Below are positions 1-64,000 of a DNA stretch of 64,000 nucleotides, in pieces. The DNA is from a virus. The notes beneath the pieces were generated by a model. It worked only from the letters and a program-made list of their open reading frames with translations, was not told the DNA's origin and made no database searches. Both the position numbers and the translations under genes were made by a program. Where the stretch lies: positions 33,730-97,729 of IMG/VR virus record IMGVR_UViG_3300009182_000002; one strand, 5' to 3'. Positions within the stretch are counted from its first letter, which is position 1, and each line of letters opens with the position of its first letter.

Positions 1-23
1 TACTGCGTCATCAACTAGGCGAA

Positions 24-66
24 ACAGGGCCATCGCGGCCCTGTCCACGGGGTTGGCATCCCCGTG
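24..66 (+). promoter_or_regulatory. Tandem hairpins in leader of AAA module
   Basis: Two perfect stem-loops lie back to back upstream of the first gene. The first pairs 24-31 with 37-44 (8 bp, 5-nt loop) and the second pairs 46-52 with 60-66 (7 bp, 7-nt loop). No U-tract follows either. They could terminate an upstream transcript or structure the 5' leader of the AAA gene, whose ribosome binding site (aggagag, about 90-96) follows. Seen directly; the role is inference. Confidence 0.5.
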
Positions 67-102
67 CTGACGAGCCTGCCACCAACCTAGGAGAGTGAAG
101 CC

Positions 103-1551
103 TTGACAACTGGACTGCCCACATTCGCCGCGCTGATTCGCAGCGCGCCGGGTCCTGACAACCGCTGGTGCGAGGTCCTCATCGTGAGGTCCTTCGACAC
201 CTTCTCACCGCTGCACGTTCCCGGCGTTGGACCAGCGCCGCTGTTCTACATCCGGAACACCGGGGGCGGTCGGGGACCGTCCAACGCATGGGTCGCCGTC
301 ACCGACGTTCCTGCTCAGGAGCGCGCTGCATGGTGCGGCAATGACCCTCTCGTCGTGCCGCTCACCACGCACGACGTGACCGCAGTTGCTAGCGCTCGCA
401 ACTTGCCGCCCAAGTCGCTGCTCACGCGGCTCCAGTCGCGCATCGACCGCGTGCCGCTCAATCAAGCCGTTGGGCTAACCATTGGCAACGTCGTTGACGC
501 TCTGGTGCAGGCCACCGACGTGTTCGCCACGGTCGTGCCTGCTGCTCCCAAGGTCGCCCCGGCTCAGGTCGTGGTGGCCGCGCCGGTCATTCCTCAGGTG
601 TCGGCCATCCCGGCTCCCGTGCTGACAGTGCCGGTTGCCAGCACGGCACCGGTTGCCAGCGCTGGTCCCGTGGTCGTGCTTGACGACGACCAGCCCGACT
701 CCGACGACGGCTCCGTCACGGTCGTCGTGCAGGACGGCGCGTGCCGCAAGGCCATCGTCCTGCCGCCGTCGTTCGCTGACTCGTACATCCACCGTGCGGT
801 GTTCGGAGTCGATGACTTCACGGTGCTGGATGAGGCACGGGCCAAGGGCGACAGCGTCGGGCTGTACGGCCCCACGGGCTCTGCCAAGACCACCGTTGCC
901 AAGGCTTACGCGGCAGCGCGCGGTCTCCCGTATGTGCAGGTCTCAGGCACCGCGACGATGGAAGAGTCGCGGATGTTCGGTCGCTGGATCGACCTTGGCC
1001 AGTGGCAGGACGGCGTCGTCAGCGAGGTGGTCCGCTACGGCGGTCTACTCATCCTTGACGAGATCAACATGCTCCCGCCGAACATCAGCGCGAGCCTGTT
1101 CCCGCTGCTTCGCGAGCGGGTCCTCACCCTGCACGACAAGGACGGCGAGACCATCACCGCCCACCCGTCGCTGATCGTCATCGCGACGTGGAACCCGAAC
1201 TACTCCGGTACGCGCGAACTGAACGCCGCGCTCGCCAACCGGTTCGGGGTGCAGGTTGAGTGGGGCTACGACGACCGTGTTGAGAAGGCGCTTGGCATCT
1301 GCAACAGCCTTCGCGCTGCTGCTGGTCGCCTTCGTGCCAGCGAGGTCAAGGGCGAGGTCAGCGCCCCCTGCCCGACCAACGCGCTGGTTGACTTCCAGCA
1401 CTACGCCGGTCGGCTGGGGCTGGACTTCGCGGTTGGCAACTTCGTCGCCCGGTACCACGACGATGTTGAGCGCAAGGCCGTGCAGGCCGTGTTCGACACC
1501 TTCCGTTCCAGCATCGAAAACGAGTTGGGGCTGGCTCAGGCAACCGTCTGA
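103..1551 (+). CDS. MoxR-type AAA+ ATPase
   Basis: A 482-aa AAA+ ATPase starting with TTG after a good aggagag site. Residues 1-120 form an unrecognised N-terminal domain. Residues about 145-220 are a Val/Ala/Pro-rich linker ending in an acidic stretch. The AAA+ core follows, with Walker A GPTGSAKT (G256-T263), Walker B LLILDEIN (D319, E320) and an arginine-bearing ANRFG segment near residue 375, as in MoxR/CbbQ ATPases. Such ATPases remodel partner proteins, usually together with a VWA-domain protein. That partner is two genes downstream, so this is probably the motor of the module at 103-3735. The ATPase call is secure. The substrate is unknown. Confidence 0.9.
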   Translation: MTTGLPTFAALIRSAPGPDNRWCEVLIVRSFDTFSPLHVPGVGPAPLFYIRNTGGGRGPSNAWVAVTDVPAQERAAWCGNDPLVVPLTTHDVTAVASARNLPPKSLLTRLQSRIDRVPLNQAVGLTIGNVVDALVQATDVFATVVPAAPKVAPAQVVVAAPVIPQVSAIPAPVLTVPVASTAPVASAGPVVVLDDDQPDSDDGSVTVVVQDGACRKAIVLPPSFADSYIHRAVFGVDDFTVLDEARAKGDSVGLYGPTGSAKTTVAKAYAAARGLPYVQVSGTATMEESRMFGRWIDLGQWQDGVVSEVVRYGGLLILDEINMLPPNISASLFPLLRERVLTLHDKDGETITAHPSLIVIATWNPNYSGTRELNAALANRFGVQVEWGYDDRVEKALGICNSLRAAAGRLRASEVKGEVSAPCPTNALVDFQHYAGRLGLDFAVGNFVARYHDDVERKAVQAVFDTFRSSIENELGLAQATV

Positions 1552-1615
1552 GCCAGCACCAGCACCACCTAGCAAGCCCTACCAACCACTACCAACCTCT
1601 AGGAGAGCGATCACC

Positions 1616-2542
1616 TTGGCAATCACTTCACCCCTCACCGCCGACCGCTTGCTTGGCCCCGGCGCTGAACGTGGCGAGCGGCTCGCACGCCTCGCCGCCA
1701 TCTTCACCAAGTCCAACAGCATCCTGTCCGGTCAGTCGGTCAAGGTGCGTATTGAGACCAACGACTGGGCTTGCCCACCGGCCCCGGCATGGTCCGATGG
1801 CCAGAACATCTGGTTCAAGGGCAGCGACATTCGTGACGCTGACTTCGACTCCATCGTCAACCTGTACGGTCTCAACTACCACGAACTGGGCCACATCCTG
1901 TGGACACCCCGTCAGTCGCACCCGCTGGCGACTTGGGCTTGGCGCAACCGTCACTGGTCCACGATGAACCTCTTGGAAGACCAGCGCATCGAAACGGCGA
2001 TGACCCGCCGCTGGCCTTCGACGGCACCGTGGCTCACCGCGTGCGTCCTGCGCTGGGTGCTGGCCGACCCCAAGACCCTCAGCACGTCCTACCTGCTGCT
2101 GCGTGGTCGTCGCTTCCTCCCGGCTGACGTGCGCGGACTGTCACGTCAGGCCTTCGAGCGTCAGGACCTGCTCCCTGAGGTTGACCGCATCGTTGACGCC
2201 TACCGGGAACTGCGCTTCCCAGAGAAGCCCAACCTGCGCCGCGTATCGGAGCGCAACCTGTACGACCGTGCTCAGGCGCTGATCACCGACTACAGCGCGC
2301 TGATTGCCAGCCTTAACAACCAGCCCACGTCGTCGCCTAACCACGGCAACGACGAGACATCACCGGTAACCAACGGCTACCCAGCGCCTCACGATCCCAA
2401 TGAGGCCAACACCGACGACCAGTACGACGACGAGCCCCAGCCCGGTCAGGGTAGCGACGGGGACCAGAACGACCAGCACGACGACACCAACGACAGCGGC
2501 GCGGGCACCCCGTGCTGCTCCTGCGACGGAGGCAGCCACTGA
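1616..2542 (+). CDS. HExxH metallopeptidase-like protein of MoxR/VWA module
   Basis: A 308-aa protein whose start is taken as TTG at 1616, because aggagag lies 8 nt upstream; longer readings would overlap the ATPase gene. It carries the zinc-peptidase signature HELGH (H89-E90-L-G-H93) and a further EDQRIE segment near residue 123 that could supply a third metal ligand. The C-terminus (about 240-308) is a low-complexity Asn/Asp/Gln/Gly tail ending in CCSCDGG. In bacteria a putative metallopeptidase domain is fused to a VWA-like domain (the DUF2201 architecture) and pairs with a MoxR ATPase. Here the two halves would be separate genes. Its stop overlaps the next start (TGATG). Peptidase activity is inferred only. 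Confidence 0.7.
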   Translation: MAITSPLTADRLLGPGAERGERLARLAAIFTKSNSILSGQSVKVRIETNDWACPPAPAWSDGQNIWFKGSDIRDADFDSIVNLYGLNYHELGHILWTPRQSHPLATWAWRNRHWSTMNLLEDQRIETAMTRRWPSTAPWLTACVLRWVLADPKTLSTSYLLLRGRRFLPADVRGLSRQAFERQDLLPEVDRIVDAYRELRFPEKPNLRRVSERNLYDRAQALITDYSALIASLNNQPTSSPNHGNDETSPVTNGYPAPHDPNEANTDDQYDDEPQPGQGSDGDQNDQHDDTNDSGAGTPCCSCDGGSH

Positions 2543-3735
2543 TGAACGACGACACCATGCCCAACACAAGCGCCTGCTCCTGCGGTTGCCACGGTCCTGC
2601 CGCTGGCAACGAGCCTGCCAACGACCAGCCGGGTGGCTCTGGCAACGAGCCGGGTCAGCCCCAGCCCGGCAACGAGCCGGGTCGGCCCGGCAACGGCGAC
2701 CAGCCCGGCGACCAGCCCGGCGAGGGCGAGGGTCAGGGCGAGGGCGACCAGCCCGGTGAGTCCGACGGCGGCGGCGCGAACGGCGGCGCTGGCTCCGACG
2801 GCGAGACCGGGCTGGACGGCGGCGAGGCCAACGGTGCTGGCACCGGGGTTACCAACGCCCCCGACATTGCCAAGGCCTTGCAAGACGCTGCTAGCAAGGC
2901 TCTCGACAACATCACCAACGACGTCGATATCGCTGGCGAGGCCAGCAGCGCTGTCAACGCTGTTGTCAAGGGCGGCGGTCACGTCCAGATCCTGCGCGAC
3001 TCCCGCTTCGACACCTTCGCCCCCAGCGACGAGGCTCGCCTCGCTGAGCGCCGCGCGGTGCGGGAGTTCAACACCCTCCGCGCAGACGCTGAGGAGGGCT
3101 GGGACCGCGCCCGTCCGCAGGGTCGGCTGAACGTCGGTCGCTACATCTCTAGCAACGGGGACCTTGACGTGGCCTTCGACCAGTGGCGTGACCGCAAGGG
3201 TGACGCCTCCGACCTTGAGGTTGTGCTACTGCTGGACGACTCAATGTCCATGGCTTCCTACCGCGTGGTCAGCGCGGAGGCCATGTGGGTACTCAAGCGT
3301 GGCCTTGACGCCATCGGTGCCAACACCACGGTGGTCATGTTCCACTCCGAGTCCCGCGTCCTGTACAAGCCGACCGACAAGGCTGAGGCGGGTCGCCTCC
3401 GCTGCTCAACTGAGAGCGGCGGCACTGACCCCAGCGAGGGCATCGCTCAGGCGGCGCGCATCTTCGCCGGGAGCCGCAAGGGTCAGAAGGTGCTGATCAC
3501 CATCACCGATGGCGACTACTGGGGTGAGTCTGTCCCTGCCAACTGCGACTACAACATTGACGACATTGTCAAGGCCATGACCAACAGCGGCGTCGTCACT
3601 GCTCAGGTCCTGTTCAACCACGCGAGCGAGCAGACTCACGGGCACGCGATCAGCACTCAGGTCTCGCAGGTTGAGGAGATCGCGTCCTTTGCCAAGGAAC
3701 TTGTCAAGGCTGCTATCAAGTCTCGCCAGCGCTAG
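2542..3735 (+). CDS. VWA-domain protein
   Basis: A 397-aa protein starting at ATG 2542, overlapping the previous stop by one base. Residues 1-20 include CSCGC. Residues about 25-115 are a Gly/Pro/Glu/Gln-rich linker of repeated GNEPG and DQPG units. The C-terminal half is a von Willebrand factor A domain with an intact MIDAS: DDSMS (D232, S234, S236), the threonine in GGTDPSEG, and the aspartate in TITDGDYW. VWA domains bind ligands through a metal ion and are the usual partner of MoxR ATPases (compare RavA-ViaA). It probably acts with the ATPase and the HExxH protein. A strong terminator follows. Confidence 0.88.
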   Translation: MNDDTMPNTSACSCGCHGPAAGNEPANDQPGGSGNEPGQPQPGNEPGRPGNGDQPGDQPGEGEGQGEGDQPGESDGGGANGGAGSDGETGLDGGEANGAGTGVTNAPDIAKALQDAASKALDNITNDVDIAGEASSAVNAVVKGGGHVQILRDSRFDTFAPSDEARLAERRAVREFNTLRADAEEGWDRARPQGRLNVGRYISSNGDLDVAFDQWRDRKGDASDLEVVLLLDDSMSMASYRVVSAEAMWVLKRGLDAIGANTTVVMFHSESRVLYKPTDKAEAGRLRCSTESGGTDPSEGIAQAARIFAGSRKGQKVLITITDGDYWGESVPANCDYNIDDIVKAMTNSGVVTAQVLFNHASEQTHGHAISTQVSQVEEIASFAKELVKAAIKSRQR

Positions 3736-3744
3736 CAACGGGCT

Positions 3745-3777
3745 AACCCAGCAGGCCCCAAAGGGGCCTGCTGGGTT
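3745..3777 (+). terminator. Terminator after VWA gene
   Basis: A perfect 15-bp stem (3745-3759 with 3763-3777) closes on an AAA loop ten bases after the VWA stop codon. It is followed by gcttccc rather than a run of T. It ends the three-gene module and isolates it from the small-gene array. Confidence 0.85.
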
Positions 3778-3805
3778 GCTTCCCAACACAAGCAATTACC
3801 AACCC

Positions 3806-3849
3806 CAGCGCGACTAGCAGCCACCCCGGTGCAAGGCCGGGGCGCGCAC
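3806..3849 (+). repeat. 44-bp direct repeat, copy 1
   Basis: Identical over 44 bases to 4866-4909. It contains a hairpin pairing 3824-3829 (ccccgg) with 3837-3842 (ccgggg) around a 7-nt loop. It lies in the untranslated stretch directly ahead of the 63-aa gene at 3888, so it is probably a leader or regulatory element. Confidence 0.9.
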
Positions 3850-3887
3850 TGGTGCGACGAGCGCACCTAGCAACGAGAGGAATGCCA

Positions 3888-4079
3888 ATGCCCGAGATCA
3901 ACGCCACCTACACCGTCGATGTTGACGGCACCCTTCACATCACACACCGCGAGTGCGGCGTCGTTCAAGAAGTCAAGCCGGTGCGCGAGTTCGCTGACGG
4001 CACCTGCTCGTTCGGTTCCGATGCCGACGTGTGCCTCGCCTGCGAGAACGAGGGTCGCCCGGCGACCCTCAACTACTAG
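3888..4079 (+). CDS. Small zinc-ribbon-like protein (63 aa)
   Basis: Start chosen at ATG 3888 because gagagg sits 7 nt upstream; an in-frame ATG at 3882 is too close to that site. The 63-aa product has cysteines in a CGVV...CSFG...CLAC pattern, suggesting a small metal-binding fold. No family is recognised. It is the first gene after the first 44-bp leader repeat. Confidence 0.7.
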   Translation: MPEINATYTVDVDGTLHITHRECGVVQEVKPVREFADGTCSFGSDADVCLACENEGRPATLNY

Positions 4080-4090
4080 GGGGCTGGCTC

Positions 4091-4228
4091 ATGCTGCACA
4101 GCGCACGATCCCGAGCCCACCACGGCCATCGCGGTTGCTACTGCTGCGACTGGCCCGTAAGCAACCGCACACTTCGCCAGCGCGAGAGGCGCGCTTGGCA
4201 ACGACAGATTGAGAGGGAGTACGCATGA
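4091..4228 (+). CDS. Small basic protein with CYCC motif (45 aa)
   Basis: A 45-aa reading frame from ATG 4091 whose TGA overlaps the start of the next gene (ATGA at 4225). It has a GCYCCDWP motif followed by an Arg/Gln/Glu-rich basic helix ending in QIEREYA. The overlap and the composition support it as real, but the ribosome binding site is weak. Function unknown. Confidence 0.55.
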   Translation: MLHSARSRAHHGHRGCYCCDWPVSNRTLRQRERRAWQRQIEREYA

Positions 4229-4470
4229 CCCACATCCCGGCGCAGGACGCCAACAACGCAACCGTCATCCGGTTGCTTGAGGAGATCGCCTCGCTTCAAG
4301 CAACCATCGACTCGCTCATCCCACGCGAGGACCCCGAGGTTCGGGCCGAGCGTTACCGCACCACGGCGAGCGACCGCTTCCAGTACAGCGACGGCGCTGA
4401 CGCTGTCGGCTTCCATCTTGAGCGCATGTCCGCGCCCGACTACGACCCCTACTACGACGAGAGGTACTGA
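4225..4470 (+). CDS. Small acidic hypothetical protein (81 aa)
   Basis: Starts at ATG 4225 inside an ATGA overlap, with gagaggga upstream. The N-terminal half is a predicted helix with heptad-like leucines. The C-terminus is Asp/Tyr-rich (PDYDPYYDERY). No family is recognised. It is translationally coupled in the small-gene array. Confidence 0.65.
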   Translation: MTHIPAQDANNATVIRLLEEIASLQATIDSLIPREDPEVRAERYRTTASDRFQYSDGADAVGFHLERMSAPDYDPYYDERY

Positions 4471-4472
4471 CC

Positions 4473-4784
4473 ATGACCACGATCACCATCACCATCCCGA
4501 CCGACCTCGCAGACGCCATCGCAGATGCGCTGACCAAGTGCGTGCTGCGGGCCAGCGCTGACGCTGAACGGACTGTCGCAGGGCCAGCGTACGAGCGAGC
4601 AGAAGAGGCAACCCGGTACTTCGGGGACGCGCTCGTCGCCTTCAACTACGCCCGCGACATTGACCCTCTAGCGCGAGAGTGCGGGGCATGCGGTGCGGAG
4701 TCAGGCGAGGACTGCCGGTGGCACTGCACCGCGCGGCCCGACGATGACAACGTGCCCAACACAAGCAATCTCATCGACGCTTAG
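4473..4784 (+). CDS. Hypothetical protein with C-terminal zinc cluster (103 aa)
   Basis: Two bases after the previous stop, with gagagg upstream. The N-terminus is helical. Residues about 69-86 hold CGACGAESGEDCRWHC, a compact Cys/His cluster of the type found in many small actinophage proteins. The C-terminus contains an NTSN segment encoded by a recurring CCAACACAAGC word. Function unknown. Confidence 0.7.
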   Translation: MTTITITIPTDLADAIADALTKCVLRASADAERTVAGPAYERAEEATRYFGDALVAFNYARDIDPLARECGACGAESGEDCRWHCTARPDDDNVPNTSNLIDA

Positions 4785-4865
4785 GGCTTGGCTTACCCAC
4801 TGCGGTTGTCCAAGAATGTTGTCGGAGGCAGGAATACCAAGATCAACTAAGGGTGTTGCCACACT

Positions 4866-4909
4866 CAGCGCGACTAGCAGCCACCCCGGTGCAAGGCCGG
4901 GGCGCGCAC
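4866..4909 (+). repeat. 44-bp direct repeat, copy 2
   Basis: Exact second copy of 3806-3849, with the same internal ccccgg/ccgggg hairpin. It lies in the 170-base gap (4785-4954) before the gene at 4955 and is the only structure seen in that gap. Its position ahead of a fresh Shine-Dalgarno site mirrors copy 1. Confidence 0.9.
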
Positions 4910-4954
4910 GCTCACGACGAACCGTTCGTCGTATGTAGCCAAAGGAGGGCCAAC

Positions 4955-5239
4955 ATGGCCGAGTACATCTTCATTGAGGAAGAACCGCAGGTTAGTTCAG
5001 GACCACGCCTCAACCACCAGCAGGTCACGCTCGCGCGTCGTGTGCGTGACGCAGGCGGCTGGGTTGCCGTCATTCGCTTCGACAAGAAGTCGGCGGCGAA
5101 CGTCGCGGCCTCCCGCATCCGTCGCGGCAACGCGGCGTCGTGGGCGTACGTCGGCACCTTCGACACCAAGGTCGGCCAGCGCCCCGGCGAGTCCGAGTGG
5201 ACCGTCTACGCGCTCTACACCGGAGAGGCAAGCAACTGA
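4955..5239 (+). CDS. Hypothetical protein, paralogue of 6555 gene (94 aa)
   Basis: Start at ATG 4955 after aaaggaggg. The core from about residue 25 (ARRVRDAGGWVAVI...SWAYVGTFDTKV...VYALYT) lines up with the protein at 6555-6887 (AERVAAADGWVAVL...AWNSVGTFDATV...VYARCI), so the two are paralogues from an old duplication. No known domain is recognised. The gene follows the second 44-bp repeat and its stop overlaps the next start (TGATG). Confidence 0.75.
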   Translation: MAEYIFIEEEPQVSSGPRLNHQQVTLARRVRDAGGWVAVIRFDKKSAANVAASRIRRGNAASWAYVGTFDTKVGQRPGESEWTVYALYTGEASN

Positions 5240-5760
5240 TGACTACCACCAACCAACCCACCGTTGACGAGCAGCGCGCACAGGTCTTGGCTGACAACCC
5301 CGGCCTTGACAAGGCGTTGACAACCAACCACCACATCGTTGAGGACATCTCCGCCCGCTTCGCTGCGACCGGTCGCCTTTCCGAGAAGCAGATCGCGCTC
5401 GTCTTCAAACTCGCCAAGCAAGACGCTGCCGCTAAGCAGCGTGAGGCTGAGCGCGAGGTAGCAGACATGCTGGTCCGCGAGTCTGGCATCACCATCACCC
5501 CCGGCAAGCAGGTCATCTTCGGAAGCGTCGTGTCTCTCAACCTGAAGGACAGCGGCTTCGGCCCGACGTGGAAGATGATCGTTGAGCACCCCAGCGGTCT
5601 GAAGTACTGGGGCACCGTCCCTAGCAACCTCGTCGGTGCTCTTGCCAAGGGTGATCAAGTTGAGTTCACCGCAACCGTGTCGGTCTCCGACAACGATCCA
5701 AAACCCATCTTCGGGTTCTACAAGCGCCCGACCAACGCCGCACTTATCAAGTCGGCCTGA
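5239..5760 (+). CDS. Hypothetical protein with possible OB-like C-terminal half (173 aa)
   Basis: Starts at ATG 5239, overlapping the previous stop. Residues 1-75 are helical and charged and include an Ala/Gln/Glu-rich segment. Residues about 85-165 alternate as short strands (KQVIFGSVVSL, WKMIVEHPSG, KYWGTVPSNL, VEFTATVSV), as in a small beta-barrel. That is suggestive of an OB-type nucleic-acid-binding fold, but no family is named. It could process or bind DNA or RNA; this is inference only. Confidence 0.7.
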   Translation: MTTTNQPTVDEQRAQVLADNPGLDKALTTNHHIVEDISARFAATGRLSEKQIALVFKLAKQDAAAKQREAEREVADMLVRESGITITPGKQVIFGSVVSLNLKDSGFGPTWKMIVEHPSGLKYWGTVPSNLVGALAKGDQVEFTATVSVSDNDPKPIFGFYKRPTNAALIKSA

Positions 5761-5776
5761 CAAGGAGGAACACAGA

Positions 5777-6130
5777 ATGATTGACAAGAAGCAGGTAGTG
5801 ATTCCAATTACCGTTGATGCCGCCGAGTTCTGGTCGGCCATCTTCGGAGCCGAGCCGTTCATCTGGCCATGGTGGGTCAAGGTGGACTACGCCGAGGGCT
5901 GCGACTGGGAGACCCCCGGCGAGGTCACCATCACCGTCGCTGACCCCGACGACGCTGAGGACAGCACGACCAAGACCCTCACGCTTGAGGATCTTGTCGC
6001 CGCGTACCTCATCGCGCTGGAGCAGTATCCGCGTTCTGTTGGCGTCGGCTGGGAGACCCCCGACTTCGACTCTGAGAGCAGCGACCTCATCCTCCAGATC
6101 GCAGTGCAGGGTGAGGTGGTGTTCGGATGA
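5777..6130 (+). CDS. Acidic hypothetical protein (117 aa)
   Basis: A 117-aa protein with a strong aaggagg site ten bases ahead of ATG 5777. It has a Trp-rich N-terminal segment (EFWSAIFGAEPFIWPWW) and a strongly acidic middle and end. Small acidic phage proteins often act as inhibitors or DNA mimics, but nothing specific supports that here. Its stop overlaps the next start (ATGA). Confidence 0.7.
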   Translation: MIDKKQVVIPITVDAAEFWSAIFGAEPFIWPWWVKVDYAEGCDWETPGEVTITVADPDDAEDSTTKTLTLEDLVAAYLIALEQYPRSVGVGWETPDFDSESSDLILQIAVQGEVVFG

Positions 6131-6249
6131 GCATCTGCCAATGGTTCGCCTTGTGCGACCGAGAGGCCACGCAGTCTGTCCCTCACCCCGTGCTGGGTGA
6201 TGTCCCGACGTGCGACCGCTGCGCGTCGTTCGCCAATGGGGGTGCCTGA
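6127..6249 (+). CDS. Tiny zinc-ribbon protein (40 aa)
   Basis: A 40-aa gene starting inside an ATGA overlap. Its pattern C4...C10...C29-x2-C32 with PHPVLGDVPTCDRC matches a style of tiny zinc-binding protein common in actinophages (recalled, not searched). Function unknown. It ends one base before the next start. Confidence 0.65.
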   Translation: MSICQWFALCDREATQSVPHPVLGDVPTCDRCASFANGGA

Positions 6250-6250
6250 C

Positions 6251-6394
6251 ATGGAGCAGGTCATCAACATCGACTTCACAGACCTTGACGACGCTTACCA
6301 CAAGATCGTCAAGTTGCTAGTAGACAACGGAATGGTTGACCGGGAGGCGCGCGTTTCGGCGCGCTTCCTGCTCGCCGGAGTGGAGGACAAGTGA
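6251..6394 (+). CDS. Small hypothetical protein (47 aa)
   Basis: ATG 6251 follows the previous stop by one base. The product is acidic and mostly helical. It ends in a GTGA overlap with the next gene. No family recognised. Confidence 0.55.
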   Translation: MEQVINIDFTDLDDAYHKIVKLLVDNGMVDREARVSARFLLAGVEDK

Positions 6395-6552
6395 GACTCA
6401 CAACCCGAGGCTGGGTCTGCCTGTGGACGTTGGTATGCGTGCTTGCTATCGCTGTCAACGCTGCTTTCGCAGACAAGCAGGTCGAGTGCCGCGTCGAGAA
6501 CCTCTCGACATGCCACATAACAACAACCGCTAACAACATCGGAGGCAACTAA
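6391..6552 (+). CDS. Short exported or membrane-anchored peptide (53 aa)
   Basis: GTG start at 6391 inside the GTGA overlap, with ggagg just upstream. Residues 1-6 are basic, residues about 8-26 form a hydrophobic stretch ending in NAAFA/D, a plausible signal-peptidase site, and the remaining 27 residues hold two cysteines. It looks like a small secreted or membrane-tethered protein; its role is unknown. Confidence 0.6.
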   Translation: MRLTTRGWVCLWTLVCVLAIAVNAAFADKQVECRVENLSTCHITTTANNIGGN

Positions 6553-6554
6553 CA

Positions 6555-6887
6555 ATGACTGTCAAGCACATCTTTGAAGTCGGCGACCCGACGTCCAACA
6601 CAAGCGCATCAATCTTCGCTCTCAACCAAGAGACCATCCAAACAGCAGAGCGAGTGGCCGCAGCCGATGGCTGGGTGGCTGTGCTGGAGTACCCCGAGCC
6701 TGAGCGCAGTACGGCAGCAACCACAGCGCACCGGATCAAGCACGGCAAGAGCGCCGCGTGGAACAGCGTGGGCACCTTTGACGCCACAGTGCGGAAGACC
6801 AACTGGGGAACCGTGAAGGTCTACGCACGCTGCATCACTCGCTGGAGTGATCGTGATGACCCTTCAATCGCACCATGGGATAGGTGA
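6555..6887 (+). CDS. Hypothetical protein, paralogue of 4955 gene (110 aa)
   Basis: ATG 6555 after ggagg. It shares the DGWVAVL...AAW.SVGTFDATV...VYAR core with the 94-aa protein at 4955-5239, aligned over about 65 residues. The two have different N-termini and this copy has a longer C-terminal tail. No known fold is recognised. Confidence 0.7.
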   Translation: MTVKHIFEVGDPTSNTSASIFALNQETIQTAERVAAADGWVAVLEYPEPERSTAATTAHRIKHGKSAAWNSVGTFDATVRKTNWGTVKVYARCITRWSDRDDPSIAPWDR

Positions 6888-6894
6888 TGTACCG

Positions 6895-7314
6895 ATGCAG
6901 ACATTCCTGCCGTACGCAGACTTCGTTGACAGCGCCAAGGTGCTAGACAGACAACGCCTTGGCAAGCAACGAGTTGAGGCCTACCAGATTCTTCGCACGC
7001 TTCGGGGTGAGTCCAACGGCTGGTCTCATCACCCGGCAACCCGCATGTGGAAGGAACACACTCAAGCGCTCGCCGCGTATGGGTTCGTAGTGTGCAGCGA
7101 GTGGATAGCCCGTGGTTATAAAGACAACCTGCGTCTCTACTTCGCGCAGCGTCTGGCGCAGCCCAAGGCTCTTGTCATGCCTGAGTGGTTAGGTGATGAG
7201 GCTTTCCACCTGTCACACCAGAGCAACCTCGTTCGTAAAGACCCGCAGCACTACGGCGCGTTCTTCCCTGACGTACCGTCTGACCTTCCCTATGTCTGGC
7301 CCATCTGGGCCTGA
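6895..7314 (+). CDS. Pyrimidine-dimer DNA glycosylase-like protein
   Basis: A 139-aa protein from ATG 6895 (MQTFLPYADF). The N-terminal block with VLDRQRLGKQRVEAYQIL, then HHPATRMWKEH, and a final PYVWP match the actinobacterial branch of the pyrimidine dimer DNA glycosylase family (the T4 endonuclease V relatives, Pfam Pyr_excise). Established members cut DNA at UV-induced cyclobutane dimers; this branch is not characterised in detail. The upstream in-frame ATGs at 6847 and 6856 would overlap the previous gene and lack a good ribosome site. Confidence 0.75.
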   Translation: MQTFLPYADFVDSAKVLDRQRLGKQRVEAYQILRTLRGESNGWSHHPATRMWKEHTQALAAYGFVVCSEWIARGYKDNLRLYFAQRLAQPKALVMPEWLGDEAFHLSHQSNLVRKDPQHYGAFFPDVPSDLPYVWPIWA

Positions 7315-7409
7315 CGCGCACCACCAGCCGTGAAGTAGGGGCAACAAGGCCCTGACGCCACACCGCTCGCAGGAGAGGGCACGGCAACGATCCCTTAGGA
7401 GGGGACAGC

Positions 7410-7850
7410 ATGGAGACAACCATCTACAACGGCCCTGCCCGATTCATTGGATACCGTGGTCGCGAGTGCAAGACCGACCGCATCCGCGAGGTCGTGATCC
7501 AACTGTCTGACGGCACGCTCCACACCGAGTACTTCTGTGAGCAGTGCGACTATCGCGCGGCTAAGTCCGCGTCGGTGCGCGGTCACTTGTCGCTGCACCC
7601 ACTGCCGGGTAAGCCCCGCAGTGGCCGTCCTGTCGGGTCGCGCAAGCGCTCGCGCCACAGCGACGAGGTCAACGAGGCGATTGAGCGCGAGATCGCTCGT
7701 CGTGTTGAGCGAGAGTTGCAGCGCGGTGCAAGCAAGCGCTCGCTGGAGCGAGAGGTTGCTAGGCAGAGGTTGGCGGAGGTTCGCCGCGAGAACCGCGAAC
7801 TTCGCAAGCGCCTCAAGAACATCCGGGCAGCCATCGTTGGCAACGTTTAG
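7410..7850 (+). CDS. C2H2 zinc-finger coiled-coil protein (146 aa)
   Basis: ATG 7410 after taggagggg. Residues about 43-63 form a C2H2 finger (FCEQCDY...HLSLH). A basic SGRPVGSRKRSR segment follows, then a long Arg/Glu-rich helix (about residues 85-140) likely to be a coiled coil. The combination suggests a dimeric DNA- or RNA-binding protein. Partner and target are unknown. The flanks (7315-7409 and 7851-7959) hold no further gene that I can support. Confidence 0.75.
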   Translation: METTIYNGPARFIGYRGRECKTDRIREVVIQLSDGTLHTEYFCEQCDYRAAKSASVRGHLSLHPLPGKPRSGRPVGSRKRSRHSDEVNEAIEREIARRVERELQRGASKRSLEREVARQRLAEVRRENRELRKRLKNIRAAIVGNV

Positions 7851-7959
7851 CAATTCCTAACAACAGGCGTGGCCCCGGCCTGACACCTACGGGGCACTTC
7901 CGAATGTCAGACCCATCTGCAACACTTCGTTCACACCTAACACCTTGGAGGGGAATCCG

Positions 7960-8136
7960 GTGGATCACACCATCAACGTCGGAAAGACCAGCAAGTGGGA
8001 GACAACGCACGCCTACCGCATGCGTTGCTCATGCGGAGCAGCGTCCTACGTCCACACGCGCAAAGACGCTAACAAAAGCGCGCGCGAACATCTCGCTCAT
8101 GTTGAGAAGCGCGCTGCTGCCGAGGTGAAGCCATGA
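7960..8136 (+). CDS. Small basic protein with CSCG motif (58 aa)
   Basis: GTG 7960 is chosen because ggagggga ends about 5 nt upstream; the ATG at 7945 lies within that site. The product has RMRCSCGAASYVHTR and a helical, His/Lys-rich tail. It resembles small actinophage zinc proteins, function unknown. Its stop overlaps the next start (ATGA). Confidence 0.65.
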   Translation: MDHTINVGKTSKWETTHAYRMRCSCGAASYVHTRKDANKSAREHLAHVEKRAAAEVKP

Positions 8137-8306
8137 AGGTTTGCCCAGAGTGCAGCGGGCGCGGCTATCACTACATGCCGGGCCCAACTCCTGACGACAT
8201 TGACGCCGAGGGTTGCCAAGACTGTCGTGGCACCGGCATCCAGTTTCTAACCACTAACCGTATTGCACCGCCCGTTGATTACGACCCCGATGAAAAGGAG
8301 GACTAG
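8133..8306 (+). CDS. DnaJ-type zinc-finger mini-protein (57 aa)
   Basis: Starts inside an ATGA overlap. It contains two CxxCxGxG repeats (CPECSGRG at 4-11 and CQDCRGTG at 31-38), the hallmark of the DnaJ cysteine-rich zinc domain, with nothing else around them. It could bind unfolded protein or modulate a host chaperone, but only the zinc motif is directly supported. Confidence 0.7.
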   Translation: MKVCPECSGRGYHYMPGPTPDDIDAEGCQDCRGTGIQFLTTNRIAPPVDYDPDEKED

Positions 8307-8310
8307 CACC

Positions 8311-8649
8311 ATGCACGATGAAGACACCGAGTTTGAACCGACTGCTTACGAGATTGTGCATTGCATGCACGAGGACAACGAGCCAGTTGTTCACCTGACG
8401 CTGTCTTACGCCGAGGTCAGTCTCATTGCCATGGCGTTGACAGAGTTCGTTCCCGGCGAGATTGAGCGCGCCCGCCTTCAATTCCTCAAGAGCGACGACC
8501 CATCGCTCAAGGCTTCGCTCTGCCGCATCGCGGGGTACGGAGAAGCCGCCCTCATTCAATGGCAGGAGATGGAGGAGGTCATGGCTGAGCCGATGGCCGA
8601 GTACATCGACTGGCATGAGTGGACGCATGAGATGGAGGCCGAGGCGTGA
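8311..8649 (+). CDS. Acidic hypothetical protein (112 aa)
   Basis: ATG 8311 is preceded by aaaggagg. The product is acidic throughout, with a C-terminal run rich in Glu, Met and Trp. Its stop overlaps the GTG start of the WhiB gene (GTGA). No family recognised. Confidence 0.65.
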   Translation: MHDEDTEFEPTAYEIVHCMHEDNEPVVHLTLSYAEVSLIAMALTEFVPGEIERARLQFLKSDDPSLKASLCRIAGYGEAALIQWQEMEEVMAEPMAEYIDWHEWTHEMEAEA

Positions 8650-8888
8650 ACGCCCCGTCCTTCGACGGCTCCCAGCCGTGCGCGCAGTCGGGTGGGGACT
8701 CATGGTTCCCCGATGACAACTCGTCTTTCACGACAGAGAACAGGATCGCCGCTGCTCTCTGCCAGACATGTCAGTTCAGAGTTCCTTGCTTGGAGTACGC
8801 CGTTGCTAACAACGTCGATGGCATCTGGGGAGGCACCACCCGCAATGACCGAAACGCTATTAAGCGGCAAAGGCGAGGTTCCGCATGA
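8646..8888 (+). CDS. WhiB-family Fe-S regulator (80 aa)
   Basis: A GTG-started 80-aa WhiB-like protein. Cysteines at 12, 39, 42 and 48 give the canonical C...C-x2-C-x5-C set for a [4Fe-4S] cluster. GIWGG (about 59-63) is the family turn motif and a basic RNDRNAIKRQRR tail follows. WhiB proteins are confined to actinobacteria and their phages and bind the principal sigma factor, so this one probably rewires host transcription. The neighbouring small genes may be co-regulated. Confidence 0.92.
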   Translation: MNAPSFDGSQPCAQSGGDSWFPDDNSSFTTENRIAAALCQTCQFRVPCLEYAVANNVDGIWGGTTRNDRNAIKRQRRGSA

Positions 8889-9184
8889 CCGCCGCCCGCG
8901 CAAGGTTGCAGGACTACCTGAAGCCCGGTCGTTCCGCGTGGAGCGATGACTACCACAACTCGCCTCACGCGAACACAGATGAAGGGTGTGTGGTGTGTGG
9001 CAAGCGCACGACTCCTGAGAAGCGGATTGTGGTCTGCCTGACAGGTGGTGGCGACGTGCTGGTGCGTCCAGAGGATGAGGAGCGTGAGGAGCGTGAGGAC
9101 GCCGATGGTGGCTTCATGGGCCGCTGGTCGGTTGGGCCTGAATGTGGCCGAGCCATCCCGCAGGAATACAGGGTGTCAGCATGA
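8885..9184 (+). CDS. Small Cys-containing hypothetical protein (99 aa)
   Basis: ATG 8885 in an ATGA overlap with whiB. It has one CVVCGKRT knuckle, a later cysteine pair (VVCL, PECG), and a highly acidic stretch between them. It is possibly a zinc ribbon. No family recognised. Confidence 0.65.
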   Translation: MTAARARLQDYLKPGRSAWSDDYHNSPHANTDEGCVVCGKRTTPEKRIVVCLTGGGDVLVRPEDEEREEREDADGGFMGRWSVGPECGRAIPQEYRVSA

Positions 9185-9360
9185 CCGATCCCTATCCGCC
9201 ACCGCCTCGCAAGAGAGGTGACCCGGTCACCCGTCTTGGTTGGTGCGTTGATAACCACCACGACGAATGCCCGGTGAAGGCGGGTAGGGATCAAGAGTGG
9301 GTGTGCGAGTGTCCTTGCCATCCCGTTGCCAAGAAGAAGAAGACCCGGAAGACCGGCTAG
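9181..9360 (+). CDS. Small Cys-rich basic protein (59 aa)
   Basis: ATG 9181 in an ATGA overlap. Pro-rich N-terminus, then CVDNHHDEC and CECPCHP, then a Lys/Arg tail (KKKKTRKT). Probably a small zinc-binding protein. Function unknown. Confidence 0.65.
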   Translation: MTDPYPPPPRKRGDPVTRLGWCVDNHHDECPVKAGRDQEWVCECPCHPVAKKKKTRKTG

Positions 9361-9472
9361 ACTTCGTAGCCACACTGTGAAAGAGCGACTGGGGCACGCC
9401 AGTATCACGACAACAGAGCAGTACCTCCACCGGATGCGGATGGAGGATGACAACATCAGCAGTGTCATCGGG
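9361..9472 (+). pseudogene. Tyrosine recombinase C-terminal remnant
   Basis: In one frame this stretch reads LRSHT, then VKERLGHASITTTEQYLHRM and an acidic tail. It matches the C-terminus of a tyrosine recombinase (integrase): the LGHAS box and the nucleophile tyrosine within TTTEQYLH. The N-terminal and core domains are absent; upstream is the previous gene in another frame. A GTG at 9377 could start a short peptide, but no ribosome site is visible. It is best read as a relic of a lost integrase. The frame runs on into the next gene without a stop until 9580. Confidence 0.7.
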
Positions 9473-9498
9473 ACCTGCTGTCAGACAAGGAGTAACGA

Positions 9499-9732
9499 AT
9501 GGCCACCAAGCCCGTCTGCCCACGCTGTGGGCACTTCATTCCCAACGACGAACAGCCGGGGGCCTACCCCGGCGCTCTGAGCCGAGCGGACAACGAGACT
9601 GAGGTCTGCTCCGACTGCGGCACCCATGAGGCGCTGGAGCAGTTCTTCAACGCCAACGGGGATCACCGCCCCACTCCTGTCAGCCAGTGGCCTGTCACGG
9701 AGTACCGTCCCCTGTTTACTGCTCTTCACTAG
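9499..9732 (+). CDS. Zinc-ribbon protein (77 aa)
   Basis: ATG 9499 after caaggag. CPRCGHFIPNDE near the N-terminus and CSDCGTHEALEQF in the middle give two CxxC knuckles. A PGAYPGALSR segment joins them. Proteins of this look are frequent in actinophages (recalled, not searched). It is the last rightward gene. Confidence 0.75.
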   Translation: MATKPVCPRCGHFIPNDEQPGAYPGALSRADNETEVCSDCGTHEALEQFFNANGDHRPTPVSQWPVTEYRPLFTALH

Positions 9733-9836
9733 ACCAGAACGACCGTAAGCCGTGAGTGCGTGGGAAACCGACTCTCAACCCTAACCACGGCAGCGTGAGG
9801 CGAGGCACCCCCTTTCTACCTCGTTGATCACGCAGA

Positions 9837-9871
9837 GAAGCCCCCGGCCTGAACACTAGGCCGGGGGCTTC
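9837..9871. terminator. Bidirectional terminator between convergent arms
   Basis: A perfect 14-bp stem (9837-9850 with 9858-9871) with a 7-nt loop sits between the last rightward gene and the leftward RNR gene. With gaag on one side and cttc on the other it can act on both strands. Nothing else was seen in 9733-9929. Confidence 0.9.
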
Positions 9872-9929
9872 CCTCATCGACTGTACTGCTGGAGCCTCAG
9901 TGCTACATCGTCCACCGTCATGTAGGGCG

Positions 9930-11948
9930 TCAATTCAACGGCACCTCACAAGCATCGGTCGTGCAGTAGGCCTCTCCAACTGCGTCTAGGGCGTTGCCCT
10001 TGTAGACGCTGTTTAGATTGATCTTCTTCAACTTCCGCTTCCAAGCGTCGTACTCGTCTTTGCTGATCTGGGTGTAGGGCTGCTGCGGATAGACCTTGTT
10101 ACCCATTGGCAAGAACGAGACGGTCTTAAGCCGACCCTCGTACATGTGGAGCACAGTGCCGACATGCTTTGCCTCTGTCTCAGAGTCGAACGACAGGGTG
10201 ACGCTGACGCTGTTGTCAGACCAGTATTGCTGGGCCAACGCGGCGAGGTTCGCTTTCTCAAACAGCGACACGTCCTTCTCCGCGCGCACGGGAACGCTCT
10301 TCACTGGGAAGTAGACCACCGACGTGTTGGAGTCAGTCACAGCGTCTTCCACCGCGTAACCGGCGTCGATGAACTTGGCGACCATGGGGTCGCTTTTGGC
10401 AAACCGGATGGCCCGCAGAACATGCTCGCCACCGGGGGGCCAGTGGACGCCCGGTGTCTCACCCGCGAGGATGCTCACCGTTCCCGAGGGTTTGACTGTC
10501 GTGGTCTTGATCGACTCACGGACGCAGAGCCACTCCGAGTAGATGGAGTCCCAGCGCTGGACCTCGCCGTAGCCGGTGTCGAGCCACTCCCTAAGCAACG
10601 GGAGTGAGCGGGAGTCCGCGAAGCCTGCGAGTCCCGAGACGCTCGTGCCGATGCGGCGGTTGCGCTGCATGATCGCGTTGGTAGTGGGCCAGTGCGTTGG
10701 AATGAGAGTCACGGTCTTGGCGTAGAGGTAAGCAAACTTGAGAGTCCTCAAGAAATCCTTGAGGTCGTCATGCCTATTGATATACGTCTCTACCAACGTG
10801 CAGCACTCGTATGACTCCAACGACTGCTCAGCGCAAGGGTTGTAACCGGCTACGCGATAGTCCTTGTTGTTAACGGGATCGTTCAAGCGACCGTACTTGC
10901 GAGATACATCCAGCCAGATGAAACCCGGCTCACCATTCAAAGCAATGTTCTCAACGAACGGCGAGTAGTCCATACCAACGGTTGCTTCCAATGAGTTGTT
11001 AGACATCCAACCCCATCCCGGATTGTCTGGGGAGTAGGAGTTTCGTTCGGGGAAGGTTTCCGGATTCTTTAAATTCACGAAGTCGTTGTCAACGGGCTTG
11101 CCAAGAGCGAGTTCGGCAGAGCGACGCACGTTGCCGGAGACCACGCAGACGCCGATCAGGTTGGCGATGTCAACGATGGTCTTGCTATCAAGAGTCTTGC
11201 CAACCATCGGATCGAGAACCGCGCGCAACTTGGTGTGCAGTCGGATCAACGGCTCGGGACCTGCCGCCGTACCTCCGAAGGTCTTGATCGGTTCACCCGC
11301 AGGACGAATCAATCCGTAGTCGAAGACGTACGTTGGCTGGTTGTTCTTGAGGTATGAGTCCAGCAGCATGCCGACGCTCTCCACCCAGCCCTCACGGGTG
11401 TCGGGGATGACGAAGTCCACCTTGTTGTCAGTGGGGTGGCTGACCTCAATGGCACGGCTCACACCATTTGTGTCGAAGCCGACCCCGATCCCCAGCATGC
11501 TCGCCTCCATGAGGAACAGGAACGGGGCGCTTGGGTTGTTCTTGGTCATGTCAGCGGTAGAGACGAAAGCGCAGTTCTGGAGCGCGGCGCTGTTGCGTCC
11601 CTCCATCACCAACGGAGTGCCCATCATCCACAGACCACGACCGGGAGGCGTCCACTTCAGATTGAAGAGGCGGTCGAATGCTTCCTGAGCACTGGCCTGC
11701 GCTTGGTGCCCGTTCCATGGGAGACGGTTCTCCTTGCAGTGGTCTTTCTGGATGCTGTACATGCCGTTGATAACACGTTCGCACACATCGACCCACGTCT
11801 CCTTGGAGCCGTCCTCCTTCAGGCGCGAGTACGTTCGCATGAAGGTGATCTCACCAACGCTGTTGCCAGCCACGTCGGTGTACCCCCACGGCACAGGCTG
11901 GGTTCGGTAGTACGAGACGAAGTCATCCGTCAGTCGAAACGAAAACAA
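9930..11948 (-). CDS. nrdJ: Class II (adenosylcobalamin) ribonucleoside-triphosphate reductase
   Basis: A 672-aa monomeric B12-dependent ribonucleotide reductase that makes dNTPs for phage DNA. The thiyl-radical motif NPCAEQ has C372 and E374. The reducible pair is C126 and C383, spaced from the radical cysteine as in Lactobacillus leichmannii RTPR. A C-terminal C662-x4-C667 pair would relay electrons. The start is TTG with aggagg 7 nt upstream. No cobalamin riboswitch was recognised in the 171-base gap upstream (11949-12119), which has no other clear feature. A B12-dependent enzyme works without oxygen sensing but needs host cobalamin. Confidence 0.95.
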   Translation of the reverse strand: MFSFRLTDDFVSYYRTQPVPWGYTDVAGNSVGEITFMRTYSRLKEDGSKETWVDVCERVINGMYSIQKDHCKENRLPWNGHQAQASAQEAFDRLFNLKWTPPGRGLWMMGTPLVMEGRNSAALQNCAFVSTADMTKNNPSAPFLFLMEASMLGIGVGFDTNGVSRAIEVSHPTDNKVDFVIPDTREGWVESVGMLLDSYLKNNQPTYVFDYGLIRPAGEPIKTFGGTAAGPEPLIRLHTKLRAVLDPMVGKTLDSKTIVDIANLIGVCVVSGNVRRSAELALGKPVDNDFVNLKNPETFPERNSYSPDNPGWGWMSNNSLEATVGMDYSPFVENIALNGEPGFIWLDVSRKYGRLNDPVNNKDYRVAGYNPCAEQSLESYECCTLVETYINRHDDLKDFLRTLKFAYLYAKTVTLIPTHWPTTNAIMQRNRRIGTSVSGLAGFADSRSLPLLREWLDTGYGEVQRWDSIYSEWLCVRESIKTTTVKPSGTVSILAGETPGVHWPPGGEHVLRAIRFAKSDPMVAKFIDAGYAVEDAVTDSNTSVVYFPVKSVPVRAEKDVSLFEKANLAALAQQYWSDNSVSVTLSFDSETEAKHVGTVLHMYEGRLKTVSFLPMGNKVYPQQPYTQISKDEYDAWKRKLKKINLNSVYKGNALDAVGEAYCTTDACEVPLN

Positions 11949-12119
11949 AGGTAGTCCTCCTCATTGACATCAGTGGGTAGGTCGAAGGTACCAGTTGGTA
12001 AGCCGCGCGGACAACCGCCTGACTCAAGTTCAAGTACCGTTTTAATCGAGATCACCAAGTACGCAGGGCCCAAATCGAAGGAGATCCTGTTCCACGCCCT
12101 TGGCAAGCCTTGTTAGCAA

Positions 12120-13682
12120 CTAACTGCCGATAGATCCATCGATGATTCGGTTGGTCTGCTCGGCGTCCAAACCACCGTTGGGAAGATCCCGAAGCGAGGC
12201 GGCTCGGTCTCCAAACAACGCACTCAACACCCCACCTGCGGTCTGCCTCTCGACCGTCATACGAACGAACTCGTTGTTGCTTTCGAGGTCTTTGAGGATC
12301 TTTACCAACTTGAAAAGCCGGTCTATTTCTAGACCGGTGTTCGGATCTGGGTATCCGCCGTTCAATTCCTCGCTGAACCGGGCGAAAGCAACCCTTTGCC
12401 CTTGCATTTCAACGATTGCATTGAGGAGAGACCGCAACTGCTCCTTGGTCTTGACCTCCACCGGGAGACCGAACGCGCACATCGATTCAGGCTTGTAGGC
12501 AGGGCAGTTGCTAGCCACGAAACAGGTGTCGCACTGGCGCAGCGACTGCGAGTTCGACTGCATGACCGGCACATCGCGGAGGACTTGATTGCCGTTCTCA
12601 TCGGTGTCAACAATCGTCTTGTACTGAACCCCCAGCACCGGCAAAGTAGCGGTCTCCTCGGGAGTTCGGGGCTCCGGAAGTTTCCGCATCGAAGCATCCC
12701 TGTTGGCAACTACGGGAGGGGGGTTTTCCTGACTTTGGCTTGGTACCCCATTTCCGCTCTTAGCAACTAAGAAGTCATTGCTAGAGGCGTTGCTAACGAG
12801 GTCCGGGTCTGACTTATAAAACAATTGCTCATCAGATTCGGGGACAGACTCCGATCCGAAGTTCTTCTTTCGCGGGTCTTCCATCTGCATCTCCATCTGT
12901 TGGTATGACCAGATCGCCAGTTTGGTGACCTCGTTGGGGTCGTCGTTCACGACCTTTCCGAAGTCAATCCCGGCCTTCTCGCAGACCGACCGATACCTCA
13001 TTCGCGCTTGGTCCTTCATCCGCTGTGGGTAGCGAACGAGGCGAGTGCCGTCCCAGACGATGGTCTCGCCACGACGCATCGGAGAGAGCCATGACAGCGT
13101 GCTGACGGTCTCCCACCGGATGGCTCTCAAGTTGTCTGGCTTGGCGATGGAAAGCCCGTGAAAAGACGTCTTGTGCTGTATCGCGAGGGCGTTGGTCCTG
13201 CTTGCAAGCGTGCTGTCAGACTCCACAGTCTCGTACGGGATGGCGATGTGTGAATACCGATCCGCGAGCGCGAAGAGAGCCGGGTAGCCCAGCGAGGATT
13301 CCCAAATGGGCCAGAACAATTCCTCACCCAACTCGGCCCAGAACAACTCGCGCTGCTCCTTGAGCCACGCAACTCCAAGCGGCGGGCAGACCAGTTCGGT
13401 CGCTCCGGAGATGCGATCCCCGTTCTGAACTACGAAGTCCTGATACTCGGCGGCGTAGTCTTCCAACTCAGCAACAGACAAGCCAGCCTTGGCAACCTGC
13501 TGCGAACCGGCATCGAGGTAGACGCGCACGTCGTCGGGGAACCGTCCGGCAAACAAGTAAGGCTTGTTCTTGGGCAGTCCGCGCTTCCACAGTCGAAAGA
13601 ACGACACTCCGACATCTTTTACGCCCATGTCGGTTAGCAAGATGCGATTGCTCGGGACCTCGGCACCGTCAAAGACCAGCAT
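12120..13682 (-). CDS. Hypothetical protein with Cys cluster (520 aa)
   Basis: ATG start with ggagg upstream. No family is recognised. The N-terminal 240 residues look globular. Residues about 270-340 are polar and disordered. A cysteine cluster CDTCFVASNCPAY...MCAF lies near residues 385-405 and could bind zinc or an Fe-S cluster. The C-terminus is helical. It overlaps the HAD-like gene upstream by 14 bases, suggesting co-expression with it and the nucleotidyltransferase. Confidence 0.75.
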   Translation of the reverse strand: MLVFDGAEVPSNRILLTDMGVKDVGVSFFRLWKRGLPKNKPYLFAGRFPDDVRVYLDAGSQQVAKAGLSVAELEDYAAEYQDFVVQNGDRISGATELVCPPLGVAWLKEQRELFWAELGEELFWPIWESSLGYPALFALADRYSHIAIPYETVESDSTLASRTNALAIQHKTSFHGLSIAKPDNLRAIRWETVSTLSWLSPMRRGETIVWDGTRLVRYPQRMKDQARMRYRSVCEKAGIDFGKVVNDDPNEVTKLAIWSYQQMEMQMEDPRKKNFGSESVPESDEQLFYKSDPDLVSNASSNDFLVAKSGNGVPSQSQENPPPVVANRDASMRKLPEPRTPEETATLPVLGVQYKTIVDTDENGNQVLRDVPVMQSNSQSLRQCDTCFVASNCPAYKPESMCAFGLPVEVKTKEQLRSLLNAIVEMQGQRVAFARFSEELNGGYPDPNTGLEIDRLFKLVKILKDLESNNEFVRMTVERQTAGGVLSALFGDRAASLRDLPNGGLDAEQTNRIIDGSIGS

Positions 13683-14151
13683 CTACGTCCTCCTGCGTGG
13701 TTACTTCCAAAGCAACTTTCTGCCTGCGGTCAATCTCGGCTTGGATGTCGTCCCAAGAACGGCGACCCTTGTTGCTATCGCGTCTCGATACTGGCGCGGC
13801 GAACTGCGGGTGCGCGAACAGCAGCGAGCAGATCCCCTCGGAGACAGCCCAAGCAACGTTGCTTGGATCGCCATCAACAAAGAAATCGATGCGACCTCGG
13901 GATCGTTCAAGCGCGACTTGCCGACGGCGAAGTTCGTTCGAGGTCTCGTCCTCGGCAACTTCCTTGCCAAGGAGATTGTCATAGATGATGTTGTTGGTAC
14001 GGAGCCAGTGCTCCGCCTCGGCGATGCTCTTGTTGGCAAGAAGCACGACCGGCCCGATCCGCTTGAGTCCCTCCAAGAGGGTCTTGCCCTCTCGGATTGG
14101 ATTTCCGGTCGCTGCCCGAAGTACTCCGTCTATTGCTACGAGTGTGGTCAC
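13669..14151 (-). CDS. Degenerate HAD-like protein (160 aa)
   Basis: GTG start three bases after the upstream stop. The layout resembles a small HAD phosphatase: motif I VAIDGVLRA at the N-terminus, a central strand VVLLANKS, and DFFVDGDPSNVAWA as motif IV. Aligned on DGVL, the usual nucleophile aspartate is alanine (A-I-D-G instead of D-x-D-G), so catalysis is doubtful. It may be a pseudo-enzyme or a nucleotide-binding partner of the adjoining nucleotidyltransferase. The fold assignment is moderate and the function unknown. Confidence 0.6.
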   Translation of the reverse strand: MTTLVAIDGVLRAATGNPIREGKTLLEGLKRIGPVVLLANKSIAEAEHWLRTNNIIYDNLLGKEVAEDETSNELRRRQVALERSRGRIDFFVDGDPSNVAWAVSEGICSLLFAHPQFAAPVSRRDSNKGRRSWDDIQAEIDRRQKVALEVTTQEDVDAGL

Positions 14152-14153
14152 GT

Positions 14154-15089
14154 TTACTGCCTGTAGATCGCTGCCCTGCGGGTGAGGACATCTGCGGATG
14201 GGAGGTCTACGCCGTAGGTCTCTGCCTCGTGTGACTCACGAGCGGACTCGGCGTACTGCTTGATTTGCTTGAGAGCGCCAACTGCGCCGGACTGCTTTCC
14301 TGCTTGCCAACGGTAGTTGTTGAAGTCGGAGTAGCCGCTACCAGTCATGGAAAACGCGATCTTCCTACCGTGATGAATCTCGTCGTAGAGAGACTCTGCC
14401 GCTGAGATGGCGTGCTGGAGTCGAGACTCCGCGTTCACCCGGTACGCAGGGTTGCTAGTTGCTCGTACATCCGTGAGCGCCTGCGAGTACCGCTTTACCA
14501 ACTCCGTGGTCGTGTCGTAGTCACGCTGTGACTTCTGCTCCCATGCACGGCTGAACGGGGCGTGGGCAGATTGGTCGGGCTCTACGGTCCACTCATCGGC
14601 GGTCAGGTTGTACGCGGCGTACGGGTTGATGGCCCGAATGTCGGTAGCGCCGGGGTTTACGTAGAAGGTGACCTCGTACCCGTTCCAGTCAGCGGTGTTG
14701 GGCATCAAGTTCTCGTTGAAGTCCTCGTTCATCAACTGAGAGATGTCAGTGTCCGAGAACCCCATGAACTCCATGTTGCACTGACGGAAGATCGGGTAGT
14801 CGATGCCAACAAGCACGTCGAGATCCCCGGGAACCCTCGTTGCTGACCATTGGTAAGAGACCCCGGAGCCTGCGATCCAAGCAACGGTCCACCTCTCCGG
14901 GGCAACGTAACTGTGGGCAAGGCTGTTGATAAGCATGTGCAGAAGAGTGTTGCGGACCCATGGGCGAAGATGGCTACCCACGAAAAGCCGGGGGTCCAGT
15001 TCGCCAGAGGGGTCCGAGAAATACGAGGTTGACGACGGACTAACACTGACCGGCCTACTGGCCTTGGAAAGTTCATCCGCGTAACTCAT
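14154..15089 (-). CDS. Nucleotidyltransferase-like protein (311 aa)
   Basis: ATG start. Residues about 72-95 hold AGSGVSYQWSATRVPGDLDVLVG, that is a GS motif followed by a D-x-D pair, the signature of the pol-beta-type nucleotidyltransferase fold. A further acidic residue lies near EVTFYVNP. Such proteins transfer NMPs to RNA, protein or small molecules; the substrate here is not evident. It is followed directly by the HAD-like gene. The fold call is good, the role inferred. Confidence 0.72.
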   Translation of the reverse strand: MSYADELSKASRPVSVSPSSTSYFSDPSGELDPRLFVGSHLRPWVRNTLLHMLINSLAHSYVAPERWTVAWIAGSGVSYQWSATRVPGDLDVLVGIDYPIFRQCNMEFMGFSDTDISQLMNEDFNENLMPNTADWNGYEVTFYVNPGATDIRAINPYAAYNLTADEWTVEPDQSAHAPFSRAWEQKSQRDYDTTTELVKRYSQALTDVRATSNPAYRVNAESRLQHAISAAESLYDEIHHGRKIAFSMTGSGYSDFNNYRWQAGKQSGAVGALKQIKQYAESARESHEAETYGVDLPSADVLTRRAAIYRQ

Positions 15090-15130
15090 ACCCCCATTCT
15101 TTCTGCTGAATGGGTGTACGTCTTGCCCTA

Positions 15131-15364
15131 CTACTCGTCCTCGTCAACCATTCGGGACTTCTTGATAACCCGACGACGAGGAGAACTCACGCTGGTTGTC
15201 TTGGTTGTCTCGTTCTCGGTGATTGGAGCCGGGGGCGATACGAATCCGCATGCCGAGTGAGCGTTTGAGAACCGGTGGACCAGCATCCAGACGCCTGAGT
15301 TGTTGTCATCGGAGTCCATCATCATCTGGCTCTCGCACATCCCGCAGTGAAGATCTACGTACAT
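15131..15364 (-). CDS. Small Cys-containing protein (77 aa)
   Basis: ATG start four bases after the upstream stop. HCGMCES near the N-terminus and a later cysteine suggest a zinc site. The C-terminus is basic (RRRVIKKSR) and then acidic. No family recognised. Confidence 0.6.
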   Translation of the reverse strand: MYVDLHCGMCESQMMMDSDDNNSGVWMLVHRFSNAHSACGFVSPPAPITENETTKTTSVSSPRRRVIKKSRMVDEDE

Positions 15365-15367
15365 CTG

Positions 15368-15646
15368 CTACTCCTCGTCCTTCTTGGTCGAGCGGCGCTT
15401 GGCAACAGCCTTGGCAACCTTTTCAGCAGGCTTCTCCTCCTGCTGATCTCGCAAATAAGCGCTGGCGTACTGAGCCGATGCCTGTGCGGCTAGGTCTGCC
15501 GATAGGTCAAGCAACGAGCGGCGAACATCGCGCAGAGTGGGCTGCCGCTCGATATCGAGGACGTCGTTGGGGATATCCATGATCAAAGACGGCGATCCCT
15601 CGCTGTCCACAACGACTACGAAAGCGGTCATGGGTCGGTCGCTCAC
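15368..15646 (-). CDS. Hypothetical protein (92 aa)
   Basis: The start is taken at GTG 15646, overlapping the upstream stop (GTGA), with aaggga upstream. Residues about 5-30 form a strand-rich region and the rest is helical. The C-terminus is Lys/Arg/Ala-rich. Function unknown. Confidence 0.65.
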   Translation of the reverse strand: MSDRPMTAFVVVVDSEGSPSLIMDIPNDVLDIERQPTLRDVRRSLLDLSADLAAQASAQYASAYLRDQQEEKPAEKVAKAVAKRRSTKKDEE

Positions 15647-16179
15647 TTGTACAGTCCCTTCTCCTCGCGAGTCTTGCGCTCGTTGAACACCCGAACAGGG
15701 CAGAAGTCGCACAAGTAGACTCGGGTGGCGTTCGACTGGGTCGGGCTATCCAGCCCCGCGTCCTTACGCTCAACCGCAGTCTGGGGCAGTAGGCGCTTCT
15801 TCTCTGCACGGAAGTCTGGGCATTGGCCTTTGGGCCGGTTGTACGCAGCCCAGCAGGCCATCGCGTCCTCAGCGAACTGCATTTTGGTCTCGTAGAAAGC
15901 AGTACCAAACACATCAAGTCCAGAAGACCCCTGATGGATCTGTTCGATGATTGCTTCGCGCATTGTTTTCGATTGCCAGTGGATAGCGCCCACGTTGATA
16001 AGGAGCCCAACGTGCTCTGAGCCGTGGCGCTCAATTGTCATCTGGAGTAGGACATCTCCCTCGGGTGGACCCGAATAGGGAGGCAACTCATCAATGGTCT
16101 TGCAAGTACGGCAAACCATGAGCCGCACGTACGGCTCTTGCTCCGTGGACTCAGCGAAATTGCCAAGATCAATGGTCAT
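15643..16179 (-). CDS. Zinc-binding hypothetical protein (178 aa)
   Basis: Cysteine pairs CRTC (about residue 23) and CDFC (about 157) could form one metal site bringing the two ends together. The middle is helical with conserved-looking aromatic residues (DVFGTAFYETKMQFAEDAM). No family named. It overlaps the next gene by four bases. Confidence 0.65.
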   Translation of the reverse strand: MTIDLGNFAESTEQEPYVRLMVCRTCKTIDELPPYSGPPEGDVLLQMTIERHGSEHVGLLINVGAIHWQSKTMREAIIEQIHQGSSGLDVFGTAFYETKMQFAEDAMACWAAYNRPKGQCPDFRAEKKRLLPQTAVERKDAGLDSPTQSNATRVYLCDFCPVRVFNERKTREEKGLYK

Positions 16180-16242
16180 CGTCAGTGCTCCTAGTGGTGT
16201 CAGTACGACGCTAACAAGGAGCCGCTGGCCTGTCTCGGTGTA

Positions 16243-16608
16243 CTAACCGCCGGGACGGTAAGAGTTGAACATCCCGGTTTGGTTAGGCGATCCGCTACCC
16301 ATGGCGAAGTTTGAAGATCGGCTTTCGTTGCCTCCGGGCTGCTGCGGAGTCTTCTTCATCATGTCCTTGCCAGCGTTGCCAAGGCCTTGCTCTCCTGCGC
16401 CAGACTCTCCGGCGGAGGCAGCCCTCGAAGCCGCGCTCGTGGCAGCGTTCTTAGCAGCGAACGACTCGGCCAAACCACCCGCTCCAGCCTCTACTGCCCC
16501 AGCAGCACCAGCGGCTTCGGCTGCGCCAGCCGCACCAGCCACTGCACCCGCGCCTTCAACAGCAGCGCCCGCAGCAAGAACCTCGGGGATTAATGCAAGT
16601 GGAGCCAT
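16243..16608 (-). CDS. Ala/Gly-rich protein (121 aa)
   Basis: Residues about 10-65 are almost only Ala, Gly and Glu (repeats of AGAAGA type), followed by a polar Ser/Asn/Gly/Pro tail ending YRPGG. ATG 16608 is chosen over the adjoining GTG 16611 on spacing from ggaga. It may be a virion-associated or linker-type protein. No enzymatic motif is seen. Confidence 0.55.
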   Translation of the reverse strand: MAPLALIPEVLAAGAAVEGAGAVAGAAGAAEAAGAAGAVEAGAGGLAESFAAKNAATSAASRAASAGESGAGEQGLGNAGKDMMKKTPQQPGGNESRSSNFAMGSGSPNQTGMFNSYRPGG

Positions 16609-16964
16609 CACTGTTCTCCGGGATCGTTAGCGGCACTGGGGCGTCGGGTATAGCCGGGAAGATGAGCAAATTGATTCTTGCCAAAGTTGTCAGCGCCAGC
16701 ACTCTCCCAGCGCCCAGACTTCTCCAAAGCGCCCGCTAGGAAATCGTGAGCGGCATGCGTCCGCAACGTCTTTCCGTTGATGTCGGCATCTCGGCCTGCC
16801 ATGGATGCCACGGAGAGCATGTGCCCTTCTCCACGGAACTCAGGCTTCACGAAAACCGTGTGCATGTACCCCGTGGGGTCAACTCGGACAGAACCAAAGT
16901 CGTTGAAGTACATGGCACCGCCGTCGAACTGACGGCTGTGCGTGCGGTGGATGCGCTCGGCCAT
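16608..16964 (-). CDS. Possible GNAT-like small protein (118 aa)
   Basis: The segment TVFVKPEFRGEGHMLSVA resembles motif A of GNAT acetyltransferases (V-x-P-x-x-R-G-x-G), but the protein is short for the family and the rest is not diagnostic. It is coupled to the next gene by stop/start overlap. The acetyltransferase reading is tentative. Confidence 0.5.
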   Translation of the reverse strand: MAERIHRTHSRQFDGGAMYFNDFGSVRVDPTGYMHTVFVKPEFRGEGHMLSVASMAGRDADINGKTLRTHAAHDFLAGALEKSGRWESAGADNFGKNQFAHLPGYTRRPSAANDPGEQ

Positions 16965-16966
16965 GA

Positions 16967-17179
16967 CTACCGACCGGGGTTGACCCGCTGAGTTGCCGGG
17001 TACTCGCTGTTGACGTAACCCCAGTTGTAGTCAGGGTGCAACGAGGCGCGGTTGGCGTAGACCTCGGAGTCGCCGCTGGCAGGCTGGACCTCAGTGTCCG
17101 GCCTGCGCTTGCGGTACTTACCGTCCGTGGAACCCTCATTGAGGGACTCGTTCTGGCTGCGGCTGATGTTAACGGTCAC
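16967..17179 (-). CDS. Small polar hypothetical protein (70 aa)
   Basis: GTG start in a GTGA overlap with the upstream gene. Asn/Ser/Arg-rich with a Tyr-rich middle. No family recognised. Confidence 0.55.
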   Translation of the reverse strand: MTVNISRSQNESLNEGSTDGKYRKRRPDTEVQPASGDSEVYANRASLHPDYNWGYVNSEYPATQRVNPGR

Positions 17180-17526
17180 TGCTTCTTCCTCTCCTGCTGC
17201 TTGACGTATTCGCGGGTACGGATCTGGTCCATGTCGCTCGACATCAAAGGGGTGTACTTGGTGCCCGGAAGACGACCCTCCTCATGCGGCATGGTGAACT
17301 CCATGCGATGCGGTAGGTACCCGTCACCGGCTGAAGAAAGCCCCGCAGCCAACTCATGGGCTGGGTCATGCTCCCCGTGCCAGTTTCCAGCCATGGAACC
17401 CGCGAATACGACCTTCTGGTGGCCTGTATCGGGATGCCGATAGGTCACGGCGGCTCCGGTGTAGGCGTCCCCGGGCATGATGGAGCCTCGGTTAGCGGAT
17501 CGATCCTCAGGCGGGTTACCAGCCAT
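17176..17526 (-). CDS. Hypothetical protein (116 aa)
   Basis: ATG start; overlaps both neighbours by 1-4 bases. His-, Gly- and Met-containing beta-rich middle (TGHQKVVFAGSMAGNWHGEHDPAHEL) and a Lys/Gln/Arg tail. Function unknown. Confidence 0.55.
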   Translation of the reverse strand: MAGNPPEDRSANRGSIMPGDAYTGAAVTYRHPDTGHQKVVFAGSMAGNWHGEHDPAHELAAGLSSAGDGYLPHRMEFTMPHEEGRLPGTKYTPLMSSDMDQIRTREYVKQQERKKQ

Positions 17527-17786
17527 TATGAGTTGTCCTCTTTCGGTTTAGTCGGTTCTACAAAACGAACAGTGACCGCGCCACCATCTGGCGGCGTAGC
17601 CTTCAAGCGCGGCTGACGACGACCGCCCTTCTTGACGTTGGGGCCACGGTTCGCGGTGCGCTTCTGCATCCCCTTGGCGTTAGTACCAGAGATGTCGCCC
17701 TTGTTTCCGTCCTTCTGAGCGGCTTCCTTGCCGCCGGGATGAGCGCCGCCACGGCCACCCTTGTTCCCGTTAGGTGTTAGGTCCAT
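17526..17786 (-). CDS. Basic, disordered small protein (86 aa)
   Basis: Gly/Lys/Asn-rich and strongly basic over the first 60 residues, then a short strand (AVTVRFVEP). This composition suits a nucleic-acid-associated or virion-internal protein. No family recognised. Confidence 0.5.
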   Translation of the reverse strand: MDLTPNGNKGGRGGAHPGGKEAAQKDGNKGDISGTNAKGMQKRTANRGPNVKKGGRRQPRLKATPPDGGAVTVRFVEPTKPKEDNS

Positions 17787-17789
17787 GGC

Positions 17790-18020
17790 CTACCTTCCGC
17801 TCATACGCGACTTGATGTGCTTGTGGTGCTTCTTCTTCCGACAGTTATGGCAATGCCGGTCGTTCGAGTAGATGGCTGCAACAGGGCTAAGCAACGTCCC
17901 GCACCCACCCGCGCAAGGCTCTGACCCGTTGTAAACCGTTGTTATGCTGTCTTGGGGCTGATTGGCACTATCACCAGCAGTGCCGGTGTCACTACCTGCG
18001 TCACTACCTTCCATCACCAA
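17790..18020 (-). CDS. Zinc-ribbon protein (76 aa)
   Basis: Polar N-terminus, then CAGGCG and CHNCRKK knuckles and a His/Lys-rich tail (KKKHHKHIKSR). Probably a zinc ribbon that contacts nucleic acid. Function unknown. Confidence 0.6.
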   Translation of the reverse strand: MVMEGSDAGSDTGTAGDSANQPQDSITTVYNGSEPCAGGCGTLLSPVAAIYSNDRHCHNCRKKKHHKHIKSRMSGR

Positions 18021-18352
18021 GTCCCCGTTCCTTGCGAATTTCGTGAGGTACCGGAGTAGCCGCCGGGTCCACCCGAGTAGTTCTGAGACGGGAAAGACAC
18101 TGCGTCTATATCTGTAATGATGTCTGTAATGCTTAATTCTCGGGTCCTATACCCGAACCGAGGAGGGAACGGATTGACCTGCGGGAGAGGCGGTCGAACC
18201 ATCTCTTGCAACTCAGCACCCGGAACTAGGGCGGCCTCTAAAGCCAGCGTTGTTAGGCGCTCTTCGTTGCTAGCAAACGGGCGGTTCTGAGACCACGGCG
18301 GCAACTGATTCCACGGCTTGGTGTGGTCGTACCTACCATCGGGCTGGCTCAT
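18014..18352 (-). CDS. Hypothetical protein (112 aa)
   Basis: Pro-, Asn- and Gly-rich ends flank a helical centre (EERLTTLALEAALVPG). Overlaps both neighbours. No family recognised. Confidence 0.55.
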   Translation of the reverse strand: MSQPDGRYDHTKPWNQLPPWSQNRPFASNEERLTTLALEAALVPGAELQEMVRPPLPQVNPFPPRFGYRTRELSITDIITDIDAVSFPSQNYSGGPGGYSGTSRNSQGTGTW

Positions 18353-19641
18353 TTGCCTTTACCGCCCTTGGCTTTCTTTGGAGTGAAAAGCGCCAATTGA
18401 CCCGTAACCTCAGAAGGCTTCTCCTCTGGTGGCTGCGTCGGTCGCACATAGGCGTCATGCTCGTTAGTCTCACCCGCGTGCAAACGCTGTTGGCCCCACT
18501 GAGCGGCCTGAGTCCAGTGAACGTTCTTGAGTCCGTGCTCCTGCATAACGTTCCGACCAACATGGTCAAAGAAGGAGTGAACACCCGAAATGCTCATCAT
18601 CTTGTCCTTGTCTTCCTTGGACAGATGAGGAGCAAATCCCATGGCCGTATGAGTGTCTACAACCATGTGACCGTTGCTTGCGTTGGGGTCTAGCCACGCA
18701 TGCAGATATGGACCAGTCTTGGGGCCGAACGGGTCCTTGCCCTTACGAGTGCGGACTTCGCTTAGGTCTGATCCGTTCATCAACTGGCGTGAGACATGGA
18801 CTGTCTCCTTCATCTTTTCAACGCTTCTAGCGCTGGGATGAAAAGATCCCAAGTCGTCTTCAGTGATGGCATCAATGTCTCGGTCGCTCTTTGCGTAGTT
18901 CAACGCCCACTGAGCGGCTTCGTCGTTGTGATGCACCGTTCGGTTCTTGTTTCGCTCTTCAAAAGGCAACTGAGGACTGAGCATTGCGTGCGCTGCGGCG
19001 GCAACATGGAAGCCAACCCCAAACCGGCTCGCAGTGTCCATCACCTGCTGTCGCGGCTTCGGGCTGCCGTCCCTGTGGTACCCAGTATCAAAGTAGAAGG
19101 GGGCGGCGTAAGGCTGGTTGGTTCCAGTCTTCTCCGACATGTCCTTGCCCTTGGCAACAGCCTGAACCACCTGTGAAGAGAACGATTTGTGCGCCGAGTC
19201 GGAAGACACTCCGTACTTCTTCAATGCGCCTAGAACCCGCTGCTGTTGCTGCGGCGAGAAGTCTTCCCACTTCGCTCCGGGGCTACCAAGAGACTCGGCT
19301 GCTCCTCTGGTTTCGGCGATACGTCGGCGCGACTCGTGCTCGATAGAAGAGCCAAACGCATCCTTACCCTCAGGAGTTGCTAGGAACGACATCTGATCAC
19401 CATCGTGCTCAGACCGCATCGTCTTACCCGACAGGTAATCCTCGAAGTGAGTGGCAGCCTGATTCTCGGCAGCCCTAGCAACGCTCATATCAACGTCTGG
19501 GGTTTCAAAGCGACCAGTGTCGGCACCCTTGCCAGTTTCAAAGGCGTTTCTACGTCGAGTACCTGCTGAAGCCTGTTGAGGTGAGACGCCGGACTTGCGC
19601 TTTGTCGTATCGGAAGCCTGACGCTTGGTGTATCTGGGCAT
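18349..19641 (-). CDS. Conserved-looking hypothetical protein (430 aa)
   Basis: Basic disordered N-terminus (about 1-40). The globular part has FGVGFHVAAAAHAMLSPQLPFEERNKN (about 205-230), PYLHAWLDPN, then VVDTHTAMGF and HWTQAAQWGQQR. This spacing of an ALSPQ-like helix and a V-D-x-H segment recalls a phage family of unknown function seen in actinophages (possibly DUF7178; from memory and unchecked). No catalytic role can be assigned. It is the largest gene of the 15-23 kb block. Confidence 0.6.
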   Translation of the reverse strand: MPRYTKRQASDTTKRKSGVSPQQASAGTRRRNAFETGKGADTGRFETPDVDMSVARAAENQAATHFEDYLSGKTMRSEHDGDQMSFLATPEGKDAFGSSIEHESRRRIAETRGAAESLGSPGAKWEDFSPQQQQRVLGALKKYGVSSDSAHKSFSSQVVQAVAKGKDMSEKTGTNQPYAAPFYFDTGYHRDGSPKPRQQVMDTASRFGVGFHVAAAAHAMLSPQLPFEERNKNRTVHHNDEAAQWALNYAKSDRDIDAITEDDLGSFHPSARSVEKMKETVHVSRQLMNGSDLSEVRTRKGKDPFGPKTGPYLHAWLDPNASNGHMVVDTHTAMGFAPHLSKEDKDKMMSISGVHSFFDHVGRNVMQEHGLKNVHWTQAAQWGQQRLHAGETNEHDAYVRPTQPPEEKPSEVTGQLALFTPKKAKGGKGK

Positions 19642-19647
19642 GGGCTG

Positions 19648-20163
19648 TTAACTCCAAGCGGGACGAAGGTGAGAGAATTGGGCAGACCGCTTGGGGTCGA
19701 TTGCTATGGGGCTGTTGCTACGAAGATCGGCTTTGCCGTCGTTGACCAGATGAGGTGCCGGTGCAAGTTCCATCAGAGGTGCGGTCTTAACACCCTTGGA
19801 TTGGTTGATAAGCCCGCGCTGCGGGCTGAACATCGGACTCCAGAAATAATCCGACTTGTCGATGCGCTCGCCTTTGTGGACTCCCCGGTCATAACCGCGC
19901 TGGTTCTGGCGGTTCTTGAGAGAATCAAGGACGGTGTCGGAAACCGCGTAGGGCTTGCCCTTGTCGTCTCTGCGGCTACGTATGGGGCCTAGATAGCCAT
20001 CGGGGTACTCAGCCTCAGGGGTACGGCCCATGGCCATACGAGAGGCATCCAGCACAGAACGAGGCACTGGGGCCATACCGGCGGAACCGCCACCACCAAC
20101 AGCGGTATCAGTGCCGTACATGCCTCCAGCGCCCAGAGACATCATGTTCTGGGTGTTGGCCAC
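19648..20163 (-). CDS. Hypothetical protein (171 aa)
   Basis: GTG start. Met/Gly-rich N-terminus, then a basic, polar body without recognisable motif. It lies between the 430-aa gene and a small zinc protein in the same operon. Confidence 0.55.
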   Translation of the reverse strand: MANTQNMMSLGAGGMYGTDTAVGGGGSAGMAPVPRSVLDASRMAMGRTPEAEYPDGYLGPIRSRRDDKGKPYAVSDTVLDSLKNRQNQRGYDRGVHKGERIDKSDYFWSPMFSPQRGLINQSKGVKTAPLMELAPAPHLVNDGKADLRSNSPIAIDPKRSAQFSHLRPAWS

Positions 20164-20210
20164 TTACCAATTGTCGGGGCCTCTAGGCACCCTGTACTGC
20201 TGTAGTGGTG

Positions 20211-20486
20211 CTAGTCGATGTCCGTGATGCAGGTATGCCAACCGTTGATCTCGCGGGTATGGCGCGGATAATCCGGATTGCGCTGCCACTCGTCCTTGTT
20301 GTCCCAGAACCCGATTCGCACCGGTACTCCACAGCCCTTGGGGCAGTACTCCGTCTCTGCCGACCACATCTCCTCAAGAGGGTCTGACTCGGAGTCGGGA
20401 CAGGGCCACGGCTTCTGGCACTTGAGGCACCACCACATGTTGTTGGGCAGTTCCAAGACCGCGCTCGGTCGGTGTCCGTTGTTCAC
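20211..20486 (-). CDS. Zinc-binding small protein (91 aa)
   Basis: GTG start overlapping the upstream stop. CLKCQKPWPC at about 20-29 and CPKGCG at about 48-53 suggest a four-cysteine zinc site, flanked by Trp-rich segments. Function unknown. Confidence 0.6.
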   Translation of the reverse strand: MNNGHRPSAVLELPNNMWWCLKCQKPWPCPDSESDPLEEMWSAETEYCPKGCGVPVRIGFWDNKDEWQRNPDYPRHTREINGWHTCITDID

Positions 20487-20704
20487 GTCGTCTCTTTACG
20501 CCAGTACGTCTTCTCAAGCCACTGAACGTAGTCGTCCTCGTCACCCAAGGTGACGGACATAGCAGCAACCAAGCGCGGGTTGCTAAGAGTCGCCTCTCGA
20601 CGTCGCTCAAGGAACTCGCTCAAAATCAGGAACACGAGCAGAGCAACCGTCGTGCCGACGCACAGTGCCCCGACGATTGCCAAAGCCCAAAAGAGGATGT
20701 TCAT
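20483..20704 (-). CDS. Single-pass membrane protein (73 aa)
   Basis: ATG 20704 overlaps the TGA of the tiny TM peptide upstream (ATGA). One hydrophobic segment (about 3-30, FWALAIVGALCV...LLVFLIL) is followed by a cytosolic-type charged tail with FLERRRE and ending KTYWRKETT. It could be a holin-like, spanin-like or membrane-anchoring factor. Paired with the 26-aa peptide. Confidence 0.6.
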   Translation of the reverse strand: MNILFWALAIVGALCVGTTVALLVFLILSEFLERRREATLSNPRLVAAMSVTLGDEDDYVQWLEKTYWRKETT

Positions 20705-20781
20705 CCTGAAAGCACCACCGATACGACGAAGAGGAAGAAGATGACCACGAAGACCCAGAGAAACCGTTCGATGGTGGTCAA
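20701..20781 (-). CDS. Tiny transmembrane peptide (26 aa)
   Basis: A TTG start inside a TTGA overlap with the phosphoesterase stop, ending in an ATGA overlap with the next gene. The 26 residues are MTTIERF followed by an almost continuous hydrophobic helix and a final LSG. The exact four-base overlaps on both sides argue that it is translated. Its function is unknown; it may partner the 73-aa TM protein. Confidence 0.5.
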   Translation of the reverse strand: MTTIERFLWVFVVIFFLFVVSVVLSG

Positions 20782-21959
20782 AGTTGTACTCCCGTGAACT
20801 CATGGCCGTCGAAGACAGTCCAGCCGTCCATGATGTGAACCGGGATGATGTGGAACCTGCCATCGGGGTGGTACCAGACCACGCCCATGCCCTGCTGCCA
20901 GTTCTCCCAATGGATCGCTGGACGGCCATCAAGGTGCGTGGCGCTGTGGAAAGACGGCACGGCTCCGTCCACACGGCTAAGGCAGCCGGGGCTGAAGCCG
21001 ACAGAGCGGACGGGTCCGCTGCGGTCGTGGATGGTTCGGTACTGCATCTCAATCCTGTGAATATGGCCGAAGATCGTGGAGATGTTCGGGCTGTCTTTGA
21101 CGGTGAGATTCGCCGTAGAGCCGCCGCTGGTGATCTTGTGACCGTGGATCGCTCTGAGGCGGTCGTTAATCCAATACTCACCGGCTGGCCAAGCGTCGAT
21201 GTACTCAATGTCTAGTTCGTCAAGCCTTAACAGGTAAGGAACCGAGAGCACGGGCCAAGATTCCGGAGTGTCTGCTCGCTTGAGACCGAAAGAGGCCATG
21301 GCGTTTCGCTTGCTGTAGTCGCCCATCCTCTTGTCGTGGTTGCCCTCGACCAGAACATGCTTGGCATCAGGTGCCAGCGCCCGGGTCTCGGCTAGCAACT
21401 GATAGCCATATTCCAAGGACATCTGCGTGGTCCTTGCAAAGGAAGGTTCCTGAGCCCATCGAGACTGCTCCGGCAGATCGAGGTAGTCGCCGAGCCAGAT
21501 GACCTGATCGATTCCGTGCTTGCGCTGGAGGTAGTTAACAACGGCCAAAGCACAAGCAATGGCCTCGTTGTCATGGAACGGGTCAGTAGTTCCATCGTCG
21601 TAGTGATAGAAGCCAATCTGGGTGTCGGGAAGAATTACCGCCAGTTCCCACCCGTCCAACTTCTTGGGCTTCGAGGGGTTCGACTTGATTGTGACAGGAG
21701 CAGGCTGCTGGATCACGGGCCACTCAGGGCCGGATTCCCACCTCGGGGAGATGACGATGCGAGCGGCCTCCAAGTCAATGACCTGAGGGTCTCCGTTGTC
21801 GTCTTTCATCATGCCTTGGTACTGGGACAGCGTGATCCTGCTGACGCTGCCAAGGTCTCCGTGCTCTAGCCCGTTCTGCTCCATGACCTCAGCCACCTTC
21901 TTGATGATGGCTTGGCTGGGCTGAGACTTGGCTTCTTCGATTCGTTTTTTTAAGGACAT
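20778..21959 (-). CDS. Calcineurin-like metallophosphoesterase (393 aa)
   Basis: All metal-site blocks are present: LPDTQIG (D112, Q114 replacing the usual His), LGDYLDL (G157-D158), GNHDKR (N207-H208-D209), HGH and GHIHR in the C-terminal half. The first 100 residues are a separate, helical N-terminal region. Phage enzymes of this class act on nucleic acids or nucleotides, but the substrate cannot be read from sequence. The D-x-Q variant of block I is worth noting. Confidence 0.85.
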   Translation of the reverse strand: MSLKKRIEEAKSQPSQAIIKKVAEVMEQNGLEHGDLGSVSRITLSQYQGMMKDDNGDPQVIDLEAARIVISPRWESGPEWPVIQQPAPVTIKSNPSKPKKLDGWELAVILPDTQIGFYHYDDGTTDPFHDNEAIACALAVVNYLQRKHGIDQVIWLGDYLDLPEQSRWAQEPSFARTTQMSLEYGYQLLAETRALAPDAKHVLVEGNHDKRMGDYSKRNAMASFGLKRADTPESWPVLSVPYLLRLDELDIEYIDAWPAGEYWINDRLRAIHGHKITSGGSTANLTVKDSPNISTIFGHIHRIEMQYRTIHDRSGPVRSVGFSPGCLSRVDGAVPSFHSATHLDGRPAIHWENWQQGMGVVWYHPDGRFHIIPVHIMDGWTVFDGHEFTGVQL

Positions 21960-22183
21960 GAACAGCCTCCTCCGCGATGACGAGTGATCTGCGTAGGACT
22001 CAGCAGAACGTCGTACTCGTCCTTCACGGCAACGCGGATGGAAGGAGCCGAGAGATCTAGATCAGCGAGAATGTCCGCGAACTCCTTGCGCTCCTCAGGA
22101 GAGAGGAGGTCTCTAATGAACAGTCCGACCGAGCACTTCTTGCGGTCGTTGACGTCATGCGCCTTGCTTACAACGTTTGCCAT
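21950..22183 (-). CDS. Small HTH-like DNA-binding protein (77 aa)
   Basis: Start placed at ATG 22183 after gtgggga. Helical body with LLSPEERKEFADILADLDLS, then VAVKDEYDVLLSPTQITRHRGGGCSC. The last helix with T-Q-I-T-R-H-R reads as a recognition helix, as in small helix-turn-helix proteins common in actinophages (from memory). It may regulate transcription or, less likely, be a small terminase-like factor. The gap 22184-22302 holds nothing else I can support. Confidence 0.6.
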   Translation of the reverse strand: MANVVSKAHDVNDRKKCSVGLFIRDLLSPEERKEFADILADLDLSAPSIRVAVKDEYDVLLSPTQITRHRGGGCSCP

Positions 22184-22302
22184 CTTCCCCACGGGCAGCA
22201 CTCCGGAAGATTCACTTGATCAGGGACTTTCCCCACAATCAGGCTACCGGGTGTAAGCACGCCGTGTCTACTCTTGACACACCTAGAGATGCCAGTTCGT
22301 TT

Positions 22303-22566
22303 CTACTCAAAATTGAGATACGAGCCAGCAGTGTTCTTGGAATAGGGGGCAGGGGCCTTGCCGCCGGGGACACGCCACGCGGTGGTACGACCGTACGTCG
22401 TAGAGTTCTTGGACTGAAAGCCGACTACGCCGGGAGTATCGAAGTCCGCGTGCTCGTGCGGCTTCATCGCATGGGCTTCCGGAACGTTGCCAACGCCGTA
22501 GGTGCTTGGTTGACCGTTGTTAGGCCCGCCAAACTGAACCGACGACAGGCTCTGCACCGCTGCCAT
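22303..22566 (-). CDS. Small polar hypothetical protein (87 aa)
   Basis: ATG start. Gly/Asn/Ser-rich with aromatic residues throughout; no motif. It shares the general composition of its neighbours at 16-23 kb (disordered and neutral), perhaps virion-associated. Confidence 0.55.
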   Translation of the reverse strand: MAAVQSLSSVQFGGPNNGQPSTYGVGNVPEAHAMKPHEHADFDTPGVVGFQSKNSTTYGRTTAWRVPGGKAPAPYSKNTAGSYLNFE

Positions 22567-22571
22567 GTCGA

Positions 22572-23018
22572 TCAGCCCATCGAAGACTGCGAGCCATCCC
22601 AGAAATTGGGGGACGACTTGCCTGCAACCGAACGGATGATTCGTCCGTTGGCCTGAGTGGCACCGGCCTCGGGGGAGGTCTGGGCGATGTAGTTCACGAC
22701 TACACCGTAGTGAGCGCCGTTTCGGTCATAGGAAGCATACTGGTGCGTTCCCGGCTGGCCCGGCATCAAATTCGGGTTATTGTCCTTTGACTGATGCTTA
22801 GGCATGAACGTCGTGTTCTTCGACGGCGCGCTCGAAGCGTCGTTGAACGTGTAGCCGTCGTTGCCCATGGGCTGTCGCGGGTTTCCGACCTTGGCCATAC
22901 CGGCCAGAGCCTCAGCGGGGTCAGGAATGTTGCTCTTAGCCACGACACCTCCAAGGTGCGAGGACGGAGAACCCGTGCGACGACGCTGGCTTGCTCCCTG
23001 CATGCGCCAATCAGACAC
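22572..23018 (-). CDS. Hypothetical protein (148 aa)
   Basis: GTG start after gagagg. Basic N-terminus, Asn/Pro-rich middle, C-terminal strand-like region (YGVVVNYIAQTS...NGRIIRSVAG). No family recognised. First gene after spoVS in transcription order; the gap 23019-23076 has only a weak acggt...accgt inverted repeat (23068-23088), which overlaps the 3' end of spoVS. Confidence 0.55.
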   Translation of the reverse strand: MSDWRMQGASQRRRTGSPSSHLGGVVAKSNIPDPAEALAGMAKVGNPRQPMGNDGYTFNDASSAPSKNTTFMPKHQSKDNNPNLMPGQPGTHQYASYDRNGAHYGVVVNYIAQTSPEAGATQANGRIIRSVAGKSSPNFWDGSQSSMG

Positions 23019-23076
23019 GAGAACCTCTCAAAAGGGTTGAAATTGCGGGACCACTGAGTACAACGGTACGGTCTTG

Positions 23077-23358
23077 TTAAAGAACCGTCACCGTAAAAAC
23101 AATGGCGCTGATGCTTCCATCACGGCTCTCAATGGTGGCAAACCCGGGTTTGAAGATCAGGTCCAATCCGCGAGGAGCGGTGTACCCGCGAGCGATGGCC
23201 ATGGCCTTGACGGCCTGATTGACTGCGCCAGCCCCAACGGCCCGAAGGGTTACCTTTCGGGTGTCGTAGATGGCGTGGGCGATTGCGCTGGCAACCGATT
23301 GAGGGTTGCTACTGGCGCTGACCCGGAGGAAGTTTTCCTCCTCGTGAGGCTTATCCAC
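23077..23358 (-). CDS. spoVS: SpoVS-like (Alba-fold) protein
   Basis: A GTG start at 23358 is preferred because aagga lies about 8 nt upstream, and it gives 93 aa, close to the family's roughly 86. A longer frame to 23478 adds 40 residues without family character. The core FLRVSASSNPQSVASAIAHA..., GAGAVNQAVKAMAIARGY, then a PxGLDL and a PGFATIE segment, matches stage V sporulation protein S. SpoVS affects septation and spore assembly in Bacillus and has an Alba-like, nucleic-acid-binding fold. In a phage it may act on host cell division or nucleic acid. Confidence 0.88.
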   Translation of the reverse strand: MDKPHEEENFLRVSASSNPQSVASAIAHAIYDTRKVTLRAVGAGAVNQAVKAMAIARGYTAPRGLDLIFKPGFATIESRDGSISAIVFTVTVL

Positions 23359-23420
23359 TTGGTGATCCTTGGCAAGATGTGATGCTCCGTTTGCCCTCGC
23401 CAAGGTCAACGGTAGATGTG

Positions 23421-23434
23421 ACACCCCCGGGTGT
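23421..23434. promoter_or_regulatory. Operator-like inverted repeat upstream of spoVS
   Basis: ACACCC-nn-GGGTGT, a perfect two-fold symmetric 14-mer, lies about 63 bases upstream of the chosen spoVS start in the 106-base gap 23359-23464. The same half-sites occur at 49847-49860, inside the gp25 gene. It may be a regulator-binding site; no promoter was recognised with confidence. Confidence 0.3.
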
Positions 23435-23464
23435 ACTGCTAAATCGACTCGTAGTAGTTCTGCA

Positions 23465-23788
23465 TTAGGGCTGGCCACGGTACTTCAAGATTTGCTTTCG
23501 GCTCATTGCGCTAATCGTCGCCGAGACCGTGTCCACCGCCATGCTCACAGAGACACCGATGTCTTCAGGATGTCCCGGGTTCTTATCCCAATGAGAAGTC
23601 CATGGAAGTGACATGACTACTTCTGTAACTAGGTCCATGAACTGACCCGTGGTCAAGTACCACTCAGGGACCCGAGGAGGCGTGTAGTTCGCGCGAAGTT
23701 GATCAATTATTTCTTGGGTCAACGGTGAACCCGTTTCCTCCGTCTCGGTACTTGTCGTCTTGAAGTTTTCTGATGACTTCTTGCTCAT
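23465..23788 (-). CDS. Hypothetical protein (107 aa)
   Basis: ATG start after aggaga. Thr/Glu/Ser-rich N-terminus (1-25), then a helical body with PEWYLTTGQFMDLVTEVVMSL. It overlaps the 3' end of the RuvC-like gene by 86 bases in a different frame, an unusually long overlap for this genome. A later start would shorten it to about 57 residues, but no better ribosome site was seen. Confidence 0.6.
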   Translation of the reverse strand: MSKKSSENFKTTSTETEETGSPLTQEIIDQLRANYTPPRVPEWYLTTGQFMDLVTEVVMSLPWTSHWDKNPGHPEDIGVSVSMAVDTVSATISAMSRKQILKYRGQP

Positions 23789-24335
23789 ACGCTGTGTCTC
23801 CTAATCCGGCGGCAATACGGGCTAGCCCGTAACTGTCTGCCGCGTTGTCGTCTGTGAATTCGACCCCCCACTTCTTGTAGGTGTGGAGGAGGATCATGTT
23901 CTTCTGAATTCCGGTGCCCTTGCCCGTCACGTATTTCTTGAGCGAGGCCGGGGCGACTTGCAGTGGGTACTGTCCTGCGCTGTCTAGCAACTCGCACAAG
24001 CAAGCAAGCCGAACGACGCCCCACAACTCCCCGGAGATCAGCGCGCTGTGGCTCATACGCACTGGGGACTCTGCGGCTACGTCGAACACGACGTTGCCTT
24101 CACGTTGTAGGTCGCTGAACTCGTTCATGGTCCATACCCAGATGTTGCACAGACGGTCGATACCGCTACCCGGCGCGCGATACACGCGGGTACGGTGCTG
24201 GAGACCGTCGATGCTGAGCACGGTCATGGCGAATCCAGTGTATGACTGGTCGATTCCGATGGCTACGATTCCCGGGCTGTCGAGAGCCCCCCACTCTCGT
24301 ACCTCAGACCGCACAGCCATCGCAGAGATACTCAC
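23703..24335 (-). CDS. RuvC-like Holliday junction resolvase (210 aa)
   Basis: RNase H-fold signatures: VAIGIDQSYTGFA (catalytic D29), a central AAESP with the second acidic residue, and DDNAADSYGLARI at the C-terminus with the final aspartates. KKYVTGKGTG matches the conserved lysine-rich loop of RuvC-like phage resolvases. It probably cuts branched DNA before packaging. Start is GTG 24335 (cgagg upstream) or ATG 24320. It overlaps the preceding zinc protein by up to 32 bases. Confidence 0.85.
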   Translation of the reverse strand: MSISAMAVRSEVREWGALDSPGIVAIGIDQSYTGFAMTVLSIDGLQHRTRVYRAPGSGIDRLCNIWVWTMNEFSDLQREGNVVFDVAAESPVRMSHSALISGELWGVVRLACLCELLDSAGQYPLQVAPASLKKYVTGKGTGIQKNMILLHTYKKWGVEFTDDNAADSYGLARIAAGLGDTAYEQEVIRKLQDDKYRDGGNGFTVDPRNN

Positions 24336-24441
24336 TGCCTCGCCACAGGACCCCTGCCTTCAGGGTCTTGCAAGAAGAGCACAGTCGGTACTCCTCTTCC
24401 TCTGTCTCACCGTTGTCGTAAACATCGAACTTGTCTGTCAT
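24304..24441 (-). CDS. Tiny zinc-ribbon protein (45 aa)
   Basis: A 45-aa gene with ggagaactgag ahead of ATG 24441. An acidic N-terminus is followed by CSSC (21-24) and CDGC (40-43), a minimal four-cysteine zinc ribbon. It overlaps the 5' end of the RuvC-like gene. Function unknown. Confidence 0.65.
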   Translation of the reverse strand: MTDKFDVYDNGETEEEEYRLCSSCKTLKAGVLWRGSEYLCDGCAV

Positions 24442-24442
24442 C

Positions 24443-24898
24443 TCAGTTCTCCTTCCGAGTGCGCTTGGCACGTTCTGCCTTGATCATCGGGATGGTCAAC
24501 CAATAACCAATCCCGTCTAGCGGATTGTCTTCGGTAGGTCGGTTGAGTTCGCGGGCGATCTTCACGCAGACCATGGCCATGGCAACCTGCTCTGGGGTCA
24601 CCGGAACTCCAAAGATGACGCTCCACATCGTGGCCTGCTTGGTGAAGTCGTCCAGTGGGTGACCGTAGTCGGTGTTTCTGTCGCCTGCGACTAGGTCAGC
24701 GGCCTTGTTAGCCACGATGTGCGCGATTTCTTTGGTGTCATCGGGGTAGATAATCCCACCGGTAGGAGTCACATCGAACAAAGTTCCCTGCACCCACTTC
24801 GGTTTCTCTTCGGCACGCTTCTTCTCGTATGCGTGCGGAGGGTCGTTGTAGTTGGTCCCTGTGAACGAGTAATTCTGCTGGGGGTTCAGGGGCTCCAT
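24443..24898 (-). CDS. DUF6378-like protein (151 aa)
   Basis: ATG start. The region [22 protein letters not shown], followed by a [19 protein letters not shown] helix and [10 protein letters not shown], fits the phage-common DUF6378 domain (recalled, not searched), an all-helical fold with a R-x-x-x-Y-G motif and a terminal D-x-x-G-Y. Function not established; a nucleotide-handling role is possible. Confidence 0.72.
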
Positions 24899-25383
24899 CG
24901 GCTGCTCCTCCTAGTGATGGGTGTCGATCCGGACGTGCGTCGAGTGAGTTCTCGGGAGATCAGCGCGGCGTCGCGCTCAACGTTCGTAGCAATGGCCTCT
25001 ACCAAAGTCCGGTAGGCGTGCTTCTCATCAAGTTCTTCCCGCGCTTTCTCAACTACGGGATCGGAAGCAACCTTCGCCTTGGTGATAGCAACCCGGTCGT
25101 CTCGCCCTCCCGACCAGTTGACCGCGACGGCCTTGGCCTCTGCCATGTCGAGAGTGCGCTGGGCCGACCTCTCGTCCACCCGCGCGAAAGCAACCTGCAC
25201 AGCGGTGTAGTCGTTCCACGACGTGTACGCGACGAAGAGGTTCATCAAGTCGTCATCACCCACGTCGGTGATATCCGGGGGGAGAGTCGGGATGTCCTCA
25301 TTCGGCTTGTTCGGGAGAGCGATGCCCTGAGTCGTCGTTCTGGCGACAGCGTCTCGGCTGGTCTGCCCCATGAAGTAGTTCAC
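24886..25383 (-). CDS. Hypothetical helical protein (165 aa)
   Basis: GTG start in a GTGA overlap. Mostly charged helices ([32 protein letters not shown]) and a basic Arg/Ser tail. It lies among recombination genes, between the DUF6378 and Cas4-like proteins, so a DNA-metabolism role is likely; no motif identifies one. Confidence 0.65.
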
Positions 25384-25604
25384 AGCGGATCACTTCCAAT
25401 GTGGGCACGATCCCCGTCGATAGATACGACTCCACGTCCTGCCACCACGATGTGTGGCTGAGCGCTTCTTTCACGGGTATACGTGGGTACATCAATGGAC
25501 AGACTTCGCACGTAGTGGCATTTGCCTTCGTAGTGAAGCGTCAGAACCGGGTGCCCGATGCGCTTGCTCTCAGGCTTGTTGTAATGAAACCAAAACGACT
25601 TCAC
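25380..25604 (-). CDS. Small hypothetical protein (74 aa)
   Basis: ATG start overlapping the Cas4-like gene by four bases. Beta-rich, with aromatic and basic residues at the N-terminus. No family recognised. Confidence 0.6.
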   Translation of the reverse strand: MKSFWFHYNKPESKRIGHPVLTLHYEGKCHYVRSLSIDVPTYTRERSAQPHIVVAGRGVVSIDGDRAHIGSDPL

Positions 25605-26437
25605 GACTCCTCCTCAAACGCGAGGCACTTCTTGCAACCACCCTTGTCGGGGCTGACGTTGCACTCCGGAGCGTCTGTCATCGCGAGGATGCGAGCGCAC
25701 GTCTGGAGGATGTCTTCCAAGTAGTCCGGCGAATACTTGACACTGAACTCCTTCGCGTCTTGGTTTGCCTTCCACTCGTAGAGGAAGACGCACTCGTTAG
25801 GAGCCGGTCGGGAAAGCAGACCGTCAGCATCCATAACGTGCAGGAGGTGGAGGTACATCTGACCTTGAAGGAAGTGGGTCCTGAACGGATTGCGGATCTG
25901 GTCCCACGCTTTGTCAGCGTCGTTGTTCGTCTTGGCAAGGAGATGCGGAGCCTCGTGGCGCAACGTCCCCGAACCGACGCTCTTGATCTCGATGATGAAA
26001 TCGTCACCAATTCCGACAACCCATCCATCGCAATGGCCACGAATGCGGAGGCTGTTGTCCCGCAGCGGTACCTCTAGATACTTGCCCCCGAGGGATAACC
26101 CCCAGTAGTCGGTCTTCTCTTCGCCCTTCCACAGCCCATACAAGACGCCCATCTCCTCAAGACGGGACTGCCACTTGGCGTGGATGTAGTGGCCCTCATC
26201 GAAGATGTTGTTGGTGCGGAGGTTGTGGCGCTCAGGGAGAGGCTTCTCCCCCGCCACGACCGCGAGCCACGATGCGCGGTGGCACCAGTCGTCGCGCACC
26301 ATCTCGCTGGGGTGGAAGACGTCCGTGCGTCTGGACGTGTCCGGTGGCCGCGTCAACATGTGCTTCTCGATTGGACCTAGGAGACGGGTCTCCCGCTTGC
26401 TCGCCTCAAGGTAGGCCTTGAGTGCAGATTTTGCCAT
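25601..26437 (-). CDS. Cas4/RecB-like PD-(D/E)XK exonuclease (278 aa)
   Basis: HPSEMVRDDWC places C52 early; RGHCDGWV supplies D137; IIEIKS gives E150 and K152 of the catalytic core; THFLQGQMYLHLL is the QxxxY helix; C259, C268 and C271 close the protein. Four cysteines split between the ends are diagnostic of the Fe-S Cas4/AddB-type nucleases. It probably resects DNA ends for the RecA encoded nearby. Confidence 0.88.
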   Translation of the reverse strand: MAKSALKAYLEASKRETRLLGPIEKHMLTRPPDTSRRTDVFHPSEMVRDDWCHRASWLAVVAGEKPLPERHNLRTNNIFDEGHYIHAKWQSRLEEMGVLYGLWKGEEKTDYWGLSLGGKYLEVPLRDNSLRIRGHCDGWVVGIGDDFIIEIKSVGSGTLRHEAPHLLAKTNNDADKAWDQIRNPFRTHFLQGQMYLHLLHVMDADGLLSRPAPNECVFLYEWKANQDAKEFSVKYSPDYLEDILQTCARILAMTDAPECNVSPDKGGCKKCLAFEEES

Positions 26438-26467
26438 GTGCCCTCCACATGCTCTCAGGGTGCCAGT

Positions 26468-26674
26468 CTAGCCGTCATAGTCCGGATGATCAACAGGACA
26501 CGGGACTGTGACGGGAGACCCGCACGAATAACACTCTCCATTCAACGCCCACCACGAGACGTCGTATTCCTCAAATGCGACCGCTATGAGGAAGACGTTG
26601 TAGCCGCAGTTGAGGCACTCATGGGTGGGGATGCCAGTGGCGTCGATCCCGAGTCCTGCTTCTAGAGGTTCCAC
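26468..26674 (-). CDS. Zinc-ribbon protein (68 aa)
   Basis: HECLNCGYN and CYSCGSP are two CxxC knuckles about 28 residues apart, and a CPVDHPDYDG tail follows. ATG start; overlaps the WhiB gene by 13 bases. Function unknown. Confidence 0.65.
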   Translation of the reverse strand: MEPLEAGLGIDATGIPTHECLNCGYNVFLIAVAFEEYDVSWWALNGECYSCGSPVTVPCPVDHPDYDG

Positions 26675-26973
26675 ACGTACTCCTCAAGATCAGAGTCATC
26701 ATCGAGGCGTTGCCAACGGCGAACCAAGGCATTCCGCTCACGATGAGACATTCCGCCTCGGATACCGTGCAACTCGTCGGTCTCAATGGCGTCTAGCAAG
26801 CACTCGCGCCTAACAACGCACTCGTCCTCACCATCCCGACCCCAGCAGACCGCTTTCGCTGAATCAGCAATCGGTTTGTACAAAGACTTGTCACGAGGTG
26901 GAAAGAAGATCTCGGTGTCCATGCCACGACACTTCGCCTCGTAACGCCATGAATAATCAGGTTTCTGGCTCAC
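26662..26973 (-). CDS. WhiB-family regulator with widened Cys spacing (103 aa)
   Basis: A second WhiB-like protein. C15, C43, C52 and C58 occupy the four ligand positions and GIRGG replaces GIWGG, followed by SHRERNALVRRW. The usual C-x2-C is C-x8-C here (insert WGRDGEDE), as found in some divergent WhiB proteins. It may bind the host sigma factor with altered cluster properties. It sits in the recombination operon, apart from the early WhiB at 8646. Confidence 0.85.
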   Translation of the reverse strand: MSQKPDYSWRYEAKCRGMDTEIFFPPRDKSLYKPIADSAKAVCWGRDGEDECVVRRECLLDAIETDELHGIRGGMSHRERNALVRRWQRLDDDSDLEEYVWNL

Positions 26974-27292
26974 TGTTCTCCTGCACCAATCGGCGGCGCA
27001 GGTCTAAGAAGTCCTCCTCGTCAAGCACAACATAGTTATGCCCGTTGAGATGGATACCGAGAACAGGAATACGACCATCGAGGAGAGCCTCGGTCATAAT
27101 CTTCTCCAGTACCTGAGCCGAAAGGGAAAATGACTTCTTGCCCGTCCACTTATGCTCAATGAGCAAGTCCGTGGTACGGACATCTCCCTTACGGCTCCAG
27201 AAGGCACCGGAGGCGGCGGTTCTTGAACCACCTAGGACCTTCGCGAGTCTCTTTTCATGTCGCCCAGACTCACGCTGGCCTTCACTCTTCAT
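26957..27292 (-). CDS. Hjc-like PD-(D/E)XK resolvase/endonuclease (111 aa)
   Basis: GSRTAASGAFWSRKGDVRTTDLLIEHKWT carries the G-S-G-A-F-x-x-x-K-G-D-V pattern, with the D and E-x-K of the catalytic site, typical of small phage Holliday-junction-type endonucleases. Overlaps recA by 11 bases. Together with the RuvC-like protein it gives the phage two candidate resolvases. Confidence 0.8.
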   Translation of the reverse strand: MKSEGQRESGRHEKRLAKVLGGSRTAASGAFWSRKGDVRTTDLLIEHKWTGKKSFSLSAQVLEKIMTEALLDGRIPVLGIHLNGHNYVVLDEEDFLDLRRRLVQENSEPET

Positions 27293-28334
27293 TGCTGTCG
27301 GGTGAAACCAGAGCGACCTTGTGCTTCAGAGTGCCAAGGACGCCGGACTCCAGATCTTCGCGAAGATCGAGTTCTTCTCGAATAGAGTTTAGCAGATTCT
27401 CTGCACCTTGCCACTTACGGTCCCCGTAAAAGAACCAGCCACCACGACGTTCAACAATTCCGTTAAGAATGCTGATAGCAACAATCTCTTTGCCGAAATC
27501 GTAATCTCCGGGAGGAACCGCTCCGCCGTTCTCGAAGTAGAAATCGAAGTAGGCGGTCTGCTGTGGAGGAGCGGTCTTGTTCTTGATGGTGCGTACCCGG
27601 ATCGTCTGCCCGATTCGTTGCTTGTTGCCAGACGAGCCGATCTCAATCCACTCGTCTCGCTTGACCTCACAGCGAACTGCCATTGCGTAGTCCTTGCCAA
27701 GACCACCGGGGGTGGTGCGAGGGTCTCCGTGCATAACGCCAATCTTCATGCGGAACTGGTTGATGACAATTCCGGTGACGCCGCGCTCTTCTTCAGTAAG
27801 AGAACGCTTGGTCGCCTTGCCGACTTTCCTGAAGAACTTGTTAGTGAGAAGGGCTCCACGACCAACTGTCGATTCCTCCATCAATTTTTGGTCCTCTGTG
27901 CTTGGGACAAGGGCCGGTAGGGAATCAAGGATGACGAGGTCCACGGCCTTGCTCTCACAGAACTGGATGACGGCTTCGTAGGCGTCCTCCATAATGTTGG
28001 TCTCCACGACCAACACGCGAGACGTGTCTACCCCACACAGTTCGGCGTACTGAGGGCTCCATGGCTCGGCAGCAACCCAGACAGTAATGAACTCTGGATT
28101 GGCCTGCTGGTTGGCCGCAATGGTCTTCAGCGCAATAGCGGTCTTTCCATGCGAAGCCTCACCAACGACCTCGGTCCACTGGCCGACAGGCCAACCTCCT
28201 CCAAGGACGACGTCCAACGACAGCGACCCGGTGGTAATGCGCTTCGGTAGCAACACATCACTACCAAGCACCACAGTCCCGTCACCCATCTTCTTGTTAA
28301 GAAGAGCGGCAACCTTCATCACGTCCGTGTTCAT
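27282..28334 (-). CDS. RecA-like recombinase (350 aa)
   Basis: Strand-exchange ATPase. Walker A GEASHGKT (G58-T65), an AAEP segment with the catalytic glutamate, Walker B LVILDS, and an L2-type segment NQFRMKIGVMHGDPRTTPGG, all in RecA order. The length matches bacterial RecA. It sits with the Cas4-like and Hjc-like nucleases, so recombination-dependent replication or repair is likely. ATG start, four-base overlap with the upstream gene. Confidence 0.93.
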   Translation of the reverse strand: MNTDVMKVAALLNKKMGDGTVVLGSDVLLPKRITTGSLSLDVVLGGGWPVGQWTEVVGEASHGKTAIALKTIAANQQANPEFITVWVAAEPWSPQYAELCGVDTSRVLVVETNIMEDAYEAVIQFCESKAVDLVILDSLPALVPSTEDQKLMEESTVGRGALLTNKFFRKVGKATKRSLTEEERGVTGIVINQFRMKIGVMHGDPRTTPGGLGKDYAMAVRCEVKRDEWIEIGSSGNKQRIGQTIRVRTIKNKTAPPQQTAYFDFYFENGGAVPPGDYDFGKEIVAISILNGIVERRGGWFFYGDRKWQGAENLLNSIREELDLREDLESGVLGTLKHKVALVSPDSNEE

Positions 28335-28726
28335 TCGATTCTCCCGACGATGTTGCTTGGGTTGTAGCCTGCTCCCTGAATCTGCTTAGCGGGAGTGACT
28401 GCACCACCTGAGTTGCTAGATGGCATGGTTGGACCGGAACCGGACTGCATGACTGGATACCCGCAGTCATAGCATCGCTGGTATGAGGACCCGGGGGCTG
28501 AGAAGTAGTTGCCGCTCATGCACTCGGGGCACTGCGACGTCTGGCGTACGCTCTGTGCCTTCGTTGTAGTGAGAGTGTCCTGCTCAGCGTCGTACTCAAC
28601 AGGCATGCCGTGCGCCTGCTGGGGCGTTACCTGTAACGGCTGACGAGGAGGACTGGACACCGGAGGTGTCGAGGGGCGAGGGCCGGGGTTGCCCAACTTA
28701 TTGGCCCACCAGTTGCTGTTGCTCAT
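28331..28726 (-). CDS. Zinc-ribbon protein with Pro-rich N-terminus (131 aa)
   Basis: Residues 10-40 are Pro/Ser/Gln-rich. CPECMSGNYF and CYDCGYP form a zinc ribbon at about 66-90. A Ser/Gly tail ends in NPSNIVGRIE. No family recognised; position beside recA suggests a DNA role. Confidence 0.65.
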   Translation of the reverse strand: MSNSNWWANKLGNPGPRPSTPPVSSPPRQPLQVTPQQAHGMPVEYDAEQDTLTTTKAQSVRQTSQCPECMSGNYFSAPGSSYQRCYDCGYPVMQSGSGPTMPSSNSGGAVTPAKQIQGAGYNPSNIVGRIE

Positions 28727-29139
28727 TAGTCACCTGCCATGTGGATGATGTCTAGATCAAGAAGGTTGCTAAGGACCGCGAGAGCAGCGCTGAAGGCGAC
28801 CGCTGAATACGCATCTTGCATTGCACTCATCACGCTTTCGGGGTATTCGGTTTCGGAGTAGGCATTCTGGAACTCGACCGATGCCCTAGCAATAACCTGA
28901 CTCTGAACCGAAACGATGGGCACGAAGATGGAGACTCGGTCCAAGCGAGCGATGCTTGCCTCCCGCTCCATCTGGGCGACTTCGTCGCTGATAGGCGGGA
29001 ATTCCAGCAACTCCGCGACTTCCTCGGGGTCTCCGATCATGGAGTCGTAGAGGGTCTTCCTCGCCAAGGTCCCGATGGGAACCTCAAAGACAACGAGGCT
29101 CGGGTCCTCGTCCTGTCTCTTCTTCCACGGCCATTTCAT
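28726..29139 (-). CDS. Hypothetical protein (137 aa)
   Basis: Start set at ATG 29139, overlapping the polymerase stop (ATGA). Basic N-terminus (MKWPWKKRQDE) then a helical body whose last third is hydrophobic (AYSAVAFSAALAVLSNLLDL) but too short and mixed for a clear membrane helix. Function unknown. Confidence 0.65.
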   Translation of the reverse strand: MKWPWKKRQDEDPSLVVFEVPIGTLARKTLYDSMIGDPEEVAELLEFPPISDEVAQMEREASIARLDRVSIFVPIVSVQSQVIARASVEFQNAYSETEYPESVMSAMQDAYSAVAFSAALAVLSNLLDLDIIHMAGD

Positions 29140-31073
29140 TTGGCCTCTCCCCACTTGTTCACGACCTTCACGTCGGCAAGCAGGGGGACGTCTAGCAGAT
29201 TGATCCCCTCCATAGCCTCTCGGATGATCTCGGCGGTTTCTTGCGCGATGCTGGTTGGAGTAACCGTCACCAACTCGTCGTGGACGGTGAGGATCAGGCT
29301 GCTGTCGTCTGAGATCATCCTGTGGGCGCGAACCATTGCGACCTTGATGATGTCTGCGGCAGAACCTTGGATCTTCGTGTTAAACGCCTGCCTCTCAGCC
29401 TGCGCTCGGAAACCGACCTCCTCGCTCCGCAGATTCGGAAGGTACCTGCGACGACCGAACATGGTCGTGACATACGGAACCGGACTTCGACGGCGGGACT
29501 CGTTGACAACCTCCGCCTTGTACTTCGCCACTGATCGAAACTTCGCGCTGAAGTCTCCAAGCAACTTCTTGGCCTCAGCGGCAGAGCAACCAATCTGGCT
29601 AGCGATCTTCTCCGGACCAACCCCGTAGGCCATGGACAGGACGAGCACCTTTCCGGCTTTGCGGTCCACACCCATGACGTCGCCCACCGTCGTGTAGATG
29701 TCGTCGCCGTCAAGGTAGTTGCGGACCATCGTCTTGTCGCCCGACAGGCTGGCAATCACTCGCGGCTCGATCTGGCTGTAGTCGGCCACGACGAGTTGGT
29801 AGCCCTCTGGTGCTGCGAACAGATTTCGGATGGCGCGACCACGGTCGGTGCTGGGTGACGGAACGTTCTGCATGTTGGGTCGCCGAGATGAGAACCTTCC
29901 GGTCTCTGCACCGCACTGGTCAAAATCGGTGTGGATCTTGCCGTCGGTGAGCAAGGCCTCCTTGGCAACGACCTTCGACTTGCCGTTGACCGTCCTAGTA
30001 ACGTTCCCGCCTTGGTAAGGAATCACGTAGGTCGAGAGCAACTTGTTGAGATCCGCATACTCCAAGAGACCATCGACCACGGCGTGCCTGCCGCGCAGTG
30101 CCTCCAGCGCGTCAGCAGCCACAGAAGGCTGGCCTCCCGGCGTCGTCTTACGCGCCTTCAGACCCAGCCCACCATCTTTCTTGGAGGAGAACAGCAGGGC
30201 CTGCTTCTCACCGTTGGAGTTGATGTTGAAAGCGCGCCCTGCGGCCTTGTAGATCTTGGCCTTGGTGCTCTCCAAATCAACCTCAAGAACGTCTTTGAGC
30301 GCCTGAAGCGCGTCCGTGTCGATGACCGCACCCGTCAACTCCATGGCGCAGAGGACCTCCATGACGTCCATCTCAAGCCGGAAGACCCGCGTGAGTTGAG
30401 CGGCGTGGATGTTGACTTCCAACCTCTTCCACAACTTGTAGGTCCAGTGAACGTCCAGCCATGCGTACGATGCCACGGTGTTGAAGTCATAGGCCTCTAC
30501 TTCCTTGCCAACGCCCTTCTCCATCTCGTAGCCGAACTCGCGCTTCAAGCAAGCAGCGAGGCCAAGAGCGTGACGGTTCCTGTTGTCAGTTAGAAAGGAC
30601 GCGACGTACGTGCATGCGTACGACGGGTGCGGAGTCTCGCCGTAGTACTTGGACACGCTCTCCAAGTCGAACTTCAGGTTGTGCCCGATCTTCGTCTTGT
30701 CCGAAAAGAACAACGGCCTGAGCGTGCTGAACACCTCTGCGGGGGTCAACTGCTCAGGCGGATCGGTGAACACTGACGTCCACGTCTTCTTGTCTCGGCT
30801 GTAGTCGGCCTCGCGGAGGGTTAGCCCCTTCTCCTTGCGCTTCTCTCCGCTGCCGGTCAAGGGCTTGATGTGCTCCACGAAATCACCGTTGGGGTGACCC
30901 ATCGGTATGACGTCAGTGCGCCCATCAGTTGCTAGGGCGATCCATACGACGTCGTTCCTCCATGGGTCTCCGCGATGCGCTCCCCATGTTTCAACGTCGA
31001 AAGCAAACTGTGGCTTCTTCATGTAGGCGTGGAGAAGTTCATCCAACGCCGCTTGAGTCGTGATGATGTTCAT
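29136..31073 (-). CDS. polA: Family A DNA polymerase (645 aa)
   Basis: Start chosen at ATG 31073, directly after ggagg. The 3'-5' exonuclease domain is complete: FDVETWG (D26, E28), IGHNLKFD and an ASYAWLD box. The polymerase domain has motif A ADYSQIE (D431), the O-helix RKAGKVLVLSMAYG (R471, K475, Y483) and motif C TVHDEL (H598, D599). The O-helix position equal to E. coli Phe762 is leucine (L479). No 5' nuclease domain is present. It is the replicative polymerase of this phage. Confidence 0.96.
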   Translation of the reverse strand: MNIITTQAALDELLHAYMKKPQFAFDVETWGAHRGDPWRNDVVWIALATDGRTDVIPMGHPNGDFVEHIKPLTGSGEKRKEKGLTLREADYSRDKKTWTSVFTDPPEQLTPAEVFSTLRPLFFSDKTKIGHNLKFDLESVSKYYGETPHPSYACTYVASFLTDNRNRHALGLAACLKREFGYEMEKGVGKEVEAYDFNTVASYAWLDVHWTYKLWKRLEVNIHAAQLTRVFRLEMDVMEVLCAMELTGAVIDTDALQALKDVLEVDLESTKAKIYKAAGRAFNINSNGEKQALLFSSKKDGGLGLKARKTTPGGQPSVAADALEALRGRHAVVDGLLEYADLNKLLSTYVIPYQGGNVTRTVNGKSKVVAKEALLTDGKIHTDFDQCGAETGRFSSRRPNMQNVPSPSTDRGRAIRNLFAAPEGYQLVVADYSQIEPRVIASLSGDKTMVRNYLDGDDIYTTVGDVMGVDRKAGKVLVLSMAYGVGPEKIASQIGCSAAEAKKLLGDFSAKFRSVAKYKAEVVNESRRRSPVPYVTTMFGRRRYLPNLRSEEVGFRAQAERQAFNTKIQGSAADIIKVAMVRAHRMISDDSSLILTVHDELVTVTPTSIAQETAEIIREAMEGINLLDVPLLADVKVVNKWGEAK

Positions 31074-31090
31074 GGTCCTCCAAAGAAAGA

Positions 31091-31141
31091 GCGGGGGGGC
31101 CGGAGCCAAGGAGGGGGGTCAGGGCTCGACAGCCCCCCCGC
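31091..31141 (-). promoter_or_regulatory. GC-rich inverted repeat between SSB-like and polymerase genes
   Basis: Ten perfectly complementary bases (31091-31100 with 31132-31141) enclose a second short pair (gagcc 31103-31107 with ggctc 31123-31127). The structure fills the 80-base gap between the SSB-like gene and polA. It could attenuate or process the transcript so that the SSB-like gene is made in excess. No T-run follows. Confidence 0.6.
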
Positions 31142-31153
31142 GTCAGTGGGCGA

Positions 31154-31870
31154 TCAGCAGTAGTTCGCTGCTTCTCGCAGTTCCTCGGAGGTGGAGTACC
31201 GAAGGATGTCCATTCCCGGGTCCTTGATGGACTTCAACTCGCTGACGACTGACTCAGGATCGAGATCCCAGTCCTCAGCAATATCGCGCTCCTTCACCGG
31301 GCGGACGACGGTGCGGGACTGCTTGCCCTCACCGGTCTTGCTCAACTCCCAGTAACCGGAGTCGATGGGGCCGCTACGACCCTCGTGCTGCTCCTTGATG
31401 GCCGCAGCAGCGGTGGGCGTAGCGATGTAGACCTGAGCCATCAGGTCGTCAGGGTCGGTCAGGTCAACGATCCGGAATCCGTACTTGGAACTCGGCACGT
31501 TGCCACGAGCGCAGAGCGGGCAGCCCTTCTCCTCGCCAATGCAGATGAACGACCGGCGACCCTTCGCCGCGTCCACCCAGTGCTGGTCGAATACCAGCGG
31601 GTTTGAAGACAGGAACTTGACGAGGTGGGCAGACTGCATGAACCGAAACTCGCTGTGCTTCTTGGTGGACTGCTGGTTCTGGCTGGACTTCATCGCCTTT
31701 GATGCAGCGGCCCAACCCTCCTGCACGAACGACGATGCGTCCGCGAACTCGTTCTCGTTCTCGTTCTCGTACTGGTCACGCTCGGGTCGCGGTGCGCGAC
31801 TGGCGGGCTTCTCGTCGTCCGAGAGGTACTCGTCAACGGTTGGGGCAGATGAACTTCTCTTGATGGCCAT
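31154..31870 (-). CDS. SSB-like DNA-binding protein (238 aa)
   Basis: Start chosen at ATG 31870 after tagga. An acidic, Asn/Glu-rich segment lies near 35-45, then a core with FLSSNPLVFDQHWVDAAKGRRSFICIG, GCPLCARG and FRIVDLTDPDDLMAQ. This resembles the proteins annotated as single-stranded DNA-binding in actinophages, with a zinc-like CPLC turn. Position directly upstream of polA fits. The C-terminus is not the classical acidic tail of bacterial SSB. Confidence 0.65.
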   Translation of the reverse strand: MAIKRSSSAPTVDEYLSDDEKPASRAPRPERDQYENENENEFADASSFVQEGWAAASKAMKSSQNQQSTKKHSEFRFMQSAHLVKFLSSNPLVFDQHWVDAAKGRRSFICIGEEKGCPLCARGNVPSSKYGFRIVDLTDPDDLMAQVYIATPTAAAAIKEQHEGRSGPIDSGYWELSKTGEGKQSRTVVRPVKERDIAEDWDLDPESVVSELKSIKDPGMDILRYSTSEELREAANYC

Positions 31871-31889
31871 GGTGTTTTGTCCTAAGTGG

Positions 31890-32372
31890 CTAGATGGTTT
31901 GATTGGCAATGGCTTGCTGGATTTGGTTCCAAGACTCGGATAGTTCAACTCCGATGTCCGTGTGCCGGGACCACTCAACGCGCGGGGCGTCAAGAAGGCC
32001 ACGACGAGCGAATGAATCGACGGCTGCCTCGATCATTTCCTTTGTGTACAGCCGACGACCCCTGCGCTCTACGCCGTCCCGCCCAGTGACCGACTTCATT
32101 CGGTACGGAGCGTTCGGGATGTAGCCGCGAGTAGTCCAGAGACGAACGGACTTCTCGCTTTTGTTCAACGCTCTTGCGAGCGCCCCGATGGTGTACATCG
32201 GTCGGTCCTGACCGTGGATGTGCTTGATCACGGACAGGTCCTCCCAAGACCCAACGGGAGTCTGATTGGTAGTGACAGCGATGATGGCCTCGCGGCGCTT
32301 GCGCTTGCTCCCCGGGTAGAACTGCTCAAGCCCGGAGAACATGTCGTCAATGGCATCGGTCATGCTGGTCAC
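31890..32372 (-). CDS. MerR-like helix-turn-helix protein (160 aa)
   Basis: Residues about 60-92 (MYTIGALARALNKSEKSVRLWTTRGYIPNAPYR) form a MerR/excisionase-type winged helix, followed by a basic wing (RRGRRLYTKEMIEA). It probably binds DNA as a regulator or recombination factor. GTG start in a GTGA overlap with the upstream gene. Confidence 0.75.
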   Translation of the reverse strand: MTSMTDAIDDMFSGLEQFYPGSKRKRREAIIAVTTNQTPVGSWEDLSVIKHIHGQDRPMYTIGALARALNKSEKSVRLWTTRGYIPNAPYRMKSVTGRDGVERRGRRLYTKEMIEAAVDSFARRGLLDAPRVEWSRHTDIGVELSESWNQIQQAIANQTI

Positions 32373-32776
32373 TTCTTGCTAGGCACGAATGCCCATGTCA
32401 CCTTGCTAGGGAACATCACGTCGATGTCCTCGTCAGTTAGCCGACCCTCGTAGAGCATCGCCATGATGGCGTCCTCGTCTAGGACCTGAATGGTCTTGTA
32501 GCAGAGGTCGGTCAACTGCCTCTCGGCGAGGATCTTCTCTGCGACCTGCTCGTCCAGTGACTTGCTGATGCGCTTCTGACGCTGGAGCGAGTAGTACCCG
32601 CCGATCTCCTCGCTCAGTTCAAGCCAGACGTGGCCGCGATCATCTACCTGACCCAACGCCTCAACGGCTTGATTCAGTTCGGCCTTGATCTGGTTGGCCC
32701 GAGCGGTGGTGTCATCCGCGAGAGTCTTGATGTTCAGGTACTCCCGGAACATCTTGTCAATCTGCTGGTCTGTCAT
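32369..32776 (-). CDS. Hypothetical helical protein (135 aa)
   Basis: ATG start with aaggaggg upstream. Long charged helices (TLADDTTARANQIKAELNQAVEAL) around a short beta segment (GHVWLELSEEIGGYYSL). It is likely to oligomerise. No family recognised. Confidence 0.65.
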   Translation of the reverse strand: MTDQQIDKMFREYLNIKTLADDTTARANQIKAELNQAVEALGQVDDRGHVWLELSEEIGGYYSLQRQKRISKSLDEQVAEKILAERQLTDLCYKTIQVLDEDAIMAMLYEGRLTDEDIDVMFPSKVTWAFVPSKK

Positions 32777-32828
32777 CTTCCCTCCTTAGTACTCGCGAGC
32801 GTACTGGAGGTGTCAGACAAACCGCAAG

Positions 32829-32975
32829 TCAACTCGCCGAGATGTATTTCTTCAAAGCCTCGATCACTACGTCTGTGAGCGTGCGACCCTCTACAGCCGC
32901 CTTCTCCTTGGCAGCGCCCCAGATCTCGTCGCTGACGCGCACCGTACGGGTGGGGGTTTTGGGAGCGTTGGGCAC
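32829..32975 (-). CDS. Ribbon-helix-helix DNA-binding protein (48 aa)
   Basis: A GTG-started 48-aa gene lying alone between two operon genes. TRTVRVSDEIW is the beta-strand plus first turn and the rest a two-helix unit with GRTLTDVVIEALKKYI: a textbook RHH repressor fold (Arc/CopG type). It is the only in-frame start before an upstream stop. It probably autoregulates or controls the SNF2 or replication operons. Confidence 0.75.
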   Translation of the reverse strand: MPNAPKTPTRTVRVSDEIWGAAKEKAAVEGRTLTDVVIEALKKYISAS

Positions 32976-33016
32976 GGGAGTCCGATCTCGTGTAGTGCCC
33001 TCGCCTTAATAGAAGT

Positions 33017-34597
33017 CTAGACAACGTTGCCTGCCAAGAATGTCCGAAGCGATCCGACGTTCATCTCGATCCCGCCCCGGTCGTTGATGCCGGAACCATC
33101 GATAACCGCGTTGGCCACGCTGTTCTTCTGTTGGAGCATCTCGAATTGACGTTCCTCAATCGAGCCTCTGATCAACAGGTCCTGAATCACGACGTGGTCC
33201 CACTCGCTACTTGCTCTCTGGATGCGGCCATTTCGCTGAACAGCGGTTCCTGAAGACCAAGGCAAATCGTAATTAATTAGCAAGTTTGCTTGGGGGAGAT
33301 CCACCCCGTAGCCGCCAGCATCGCTACTCACGAGTAACTTGTTGCTAGGCGTTGTTTGGAACTGGACCTTGCTGGCCTCCTTTTGCTTCGCGGTCATCTG
33401 CCCCGAGTATTTGATCGGCCCGTATTTGGCCAACCGTTCCGAGATGTAGCCGAGGTTCGGGACGAATACCGAGAAGATCACGGCCTTGGCGTTGGGATCG
33501 GAATCGAGGAAGTCTCCAACGTAGGACACCAAAGCGTCCAGTTTCGGAGTCTTGACTACGCCGTCCAGAAACCCATCCTCCCTGAGGCCGAAGATGTACT
33601 GGCTACCGTTGCCTGACAGCGTGGCGAACTCGCTCGCGCTCTTGTGCAGCAGCCCGGGGTGGTCGCACAGCATCCTCAGCGCGGTCAATTTGGACATAAG
33701 CCTGCCGCGAAGTTCATCGGCTGGGCCTCCCTGATCCGATTGAAACCCGTAGTGACTGAGCAGGCTGAAGCCGCCACCGAACATGGATTGAACCTCGTCC
33801 AAGTCCTGAAGTAGTTCAGAGGTGATGTGTTCATAGAGACGAGCGCCAGCGCCGTCCATACGGACTCTGAGAGGGGCGAGGTGCCGTGTCTCTGGGAGGT
33901 GCGGCCTGACGTCGGGATCGTTCTGGCTTTTACGCACGCTGGCGGTCTGCATCACTTTGTGCAGCACATCAAGGTTCCGGTAGCGCTCTGGAGACCCCCA
34001 GTCGTTCCTGACAATGAAGGTCTTGTCGAATAGATCGAACCTGCCGAGCACCGTGTCGTCAACGAATTGCATGATTGAGAAGAGTTCCTCGGGCTTGCCG
34101 TTCTCAATCGGTGTACCCGTGAGTGCGAACTTGACCGGAGAGTCCAATTTCTTCACGAACTTGGATCGCTTGGAGGAGAAACTCTTTATCGCGGTTGCCT
34201 CATCGAGGACGAGGAAGCCCCTTGGCAACTTGCTAACGAACTTCCAGTCGTTAACAACTTGCTCATAGTTGAGGATCACGTAGTCAATCCCCTCGTTGTC
34301 CCAGTCGTACGCGCGTAGGTACTGCGCCTCGCGCTGGGCCTTAGTGCCATCGATGACCAAGGGGGTGGAATCGCTGAACCGCTCGATGCTCTCGGCCCAC
34401 TGATACTTCAGCGACGACAGAGCGATGACCATGCCGGGCTCCTTGATCGCACCTTCGTCCATCAATCGCTCAATGGCGGCAATGGTGAGCACCGTCTTAC
34501 CGAGCCCAAGGTCGTAGGCCACCAGCATCGATCCTCGTTCGCACATGGCGTCAACTGCCTCTGGTTGGTACGGCAGCAACGTTCCAGTAAAAGTCAC
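33017..34597 (-). CDS. SNF2-family helicase (526 aa)
   Basis: Walker A DLGLGKT (D29-T35), motif II LDEAT (D132, E133), motif III ALTGTP, and the C-terminal RecA domain with KAVIFSVFVPNL, SSDAGGYGVDLPQAN and QRNGRIQR. The motif set and order are those of SNF2/RapA-like DNA translocases. It may remodel protein-DNA complexes during replication or transcription. Confidence 0.92.
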   Translation of the reverse strand: MTFTGTLLPYQPEAVDAMCERGSMLVAYDLGLGKTVLTIAAIERLMDEGAIKEPGMVIALSSLKYQWAESIERFSDSTPLVIDGTKAQREAQYLRAYDWDNEGIDYVILNYEQVVNDWKFVSKLPRGFLVLDEATAIKSFSSKRSKFVKKLDSPVKFALTGTPIENGKPEELFSIMQFVDDTVLGRFDLFDKTFIVRNDWGSPERYRNLDVLHKVMQTASVRKSQNDPDVRPHLPETRHLAPLRVRMDGAGARLYEHITSELLQDLDEVQSMFGGGFSLLSHYGFQSDQGGPADELRGRLMSKLTALRMLCDHPGLLHKSASEFATLSGNGSQYIFGLREDGFLDGVVKTPKLDALVSYVGDFLDSDPNAKAVIFSVFVPNLGYISERLAKYGPIKYSGQMTAKQKEASKVQFQTTPSNKLLVSSDAGGYGVDLPQANLLINYDLPWSSGTAVQRNGRIQRASSEWDHVVIQDLLIRGSIEERQFEMLQQKNSVANAVIDGSGINDRGGIEMNVGSLRTFLAGNVV

Positions 34598-34833
34598 GGG
34601 CTGTCCCCGTGGATCTCGCGTACGATCACGTCGTGCCAGCAGGGCTCAACCCCGAGGTACTTGGTGTGGGCACAGTCTTTGTACACCGCACGTACTACAC
34701 GTTCCCGCTCGTCGGCGCGGACCTTGGCGATGAGGGTGCTGCACTGGCAGAGGCAGATACCAAAGTCGATGAAGCAGGAGCAGTGTTCGCTATGGTCGCA
34801 ATCCTGCGCTGGGCACAGCGGGTCGTGAGTCAT
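34594..34833 (-). CDS. Cys-rich small protein (79 aa), paralogue of next gene
   Basis: ATG start; four-base overlaps on both sides. HDPLCPAQDCDHSEHCSC and ICLCQC form a dense cysteine cluster, followed by IAKVRADERE. The HDPLC...C...IA.VRADERE pattern recurs in the upstream gene at 34830, so the two are paralogues. Probably metal-binding. Function unknown. Confidence 0.68.
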   Translation of the reverse strand: MTHDPLCPAQDCDHSEHCSCFIDFGICLCQCSTLIAKVRADERERVVRAVYKDCAHTKYLGVEPCWHDVIVREIHGDSP

Positions 34834-35132
34834 TTTTTTTCCTCTTGATTAGGGTTGGCTCCCCAGCCGCCTCCCGCCGCAAGCAGCGCAGGCCATGACA
34901 GTCGCAGTACGTTCAACTGAGCCTCAACGTGGTTCGAGCCTACCATTAGCCACAGAAACGGTTCAGAGTTACAGATCGCACGCGGAATAGCGTTGAGTGG
35001 TTTCTCCCTCTCATCAGCGCGAACATGGGCGATCATGGTGCATTCGGCGCAGTCCTGTATGGCGAGCCATTCGTCTTCGCGGTAATAGCACAGGGGGTCG
35101 TGGGCTGGATCGTGGGTTGCAAAACTACTCAC
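34830..35132 (-). CDS. Cys-containing small protein (100 aa), paralogue of previous gene
   Basis: GTG 35132 is preferred on spacing from aggagg; GTG 35138 or 35141 are possible. HDPLCYYRED, CAECTMIAHVRADERE match the downstream 79-aa protein, and a longer, hydrophobic and Gly-rich C-terminus follows. Function unknown. Confidence 0.62.
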   Translation of the reverse strand: MSSFATHDPAHDPLCYYREDEWLAIQDCAECTMIAHVRADEREKPLNAIPRAICNSEPFLWLMVGSNHVEAQLNVLRLSWPALLAAGGGWGANPNQEEKK

Positions 35133-35184
35133 CCACACCACCTCCTCTGGTGGGAATAATGACGCATGGGTTCTATGCGGGATA

Positions 35185-35309
35185 ATGCCGACATATGAAT
35201 ACCGGCATGTTGGTGCCGGTTAAGGCGCTTTGCCTGCATTCTGATACAGGAAACTGCACAAACCGGCACGGTTGTGCCGGGCGGAACCGTACCGTTTTTG
35301 GTACGGTTC
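35185..35309 (-). promoter_or_regulatory. Cluster of three stem-loops with an alternative pairing
   Basis: Perfect hairpins at 35201-35207/35214-35220 (7 bp), 35263-35269/35274-35280 (7 bp) and 35284-35293/35300-35309 (10 bp). A competing 6-bp pair, 35185-35190 with 35203-35208, excludes the first hairpin. The stems share the ccggca/tgccgg word, so cross-pairing is possible. The surrounding gap (35133-35331) has no gene I can support. In the leftward transcript this would be a structured leader ahead of the small Cys-rich genes and the SNF2 gene: a terminator/attenuator or ncRNA candidate. Confidence 0.55.
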
Positions 35310-35331
35310 TGCCACAGATAACGGGCCTGAT

Positions 35332-35508
35332 TCACGGCTGGCTCCTCCTGAAGGTGATGAGCGTCTGTCGCACCCAGATGTCCAAGGTCTTGCGCCTTCT
35401 GTCTCCCCAAAGCAGGAACCCGAACTGGCCACCCCCGCGATAGCCGCGCACGATAACGTGCAGCGGTCCGAAGACGTAGTCCTCGCGCTTCATCTTCTCC
35501 TTCTTCAT
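35332..35508 (-). CDS. Small basic hypothetical protein (58 aa)
   Basis: ATG 35508 in an ATGA overlap with the primase stop. Lys-rich N-terminus, then a beta-rich body (GPLHVIVRGYRGGGQFGFLLWGDRRRKTLDIWV). No family recognised. Last gene before the hairpin cluster. Confidence 0.65.
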   Translation of the reverse strand: MKKEKMKREDYVFGPLHVIVRGYRGGGQFGFLLWGDRRRKTLDIWVRQTLITFRRSQP

Positions 35509-36464
35509 GCCAGCGCCATCTTTCCGAGTACGCAGTGGCGGGCCTCGCGCACGCCACGGCTGATGTGCATGTCGTCCATGTCCCCGACGTCCTTGGCTTT
35601 GATCCCGCTGTAGTTGAGAAAGCGGCACTCAAACCCAATCTTTCGAGACTGGGCCAAGAGGAACTCGCTCGCTTTTCTCCCAGCGAGGTCGTTATCAAAT
35701 GCGATAACAAGATCGTCCGCTGACAGCATCAGGGCGATCTGCTCGCGACTGATCGATGCGCCGAACGTCGCCACTCCCCCGGCTACACCGGCTGTGGTCA
35801 GACGCACAACGTCCAGCGGTGATTCGACAACGATCATCGTTCCTCCCGTCCACACATCAAGACCAAACATCGTGCGGCTCTTCGCAATTCCAGCGGGACG
35901 GTTGCGGAAGTGCCGGGTGCGGTGGCCCTTCTCCTGCCAGCCCATCAGAGCCCCTGATACCGCATCGCGTATCGGCGTGATCCACGCCTCCTTGGAACGG
36001 TCCCAGAGGACCCCGTGATGAGCGCAGGCCTCCTCGTCAAGGTTGCGGTCGTCAAGGGCTGTCAAGGGTGGTGGGTCGAACAGTGACAGTCGGGCCTCCG
36101 ACATCTCCACCGGCTTGAACGGCATCGCGTGCTTGGTAGCGGAGTTGAGTCGATCCACCATCGCCGCGAGGTCAACCTCGTGAGAGGAAGACAGCCAACC
36201 CTTGGCCGCTGACCAGTCAGGTGCTCCTGAGTCTGTGAAGAGGTCACGCTGAAAAGCGACAAGGTAGAGCAGCCCACCTTTGAATCCGCAAGAGAAGCAG
36301 TGATGCATGCCGCTCTCCGCGTTGAACGACCACGACGGGTTGCCGTCTTCTCTTCCGGTTCGGTCAAGGTGCCCGGGGCACCTCGCGGACAGTTCGTCGC
36401 CGCGAGCGCTCTCAACCTCAACCCCCAGTTGGCGCAGCAGCGCCTCGCCCTCCTCCGGGGTCAT
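35505..36464 (-). CDS. DnaG-type primase (319 aa)
   Basis: Start set at ATG 36464, overlapping the previous stop. A CHC2-type zinc ribbon (C29, H32, C56, C59) is followed by a TOPRIM domain with MIVVESPLDVVRL and the acidic triad segment VIAFDNDLAGRKA. It makes RNA primers for the replisome together with the DnaB-like helicase upstream. Shorter than bacterial DnaG: no helicase-binding domain is evident. Confidence 0.9.
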   Translation of the reverse strand: MTPEEGEALLRQLGVEVESARGDELSARCPGHLDRTGREDGNPSWSFNAESGMHHCFSCGFKGGLLYLVAFQRDLFTDSGAPDWSAAKGWLSSSHEVDLAAMVDRLNSATKHAMPFKPVEMSEARLSLFDPPPLTALDDRNLDEEACAHHGVLWDRSKEAWITPIRDAVSGALMGWQEKGHRTRHFRNRPAGIAKSRTMFGLDVWTGGTMIVVESPLDVVRLTTAGVAGGVATFGASISREQIALMLSADDLVIAFDNDLAGRKASEFLLAQSRKIGFECRFLNYSGIKAKDVGDMDDMHISRGVREARHCVLGKMALA

Positions 36465-36637
36465 GTGAACCACAGCCTCATAGCAATTAGGCACGGGTCC
36501 CACCCAGTGTCTACTTCGTTCTCTTCGTCCGGTGTCATCGGCAGGCCGTTGTGCATCGCGCACACGGGAGTTGACACCCATTTGCGCTCTAGCCCCTCGT
36601 TCAGCCAAGCAATGAACGCCTCGTACTCACTACCCAT
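36461..36637 (-). CDS. Small hypothetical protein between helicase and primase (58 aa)
   Basis: ATG 36637 overlaps the helicase stop (TGATG) and its own TGA overlaps the primase start (ATGA), with ggagg just upstream. The 58-aa product is acidic with several Trp residues (EYEAFIAWLNEGLERKW; DTGWDPC). The perfect coupling marks it as real. It could be a small helicase-primase adaptor; that is a guess from position. Confidence 0.7.
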   Translation of the reverse strand: MGSEYEAFIAWLNEGLERKWVSTPVCAMHNGLPMTPDEENEVDTGWDPCLIAMRLWFT

Positions 36638-37860
36638 CACGGCTCCTCCTCAAAGACGCCTGCTTCCCAATCCCAGATGAGATCGGTCTCCGCGTAGCCG
36701 CAATTACGGCTCGCAACAACTTTTAGAATCCTTCGGGGGTCGTCTTCAAGGTCAGTGCTTTGAAGACCAAAGATCACGTCAGAATCCTGTAGGAACGAAC
36801 TTGAATAGCCAATAGAATCGGCGCTGACAGCACCCTTCTTCATTTTCCAGAGAAGTACTTGAGTGCTAATGACAATCGGAATGTTTGCTCTCTGCGCGAG
36901 ACGTTTGAGAGACCGAGTGATATTGGTTAATGCAATTGGTGTGTTTTGTTCACCGGTTTGGCTATCAATCATCAAATAAACACCATCAAGGAAGAGCACC
37001 GCTGGGTTCACCGAGTTGACCTTGGCAGCGATGGCATCCACTGTCAGCCCGGTCACTGAGTCGGTGAGCAGGAAGCCGTTCTCCATCTTCCCTGTGCGCT
37101 TGAGCATCTTCTTGTAACGCTCGGTCTCATCAACGGCGAGTTGACCTCGCGTGAGCCGAGTGTGGGAGACATTCGCACGCATTGCGTCGTGCCGCTGCTG
37201 CTGCTCGTGGTTCGACATCTCGAACGACTGCATCATTAGCGGGTGCCCTTGCTCATGGATCGCGATGGCGATCTGCATCAAAAGCGTGCTCTTGCCCATT
37301 TTTGGAGGAGCCACCACTGTCACCAACTGCCCGGGCTGTAGGCCAGCAGTTGCCTTGTCAATCGTTGGAAAGCCCGTTGGCAAGCCAAGCAACCCAGCCG
37401 GACGGTTCTTGATGTCGAGATAGTCCTCAAATCGAGACATCGGGTCTTCGATGAGATCAACGTCGGACCCGGATGCGATGCCCTCTTCCGCGAGAGTTCC
37501 GACACCAACGCCGAGGATGCGGATGGCAACCTCAGCGTCTCCACCAGTGGCTATGACCTCACTGGCGTCTTGAATGACGCGGATCGTCTCCTGACGACGG
37601 CGGTAAGCAACCAGTTGGTCGATCAGGTAGTCGATGTTGTCCTCGACGTTGAGCAGCCGGTAGTTGGGGTAGTTGTCCTTGACCGTGACAGCAGTCGCGA
37701 CCTCGTTGTACTTGTCCCAGTGGGACTTCAGGAACTTCCAAACCGATCTGTTCTCGTCGCTCGCGAACCAATCCTCTTGGACCCCACGCTCAAGCATTGG
37801 CTTGATGTCCCGGTCTCGAATCGCGCGAGACAGCAGCCTCGTCTCGTTATCCGCCGCCAT
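36637..37860 (-). CDS. DnaB-like replicative helicase (407 aa)
   Basis: Start at ATG 37860 after gggaggg. The N-terminal 140 residues are helical as in DnaB. The RecA core has Walker A APPKMGKST (A184-T192), Walker B VLFLDGVYL and a later sensor segment IVISTQV. It unwinds the fork and works with the loader at 38543 and the primase. Confidence 0.92.
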   Translation of the reverse strand: MAADNETRLLSRAIRDRDIKPMLERGVQEDWFASDENRSVWKFLKSHWDKYNEVATAVTVKDNYPNYRLLNVEDNIDYLIDQLVAYRRRQETIRVIQDASEVIATGGDAEVAIRILGVGVGTLAEEGIASGSDVDLIEDPMSRFEDYLDIKNRPAGLLGLPTGFPTIDKATAGLQPGQLVTVVAPPKMGKSTLLMQIAIAIHEQGHPLMMQSFEMSNHEQQQRHDAMRANVSHTRLTRGQLAVDETERYKKMLKRTGKMENGFLLTDSVTGLTVDAIAAKVNSVNPAVLFLDGVYLMIDSQTGEQNTPIALTNITRSLKRLAQRANIPIVISTQVLLWKMKKGAVSADSIGYSSSFLQDSDVIFGLQSTDLEDDPRRILKVVASRNCGYAETDLIWDWEAGVFEEEP

Positions 37861-38267
37861 CAAACCCTCCCAAGGTCGTAGTACTTGCTGCCGTAGCGGA
37901 AAGCCCGCTCTGGCAGATCGATGACTCCCAACAACTCCGGGCGGTACGGCATTTCATCCACCAATTGCTGCACTGAGTCGTAGGCGCTCGCCCATCTGAA
38001 CGGGTTGAGGCCGATGCGCTCAAGGTCCTCCATCACGCTGTCCATGTCGTCCTGCGAACAGTCGGTGTCGAACAGTTCAAGGTTCACGCCGTTTCGAGAC
38101 GTGAAGAGCCAAAAATGATTGAGAACGAGCCGGTCGTAATACGCCCGCTGACGAGTGACCGGAATCATCCCAAGGATCTTCGTCACCTCCGGGCGTCGTT
38201 GAACCACGACGTCCAGATGGACGAGAACCCGGGGTGGTGTGCCGTTGTCGATATCGCCCCCCTGCAT
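37860..38267 (-). CDS. Hypothetical protein (135 aa)
   Basis: Start set at ATG 38267, just after the upstream TAG. Strand VLVHLDVVV, helix PEVTKILG, then AYYDRLVLNHFWLFTSRNGVNLELF, and an acidic helix. The alternation recalls a small alpha/beta (HAD- or Rossmann-like) fold but no motif clinches it. It sits inside the replication operon. Confidence 0.65.
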   Translation of the reverse strand: MQGGDIDNGTPPRVLVHLDVVVQRRPEVTKILGMIPVTRQRAYYDRLVLNHFWLFTSRNGVNLELFDTDCSQDDMDSVMEDLERIGLNPFRWASAYDSVQQLVDEMPYRPELLGVIDLPERAFRYGSKYYDLGRV

Positions 38268-38269
38268 GT

Positions 38270-38539
38270 CTATATAACCTCGACTCTGGCGTACTTCACG
38301 ACGAGATCGCGGAACTTGCGAGGGTTCTTCTGTGCGCGCTGAATCTCTCGGTCGCTTGCCCGTGTGGACACCCGCACCGGGTAGTTCCCGCCGTTGTCCT
38401 GAGCCTTCTTCTGGACGAAGCGGCAGTGCGAGCACATCTCCTTGCCACAGGAGCAGCGGTACTTGCCAGCGGAGTCTGTCTCCACCTCGAAAACGCCGTT
38501 CTGTGTCAGAAAGAACTGAACCGTCCGCCACTCGTTCAC
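38270..38539 (-). CDS. SWIM-type zinc-finger protein (89 aa)
   Basis: GTG start. YRCSCGKEMCSHCRFV reads C-x-C-x4-C-x-H, close to the SWIM zinc-finger pattern (CxCx(n)CxH), preceded by a short strand (FEVETDSAGK). Basic C-terminus. SWIM domains bind nucleic acid or protein. Three bases separate it from the loader gene. Confidence 0.68.
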   Translation of the reverse strand: MNEWRTVQFFLTQNGVFEVETDSAGKYRCSCGKEMCSHCRFVQKKAQDNGGNYPVRVSTRASDREIQRAQKNPRKFRDLVVKYARVEVI

Positions 38540-38542
38540 TAC

Positions 38543-39244
38543 TCACCTCTGCTTCGTCCGACGCCGGTCACCCTCTACAGACATGATCCCTAAAGGTACG
38601 AAGGCTTCGTGAGCGAAACTGCCCATGGCTTCGCCGTAGACGTCGTCCCAGTCACGAAGAGGGACGTTGGTAGTGACGATTGTTGGCCATCCTTCATCAA
38701 ATCGGGCTCGAAGAAGGTGGTCGAACATCGTTTCAGCCCACCGATTGGCGTGCCGGTACTCCTTGCCAAGGTCGTCAACAACAAGCAATCGAACGGCGTT
38801 CTCGGCGGTGTGACCGAAAAGTGACCTGAGAGTCCTGTCCGCTCCCTCGTCGTTATCCATCCGGTCTTTCATCAACTGGAGGATCTCGGGGTACGAGAGG
38901 TAGTAGGCCGGGCGGGTCAGGCGGCGATCCTTGGCACCCCACTGCTCTGGGGTGAGGGTCCGGATCACATCCTGCAAGATCGCGCAGGAGAGAGTCGTCT
39001 TACCGGTACCGGGCTTGCCGACCAGCAGAAGCCCCTTGCCGCAGGTAGCAAGACCCTCAGCGCGGAGAATCTTGCCCTCGCGGAGAGAAATCAGCCACTG
39101 CTCAATGGCGGGCAGTGTCGCTGGGGCCGCATAGCCAGCGGGGTCCAAGTCGGCCATTTCGAGGCCCCAGAACCGCCGTGGGACGTTTGAAGCGACAATC
39201 TGGGACCTGAGGCTGGGTTGGAGGTCTTCTCGTCTGTACGTCAT
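38543..39244 (-). CDS. DnaC/IstB-type helicase loader (233 aa)
   Basis: AAA+ loader with Walker A GKPGTGKTT, Walker B RLLVVDDLGKE and a sensor TTN after the strand PTIVTTNVPL. Lengths and motif order match DnaC-like ATPases that place DnaB on DNA. It is followed two genes on by the helicase. ATG start in a four-base overlap. Confidence 0.9.
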   Translation of the reverse strand: MTYRREDLQPSLRSQIVASNVPRRFWGLEMADLDPAGYAAPATLPAIEQWLISLREGKILRAEGLATCGKGLLLVGKPGTGKTTLSCAILQDVIRTLTPEQWGAKDRRLTRPAYYLSYPEILQLMKDRMDNDEGADRTLRSLFGHTAENAVRLLVVDDLGKEYRHANRWAETMFDHLLRARFDEGWPTIVTTNVPLRDWDDVYGEAMGSFAHEAFVPLGIMSVEGDRRRTKQR

Positions 39245-40185
39245 CCTGAGAGCCTCCTGAGGGCCTCCTGCGCCATGGTCTCGGCGTCATCGACAGTGAT
39301 TGCGGACATATCGGGCGTTACACCCGACCTGATGCGTGAGGTCTCCTTCACGGTCGGAATGAACGCGAGGAACCTCTTCCAGAGAGGAGCGCCGAACCCG
39401 ACCCGGTGAAGGTTGCGGGGATCTTTGAAGAACAGGTCGATGAGGATCGGGCCTTCGGCTGGGGTGATCTCATTCGCGCGCATCTTGCTCCCGAGGATCT
39501 TCCGCAGGTGTACGGCCCCCAGTTGCCCACTGTGGGCATTGGGGTCCGGTACGGCTTCGCGCACCCGGTCTCCGAACTCGCTCGCCATATCGCCAGCAGT
39601 CCACTTGTCGGGTTGCTTAGCAGCCCTCTTGAGCCGTATCGCCTCAAGTTTCGAGAGGCCGCTGACGTCCGGGCCATCTGGGATCTCTGCGCTCCCGAAG
39701 AGGTCCTTGAAACTCTCCACCTCACTCCCCTTTTCCACTTCGTGCGCGCTCGGCGCGCACAAGAGGAGATCTACTCCGTTAGGAGTAGATCTACTCTTCA
39801 ACAGTCCTTGGTCACTATTGGCTATATGACTATTGACGCCTGAAAACCCGCTTCTAGGTGCTGGAAACCCGCTTCTAGGTGCTGGAAACCCGTCGGCTGG
39901 AAACCCGCCGGAAAGCGCTGAAAACCCGCGCGCCTCGCTGGAAACCCGAATTGTCCGCCAGCGTTCGTCCGTGTTCGGAACGCGGTCACGCCGTGACAGG
40001 ATGTAGCCAGCATCGATCAACTCTCGGAGCGCGGCACGCATGGCGTCACGTCCCTCTTTGCCGATTGAGGACAACTCCTCGGCGTTCATCACCCGACCCT
40101 CGGAGACCACCCGAAGGAGGACTCCGAGGGCACGGTGAGACAGCGACTGGTCACGTAGTGCCAGCCCGATGAGTTCATCGTTCAC
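39241..40185 (-). CDS. Winged-helix replication protein (314 aa)
   Basis: GTG 40185 overlaps the upstream stop (GTGA). The N-terminus (HRALGVLLRVVSE...ALRELIDAGYILSRRDR, about 15-75) is a winged helix. A Gly/Phe/Pro-rich linker with a duplicated seven-residue unit (PAPRSGF; DNA repeat 39844-39885, 21 bp x 2) follows. The C-terminus is helical. The position ahead of the loader and helicase suits an origin-binding or DnaD-like initiator; the exact function is inferred. Confidence 0.72.
   Translation of the reverse strand: MNDELIGLALRDQSLSHRALGVLLRVVSEGRVMNAEELSSIGKEGRDAMRAALRELIDAGYILSRRDRVPNTDERWRTIRVSSEARGFSALSGGFPADGFPAPRSGFPAPRSGFSGVNSHIANSDQGLLKSRSTPNGVDLLLCAPSAHEVEKGSEVESFKDLFGSAEIPDGPDVSGLSKLEAIRLKRAAKQPDKWTAGDMASEFGDRVREAVPDPNAHSGQLGAVHLRKILGSKMRANEITPAEGPILIDLFFKDPRNLHRVGFGAPLWKRFLAFIPTVKETSRIRSGVTPDMSAITVDDAETMAQEALRRLSG
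39844..39885. repeat. 21-bp tandem repeat, two full copies
   Basis: Two identical 21-bp units (39844-39864 and 39865-39885) plus partial copies beyond, all within the linker of the winged-helix protein. In frame, so copy number can change without loss of the reading frame. Confidence 0.85.
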
Positions 40186-40829
40186 TGCTGAACGGTCTCC
40201 CCGATCACACCCGCGATGAGGGACTCCCCGAACTCCGTCATGTGCTGACGGACGATCCCGGCGATCTCGGCGCTTGCTGCTTCGATCACGCGGTTGATGG
40301 CCTTCTGAAGCCGCTCGGTCTCGTAGAAGACGTTCTCCACCGGATCGGCTTCGACGTAGACGGTGGGGAACTCGTCGCCTGAAGGCATCTCGTCCTCGTC
40401 GTCTTCCTCGTCGCTCATCAACTCCGACATGTCCAGCAGGTCGTACACCTTCGCGTTGCGTATAAGCGCACGCTCTGCGAGCACCTCGCTGGAGTTGTCC
40501 TCGTCGTCCCACGCGATTAGGAGGACCGATGAGGAGTCAAGGGAGTTGATGGTCGCCATGTAAGCGTCGTCAACGACCTCTTCCCGAACTGCCGACTGAA
40601 CGACGGAGTCCTGACGCTCGTCCAACTCCTCAGTGTCGAGGAACACGTTGAACGGGTGGTTGTGGGCCTGCGCCCACTCGGCCACCCAGAGGGCGACCTT
40701 GGACTGCTTCTCTGAAATCGGGATGACGAAACGGAACCCACCCTCGATGTCTCCAGTGAATTTCTCGATGTTGCTGATCGCAGCGGAACGGGCCATTCGC
40801 CCGTGCCCAAGAATCGCGATGTTCTGCAT
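40182..40829 (-). CDS. Hypothetical protein, Rossmann-like N-terminus (215 aa)
   Basis: ATG start. IAILGHGRMARS at the N-terminus and VLLIAWDDEDNSSEVLAERALIRNAKVYDLLD in the middle look like strands and loops of an alpha/beta nucleotide-binding fold. A highly acidic stretch (SDEEDDEDEM) and a helical C-terminus follow. No family is recognised. It leads the replication operon. Confidence 0.62.
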   Translation of the reverse strand: MQNIAILGHGRMARSAAISNIEKFTGDIEGGFRFVIPISEKQSKVALWVAEWAQAHNHPFNVFLDTEELDERQDSVVQSAVREEVVDDAYMATINSLDSSSVLLIAWDDEDNSSEVLAERALIRNAKVYDLLDMSELMSDEEDDEDEMPSGDEFPTVYVEADPVENVFYETERLQKAINRVIEAASAEIAGIVRQHMTEFGESLIAGVIGETVQQ

Positions 40830-40862
40830 TGTCCACCTCCAATAGGTCTGGGGGTGTCATTC

Positions 40863-41114
40863 TTACAGGCGCGTCCCGCCTCGGCGCAACTCTGTCGGCG
40901 TGTCGCGGTTGGTCAGGCTCATCGCGAACGCTCCCAAGAAGGCTGCGGCCAGAGTCTCGGGGATGGCGATGACGTTCCACCCGGTGACGATCAGGACGCT
41001 TATCAACGCAGTGACGCTGCCAGCGACTGCTCTGACCAACGGGTTTTGAACCCAGTAGTCCAACACCGACAGGACGAATGCTGCTGCCAGCCCGGCGATG
41101 AGCACGCTCTCCAT
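40863..41114 (-). CDS. Small membrane protein, holin candidate (83 aa)
   Basis: Start placed at ATG 41114, overlapping nothing upstream. Three hydrophobic stretches (about 4-19, 29-47, 52-66) and a charged tail ending RRGGTRL. Length, topology and position after the tail fibre suit a holin, but no endolysin gene adjoins it. A longer frame from 41168 would run into the fibre gene. Confidence 0.6.
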   Translation of the reverse strand: MESVLIAGLAAAFVLSVLDYWVQNPLVRAVAGSVTALISVLIVTGWNVIAIPETLAAAFLGAFAMSLTNRDTPTELRRGGTRL

Positions 41115-41124
41115 GGCAACGAAC

Positions 41125-44100
41125 CTAGTAGACGGTGGACACGTAGGTCTGGGTGAATGTCGGGTCAATTGACGAAACCGGGGTCGAGTTGTCGATCAGG
41201 CCGTTGAACGTGATCCGGTATGGGATTCCGATAGCAACGTTGTTAGGGATCTCGGACCTCAGGTAGTTGATCGCTGTGTTGATATGGGCGCTCGTGTTGT
41301 CCGATACCGCCGACGTCGGAAGGGTTCGCCCGGTCATCGTGGTGGAAAGGTTCGTCGTCCCGGTCCATCCGGCGAAGTAGGGCGCGATGTTGAAATTGGA
41401 ACCCGAGTAGGAGTTTCCATCGAAGTACGACATGAGAACGTCACCGCTCTCCACCAACCAAGAGTCGGTGTAGTACGCCGACCCATAGACAGGCTGCGTA
41501 CCCATCGTCCGAGCGGTGATCCTAGGAACGAGGTCAGTAGCAAGAGGCATGTTGAAGGTAACCGAAGTTCGCTGCCAAATCGAGTCCGAGCCGATAGATG
41601 CGGATTCAAATGCGGTCACCTCGGGTGCGGACGCGAGCGTAAACGTCGGGCACGTCACGTACACGGTCTTACCGCACATGTCCTCGGTCATGTTGTTGGC
41701 ATAGATGGTCAGGACCGCAGCAGCGACCGCACGGGTCACCGAGACCGTTGGGTTGGTAGAGCGCAGCGCTGCCGAACTCGTTGACGTTCCGGCGGTGTAG
41801 GTGAACGTGGTCGGAGAGGTAACGCTGACCACCGCGTAGGAACCGTCGTAGTTGGAGTCGCCGACTGCCACTGTCACAGTCTCTCCAACGAGCAGACCGT
41901 GGTTTCCAGATGTAGTGATGGTTCGGGTCGTGGTGCTGGATGTGCCTGCCGTGATGGTCGTTGTCTTGGAGTTGGTCCTACCGCTAGCCGCAGCCGTGGT
42001 TGAGACCCATGAGTAGTCACGGCTATTGGTACTGGGAAACACGATTGTTAGGGCATCATCCAAAGTTTCCTCAAGGAAATCACCTGCTGAGTCGTACCAC
42101 CTGACCGAAGCGCCAACTGCTGCCGCTACAGATGGGAGGCGAACCCAAGCACCAGCCCGATAAGTAGACCCGGCGGATACGGAGACCCGACCAAGGTTTC
42201 CACTGTCGGCAGTTCTTGGAAAATAGACGCCTGAGCGGTAGCCGCGAACGTTGTTAAGGATGTCGGCGTTGTTTGCAAGCGTCACCGCAACAGCGGGCTG
42301 CTGGTCGTACCATTCGGTTTTAGAAGTTAGCCATGATGCAGAGGTCGTAGTGCCGGTGTTGCTAGGGCCATCGCAGTACGCAACCGGACTGGCGGGAGGA
42401 TTGGAAACGGAGGCGTTCGTGGTGCTGGGCGTGAACTCGTAGTTCGAGTAGCCGTTGGCATAACCGTCCAGAAGCAGTCTTACTGAGGTGTTGTAGGCGC
42501 TGGAATTGCTAGCGAGAAAGTAGGCGCTGGCAGTGTAGGTGCCTGTACTTGGAACCTGTACAAACGCCGTACCGATCTTGTTGTTCAAAGCAACGCCCAC
42601 AGTTCCAGCAGCGCTCGCCTGCGTCGCCCCACTCGAATTCGTTACCGTGAATGTGGTGCTTGATGGAACTGTCGCAACGGTGAAGGTCCCGTTGTTACCG
42701 CTGGTTGTTGCGCTAGCAATCACCACCGTCTGACCAGCAATGAGCCCGTGGGCAGCGCTGGTCGTCACAGTGACGGTTGGCGTCGAGAAGGCAATAGACG
42801 AGATGTTGAACGAGGTGCTGCCGACCGTCAGGGCGTAAGCCTTGGTGCCAAGGCGGAAGGACGAGGAACTGACCGCCGCCGTGTTCGGGGATGTCGCTGT
42901 GAGAGACCTGCCAGTGACAGTGCTGGTAGTCAGGGTTGCGTTGCTAGACGACGACGTTCCGGCAGTGTAGGTGAGCGTCGTGCTGGTTGGAACGCTGACC
43001 ACTGCGAACGTTCCGTCGTAGTTGGCATCTCCGAAAGCAACCGTGACGTTCTGCCCGGAAAGGAACCCGTGTGCGCTGGAGGTCGTGATCGTGCGAGTCG
43101 TTCCAGAAGACGTGCCGGATGACGCGGTGGCTACGCGCTCAGCCTCGAACGAGGGAGTGGTCATCAGGTTAATTCGCGGGGGTCCCCACGTAGCGGACGA
43201 TGGTGGCGAGAAGAGGTCGATGCTGACGAGGTTTGGAGACTGGTAGTTGTACGCGGTCTCTCCAGCGGTGACCATGAACCGGCGGAAGTAATGCGTCAGG
43301 GTGGTGTCGCTTGCAACTGGTAGTGACCGCACAGACAGGTACTTGGTTCGCGCTGGAGTGGTGAACGTTGCGTAGTTCTTGGTCCAAGTGAGGGCCGTGT
43401 ACGTCGTAGTAGCCGCAGAGTTGTAAATCGTTGTGGCGTCTTCATAAGCCACTGCGGCAGCCTCATACTGCGCCGCAGTGGAGTTACCCAGCGTGTACTT
43501 GCTGATGTAGGTACCGCTGGCGTCGAAGAACGCGATCTCGGTGGTCGGAGAGACCTGACCACTAGATGGGGTGGCGGACATCGTGCCCTCGTACGAAAAC
43601 GTGTACTTACTGTACTCAGACACGGGCACGCCGTTACCAACGGCGAATGGGTTCCTTCGCCCGGGGATCGCCGCAAGGAGGTTGTAGGGCGAGCCAGTTC
43701 CGAAGAACGTGCTGTAGGCGCTAGGCGTGATGTCTGACTCAAGAGTCACAGTCACGGCGGTTGGTCCGGGGATGGCAGTGACGACCATCGAGGGGTTAGT
43801 GCTCGTATTGTCGTACGGGAAGCCCGAAGTCATCGTCACGATGTCACCGCGCTCCAGCCCATGAGGCACTGCCGTTGTCAGCGTGTATACCCTGTTGCTG
43901 ACGTAGGCGCTTGGACTTACTCTCGAAACGGCGACGCCGTAGCCAAGATGCACGCAGGGGTTGCTAGCGGACCCCGGGGTCATCGAGAGTGCCTTCGCAC
44001 CTGACGTTGCTAGGTCTCCGTTGGCTGGTGTTTCGGGTGCGACGTACGCGACGGCGCTGACGCTGTCTCCACCGGTAAACGATCCGGAGGGAGTGATGCT

Positions 44101-45321
44101 CGTCAAAGACCTGCTTGTGGCGGTGGAGTTATCAACGGAAGCAGGGCTCGCGACCCAGTGACCGATACCGCCGTAGAACTCGGCGTCGTCAACCGTGGGC
44201 ATCCGGTTGTATCCAATGGTGACACCAGTGTTGAACCCAGTGACGCACTCAGAAAAAGTGATGAGACCTCGCGGTGCTCCTCTGAACTCGTTGATCTGGT
44301 CAGCGTTAGCAAGCGCCATCCGCAGCGAGCGCTTGCTAAGCGAGGAGTTGCTAGCGATACCAACTGTGTCGAGAGCCGCTGTTAGCGCAGCATCCGGAAT
44401 GAGTCGGGGCTCCCAGAGCCGAGAGACTCCTTCAAGATCTGAGCGGATGTCGTCCCAGACCCAACCCATGCCCGCGAGGACCTTAGTTAGCGAGGGGTCG
44501 CCTACCGTGAGGTCCAAGTCGGTATCTACGAGGGTATCCACTGTCGGGATACCGCCAAGATCGAATCGCTTGTTGGTCAGGTACGGGGGAAGAATCGACA
44601 CCAGCCGCTGGAACGACGAGAAGTCCTTGGGCACGCGAATCGTGGCGCTACCGGCGTAGTGCCACTCAGAGATGCTGGGAGTGGGGTCTTCGATGAACAA
44701 CGAGTAGTGGTACTCGTTTCCGGGAACCACGCTTAAATCGGTGAAAGACTTCTCTCCCGGCGCGAGAGAGGGAAGCGTGCTTCTTCCAACGCTGATTGTG
44801 ACTGTTCCTCCGGTCGATGTTGAGGAGGACTTGGTCGTGTGGCTGAAGGCGAACTGAGCAGGGTTGAGGACCGTGGAAATCTTCCACGTTCCGTCTGCGT
44901 TTCCGTTGCTAGTGCCCGAGATAACTACCGTGTCTCCAACATTAAGCAAGTGCGGGACATCGGTGTTGATGACGGTATAGCCATCGCTGTACCTGACTGT
45001 CGTGGCAGCGATGTTGAAGGTCTGTCGGGTGGCAGCGATGACGGAGCAGAACGGGTCGTTGTGAACTACTGCCGGGCCGTGAGTGCTGCGAAGAATCTTG
45101 ATGTCGCTGCTGAATTCTGCGTAGGTGTCCCAGAACAGCGTCGCCCGCCCGTAGACGGCGTTGCCATCCCCGTCCAGATGGCTGCCGGTTGCATCGGTTG
45201 GAAGGATCGTCAGGTACCTGAGCCGAAGATCGGGAATGTCACCGGTTCCGTACTGCGAGTACTTGAGGGACGAGTTCCCGTAGAAACTGTACGGCAGCAG
45301 GACTGTGGAGTACTTGGCCAT
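41125..45321 (-). CDS. Long tail fibre/receptor protein with repeated beta modules (1398 aa)
   Basis: ATG start. The first 370 residues, with a WVWDDIRSDLEGVSRLWEP block, look like a baseplate-attachment region of the tail-protein-I type. At least five copies of a module of the form TTxxPHGLxxGxxVxV...NGTFxVxxVPSxTTFTY occur (about 105-175, 480-530, 740-805, 850-910, 1150-1215). This shape matches what automated annotation calls an E1_FCCH-like domain. Related modules occur in the sheath and the J-like protein. It probably contacts the host surface. Confidence 0.82.
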   Translation of the reverse strand: MAKYSTVLLPYSFYGNSSLKYSQYGTGDIPDLRLRYLTILPTDATGSHLDGDGNAVYGRATLFWDTYAEFSSDIKILRSTHGPAVVHNDPFCSVIAATRQTFNIAATTVRYSDGYTVINTDVPHLLNVGDTVVISGTSNGNADGTWKISTVLNPAQFAFSHTTKSSSTSTGGTVTISVGRSTLPSLAPGEKSFTDLSVVPGNEYHYSLFIEDPTPSISEWHYAGSATIRVPKDFSSFQRLVSILPPYLTNKRFDLGGIPTVDTLVDTDLDLTVGDPSLTKVLAGMGWVWDDIRSDLEGVSRLWEPRLIPDAALTAALDTVGIASNSSLSKRSLRMALANADQINEFRGAPRGLITFSECVTGFNTGVTIGYNRMPTVDDAEFYGGIGHWVASPASVDNSTATSRSLTSITPSGSFTGGDSVSAVAYVAPETPANGDLATSGAKALSMTPGSASNPCVHLGYGVAVSRVSPSAYVSNRVYTLTTAVPHGLERGDIVTMTSGFPYDNTSTNPSMVVTAIPGPTAVTVTLESDITPSAYSTFFGTGSPYNLLAAIPGRRNPFAVGNGVPVSEYSKYTFSYEGTMSATPSSGQVSPTTEIAFFDASGTYISKYTLGNSTAAQYEAAAVAYEDATTIYNSAATTTYTALTWTKNYATFTTPARTKYLSVRSLPVASDTTLTHYFRRFMVTAGETAYNYQSPNLVSIDLFSPPSSATWGPPRINLMTTPSFEAERVATASSGTSSGTTRTITTSSAHGFLSGQNVTVAFGDANYDGTFAVVSVPTSTTLTYTAGTSSSSNATLTTSTVTGRSLTATSPNTAAVSSSSFRLGTKAYALTVGSTSFNISSIAFSTPTVTVTTSAAHGLIAGQTVVIASATTSGNNGTFTVATVPSSTTFTVTNSSGATQASAAGTVGVALNNKIGTAFVQVPSTGTYTASAYFLASNSSAYNTSVRLLLDGYANGYSNYEFTPSTTNASVSNPPASPVAYCDGPSNTGTTTSASWLTSKTEWYDQQPAVAVTLANNADILNNVRGYRSGVYFPRTADSGNLGRVSVSAGSTYRAGAWVRLPSVAAAVGASVRWYDSAGDFLEETLDDALTIVFPSTNSRDYSWVSTTAAASGRTNSKTTTITAGTSSTTTRTITTSGNHGLLVGETVTVAVGDSNYDGSYAVVSVTSPTTFTYTAGTSTSSAALRSTNPTVSVTRAVAAAVLTIYANNMTEDMCGKTVYVTCPTFTLASAPEVTAFESASIGSDSIWQRTSVTFNMPLATDLVPRITARTMGTQPVYGSAYYTDSWLVESGDVLMSYFDGNSYSGSNFNIAPYFAGWTGTTNLSTTMTGRTLPTSAVSDNTSAHINTAINYLRSEIPNNVAIGIPYRITFNGLIDNSTPVSSIDPTFTQTYVSTVY

Positions 45322-45324
45322 GTC

Positions 45325-45660
45325 CTACACCTTCTTGTTAAGACTCGCTCCAAGCGTGACCATGACCTCGTGATGATTCCTGTCAATGATCCGAAGGAGT
45401 GCGTCGAACTGGGTCTCTCCGTTGACGAGGCCTCTTAGAACCTCGTTCTCCTGCTCCAACTTGTCCACCTTGGCAATCAACACTTCGCGCTCGTCTTCAA
45501 GAGCGCCTACGCGCTTGTCGAGTGCCTCTGATAGATCCTGCAACTGGCGGATGGTTGTTTTGGTGTAGGTGCTGCGGAAGTAGGCAACGATGAATGCAGC
45601 CGCTCCAACAAGCGCCAACAAAATGCCAATGAAGTCCACAACACCGGGTAGATCCAGCAT
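45325..45660 (-). CDS. TM plus coiled-coil protein (111 aa)
   Basis: One N-terminal hydrophobic helix (about 7-28, VVDFIGILLALVGAAAFIVAYF), then a coiled coil (about 38-78, LEDEREVLIAKVDKLEQENEVLRGL). Location between two tail-fibre genes suggests a lysis or membrane-anchoring role (holin- or spanin-like). No signature decides. Three bases separate it from the fibre start. Confidence 0.65.
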   Translation of the reverse strand: MLDLPGVVDFIGILLALVGAAAFIVAYFRSTYTKTTIRQLQDLSEALDKRVGALEDEREVLIAKVDKLEQENEVLRGLVNGETQFDALLRIIDRNHHEVMVTLGASLNKKV

Positions 45661-45662
45661 CG

Positions 45663-47123
45663 CTACGTCTTGATGAGGAATCGCAGGGACACATAGGGGG
45701 GAAGAACGTTGGTGATCGGACTTCCGGCTAGGCCGTCCGCGCTACCGTTTCCTGACGACCCGGCGCTCTGTCCCACGATGTTCACGACGTGAGAGTGCGC
45801 GCTGGTTCCGTAGATGATGTCGGGGTGATCCGCCTTGCTTCCCTCGGTGGCATAGCCACCCGTGGTCTGCGGTCGGAGCGCGTCCCAGTTGCCTGCACCG
45901 CCACCCGCAAAGTCGCTCCGGTAGAACCCGGTGTGGGTGTGACCGGCGCTTCCTGACGGAATGGTGTCTCCCGTGGTGTAGCCATTGACGTTGTAATCTC
46001 GGCTCACCTGAACGGTGTGATCGTGAGAAATGGTGTGGGCGTGCGTCGGGAGATTGGCCTTGGTAAGCGTGACGCTTGACGACCCACCTGTGGTGAACCC
46101 GCTGCTGTAGGGCGTTGTTGATGTGGTGCCACGAGCAAATGCGTTGTTCAGGTTTGGAACGGTGAAGTTGCCGCTAGAAACGCCAAGAGCCGTCCCGAGT
46201 GCCGTGTACGACGAGTAGGCGTAGGTCGATCCGTCGCACTCCAACCAACCGGTCGGGACCGTGCCATTGCCCGCGTACATAACAACCGTTCCGGGAGGGA
46301 CAAGGCCCGAAGCAGTAGGAGCGCTGGCGAAGGTGACCGAACCGGAGAAGTTGATATTGCCAGCAACAGTTCCTGTGATCGTGGGACTGGTAAGAGTCTT
46401 GTTGCTAAGCGTCTCGGTACCAGTAAGCGTCGCGGCGTCGAGCCCACTCTTGCGAAGAGTGGCCACGTCGATAGAGCCGCTGGTGATCGAGACTGACGTG
46501 AGCGTCGCGCTGGAAATGGTGCTTCCGTCGATGCCACCAGTAGTTAGTACCGTCTTGCCGTTGACAGTGAGGTTGGTCGTTGCAGCGATGGTGGTTGCGG
46601 TGACCGTGGTAGCCGCGATGGTGCCGGTGCCGGTGATCGACGGGCTTGTCAGTGTCTTGTTGGTAAGGGTCTGGGTGGACGAGACATCCACGACAGCGAT
46701 GTTGAGGACGCTGATCGAGTCAGCGTTGATGGTTCCACCGTTGATGACCGGTGTCGTCAGGGTCTTTGACGTCAGGGTCTGGACCTTGTTAGTGCCAACG
46801 ACGTCTCCGTTACCAACGCCGTGAACGTTCGAGGTGGACCCGTTGTGGCCAGTGGTGCTGGAGCCGATGGCGCTGTACATGCCCGACAACTTGCTGGCAA
46901 GATCCGAGTACGCAGAACCACCTGCGGGGTTCGCCAGAAGGCTCGTGTTGCTGCCCAGCGCCTGCTCGATCTCGATGACCTCAGCCTGAACGAGGTTCAT
47001 ATGAGCGGCTTCGATGGTCTGGCTGGTAGCACGAGCCGGAAGGTTTGCGATAAGGCTTGTGACGTTGCCGTAGGACGCCGTGTTCGTCGCTGACGGATAC
47101 GTCCCGCCATTCGGGTACGTCAT
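45663..47123 (-). CDS. Tail fibre with collar domain (486 aa)
   Basis: ATG start after ggaagga. Residues 30-240 are a series of Thr/Ser-rich repeats of the LTNKTLTSPxITGTG type, as in short fibres. The C-terminal part begins with PPGTVVMYAGNGTVPTGWLECDG, the phage tail collar domain, and holds HAHTISHDHT, HTHTG and SAHSH, His-rich metal-binding loops typical of T4 gp12-like tips. It probably forms a trimeric adhesin. The gap 47124-47182 has no clear feature. Confidence 0.9.
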   Translation of the reverse strand: MTYPNGGTYPSATNTASYGNVTSLIANLPARATSQTIEAAHMNLVQAEVIEIEQALGSNTSLLANPAGGSAYSDLASKLSGMYSAIGSSTTGHNGSTSNVHGVGNGDVVGTNKVQTLTSKTLTTPVINGGTINADSISVLNIAVVDVSSTQTLTNKTLTSPSITGTGTIAATTVTATTIAATTNLTVNGKTVLTTGGIDGSTISSATLTSVSITSGSIDVATLRKSGLDAATLTGTETLSNKTLTSPTITGTVAGNINFSGSVTFASAPTASGLVPPGTVVMYAGNGTVPTGWLECDGSTYAYSSYTALGTALGVSSGNFTVPNLNNAFARGTTSTTPYSSGFTTGGSSSVTLTKANLPTHAHTISHDHTVQVSRDYNVNGYTTGDTIPSGSAGHTHTGFYRSDFAGGGAGNWDALRPQTTGGYATEGSKADHPDIIYGTSAHSHVVNIVGQSAGSSGNGSADGLAGSPITNVLPPYVSLRFLIKT

Positions 47124-47182
47124 GCTTGTCCTTCCTCTAGGCCCTCCTTAGATGGTCTTACACCGCTGTCTGTACGTCAGGG

Positions 47183-49585
47183 TCAAGCGGTACCGAGGTC
47201 AGCGATTCCGGTTGAACCACCGATCTTGATGACCATGTTTCCTTCGGTGTATGTGTCCTTGGCGTACCCAGAACCTTGTGAGGCAGTGAACGCCGAGGTG
47301 CCGCTTCGGAGGCCAGACAACAGCCTTAGAACTCCTCCAGTTCCGCTGGAGATCATGTCCGTGTCGTTTCCTCCGGACAGGCTCAACAGATCAACGGTTG
47401 CGTATCCGATTTCGGCCAGTTTGGACAGTTCTCCAGCGATGGACTGCTTTCGGACCACCGCTCCCATCTCGATGTTCTCGTAATCGAAGATGGACAGGAT
47501 GGTGTCCTTAGCAGCCTTGATCGCGGCGGACTGAGCAACAGTCGATTCGACGTAGATCGTTGCGGTGATCATTACGTCTTCGTACAAGGGGCCAGAGACG
47601 GTGACGTTGGTTCCAGCCGAGGAACGTTCCTCAAGGAACGCCTCCACCTTCCCGCGAAGCGCTTCGAAGTCGGTGTCTTCTCCGCTGATAACAACGCCAG
47701 CGCTAGCAACTGCGTTGGTACCTGAGTTTCCATCAGCCGCGCTTGCCACTGTGCTGCTGGTGCTAGCAGTCAGCGAACTGCTGGTGTAGGAGAAGGTGAA
47801 GGAGTTGGTGGAGATGCTGGTGACGGTCGCCGCCACCGATCCACCAATGGTCACCTTCTCACCGACCTGAGGAAAGTTGAGCGGAGTTGTGGCTACCACG
47901 GGGCTCGTTCCCGTTTGGAACGTGGCGGTACCGGTAGCAGGAGTTGCAGTGCTTCCGGTACCGAGCGTCCCGCTCGTAGTGATGCCGGTAGTTGTAGTGC
48001 TGATTCCAGCGGAGTAACGAACTGTCGGCCTTCCAACCCCGGTGCTGGGGTCTGGGTTGGCGCTGTCCGAGGTTATTAGTGTGAAGGGGGTGTTCGACTT
48101 GTCGTACCCGTCTCCCAATCCCGATACCGACATTGTGCCCTGAGTGAGGTACTTGGTCGTGAGCGTTGCCGCCGAAGAAGTACTGGTGCTCGCTGAGTAG
48201 GTGAATGTCGTCGTGCTGGGAACGGACGCGATGGTGAATGAGCCGTCGTAGTTGGAGTCCCCAAAGTAGACAGTTACGGTCTGACCGGCGGTAAACCCGT
48301 GGGCAGCAGTCGTGGTGACCGTGCGCGTAGTGGTAGACGAAGTTCCGGAAGCCGCTGTTGCCGTGATGATTCCGGCTGGGATAGAGGAAAGCACCAACGT
48401 GTTAATGGTGCTGGTGCGGTATCGAGCGAGAACCGAAGCGACGTAGTAGCCGGGCGCTGCGTAGCCGGAGGACGACTGCGGAGAAACGTAGAGCGTCACC
48501 GAGGTTGCGTTGTTAGCCCTTGCTTGGGCTTTGGCAACGCCGGGGTAGGTGAGTGCAATATCCGAGAAGTCCCGCTTCGTTACCGCGCGGTTGCGGCTTC
48601 GGAATGTGGCCGGGGCGTTCTTTCGGATGCTCGCGTTGCTTTCGGGCTCGGTACCACCAAATGCATCCGAGTTAGAGATGCCGTAGAGGTTCGCCGGTCC
48701 AGTTAGCCGAGTACCCGCAGGGACGTTTCCGAATCGCCCACCACCGGTTCGGTACGTGGCGTAGATGGTGTGGTCCTTCGGAGGAATGCGACCGTTCACG
48801 CCGTCACCGAAACGCAGGCGAACAGAGTCCGCGTCCACGATGAGGCTGTAGGCGTTCTGGGAGGGAAGGAGAGCGGCAAGCCCGGTCGTGCGGGCGTAGA
48901 TGATGGGGCCGTTGTCCCACGCGGTGTTACCATAGCGGGCGTAGCCGTACAGAGGATCAGCGTTTGCGTTGGCACCGTCGTAGCCGCCGATGGTTCCGCT
49001 GGCTACGTACAGCGAGCCCTCGATCAGGCTTCCGGTCGGGATCACAAATTCCTGATCCGACGACCCATCACTGACGCCCAAAGTCTGCTGGAACGCTGTT
49101 GAGCCCTGAACAGCCCTGACGGTAATGCTTCCATTGGAAGGGACATCGACACTCTTGATGCTGCTCCACGAAATAGCCGCACTGTCCAACTGAACCTCAA
49201 AGACAACCTGTTTCTGAACTCCACCATCTACGACGTTGCCGGTGAACTGCGTCCCCGTGTAGACAGTGGTGGGGGTGCTGCCCGGGTTGTAGATTGTCAA
49301 CGAGCCGATGATTGCGGGCATGGACGTTGCCGGGGTGTATCCGAGCATGCGCGCGATATCGATGACGGACTGACGCTGCGTTGCGGTTGAGAGGTAGGCC
49401 TCGTTAACAACGCGGTCGGTGTAGTAGGAGGTTACGTCCCCCAAATACGCGAACGCTTCCACAAGGGCCAGCCCGACGTCCGAGGGATCACCGGAGTTCC
49501 AGTCAGGAATCCGCTCTTTGATAACGGAGATAAGTTCCTCGCGCAGAGACGCATAGTCGCGAGAGGTGTAGTCGATTGCTGGCAT
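47183..49585 (-). CDS. Baseplate J-like protein (800 aa)
   Basis: The start YTSRDYASLREELISVIKERIPDW...DPSDVGLALVEAFAYLGDVTSYYTDRVVNEAYLSTAT is the J/gp6-type baseplate wedge signature. The middle carries one E1_FCCH-like module (HGFTAGQTVTVYFGDSNYDG, about 410-485) and a Gly/Ser/Thr-rich insert. The C-terminus (about 650-760) resumes the J-like fold. Longer than usual for J because of the inserts. ATG start. Confidence 0.9.
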   Translation of the reverse strand: MPAIDYTSRDYASLREELISVIKERIPDWNSGDPSDVGLALVEAFAYLGDVTSYYTDRVVNEAYLSTATQRQSVIDIARMLGYTPATSMPAIIGSLTIYNPGSTPTTVYTGTQFTGNVVDGGVQKQVVFEVQLDSAAISWSSIKSVDVPSNGSITVRAVQGSTAFQQTLGVSDGSSDQEFVIPTGSLIEGSLYVASGTIGGYDGANANADPLYGYARYGNTAWDNGPIIYARTTGLAALLPSQNAYSLIVDADSVRLRFGDGVNGRIPPKDHTIYATYRTGGGRFGNVPAGTRLTGPANLYGISNSDAFGGTEPESNASIRKNAPATFRSRNRAVTKRDFSDIALTYPGVAKAQARANNATSVTLYVSPQSSSGYAAPGYYVASVLARYRTSTINTLVLSSIPAGIITATAASGTSSTTTRTVTTTAAHGFTAGQTVTVYFGDSNYDGSFTIASVPSTTTFTYSASTSTSSAATLTTKYLTQGTMSVSGLGDGYDKSNTPFTLITSDSANPDPSTGVGRPTVRYSAGISTTTTGITTSGTLGTGSTATPATGTATFQTGTSPVVATTPLNFPQVGEKVTIGGSVAATVTSISTNSFTFSYTSSSLTASTSSTVASAADGNSGTNAVASAGVVISGEDTDFEALRGKVEAFLEERSSAGTNVTVSGPLYEDVMITATIYVESTVAQSAAIKAAKDTILSIFDYENIEMGAVVRKQSIAGELSKLAEIGYATVDLLSLSGGNDTDMISSGTGGVLRLLSGLRSGTSAFTASQGSGYAKDTYTEGNMVIKIGGSTGIADLGTA

Positions 49586-49587
49586 GC

Positions 49588-49968
49588 TTAGGCTCCGAGT
49601 CCGTAGGTGCTAGGGCTAGCCGACATAGTGGTCGTGTCCACAACCCCATTAGGAAGTTGGTACCAAACGTCCACTACGAGAGCGCCGTCGTCACCCTCAT
49701 TGACGTCAATCTTGTGCAAGATGACGTCCGGCAAGTGATTCGAGAATGCACTACCAACGATACCGGCGATGTGGCGCTTAGCATCGGTGTAATTGTCAAA
49801 CAAGGAAGCCTGTGCAGCGGTCCCGAATGAGGGGCGCATGACTCTCACACCCTTGGGTGTACACAGGACTGAAAGAACTCGTTGACGCCACAAGTCTTCA
49901 TAGGTCTTAGTAGTGCCAAATGCTGAACGGTTGTTCAGGTACATCGGAATTGCTAGATCGCCGTTCAT
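49588..49968 (-). CDS. Baseplate wedge gp25-like protein (126 aa)
   Basis: LCTPKGVRVMRPSFGT is the conserved gp25/GPW turn (normally GER.M.PDFG); a two-strand C-terminal region follows. Gene order (J, gp25, gpD) is that of contractile-tail baseplates. Two bases lie between it and J. gp25 proteins trigger sheath assembly. Confidence 0.88.
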   Translation of the reverse strand: MNGDLAIPMYLNNRSAFGTTKTYEDLWRQRVLSVLCTPKGVRVMRPSFGTAAQASLFDNYTDAKRHIAGIVGSAFSNHLPDVILHKIDVNEGDDGALVVDVWYQLPNGVVDTTTMSASPSTYGLGA

Positions 49969-49969
49969 G

Positions 49970-51202
49970 TCACACCTCCACCAGAGTCGTGTTTTGCCAG
50001 ACCGCCCCTGTAAAGGCGCGTCCGATGAATCCCTCGTAGTCTCGGGGGATTGTGTTCAACGTGCTGTCGTCAGTGAGAGACCGGAGAGTTTGGTACTGCC
50101 CGACGTCTCTAGCAACGATGTTGTCTCTGACGGCTTCGGACAGGCCTGACGCTGGCTGCGGCTCAGCACCCCGTAGAAGGTCTGACCCAACTTGAAAGTC
50201 CATGAGGTAGCGCGACGTGTCGGTGATCCGATGAACCACCGATAGGACGGTCCAGTAGCCTTCGTAGGGGTTGGGAAGTCCCTTGAGATAGACCATTTTA
50301 TCGGGCGAAGTCACCGGGCTTCCAACGGAGGAGACGCGAGCACGATAGGTAAAGCGGCTCGCCTCCACAGTCGCGTCAAGACTGGCCTGTGCATCCTGAA
50401 TTGAGTTGGTAACCGTGTCCACTGGCTTGGTGAAGATCCCGGATACGTCGTTGAGTCCTAGGCCACGCTCAAGGCTGACAGTCTGCCCGGTGGCGGGGTC
50501 AACGGCCCGCACACTCTTCCGAGTGTTGGACACGCCAATCTCCGGTAGGTAGTCGCCGATGATCGGGTCGAAGTCGAACATCGTTGACAACGTGGACGTG
50601 CTGTTAGAAACCCCGGATGTCATGGTGAGGATCTGAGCCATGGGCTTGTTCTGCGCCTCGAATGTCGCTCGTGAGAGAAACTCGATTCGAGTCTGGTTTG
50701 CCCGGAGCACATACCCGGTTTCCTTGGCAAGGCGGCATAGCAACGCCCAGTCGCTGATGGTCGGTTGTAAAACCGTCTCGTAGATTCGCGGATGAGGTTC
50801 GGTCACTGCGCGGAGTCCGTGTTCCATAGCAATCTTACGAACTACGAGATCCGCCGTGACGTTGGTAAAGGAACGTTGCTTAACGGAGATGAGTGGGAAT
50901 GACGCTCCCACGCACACCACGTCACTGGTGTAGTTGTCCGACCCGAAGTGCGCCCGGACGTGGTGGACGTACCCAACGAACTGGTTACTTCCCCACCGGT
51001 TGCTCCACCGAATCTTCACGGGCGCTCCGGTGGTGAAACTCTTGTGCATGTTGTCTAACTTGCCGCCGTAGGAGACCACCGCAACGTCGTGGCTCCCCTG
51101 CGACTGCCGAATCTCGACCATAGGCATGAGCACGCCGGTAGACCCGCTGAGGGGAAACTCGACGGAGTACTGAGTTAGAGACTTGCGATCCGCGTTAGCC
51201 AT
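49970..51202 (-). CDS. Tail hub gpD-like protein (410 aa)
   Basis: ATG start. DVVCVGASFPL, the PTISDWALLCRLAKETGYVLRANQTRIEF block and the following strands are characteristic of phage late control D/gp27-like hub proteins. It would form the baseplate hub onto which the tape measure and spike bind. Confidence 0.82.
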   Translation of the reverse strand: MANADRKSLTQYSVEFPLSGSTGVLMPMVEIRQSQGSHDVAVVSYGGKLDNMHKSFTTGAPVKIRWSNRWGSNQFVGYVHHVRAHFGSDNYTSDVVCVGASFPLISVKQRSFTNVTADLVVRKIAMEHGLRAVTEPHPRIYETVLQPTISDWALLCRLAKETGYVLRANQTRIEFLSRATFEAQNKPMAQILTMTSGVSNSTSTLSTMFDFDPIIGDYLPEIGVSNTRKSVRAVDPATGQTVSLERGLGLNDVSGIFTKPVDTVTNSIQDAQASLDATVEASRFTYRARVSSVGSPVTSPDKMVYLKGLPNPYEGYWTVLSVVHRITDTSRYLMDFQVGSDLLRGAEPQPASGLSEAVRDNIVARDVGQYQTLRSLTDDSTLNTIPRDYEGFIGRAFTGAVWQNTTLVEV

Positions 51203-51476
51203 TCCTAGGCACCTTCAGGATCGTTCCCGGCTCAATGTTGAATGCGTCCAGAATGGTCGGGTTGGCGTCCATGATCCACCACCAGAGTCCCGGGTCTCCC
51301 AGAAGATCGGCAGCGACCATGTCCATTCGGTCGCCCTCAGTCCACTGGTACTCGATCCATCGAAACTCTCCCATTTGTAGTGGAGGTCTCCGCACTACCG
51401 TCCTTCGGACTTGGCCGTATAGATCTGCAACGGGCGTGACAACAGAGTTTGCGTATCGACTGTTTAGAAAGATCAC
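51195..51476 (-). CDS. LysM/gpX-like baseplate protein (93 aa)
   Basis: The C-terminal 45 residues (EGDRMDMVAADLLGDPGLWWWIMDAN...GTILKVP) form a LysM-type unit as in P2 tail protein X and gp53. Eight-base overlap with the hub gene. It probably connects baseplate proteins or contacts peptidoglycan. Confidence 0.82.
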   Translation of the reverse strand: MIFLNSRYANSVVTPVADLYGQVRRTVVRRPPLQMGEFRWIEYQWTEGDRMDMVAADLLGDPGLWWWIMDANPTILDAFNIEPGTILKVPRNG

Positions 51477-53128
51477 GGCGTCGTCCCTGTTCCAGTGCCT
51501 GTGCCTGTGCCTGTTCCAGTACCTGTTCCGGTGTTTGATCCGGCGGGTGTACCGGGAACAAGAATTCCCGACTTAAGGTCTCCGTTCCCTGTTCCGGCAT
51601 CGCTGAAGAACTTGTTCGAGTCCTCCACACCGCTTCCCCATGTAAGGGGGCGCTGGATGGAAAGGTTGACCTGCGAGTACTTCGGCACCATGTTTTCAGT
51701 GAAGAGCAAGTGCTGAATCTCAACGCTGGTGATTCGACCAACGAACGTGATGTTGGGGCCCAACCAAACACGTACTGGGATGGCGTTCAAGAAACCGTAG
51801 TCAGCAGTGCGAGTGCTCTTATCGCGACCGTCCATTGCCAGAGGATCTTCCGAAGCACCTCCGAGGTACTTGCGGTGGTATGAGGGCTGACCATCTCCGT
51901 TGACTGATTTGTATAGGTACTCGATGTCTGCCAGCGTTCCGTAGGCCTGAAGAGCGTCTACTTTCTGCGCGATGGTTGCGTTCTCGGCGGAAGGTACGAA
52001 CTTTGGAGGCTGTTTTCCTCGACCTCCAAAGACCGAACCACTCACGTACGTAGGGTCTGAATCCGGAACGCCCTTCTCACCGGCTAGCGTCTTGTCTGAT
52101 TGCCAATTGGTGACTTCGATCAACTGGTCTCGTGTCATGGTCAGTTCGATGATCCGGTTTACGAACACCGTTAGACCGACACCAGCCCACCCGCCCATCA
52201 GCGGCAAATTCAGCGGCCTTGACCCCATGACGTTCTGTGGGTCGATGGACTCGGTCATCTGAGTGTTCATGGTCCACGACGACGGGTTGTAGTGGAACCT
52301 GAACCCGTACATGTGCGAGAAGGTCGGGTACGCCGGGTTGCCCTCGAACGTGTGAAGCATGCCATTGCGCCAAGTCGCACCGATGGTCTGCTGGATAGTA
52401 CGGAGTTCACGACCGTCGTACTGTGTGACTGTTCGAGTTCGTGGGCTTCCAAAAGCAATCTTGTTAAGACGAAGATTGGTCTCGATACCTGCCTTGGTAT
52501 CGATGAAAGTTTTGGTGACGCTGGTGGTGCTTCCTGCCCCCGGAGGATTCTGGAGGTTGCCCCCACCACCGGTAGCCGTGGCATCTTCCACGTAGTACTC
52601 GTCGTCCTCGTACTTCTCCATAACGTTTACGATGCTCTCTTGCGTCAGATCGCCCTTGCTAAGAATGGTGTAGACCGCCTTGTTGGTTCGGTAGTGCTGG
52701 TACACGGTGCCAACTAGACCACCGGGTGGCATCCTCGCTGGGTCACCGTTCTTGGCGGCAGGAACCGGAGTGCTACCTGCTCGACCTCCGCTGTTACCTA
52801 TGGGAGGCGCAGAGCCCGTGATCGAGTCCAGTTTGGACGCCATGTCGATAACTTGATCAAGGGTGAACGTCTTCTTTACCGTGTAAGCGCCAGACCACTG
52901 CACCTGAGTGGCGTCCAGCCCGATGTACTTCTTGGATGTCGTATCGGAAGATTTGTAGTCGGGGTTCTTGATGACCAACTGCAAGTAGCAGTTGCCATCA
53001 AGAGCGCTTGATTTGGGGAAGGTGTAGGTGACCTCGTACTGAACCTCGGAGAGGTTCTTGATCGTGACCTTGACATCTTTCTTAGTCAACGTGGGGGCAG
53101 TGATCGGGGGTAGAGAATTGTTAGCCAT
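51473..53128 (-). CDS. Baseplate/hub-associated protein (551 aa)
   Basis: ATG start. No family clearly recognised. N-terminal strands (residues 15-100), a Gly/Pro linker (105-145), then a globular part with TFSHMYGFRFHYNPSSWTM and GWAGVGLTVFVNR...MTRDQ, and finally a run of alternating Gly and Thr (last 20 residues) coded by an unstable simple repeat (51485-51540). Position between the tape-measure genes and gpX marks it as a tail component. Confidence 0.72.
   Translation of the reverse strand: MANNSLPPITAPTLTKKDVKVTIKNLSEVQYEVTYTFPKSSALDGNCYLQLVIKNPDYKSSDTTSKKYIGLDATQVQWSGAYTVKKTFTLDQVIDMASKLDSITGSAPPIGNSGGRAGSTPVPAAKNGDPARMPPGGLVGTVYQHYRTNKAVYTILSKGDLTQESIVNVMEKYEDDEYYVEDATATGGGGNLQNPPGAGSTTSVTKTFIDTKAGIETNLRLNKIAFGSPRTRTVTQYDGRELRTIQQTIGATWRNGMLHTFEGNPAYPTFSHMYGFRFHYNPSSWTMNTQMTESIDPQNVMGSRPLNLPLMGGWAGVGLTVFVNRIIELTMTRDQLIEVTNWQSDKTLAGEKGVPDSDPTYVSGSVFGGRGKQPPKFVPSAENATIAQKVDALQAYGTLADIEYLYKSVNGDGQPSYHRKYLGGASEDPLAMDGRDKSTRTADYGFLNAIPVRVWLGPNITFVGRITSVEIQHLLFTENMVPKYSQVNLSIQRPLTWGSGVEDSNKFFSDAGTGNGDLKSGILVPGTPAGSNTGTGTGTGTGTGTGTGTTP
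51485..51540. repeat. Gly-Thr-coding microsatellite
   Basis: Imperfect tandem repeats of a six-base unit (cctgtt/cctgtg type) at the 3' end of the 551-aa gene. Unit loss or gain keeps the frame and would change only the length of a flexible tail. Confidence 0.7.
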
Positions 53129-55772
53129 AAGCCACCGTCAACTCCTTAGATTCAAGTTCCGTCTTGAGCACCTGCGCGAACCTCACTGCCTGCTTGCTGC
53201 TTGCTTCGCCGATTGCGACGTGGACTGTCATGTCCGTTTGGTGGTGGCCCCATTCATGGCGAACTTCCTCAGCCACCTCCGCCGGTAGCACCATCTCATT
53301 CTCGTGGATCTTGGCGATCTGGTCGTCCTCAATCCGCCACGCACCCTTGGAATACTGGTTGTACTTCGAGAACCACTCAGCGTCGTTGTTAACTGTGGTG
53401 TTGTAATTCTTGGTTCCGGACTGCCAACTGTCGCCCCAACCAGAGAAGTCGTGCGTAAATCCTGTCGGGGTAATTCCGCTGATACCCCAGTCAGTCCACT
53501 TGGTGAAGTTGTTAGACAACTTCTTCATAAACTGCCAGTTCTTCTCTGGGTCTTTCATCGTGTACATGTCCGCAGACGCGCCAAACATTGCACGAATACC
53601 ATCAAGGTGAACATTGTTTACTTGGTAAAGCCCAACGTCATAATGGGGTGCTCCGGAATCTTTCGGGTCAAGCACACGACCACTGGGGTTGTAAACTTCG
53701 CTCGGATCTCCCCCGGTCTCTCTCATGCCGATTGTCCAGAGGATTTTGGCAACGTCCTCAGAGACGTTGTGGGCCTTGATGAAGTCTTTGAGCCATTTGG
53801 GACCCTTGCCCGATGGACCGGAGTACGTTCCACTCCCATCTCCGGTGGCGGTGGTTCCCGAAGACGTTGAGTTGACTCCTGCGGGCGAGGGCGCGGGGGG
53901 CTTGTCGTCGTTCCTTACGTGGCCAAGGCTGGCCCATGGCGCGCTGTTCGTAATAACCTGAAGTATCGATTGCGCCTTAGCGGAAATGCCACTGAGGCCA
54001 ACGCTTACGCTGACCCCAAGGAACGCTGGAGAAGATGTGCCGAGGGTTGAGGTGCCGGTGCTGCCAGCGTTGTTGTTGGCTGGTTTTGTTCCCGGAGTTT
54101 GGCTAGTCGTCCCCGTACTTCCCGTGGTTCCTCCTGTGGTTGCCGCTCCAGTGCTGTCTCCGGGAACAGGAGTGTTAGGCACGCCCTGAGACCCACCATC
54201 CCAGTACCGGATGCTCTTCGTGTAGTGAGGCCCGTACCAGCCTGTGAACGCGGTGTTCTGCTCAACGGTGTCCTCGCGCGAGTTTGCCGCGTGGATAATG
54301 GTGTTGCCCCCAGCAAAGATGGCAATGTGGTGGGCACCGTTTCGGTACAGGATGAAGTCTCCCGGCTGCTCCTGTCCGTGCGGGATCTGCTTCGGCTTGG
54401 TGTCCGCTTCGTAGTCTCCCGTGTAGTCCGGTGCGTTAATGCCAAATTGCTTGAGCACCCACCAAGTGAAGGTCGCGCAATCCCAGCCGTTTTGGGGACT
54501 GGCGGACTGCTGTCCACCGGGAAGTGTGGATGAATCAATGTAGGGAACCTTGCCGACGTACTTCCTCGCAAGGCTGACGATCTCTCCACCAGTGACGTAC
54601 TTCTGCGCCCCGATAGCATCGAAGACATCGACAGCGTCGATGTAGCCACCGTTGGCCTTGAGCAAAGCGCCTACAGATCCTACGACCGCGCTTCCCGGTC
54701 CCGTGGACGTGAACCCTTCGTACGCGCTGAGCACGGTTGCGAGACCCTGAAGGGCGTCGCTGAGTATTCCCGCATTCTCGGCCAGCGATGTGAATGCGTC
54801 GTTCATCCCAGCCCCGAGATTCAACCCGGCGGAGTAACCATTCACCAATGAGTTCCGGAAAGCGTTTCCTTTGCGGCTCTCGCTGCTGGAGTAGCGCAGA
54901 CCTGCCGCACGAACGTTCAGGTTGCCGTTGTCGAACCCGAGCGACTTCATGGTCTTGGCGTCGTTCGCTGCGTAGCGTCCCTTGTTAGCGGTTCGCTTGA
55001 AGATTGCGTCCTTGATAAGCATCTGCATTCCGGGGTCTGGGATGTACGACTGGAGCATCAGGTCCATCGCCCCGCCCGGACGAAGTCCCATCTGGATCTG
55101 ATCAGCCGACGGGTTCGCCCCATACACGGTCTTAACAAGGTGGTCTGCGATAGACGCGACGTCCTTCGGGTTGCCCTTCGAGTCAAAGGACTCGAAGCCA
55201 AGCATCCGGAGTCGGTTAGTCATCACTGGGTTAGTGCTCTGCGAGCCGAGGATTCCGGAAACCTGCTCATTGTCAAGACCCGTTGTTAGGGACATCGCCC
55301 CAACTTGACCAAGCATGTTCTGGCCCGCTGCCCCGTATGGGTTGAAGCCCATGTTCGACAGGATGGCTGCGGATCGCTGTGCCGAGCCGACACTGGACTG
55401 GTAGTCGCCGAGGATGTTCTGCGACATTCGGGACAGCCGGTCAAAGTCGCCTGCACCCATGTGACGCCCGGTTGCCAGCGATGCTTGGAACAGAGCCTGC
55501 TGCATATCAACGGCATCAGCCGCCGCTGGCATCATGCCGAGGATTCCACCAGCAGCCGCAGTGCCGATACGGGCAGCCACAGAGCCCGCCGTCATTCCTG
55601 ATCCGCCGCTAGCGAGGATTGGCGGAGGGAACATCGGCATCGGAGCGGGTAGGCCGCCTCCGTCGCTCTTACTCACCTTGCTTTGAAGGTTGGACTTGAT
55701 CTGCGTCAGATCATTGATGATCTCCGCAAAAGCACCGTTGAACACGGTGTCCTTGGGGTGCTGCTCCGTCAT
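53121..55772 (-). CDS. Tape-measure-type protein with NlpC/P60 and lysozyme-like domains (883 aa)
   Basis: Residues about 70-350 are close to the upstream 959-aa protein (shared ILGMMP...VDMQQALFQAS, QIQMGLRPGGA.DLMLQSYIPDPGMQ). Residues 395-525 are an NlpC/P60 peptidase: NGWDCATFTWWVLK with C432, HHIAIFAGG with H481/H482, IIHAA with H494. Residues 660-810 are a lysozyme-like transglycosylase domain with E685 in MRETGG and VGLYQVNN. The C-terminus carries GAWRIEDDQIAKIHENEM. It probably helps the tail cross the cell wall. ATG start, 1-base overlap with the upstream gene. Confidence 0.85.
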   Translation of the reverse strand: MTEQHPKDTVFNGAFAEIINDLTQIKSNLQSKVSKSDGGGLPAPMPMFPPPILASGGSGMTAGSVAARIGTAAAGGILGMMPAAADAVDMQQALFQASLATGRHMGAGDFDRLSRMSQNILGDYQSSVGSAQRSAAILSNMGFNPYGAAGQNMLGQVGAMSLTTGLDNEQVSGILGSQSTNPVMTNRLRMLGFESFDSKGNPKDVASIADHLVKTVYGANPSADQIQMGLRPGGAMDLMLQSYIPDPGMQMLIKDAIFKRTANKGRYAANDAKTMKSLGFDNGNLNVRAAGLRYSSSESRKGNAFRNSLVNGYSAGLNLGAGMNDAFTSLAENAGILSDALQGLATVLSAYEGFTSTGPGSAVVGSVGALLKANGGYIDAVDVFDAIGAQKYVTGGEIVSLARKYVGKVPYIDSSTLPGGQQSASPQNGWDCATFTWWVLKQFGINAPDYTGDYEADTKPKQIPHGQEQPGDFILYRNGAHHIAIFAGGNTIIHAANSREDTVEQNTAFTGWYGPHYTKSIRYWDGGSQGVPNTPVPGDSTGAATTGGTTGSTGTTSQTPGTKPANNNAGSTGTSTLGTSSPAFLGVSVSVGLSGISAKAQSILQVITNSAPWASLGHVRNDDKPPAPSPAGVNSTSSGTTATGDGSGTYSGPSGKGPKWLKDFIKAHNVSEDVAKILWTIGMRETGGDPSEVYNPSGRVLDPKDSGAPHYDVGLYQVNNVHLDGIRAMFGASADMYTMKDPEKNWQFMKKLSNNFTKWTDWGISGITPTGFTHDFSGWGDSWQSGTKNYNTTVNNDAEWFSKYNQYSKGAWRIEDDQIAKIHENEMVLPAEVAEEVRHEWGHHQTDMTVHVAIGEASSKQAVRFAQVLKTELESKELTVAYG

Positions 55773-58651
55773 CAGAGATGCCCGCCTCCGATGCGGTCGA
55801 GCATGCTGTCCTCATCAAGCATCTGCTTGACCTTGCGGGCCACTCGCCGAGCATCGTCGTCCGTAGCCTTAGCAACAGACAGGTTGATAACAACGTTGTT
55901 CCCGATCTTGCTAGGCGACGAAGTCTGGCCGGCTCGAGACTCGCGCATCACGGTTCGCACTGCCTCGGCGGCAGGTGCCGGAAGGATCATCTCGTTCTGG
56001 TGGATGTTCGCGATCTGATCCTTGTCGATGCGCCACGCACCCTTTGAGAAACCTTGGTGCCAGTCGGGGTGCGCGTCGTAGTCTGCCAGTCCTTTTGAGT
56101 ACTCGGAAGAGGTGCCTGAGTAGGCGTTCCAATCATTCCAACCGTTGTATTTGGGGTCACTTTTGGTCAAGAAGCCGATGTGCGCGTTGTACGCGGGATC
56201 AAAGATCTTGGCCGGGGTGTAGTCAACGGTTTCACCGCCTGCGGTCTTGTTGGTCACATCATTCATTTGGAACAGGCCAAAATCCGTAGAACCGGCCCAT
56301 TCTCCGCTGGTGTTCTTGTGGGTGATGTTTGGATTTCCTCCCGACTCTCCAAGCACCACTCCGTAGGCGGTTCTCAGGTCTCCTCCTGAGAACCCGGTGT
56401 CGTGAAGAAGTTTCACCAAGTTGGCTCCGGACAATGTCCCAGAACCGTAGTTTCCTGATGCAACTCCGGGAGTGGCAGTCGAGTTGGCAGCACCAACACT
56501 TTGCGACGACGTTCCTTGATTTACTCCAAGCGATGCATAGCCCGGGTCTACTCCGATGGCGCTGAGGATGCTTTGGGCTTTGCCGCTTGTTCCACTCAAC
56601 CCGCTTCCGACGTTCACGCCAGTGAACTGCGGTGCAATCCCAGTGATGATGGGAGTTGACGAGGTGTTGGCGCTAGCAACAGTGGTGTTGGATGTCGATG
56701 CGCTGGACGCACTGCCCGTGTCGTTGGGTCCATTGATTCCGGGGGCGATGAAGACGTGCATCTCGTCCACGGCCTTGCCGTAGTCGCCGCCCCAACCCAA
56801 CTTGCCGCTGAACCCAGCCAAGATCTTGTGAGCCTCTGCCTGTTGCTCAGAAGACATGTAGTGCTTGCCAATGCCAGTGCTCTCGTCAGGGGCCTGCAAG
56901 ACGTCGTAACGGATATCGACAGCGTAACCAGCGTGGTCTGAAATCTTGTCCTTGGTCATGCGACCCGGACGGTACTCCCACGAGTCGAGAGGTCCCTTGG
57001 TCAAGGTGAGCGGACCAGCGCCGTTGTTACCAAGGAGTGGGTCTTCCTGCCATTGCTTAAGGAAGTCTTGGAAGATCGGACCAGCCCAGTCGGCAACCGT
57101 GATGCTGCGACCACCGGCAACGCTGAACGTTTTGAGGTGCGGATCGCCGTCTTGCAAGGCGGGGTGACCAGAGATCGTTAGACCTCCGTCAGCGAACCGC
57201 TTTGCGTTCAGGCTCTTGAAGAGATCCACGCCGTACTTCTGCACAGCGTCCGCCTGCACGACGAACTCTCCGTCGCTGAGTAGCGCGGGAATCTTGTCGC
57301 CCTTAGGACCACCGGGACCCCGAATCGTGCCGCCGCCAGCGTGACCAACCATCTTGAGCAGGCTGGTGATCGCGCTCCCGCCGGGAACCATGCTGAGCAT
57401 CCCGGCAATAGCCTGACCGGGACCAGTGCCCAAGAAGCCAGAGCCGAACCCGCTGACCGTTGCCAAGCCCTGAAGCAAATCGCTGATGATGCCGACGTTC
57501 GTAGCAAGTTCTGTGAACGCATCGTTCAGGCTCGATGCCGCGTCAAGACCGGCGCTGAATCCATTGACAGAAGAGTTACGGAAGGCATTGCTCTTACGAC
57601 TCTCACTGCTGGCGTAATTCATACCAGCGCCTCGCGGGTTGAGGCGGTCGTTGGTAAGCCCGAGTTTCCCGGCAGTCGTAGCATCGTTAGCCGTGTACTG
57701 GCCGTTGTTCAAGGCTTGCTTGAACATGTTGTCCTTGACCAACTGCTGCATCCCGGGATCGGGGATGTAGGACTGGAGCATCAGGTCAAGAGCGCCGCCG
57801 GGCCGAAGACCCATTTGGATCTGCTCTGGTTTGGGACTGTTTCCGTATACGACCTTGACAATGTGCTTAGCAATGGACGCAACGTCCTTTGGGTTGCCAG
57901 CAGAGTCAAACGTCTCGAAACCGATCATCCGCATGCGGTTGGTCATCACGGAGTTCGTGCTCTGGGTCGCGAGCGTTCCGGAGACCTGCTCGTTGGACAT
58001 GCCGGTCGTCAGCGAGATCGCGCCGACCTGACCGAGCATCTTCTGACCGGCAGCGCCGTAGGGATTGAACCCGAACTGCGAGACGATAGCGGCGGAACGC
58101 TGAGCGGAACCAATAGACGTCTGCATGTTGCCGAAGTTCGACTGGGTCATCCTCGACAACCTGTCGAAGTCACCGGCACCCATGTGGCGACCAGTGGCCA
58201 TAGACGCTTGGAAGAGCGCCTGCTGCATGTCAACGCCGTTGGCGGTGTCCGGCATCATGCCGAGAATGCCACCGCCGACAGCCGTGATACCACGAAGCGC
58301 GGCGGATGCGGGGGTGATGCTGCCGAGGCCGAGGCCTCCACCACCACCACCCTGCACGGGAGACGGGGGCAAGCCCATGGGCGGAGGAAGACCGCCGACA
58401 GGAGACCCGTTCGGAGGAGGCGGACCACCGCCCGTACCACCCGGGTTGTTGAAGGGGCTTGGTGCGATGGGCGTGCTGATTGCCCCAGTGCCCACAGGCT
58501 GACCGTTAGCCTGACCGGTACCGCCAGATCCGGTGGCGTTCTTGATGTTGGAAGACCACGTCTTAGCAGCGGTTCCGCTGTTGTTGAGCAGGTCGTTGAT
58601 GTCGTGAAGCAGTTGTTTGATCTGCTTCAGATCATCAATGTGAGTGCTCAT
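55772..58651 (-). CDS. Tape-measure protein with M15-type peptidase and lysozyme-like domains (959 aa)
   Basis: Coiled coil at 1-30, Gly/Pro linker to 115, then the domain shared with the 883-aa paralogue (about 125-400). Residues 435-490 carry a tape-measure motif (GGTIRGPGGPKGDKIPALLS, GEFVVQADAV). Residues 500-640 have the M15 metallopeptidase layout: SDHAGYAVDIRYD (H573, D579) and DEMHVF (H632). Residues 745-850 form a lysozyme-like domain with E769 in LGESGG and FGLFQMND. The C-terminal segment GAWRIDKDQIANIHQNEM is shared with the paralogue. ATG start in a four-base overlap with the frameshift extension. Confidence 0.87.
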   Translation of the reverse strand: MSTHIDDLKQIKQLLHDINDLLNNSGTAAKTWSSNIKNATGSGGTGQANGQPVGTGAISTPIAPSPFNNPGGTGGGPPPPNGSPVGGLPPPMGLPPSPVQGGGGGGLGLGSITPASAALRGITAVGGGILGMMPDTANGVDMQQALFQASMATGRHMGAGDFDRLSRMTQSNFGNMQTSIGSAQRSAAIVSQFGFNPYGAAGQKMLGQVGAISLTTGMSNEQVSGTLATQSTNSVMTNRMRMIGFETFDSAGNPKDVASIAKHIVKVVYGNSPKPEQIQMGLRPGGALDLMLQSYIPDPGMQQLVKDNMFKQALNNGQYTANDATTAGKLGLTNDRLNPRGAGMNYASSESRKSNAFRNSSVNGFSAGLDAASSLNDAFTELATNVGIISDLLQGLATVSGFGSGFLGTGPGQAIAGMLSMVPGGSAITSLLKMVGHAGGGTIRGPGGPKGDKIPALLSDGEFVVQADAVQKYGVDLFKSLNAKRFADGGLTISGHPALQDGDPHLKTFSVAGGRSITVADWAGPIFQDFLKQWQEDPLLGNNGAGPLTLTKGPLDSWEYRPGRMTKDKISDHAGYAVDIRYDVLQAPDESTGIGKHYMSSEQQAEAHKILAGFSGKLGWGGDYGKAVDEMHVFIAPGINGPNDTGSASSASTSNTTVASANTSSTPIITGIAPQFTGVNVGSGLSGTSGKAQSILSAIGVDPGYASLGVNQGTSSQSVGAANSTATPGVASGNYGSGTLSGANLVKLLHDTGFSGGDLRTAYGVVLGESGGNPNITHKNTSGEWAGSTDFGLFQMNDVTNKTAGGETVDYTPAKIFDPAYNAHIGFLTKSDPKYNGWNDWNAYSGTSSEYSKGLADYDAHPDWHQGFSKGAWRIDKDQIANIHQNEMILPAPAAEAVRTVMRESRAGQTSSPSKIGNNVVINLSVAKATDDDARRVARKVKQMLDEDSMLDRIGGGHL

Positions 58652-58809
58652 GCGGACCTTCCTCTACGACTACGTCTAGCAACGGCTCTTTGCAGCCACT
58701 CGTACCTCTCCCTAGGGGAGAGGGCCCTGATATCGCTCAGGGTCCATCCGGGGTATGCGACAGAGATTGCTTCGTAGGAATCGAGTAGGTTCGCGTATTC
58801 GGTTAAATC
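58648..58809 (-). CDS. Putative +1 frameshift extension of tail assembly chaperone (53 aa)
   Basis: Directly after the chaperone stop, the +1 frame encodes 53 residues (DLTEYANLLDSY...GWTLSDIRALSPRERYEWL) ending in an ATGA overlap with the 959-aa gene. No ATG, GTG or TTG occurs in this frame between its preceding stop (58837-58839) and the end, so it cannot start by itself. The frames overlap over 12 codons that contain TTG-TTT-CGC and CTC-TGA. The content resembles the small DUF6760-type partner seen beside contractile-tail chaperones (recalled). Frameshifting is therefore likely. A sequencing error is the alternative. Confidence 0.62.
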   Translation of the reverse strand, partial: DLTEYANLLDSYEAISVAYPGWTLSDIRALSPRERYEWLQRAVARRSRRGRSA

Positions 58810-59617
58810 AGAGGCGAAACAAGGCTGCCATCGCGAACGGCAGGCTCATCTCCTCTTCGCAGTGCTGACACTTCTTGGTGATCTCGCCGAGGCGGGGTCC
58901 AGTAACCCGCTTGGCAATCTCTTCTACGATTTTCTCTCGGTCTCGGATGCTCAACTTCCGAACCTGTCCTGCGCCCATAACGGGAAGCCCATTGATCTCC
59001 GTCACGCACGACTCAAGCAACGCCGTGTTGAGTTCCGAGTTGGTCTTATCAACGGCATCGAGGATCTTCCGCTGGGTAGCGCCGGTAGGAAGAGTGACCT
59101 CGACCGGGCCGATCTTGCAGTTGACCTCGAAGTTCCTATCGCCCGGGTTCTCCATCACACGAACCGGAACGTCCTCAACGAGGTCGATGGTCAGGTCCTG
59201 AGACTCGTTGCAGGAAGGGCAGGTGACCGAGACGTCCACCGTGGGGCCGAAGGTTGCGCGACGGATTCCGAGCAAGAGGTCGTCTCGGTCTCCAGACAGG
59301 AGCATGTCCAGCATCTGACCGTTCGGCTTGTTATCTCCGAGGCGGACTACTCCGCGCTGAAGAATTGCCGACAGGAACTTTCCGGTTCCCTGAGTCTTGG
59401 AGATGTACTCCTCGTCCTCACCGTTGAGTTCCCGGACCTCGCACTCCCTAACAACCTCGCCCTTGTCGTTGACGAAACCGCCGGACAGTGTGACGAAGGT
59501 GTCGGGGAGTTCAGTAGCGACGATGCTGGGGATTTCGGTGTCGTCCTCAGCAAGGGCCTTAGCAACCATCTCGTTGATAAGGTCCGGGCTGTCCACTGCG
59601 TTCACGGTGTTATTCAC
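58808..59617 (-). CDS. Tail assembly chaperone/baseplate hub assembly-like protein (269 aa)
   Basis: ATG start. Residues 135-145 (TCPSCNESQDL) and 248-255 (CQHCEEE) form a zinc site as in the T4 gp26-type baseplate assembly proteins of contractile systems. The central segment has VEVTLPTGATQRKI and KTNSELNTALLESCV. Position just before the tape-measure genes is that of the tail assembly chaperone. Its frame shift into the extension at 58648 would give a product of about 322 residues. Confidence 0.8.
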   Translation of the reverse strand: MNNTVNAVDSPDLINEMVAKALAEDDTEIPSIVATELPDTFVTLSGGFVNDKGEVVRECEVRELNGEDEEYISKTQGTGKFLSAILQRGVVRLGDNKPNGQMLDMLLSGDRDDLLLGIRRATFGPTVDVSVTCPSCNESQDLTIDLVEDVPVRVMENPGDRNFEVNCKIGPVEVTLPTGATQRKILDAVDKTNSELNTALLESCVTEINGLPVMGAGQVRKLSIRDREKIVEEIAKRVTGPRLGEITKKCQHCEEEMSLPFAMAALFRL

Positions 59618-59658
59618 TGTTGTTAGTCCTTTTGAAGATCTTGACGGGTGTTATGAAA

Positions 59659-60246
59659 TTAAGAGGGGAAAGTAGTGGAGGCGTTACCGGTTGCGTAGTT
59701 ATCAGCCCACGTCATCTCGAATCCCTCGTGGACAACAGACATCTGCTCCACCATGAGGGCGTTGTCGCCAGCGTTCAGGTCTGAGTAGGCCACCGAGGTG
59801 ATCCATGCGTTGTAAACCTTGAACCGCAGCGCCACGTTGTTGGTGTCGTTGTGACCCGGGTGCTTCAACACCGAGATGTCGATGGTGGTCCGGAACTGAC
59901 CCTTGGACGTGTTGGTACCGGCGGAGATGTCGAACAGACGCTTCATCCATAGCCAGTTCTGGTTAGTACCAAGAACGACACCGCGAGTGAAAGTCAAAGG
60001 TGAGAAACTTGTCTGACCCGGAATCTGATGTACATTAGTGTTATAGCCTCCCTCGCGGTAAGGGATAGACTCCGTTGTAACAGTCAAACCACTGATCTGA
60101 GTGAAACCAATGCTGGTATCCAACTTGACCGCTGCGGCGTTGCTGCCCGGGTCAGAGATGTTGGTGAACTTGGCGAGGAACCGGAAATTCCGTACGGGGT
60201 CAGTCTCCAGACTTGACCGAAGATTGACGTAATTAGGCGTGGCCAC
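59659..60246 (-). CDS. Tail tube protein (195 aa)
   Basis: ATG start. DPVRNFRFLAKF near the N-terminus, SIGFTQISGLTVTTESIPYREGG and PGQTSFSPLTFTRGVVLG match the gp19-like tail tube family. It lies directly after the sheath gene, the order expected in contractile tails. Confidence 0.93.
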   Translation of the reverse strand: MATPNYVNLRSSLETDPVRNFRFLAKFTNISDPGSNAAAVKLDTSIGFTQISGLTVTTESIPYREGGYNTNVHQIPGQTSFSPLTFTRGVVLGTNQNWLWMKRLFDISAGTNTSKGQFRTTIDISVLKHPGHNDTNNVALRFKVYNAWITSVAYSDLNAGDNALMVEQMSVVHEGFEMTWADNYATGNASTTFPS

Positions 60247-60267
60247 GGTTGCTATCTCCTTGCTTGA

Positions 60268-63075
60268 TTACTGGACGTTGATAGAGGTAGCACCGTCGAA
60301 CTGACCGATGCGGATGATGACAAACTCTGCGGGAGTCTGAAGAGCAACGCCGACCTCGATATTCAACTCACCGTCAGCGAGCGACGTGACGGTGTTGTTG
60401 GCTGCGTCGCACTTGACGAAGTAGGCCTCGTCCTGCGTCGCTCCCTTCAAACCACCCTGCTGCCACAACTCACGGAGATAGGTGCCGCAGATATTGCGGA
60501 CCTGCTCCCACAGACGGTCATCGTTGGGCTCGAAGACTGCGAAGGCCGTGAGATCAGCCAGACGCTTCTTTGCCTGAAGCATCGTGCGCCGGGTCGAGAC
60601 GTACTTCATGCGACGGTCGGCACCGACGTTGCGGGCACCCATGACGCAGAAGCCAGCGCCGGGAACCTGACGGATCACGTTCACCGGAGTGAGCGCGGTG
60701 TTCAGCGCGTCGAGATCCGACGAGGAGAACTGGCGCTCCATGGAGATCACGTTGTTAAGGCTCGCGCCGAGACCGGCGGGGGCCTTGAACACTCCACGAG
60801 ATGCATCCGTCTGGAGGATCAGGCCAACAACCGATCCGCCCGGCGGAACCTTGCGCGTGGCGGGGGTACCGGATGAGACCGGGTCAGCGATGTTGACCCA
60901 CGGGTAGTAGATCGCCGCGTTGTTCGACTTCGGCGTGATATCAGCCGCGAATGACTGAGCCGAGGTGGAGTCAAGCAACGCCGGGGTGTCAACCACGACG
61001 AACGAGTCGCCACGGCTGTCAGCGACTGCGATGACGGCGGCGTAGACCGCGCGGCAGTCCGCAGACGAAAGAGCGGCAGCGTCAGGGAAGTTGTAGATCA
61101 GGTTGTTGCCGATGGTGTCAAAGTCATCGGCAGCGTTGATCAGGTCGGTCTTGGTGATGCCACTTCCCTCAAGGGTTCCCGAGGTGTTCACCGTGGTGCG
61201 GACACCAGTGACAGAACCGCTCAGCCCGTTCTGCAAAGCGAGGGTGTAGGTGGCGGTAGCAGCCGAGAGTGCAGCGAAGGAACTCGGGCTCGTCAGCGTC
61301 GTGCCGAACTGCATGGCAGGTGCGAGGGTGACGGTGGCCACCGAACCGACCGTGGCATCGATGATCGCGCTGGCGTTAAGCGTGACCGCGTACGACGAGA
61401 CGGTACCGGCAGCGCTAGCCTGAGCAACACCGCTGGTGTTGCTGATCGTGAAAGTCGTGCTGGTCGGAACCGTGAGAACCGTGAACGAACCGCTGTTGGC
61501 GGCGTTCGTGGTGCTCGCGACAACGACCTGAGCACCGACGAACAGGTTGTGCGCGGCAGCGGTGGTGTAGGTAACTGTCGGAGTGGAGAAGGCGATGGAC
61601 GAAACGTTCACCGTCGTGGTGGTCGCAGTAGAGACGAACGAGTTCGAGTTCAGGGCCGAGGTACCAGCCGAGCGAACAGCGGTCACAGGCTGGCCAACCC
61701 AGAACTTGCCGATGTCGCCGCTAGCAACCGTGATCGCGTTGCTAGCGCCACCAACCGAACTACCGGTAACCGCAACCGAAGTAGCCGACTGAGTCACAGC
61801 GGTCAGGGTGCGGGCGGTGGTGTCGAAGTTGGCGTCGCTGGTGCCAGCAATCGTGATCTGGTCGCTGACTCGGAAAGCGTGGTTGCTGCTCGTTCCGACC
61901 ACACCACCAGTGGTCAGCGAGATTTTGCAGTTGAGCGAAGACTGGATCACCTTGCTGAACGAGAACGAGGTGCTACCCGAAACACCGGTTACGGTGTAGG
62001 TGCCGTTCAGCGAGGCGCTACCGGGGAGACCGGTGTTTGGAGACGTGATATTGACGCCGGTAACAGTGACCACATCGTTGGCCTGAAGAGCGTGCCCGGA
62101 AGCAGTCAGCGTGGCCACACCAGCGCCAGAGACGATGGCGGAGGTCACGGACACCGAGGACAGGTTCGTCACCGAGTAGGGCTTGGAAAGGCCCAGCGGG
62201 ATCGAGGAGGTGGCGGGAGAGCGGTAGACGCTCTTGCTGCCGGTGGTCGGGGCGACGAAGCCGGATGGGCGGCTGAGCACTACGTACTTGGAAGCAGGGT
62301 TCACTACCGAGATTGCGTAGCGGTCGGATGCCGGGTTCAACGAGATGTCGTTGAACTTCTCCACGAGGTAGCCGTTGGTAACGCCGTTGAAGAAGACCGA
62401 CAGTGAGAAGACCTCGCTGGAAGCCGCGACGTAGGCACCGGTCGGAGTCGTGTCGCCAACGTTGCTAGCGGCAGTCGCGAAGGTGAAAGTGGTCGAGGTG
62501 ACTCCGGTGACCGCAACCTCTCCGTACAGACCGGTGGTGCTGATGCCGCCGACGTTGACAACGTCGCCAGCGCTGAGTCCGTGAGGGATCGTCGTGGTCA
62601 TGGTGGCAACGCCGTTGTCCACGCGGTAGGTGGAGATGTTGGTGCGGGGCGTGGTGTCCTGAACCTGAACGGCGATACCGGAGCCGTTAGGAGAGGCGAT
62701 GGCCCAGTCGCCGGGGCTCGACGCGGTCACCATCAGGATGTCCTGCGGAGTCGCGGTGCCATCGTTGAGGGTGATCATCGCGGACGTGGAGTCCGAGGCG
62801 GCGACGCGGTCTACGTAGCAACCGCGACCACCGTTGCCAAAGAACTGGTAAACGGCGTAAGCAAGCCAGTAGGGGTTGCCGGACGAGTCCTTGAAACCTC
62901 CGAAGAGGCGCGAGAACTCGGTCCACGAGGACACGAAGGTCGGGGTGCTGACCGGGCCGCGCTCCGCGCGCCCGGCGAATGCGCCCACGGAAACGTCAAG
63001 GCCGAGAGCCTGAATCTGCTGCGGGAGCAGGACCTCCTCGACAAAGGTGCCGGGGCGGCGGTAGTTGCTAGCCAT
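60268..63075 (-). CDS. Contractile tail sheath protein, enlarged (935 aa)
   Basis: Residues 1-90 (YRRPGTFVEEVLLPQQI..., GAFAGRAERGPVSTPTFVSSWTEF) are the sheath N-terminus, and residues 650-935 (PWVNIADP..., VPPGGSVVGLILQTD, NVIRQVPGAGFCVMGAR, WEQVRNICGTYLRELW, DG..SINV) the conserved core and C-terminal arm. Between them lie about 450 residues of Ser/Thr/Val-rich beta modules of the HGLSAGDVVNV...GSFTVLTVPTSTTFTI type. Usual sheaths are about 400-650 residues; the inserted decoration accounts for the excess. ATG start. Confidence 0.93.
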   Translation of the reverse strand: MASNYRRPGTFVEEVLLPQQIQALGLDVSVGAFAGRAERGPVSTPTFVSSWTEFSRLFGGFKDSSGNPYWLAYAVYQFFGNGGRGCYVDRVAASDSTSAMITLNDGTATPQDILMVTASSPGDWAIASPNGSGIAVQVQDTTPRTNISTYRVDNGVATMTTTIPHGLSAGDVVNVGGISTTGLYGEVAVTGVTSTTFTFATAASNVGDTTPTGAYVAASSEVFSLSVFFNGVTNGYLVEKFNDISLNPASDRYAISVVNPASKYVVLSRPSGFVAPTTGSKSVYRSPATSSIPLGLSKPYSVTNLSSVSVTSAIVSGAGVATLTASGHALQANDVVTVTGVNITSPNTGLPGSASLNGTYTVTGVSGSTSFSFSKVIQSSLNCKISLTTGGVVGTSSNHAFRVSDQITIAGTSDANFDTTARTLTAVTQSATSVAVTGSSVGGASNAITVASGDIGKFWVGQPVTAVRSAGTSALNSNSFVSTATTTTVNVSSIAFSTPTVTYTTAAAHNLFVGAQVVVASTTNAANSGSFTVLTVPTSTTFTISNTSGVAQASAAGTVSSYAVTLNASAIIDATVGSVATVTLAPAMQFGTTLTSPSSFAALSAATATYTLALQNGLSGSVTGVRTTVNTSGTLEGSGITKTDLINAADDFDTIGNNLIYNFPDAAALSSADCRAVYAAVIAVADSRGDSFVVVDTPALLDSTSAQSFAADITPKSNNAAIYYPWVNIADPVSSGTPATRKVPPGGSVVGLILQTDASRGVFKAPAGLGASLNNVISMERQFSSSDLDALNTALTPVNVIRQVPGAGFCVMGARNVGADRRMKYVSTRRTMLQAKKRLADLTAFAVFEPNDDRLWEQVRNICGTYLRELWQQGGLKGATQDEAYFVKCDAANNTVTSLADGELNIEVGVALQTPAEFVIIRIGQFDGATSINVQ

Positions 63076-63140
63076 CTGGATGGTCTCCTAAATCAGTCTG
63101 GTATTTGGGGGGTGCCGTGGAGGTGTCAGTTGGTTGCGAC

Positions 63141-63731
63141 TTAGGTGTCGATATCGTGAGCGGTGAGGTTGACGGTCTTGACGTTCAAAGCGTGGGCAGC
63201 GTCACTCAAAAGCATCTCAGAGTGGACGCGAACCGTCAGCACATTGCTAAACACTCTGCGCTGTTGATCAGTGAAATCTCTCTTGGTGAAATTCAGGATG
63301 AAAAGGGATCGAACGCTGTCATCCTCTGGGACGTACAACGACTGGTATTTCGGGGTTAGTACTGAGCGGTAGAGGGCATCGAGGATTGCGCGGTCGTGAC
63401 GGGGGTGGCGGGCCCACGTAGTGACTTGGTAATCAAGGTTGTAAGGGACCGGATAATCCCAGAAGACGGTCTCTCCCTGAGTAGGAGGCGTAACTCCCTC
63501 GGGAAGGTGGGGCCACCATTTGGTGCTCACGGTGCCGCGCATCGCACGGTCGGTGGCTTCGGAGACGTCGATCAGATCGACGGTGATGTAGGGGTAGGCC
63601 TGAGCCTGAATCTCAATATCGGGCTGGCCAAACCACACGCCTACGGGCCGAGACGGGTTCTTGTCGTCGGACACCGTGATACCCGAGAGCAGCGTCTTGA
63701 GGGCCTTGTCCTCGTTCAGGATGAAGGTCAT
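63141..63731 (-). CDS. Tail terminator/completion-like protein (196 aa)
   Basis: ATG start. WDYPVPYNLDYQVTTWARHPRHDRAILDALY is typical of the tail completion/terminator group of contractile phages. It is immediately upstream of the sheath. It probably caps the tail at the head-proximal end. Family assignment by eye. Confidence 0.7.
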   Translation of the reverse strand: MTFILNEDKALKTLLSGITVSDDKNPSRPVGVWFGQPDIEIQAQAYPYITVDLIDVSEATDRAMRGTVSTKWWPHLPEGVTPPTQGETVFWDYPVPYNLDYQVTTWARHPRHDRAILDALYRSVLTPKYQSLYVPEDDSVRSLFILNFTKRDFTDQQRRVFSNVLTVRVHSEMLLSDAAHALNVKTVNLTAHDIDT

Positions 63732-64000
63732 CGCACACTCTCCCCAGAGTGCAAGCCGATGCGATTGCGGAATTGCTGCATTACTGCATTCGGAGGCGCG
63801 CTCTGGGTGCCGTACTCCAGATCCTCGACCTTCCTAGCAACGGACTCCGGGTAGTGGATATCGAAGTCGCCGTCGTTGTGCCGCACCGTTAGGTGCCTAG
63901 CAATAGACGTGGGCCAGCCACTCCGGTACGCGGAGCGGCGGAGGCGGGAGGTCAGCCTGCGGGCGGTCTGCTCGCTGGCCTGCACCAGTGCCTGCTCGTA
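63728..64000 (-). CDS. Neck/head-tail connector-like protein, partial
   Basis: The frame runs off the right end of the window, so the true start is not visible. The 90 visible residues are basic at their N-terminal end (RRLTSRLRRSAYRSGWPTSIARHL), then HYPESVARKVEDLEYGTQSAPPNAVMQQF. The position before the tail terminator suggests a neck or minor head protein. Four-base overlap with the downstream gene. Confidence 0.6.
   Translation of the reverse strand, partial: YEQALVQASEQTARRLTSRLRRSAYRSGWPTSIARHLTVRHNDGDFDIHYPESVARKVEDLEYGTQSAPPNAVMQQFRNRIGLHSGESVR

Follow-up and report, generated by a model that had tools for sequence, protein, structure and literature searches.

The phage analysed here very probably makes two forms of its gp26-type tail chaperone by a +1 ribosomal frameshift at the codons TTT-CGC, as judged from sequence comparison. 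The window, which is the whole stretch of 64,000 nucleotides that was analysed, belongs to a virus record of 97.7 kb. Among relatives of the phage, the slippery site is invariant in its UUU-C core, and the +1 frame continues beyond the chaperone stop into a conserved protein extension.

The chaperone locus and its +1 reading frame

Window coordinates refer to the minus strand unless stated otherwise. The zero-frame product is a gp26-type tail/baseplate-hub assembly chaperone of 269 aa (59617..58808, GTG start, TGA stop), with matches to PF12322 T4_baseplate (E 2.4e-10; 40.9 bits, above the curated cut-off of 24.5, profile positions 60-150) and to phrog_150 baseplate hub (E 1.5e-10). The gene lies between those of a gp19-like tail tube protein (59659..60246; PF06841, E 5e-28), which is preceded by a contractile tail sheath (60268..63075; phrog_23, E 3e-42; PF17482, E 6e-11), and a tape-measure protein of 959 aa (55772..58651), recognised from the list of open reading frames and PHROG tape-measure matches. 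The order sheath-tube-chaperone-extension-tape measure is the lambda-type arrangement, with two overlapping open reading frames directly before the tape-measure gene and after the tube gene, as in a G/GT-type pair.

The +1 open frame (58845..58651) begins past a TGA, runs for 12 codons within the chaperone gene and for 53 codons past its stop, and contains no ATG, GTG or TTG. Its own stop (TGA, 58650..58648) overlaps the ATG of the tape-measure gene (58651..58649) as ATGA. The overlap of the two frames holds TTG TTT CGC (58822..58814), the putative E-, P- and A-site codons, in which TTT occupies 58819..58817 and the C at 58816 would be the skipped base; the chaperone gene then ends with CTC TGA (58813..58808). 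TTTC occurs in frame only once in the chaperone gene, at residue 267, which is this site. The open frame is truly +1, and the -1 frame closes one codon beyond the chaperone stop. An earlier note on this DNA had described the 269-aa chaperone ending at 58808, the start-less frame of 53 codons past the stop, the ATGA overlap and the 12-codon overlap holding TTG-TTT-CGC, and all of these were confirmed. By itself, the start-less +1 frame is weak evidence, because this GC-rich window contains 504 runs of 64 or more codons without a stop, and 44 of them have no ATG, GTG or TTG either; the weight of the frameshift case rests on conservation in relatives.

The chaperone carries two cysteine pairs, CPSC (residues 133-136; 59210..59221) and CQHC (residues 250-253; 58859..58870), and both cysteines of each pair are invariant in the chaperone alignment. 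The zinc-bearing chaperone suggested previously is plausible because of these two CXXC pairs, whose cysteines stand as candidate zinc ligands.

Several further features of the window were recorded. A hairpin upstream of the shift site (58843-58825) was returned by a terminator scan and, by eye, is apparently not kept in locus L008. Two adjacent tape-measure-like genes (53121-55772 and 55772-58651) share the N-terminal region GGILGMMP..VDMQQALFQAS.ATGRHMGAGDFDRLSRM, with an NlpC/P60 domain in one and SLT-like domains in both, so that the tape measure is apparently duplicated. The tail sheath (60268-63075) is unusually long (935 aa) and probably carries large inserted domains, because its best sheath matches span only about residues 400-925. 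Positions 17-84 of the plus strand match a type II hammerhead ribozyme (RF02276, 42.1 bits, cut-off 37).

Conservation of the proposed shift site and the extension

Relatives were drawn from cultured Streptomyces phages, including BRock, pSt2308, GiJojo and LuckySocke, and from IMG/VR loci (the best 80 of 364 matches, not a random sample), thereby giving 85 loci of the phage's own clade, with 59 distinct extensions and chaperones that form 23 groups at <70% identity. In 85/85 loci, the +1 frame stays open for dozens of codons across the chaperone stop, with L076 cut by the contig end, and the sequence ahead of the stop is Leu-TTT-CGN or Leu-TTT-CAR throughout (85/85). TTT-C[GA] stands two codons ahead of the stop in 55 of the 59 distinct cases and three codons ahead in the other 4; the A-site codon is CGN in 54 and CAR in 5. 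With UUU in the P site followed by C, and CGC in the A site, the window belongs to the UUU_CGN class.

Codon usage at the site is strongly constrained. The wobble base of the Phe codon is T in all 29 representatives below 80% identity (2.00 bits), whereas several neighbouring wobble positions are nearly random (0.03-0.5 bits), except that the Leu wobble is a purine and is often preceded by C. The site TTT is invariant even in genes that mostly encode Phe by TTC, as TTC accounts for 6/6 of the other Phe codons of the chaperone gene in the window and 8/9 in L003. The chance of an invariant TTT is about 10^-6.6 when the 23 representatives below 70% identity are naively treated as independent. The E-site Leu codon is TTR in 19/23 of these representatives vs 6.7 expected (p 3e-8), and the A-site Arg codon is never AGA or AGG, though both are used elsewhere. 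These constraints act on zero-frame codons, serve no need of either protein, and are those that tRNA-Phe would require for slipping by +1 from UUU to UUC; from them we infer both the shift and its exact site. Apart from the codons in the E and A sites, no stimulator was found. Downstream RNA folding was unremarkable (z-scores between -1.6 and +0.8), and the phage uses CGC at 13.8 per 1000 codons, which does not make it rare.

The extension (58815..58651, 55 codons) is homologous in all relatives of this clade, with the consensus ~Y..L..EW..L...Y.GWTL.EI..LS.RER..W, and the combination of a conserved slippery site in the overlap with a conserved downstream frame is that of G/GT-type genes. Among the window, L008 and L009, dN is 0.09-0.13 vs a dS of 0.22-0.71 (dN/dS about 0.1-0.4), and purifying selection acts on the extension in the +1 frame. 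An AlphaFold2 model of the extension folded alone has a mean pLDDT of 87 and three helices (4-20, 26-30 and 34-53). Comparison of this model with viral models gave nothing significant, and a BRock protein of extension length (60 aa) was placed at rank 12.

Four alternatives to slippage at UUU were weighed. The extension is unlikely to be a separate small protein that is initiated on its own or through translational coupling where the chaperone ends. The GenBank records of BRock, GiJojo, LuckySocke and Alone3 do list it as an independent late-start gene (that of pSt2308 omits it), and a Saccharothrix locus has a DUF6760 gene with its own ATG after a different small Cys-pair protein. However, ATG, GTG and TTG are lacking in the +1 frame of the window, L008, L009 and L020, possible starts in the other loci are scattered without alignment from -167 to +121 relative to the chaperone stop, and independent starts would leave the invariant TTT-C wobble base and the TTR preference unexplained. 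The annotations of the extension in all five records (L002-L006) are probably wrong.

A shift at the stop codon (CTC TGA, compare CUU UGA of prfB), or a -2 shift, in place of UUU to UUC slippage has an even smaller likelihood. Slippage at the stop could take place in L008 (CTT TGA) and L009 (TTT TGA), but the preceding codon (CTC, TTC, TTT, CTA, CAG, ATA or ATC) and the stop codon itself both vary among relatives, and a CUC to UCU slip pairs poorly; for a -2 shift at TTG TTT, the Phe tRNA would have to read UGU. Slippage at CTC-TGA was rejected because neither the codon nor the stop is kept. A sequencing or assembly error, in which one missing or extra base splits a single gene, could stand for one genome only and is refuted, with a negligible residual probability, by the same +1 layout across 59 distinct sequences, which come from many assemblies and from cultured Streptomyces phages, and across 57 of a second clade. 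Least probable of all is a chance open frame in GC-rich DNA, which the 44 start-less runs would allow and which is refuted by the conserved +1-frame protein sequence with dN/dS <0.5.

The +1 programmed frameshift at TTG-TTT-CGC put forward in the earlier note is therefore strongly supported by the invariant TTT-C, the open +1 frame in every relative, the purifying selection and the lack of a consistent start. Of its accompanying points, TTT-C holds in 85/85 homologues with CGN or CAR in the A site, absence of a start holds in the window, L008, L009 and L020, possible starts elsewhere lie at unrelated positions, and CTC-TGA is no component of the signal.

Predicted products and the wider gp26-type family

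According to the proposed +1 mechanism, most ribosomes would read the chaperone gene to its TGA and release the 269-aa protein. In the others, the P-site tRNA-Phe would slip from UUU to UUC with one base skipped, so that TTTC is translated as a single Phe step, and the +1 frame would then yield a 322-aa fusion (join 59617..58817 + 58815..58648, minus strand) of residues 1-267 and the 55-aa three-helix domain. The predicted junction peptide ends ...NVGILFANSNYK in BRock and ...NVGILFANSDYSVTYSEYEQLVDAYK in GiJojo. The two forms may cover the tape-measure protein at a set ratio, and tail tube subunits may be recruited by the extension, as for lambda gpG/gpGT. This role is suggested by the order of the genes and by a predicted minor product that carries the extension, and the best explanation of the chaperone/fusion pair would be that it is the counterpart of gpG/gpGT.

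The arrangement extends beyond this clade. A second, distant clade, that of Flavobacterium phage immuto with 57 distinct sequences, has an open +1 frame and the junction TTT-[CT]TT (or CTA), with TGG-CCT coming next in nearly all of them. Extensions in the +1 frame were also found in Bacillus SP-15, Listeria LIS04, Streptococcus GXN1, Microcystis Mel-JY01, a Bacillota MAG, and Streptomyces and Saccharothrix loci, and extensions in the -1 frame in Agrobacterium Atu_ph07 (junction run T TTT TTC), LR756511 and an Acidobacteriales MAG. Of nine relatives from bacteria or phages that were tested, seven were confirmed as PF12322 members; the proteins of immuto and Mel-JY01, which were found by sequence search, fall below the model threshold. 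With SP-15 as the seed, the sole match in viral contigs was SP-15 itself. Shifting by +1 appears common in the gp26-type chaperone family, contrary to the previous view that it would be unusual there.

Two loci touch on the family DUF6760 (PF20546). In the Acidobacteriales MAG (L100, ~3694-3850), the -1-frame extension after the PF12322 chaperone matches PF20546 (27.3 bits, cut-off 27), and on account of this match DUF6760 may be a recoded chaperone extension. In Saccharothrix (L194, minus strand, reverse-complement bases ~860-1640), DUF6760 is encoded by a gene of its own, which begins with ATG and directly follows that of a small Cys-pair protein; this arrangement may represent the pair as two genes without a frameshift.

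T4 gp26 and gp51 are hub assembly chaperones (PMC3004832). PF12322 covers the entire gp26 and residues 1-201 of gp51, both across nearly the full profile, and because it matches both, gp51 is a gp26 paralogue with 48 further residues. In an AlphaFold2 model from a close T4 relative, the gp51 tail forms three helices (206-221, 226-231 and 234-248) with a spacing like that of the extension. The motif L-x-x-I-x-x-[LM]-x-P-x-E-R occurs in register in the window extension (26-37) and gp51 (226-237) with a shuffle p of about 2e-4, but an unrelated gp29 stretch scores higher. When the complete fusion is aligned with gp51 by hhalign, the alignment continues in register into the gp51 tail (E 2e-4), whereas tail against tail alone is not significant; the extension HMM gave no significant match to T4 frames, and gp51 gave none to solved structures. 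The gp26 family may ancestrally frameshift, mostly by +1, to make short and extended forms, and T4 may have replaced the frameshift by duplication, with gp26 as the short and gp51 as the extended form. We consider the arguments for this reading evenly balanced, because the helix layout and the fusion alignment speak for it and the tail-only comparison and the gp29 motif score against it. No paper stating the same was found in the literature searched.

Comparison with known frameshift systems

The general kind of event is already known, since a +1 shift at TTT-CGC had previously been put forward in the tail chaperones of HF1-like haloviruses (PMC7230728), and HSTV-2 carries these codons too. 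As far as our searches show, what is new is how deeply the site is conserved in bacterial phages whose chaperones are of gp26 type, the alternation of CGN with CAR, the change to a -1 shift in some lineages and the possible connection with T4. The UUU_CGN +1 signal, which is established in influenza and proposed in other eukaryotic viruses (PMC3498833) and haloviruses (PMC7230728), thereby gains many natural sites in bacterial phages, some with CGN and some with CAR in the A site; it is testable at once because the cultured Streptomyces phages BRock, GiJojo and LuckySocke carry it. The scheme of short and extended chaperones would extend to gp26-type phages, in which current annotation splits or misses the product. 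The T4 reading offers a possible, testable answer to why T4 lacks the frameshift of other long-tailed phages, and to the roles of gp26 and gp51 in hub and tail assembly.

Conservation of the lambda tail assembly chaperones gpG/gpGT extends across the long-tailed phages (Xu et al. 2004, cited in the review PMC5009743); G binds the tape measure and T recruits the tube protein, a scheme general among long-tailed phages 'except T4' (PMC5009743). The present phage is alike in its two overlapping open reading frames before the tape-measure gene and in its short chaperone with a predicted low-level, frameshift-extended form, and unlike lambda, which shifts by -1, it would shift by +1 on UUU-C, with a gp26-type chaperone and a contractile tail. 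T4 gp51 has its extra C-terminal three-helix tail where the extension sits, whereas gp26 and gp51 are separate genes on opposite strands with no frameshift. P2 gpE+E', made by a -1 shift, is likewise a frameshift-made C-terminal extension in a contractile-tailed phage. Its profile (PF06528 Phage_P2_GpE) shows weak similarity to the extension, but the match lies under the curated cut-off (window, 12.3 bits vs 23, E 0.12; best member, E 0.0057).

For tail chaperones of HF1-like haloviruses, TTT-CGC +1 shifting has been proposed (PMC7230728), and these viruses and HSTV-2 (PMC5009743, PMC8211752; site TCC TTT CGC) share with the present phage a predicted +1 frameshift between the tail tube and tape-measure genes. 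They differ in their archaeal host, and the HSTV-2 chaperone (177 aa) lies outside PF12322, to which it gave no match; the frameshift is a prediction there too. Influenza A PA-X uses UCC_UUU_CGU, shown by a junction peptide, with P-site UUU to UUC slippage favoured (Firth et al. 2012, PMC3498833). The likeness to PA-X drawn in the earlier note fits, because that study assigns PA-X to this slippage with CGN preferred in the A site; PA-X and related eukaryotic-virus +1 sites are thus alike in both respects, and unlike the phage sites in their eukaryotic ribosomes, in an E-site UCC vs UUR in the phages, in their unrelated genes, and in that some phage relatives carry CAR in the A site.
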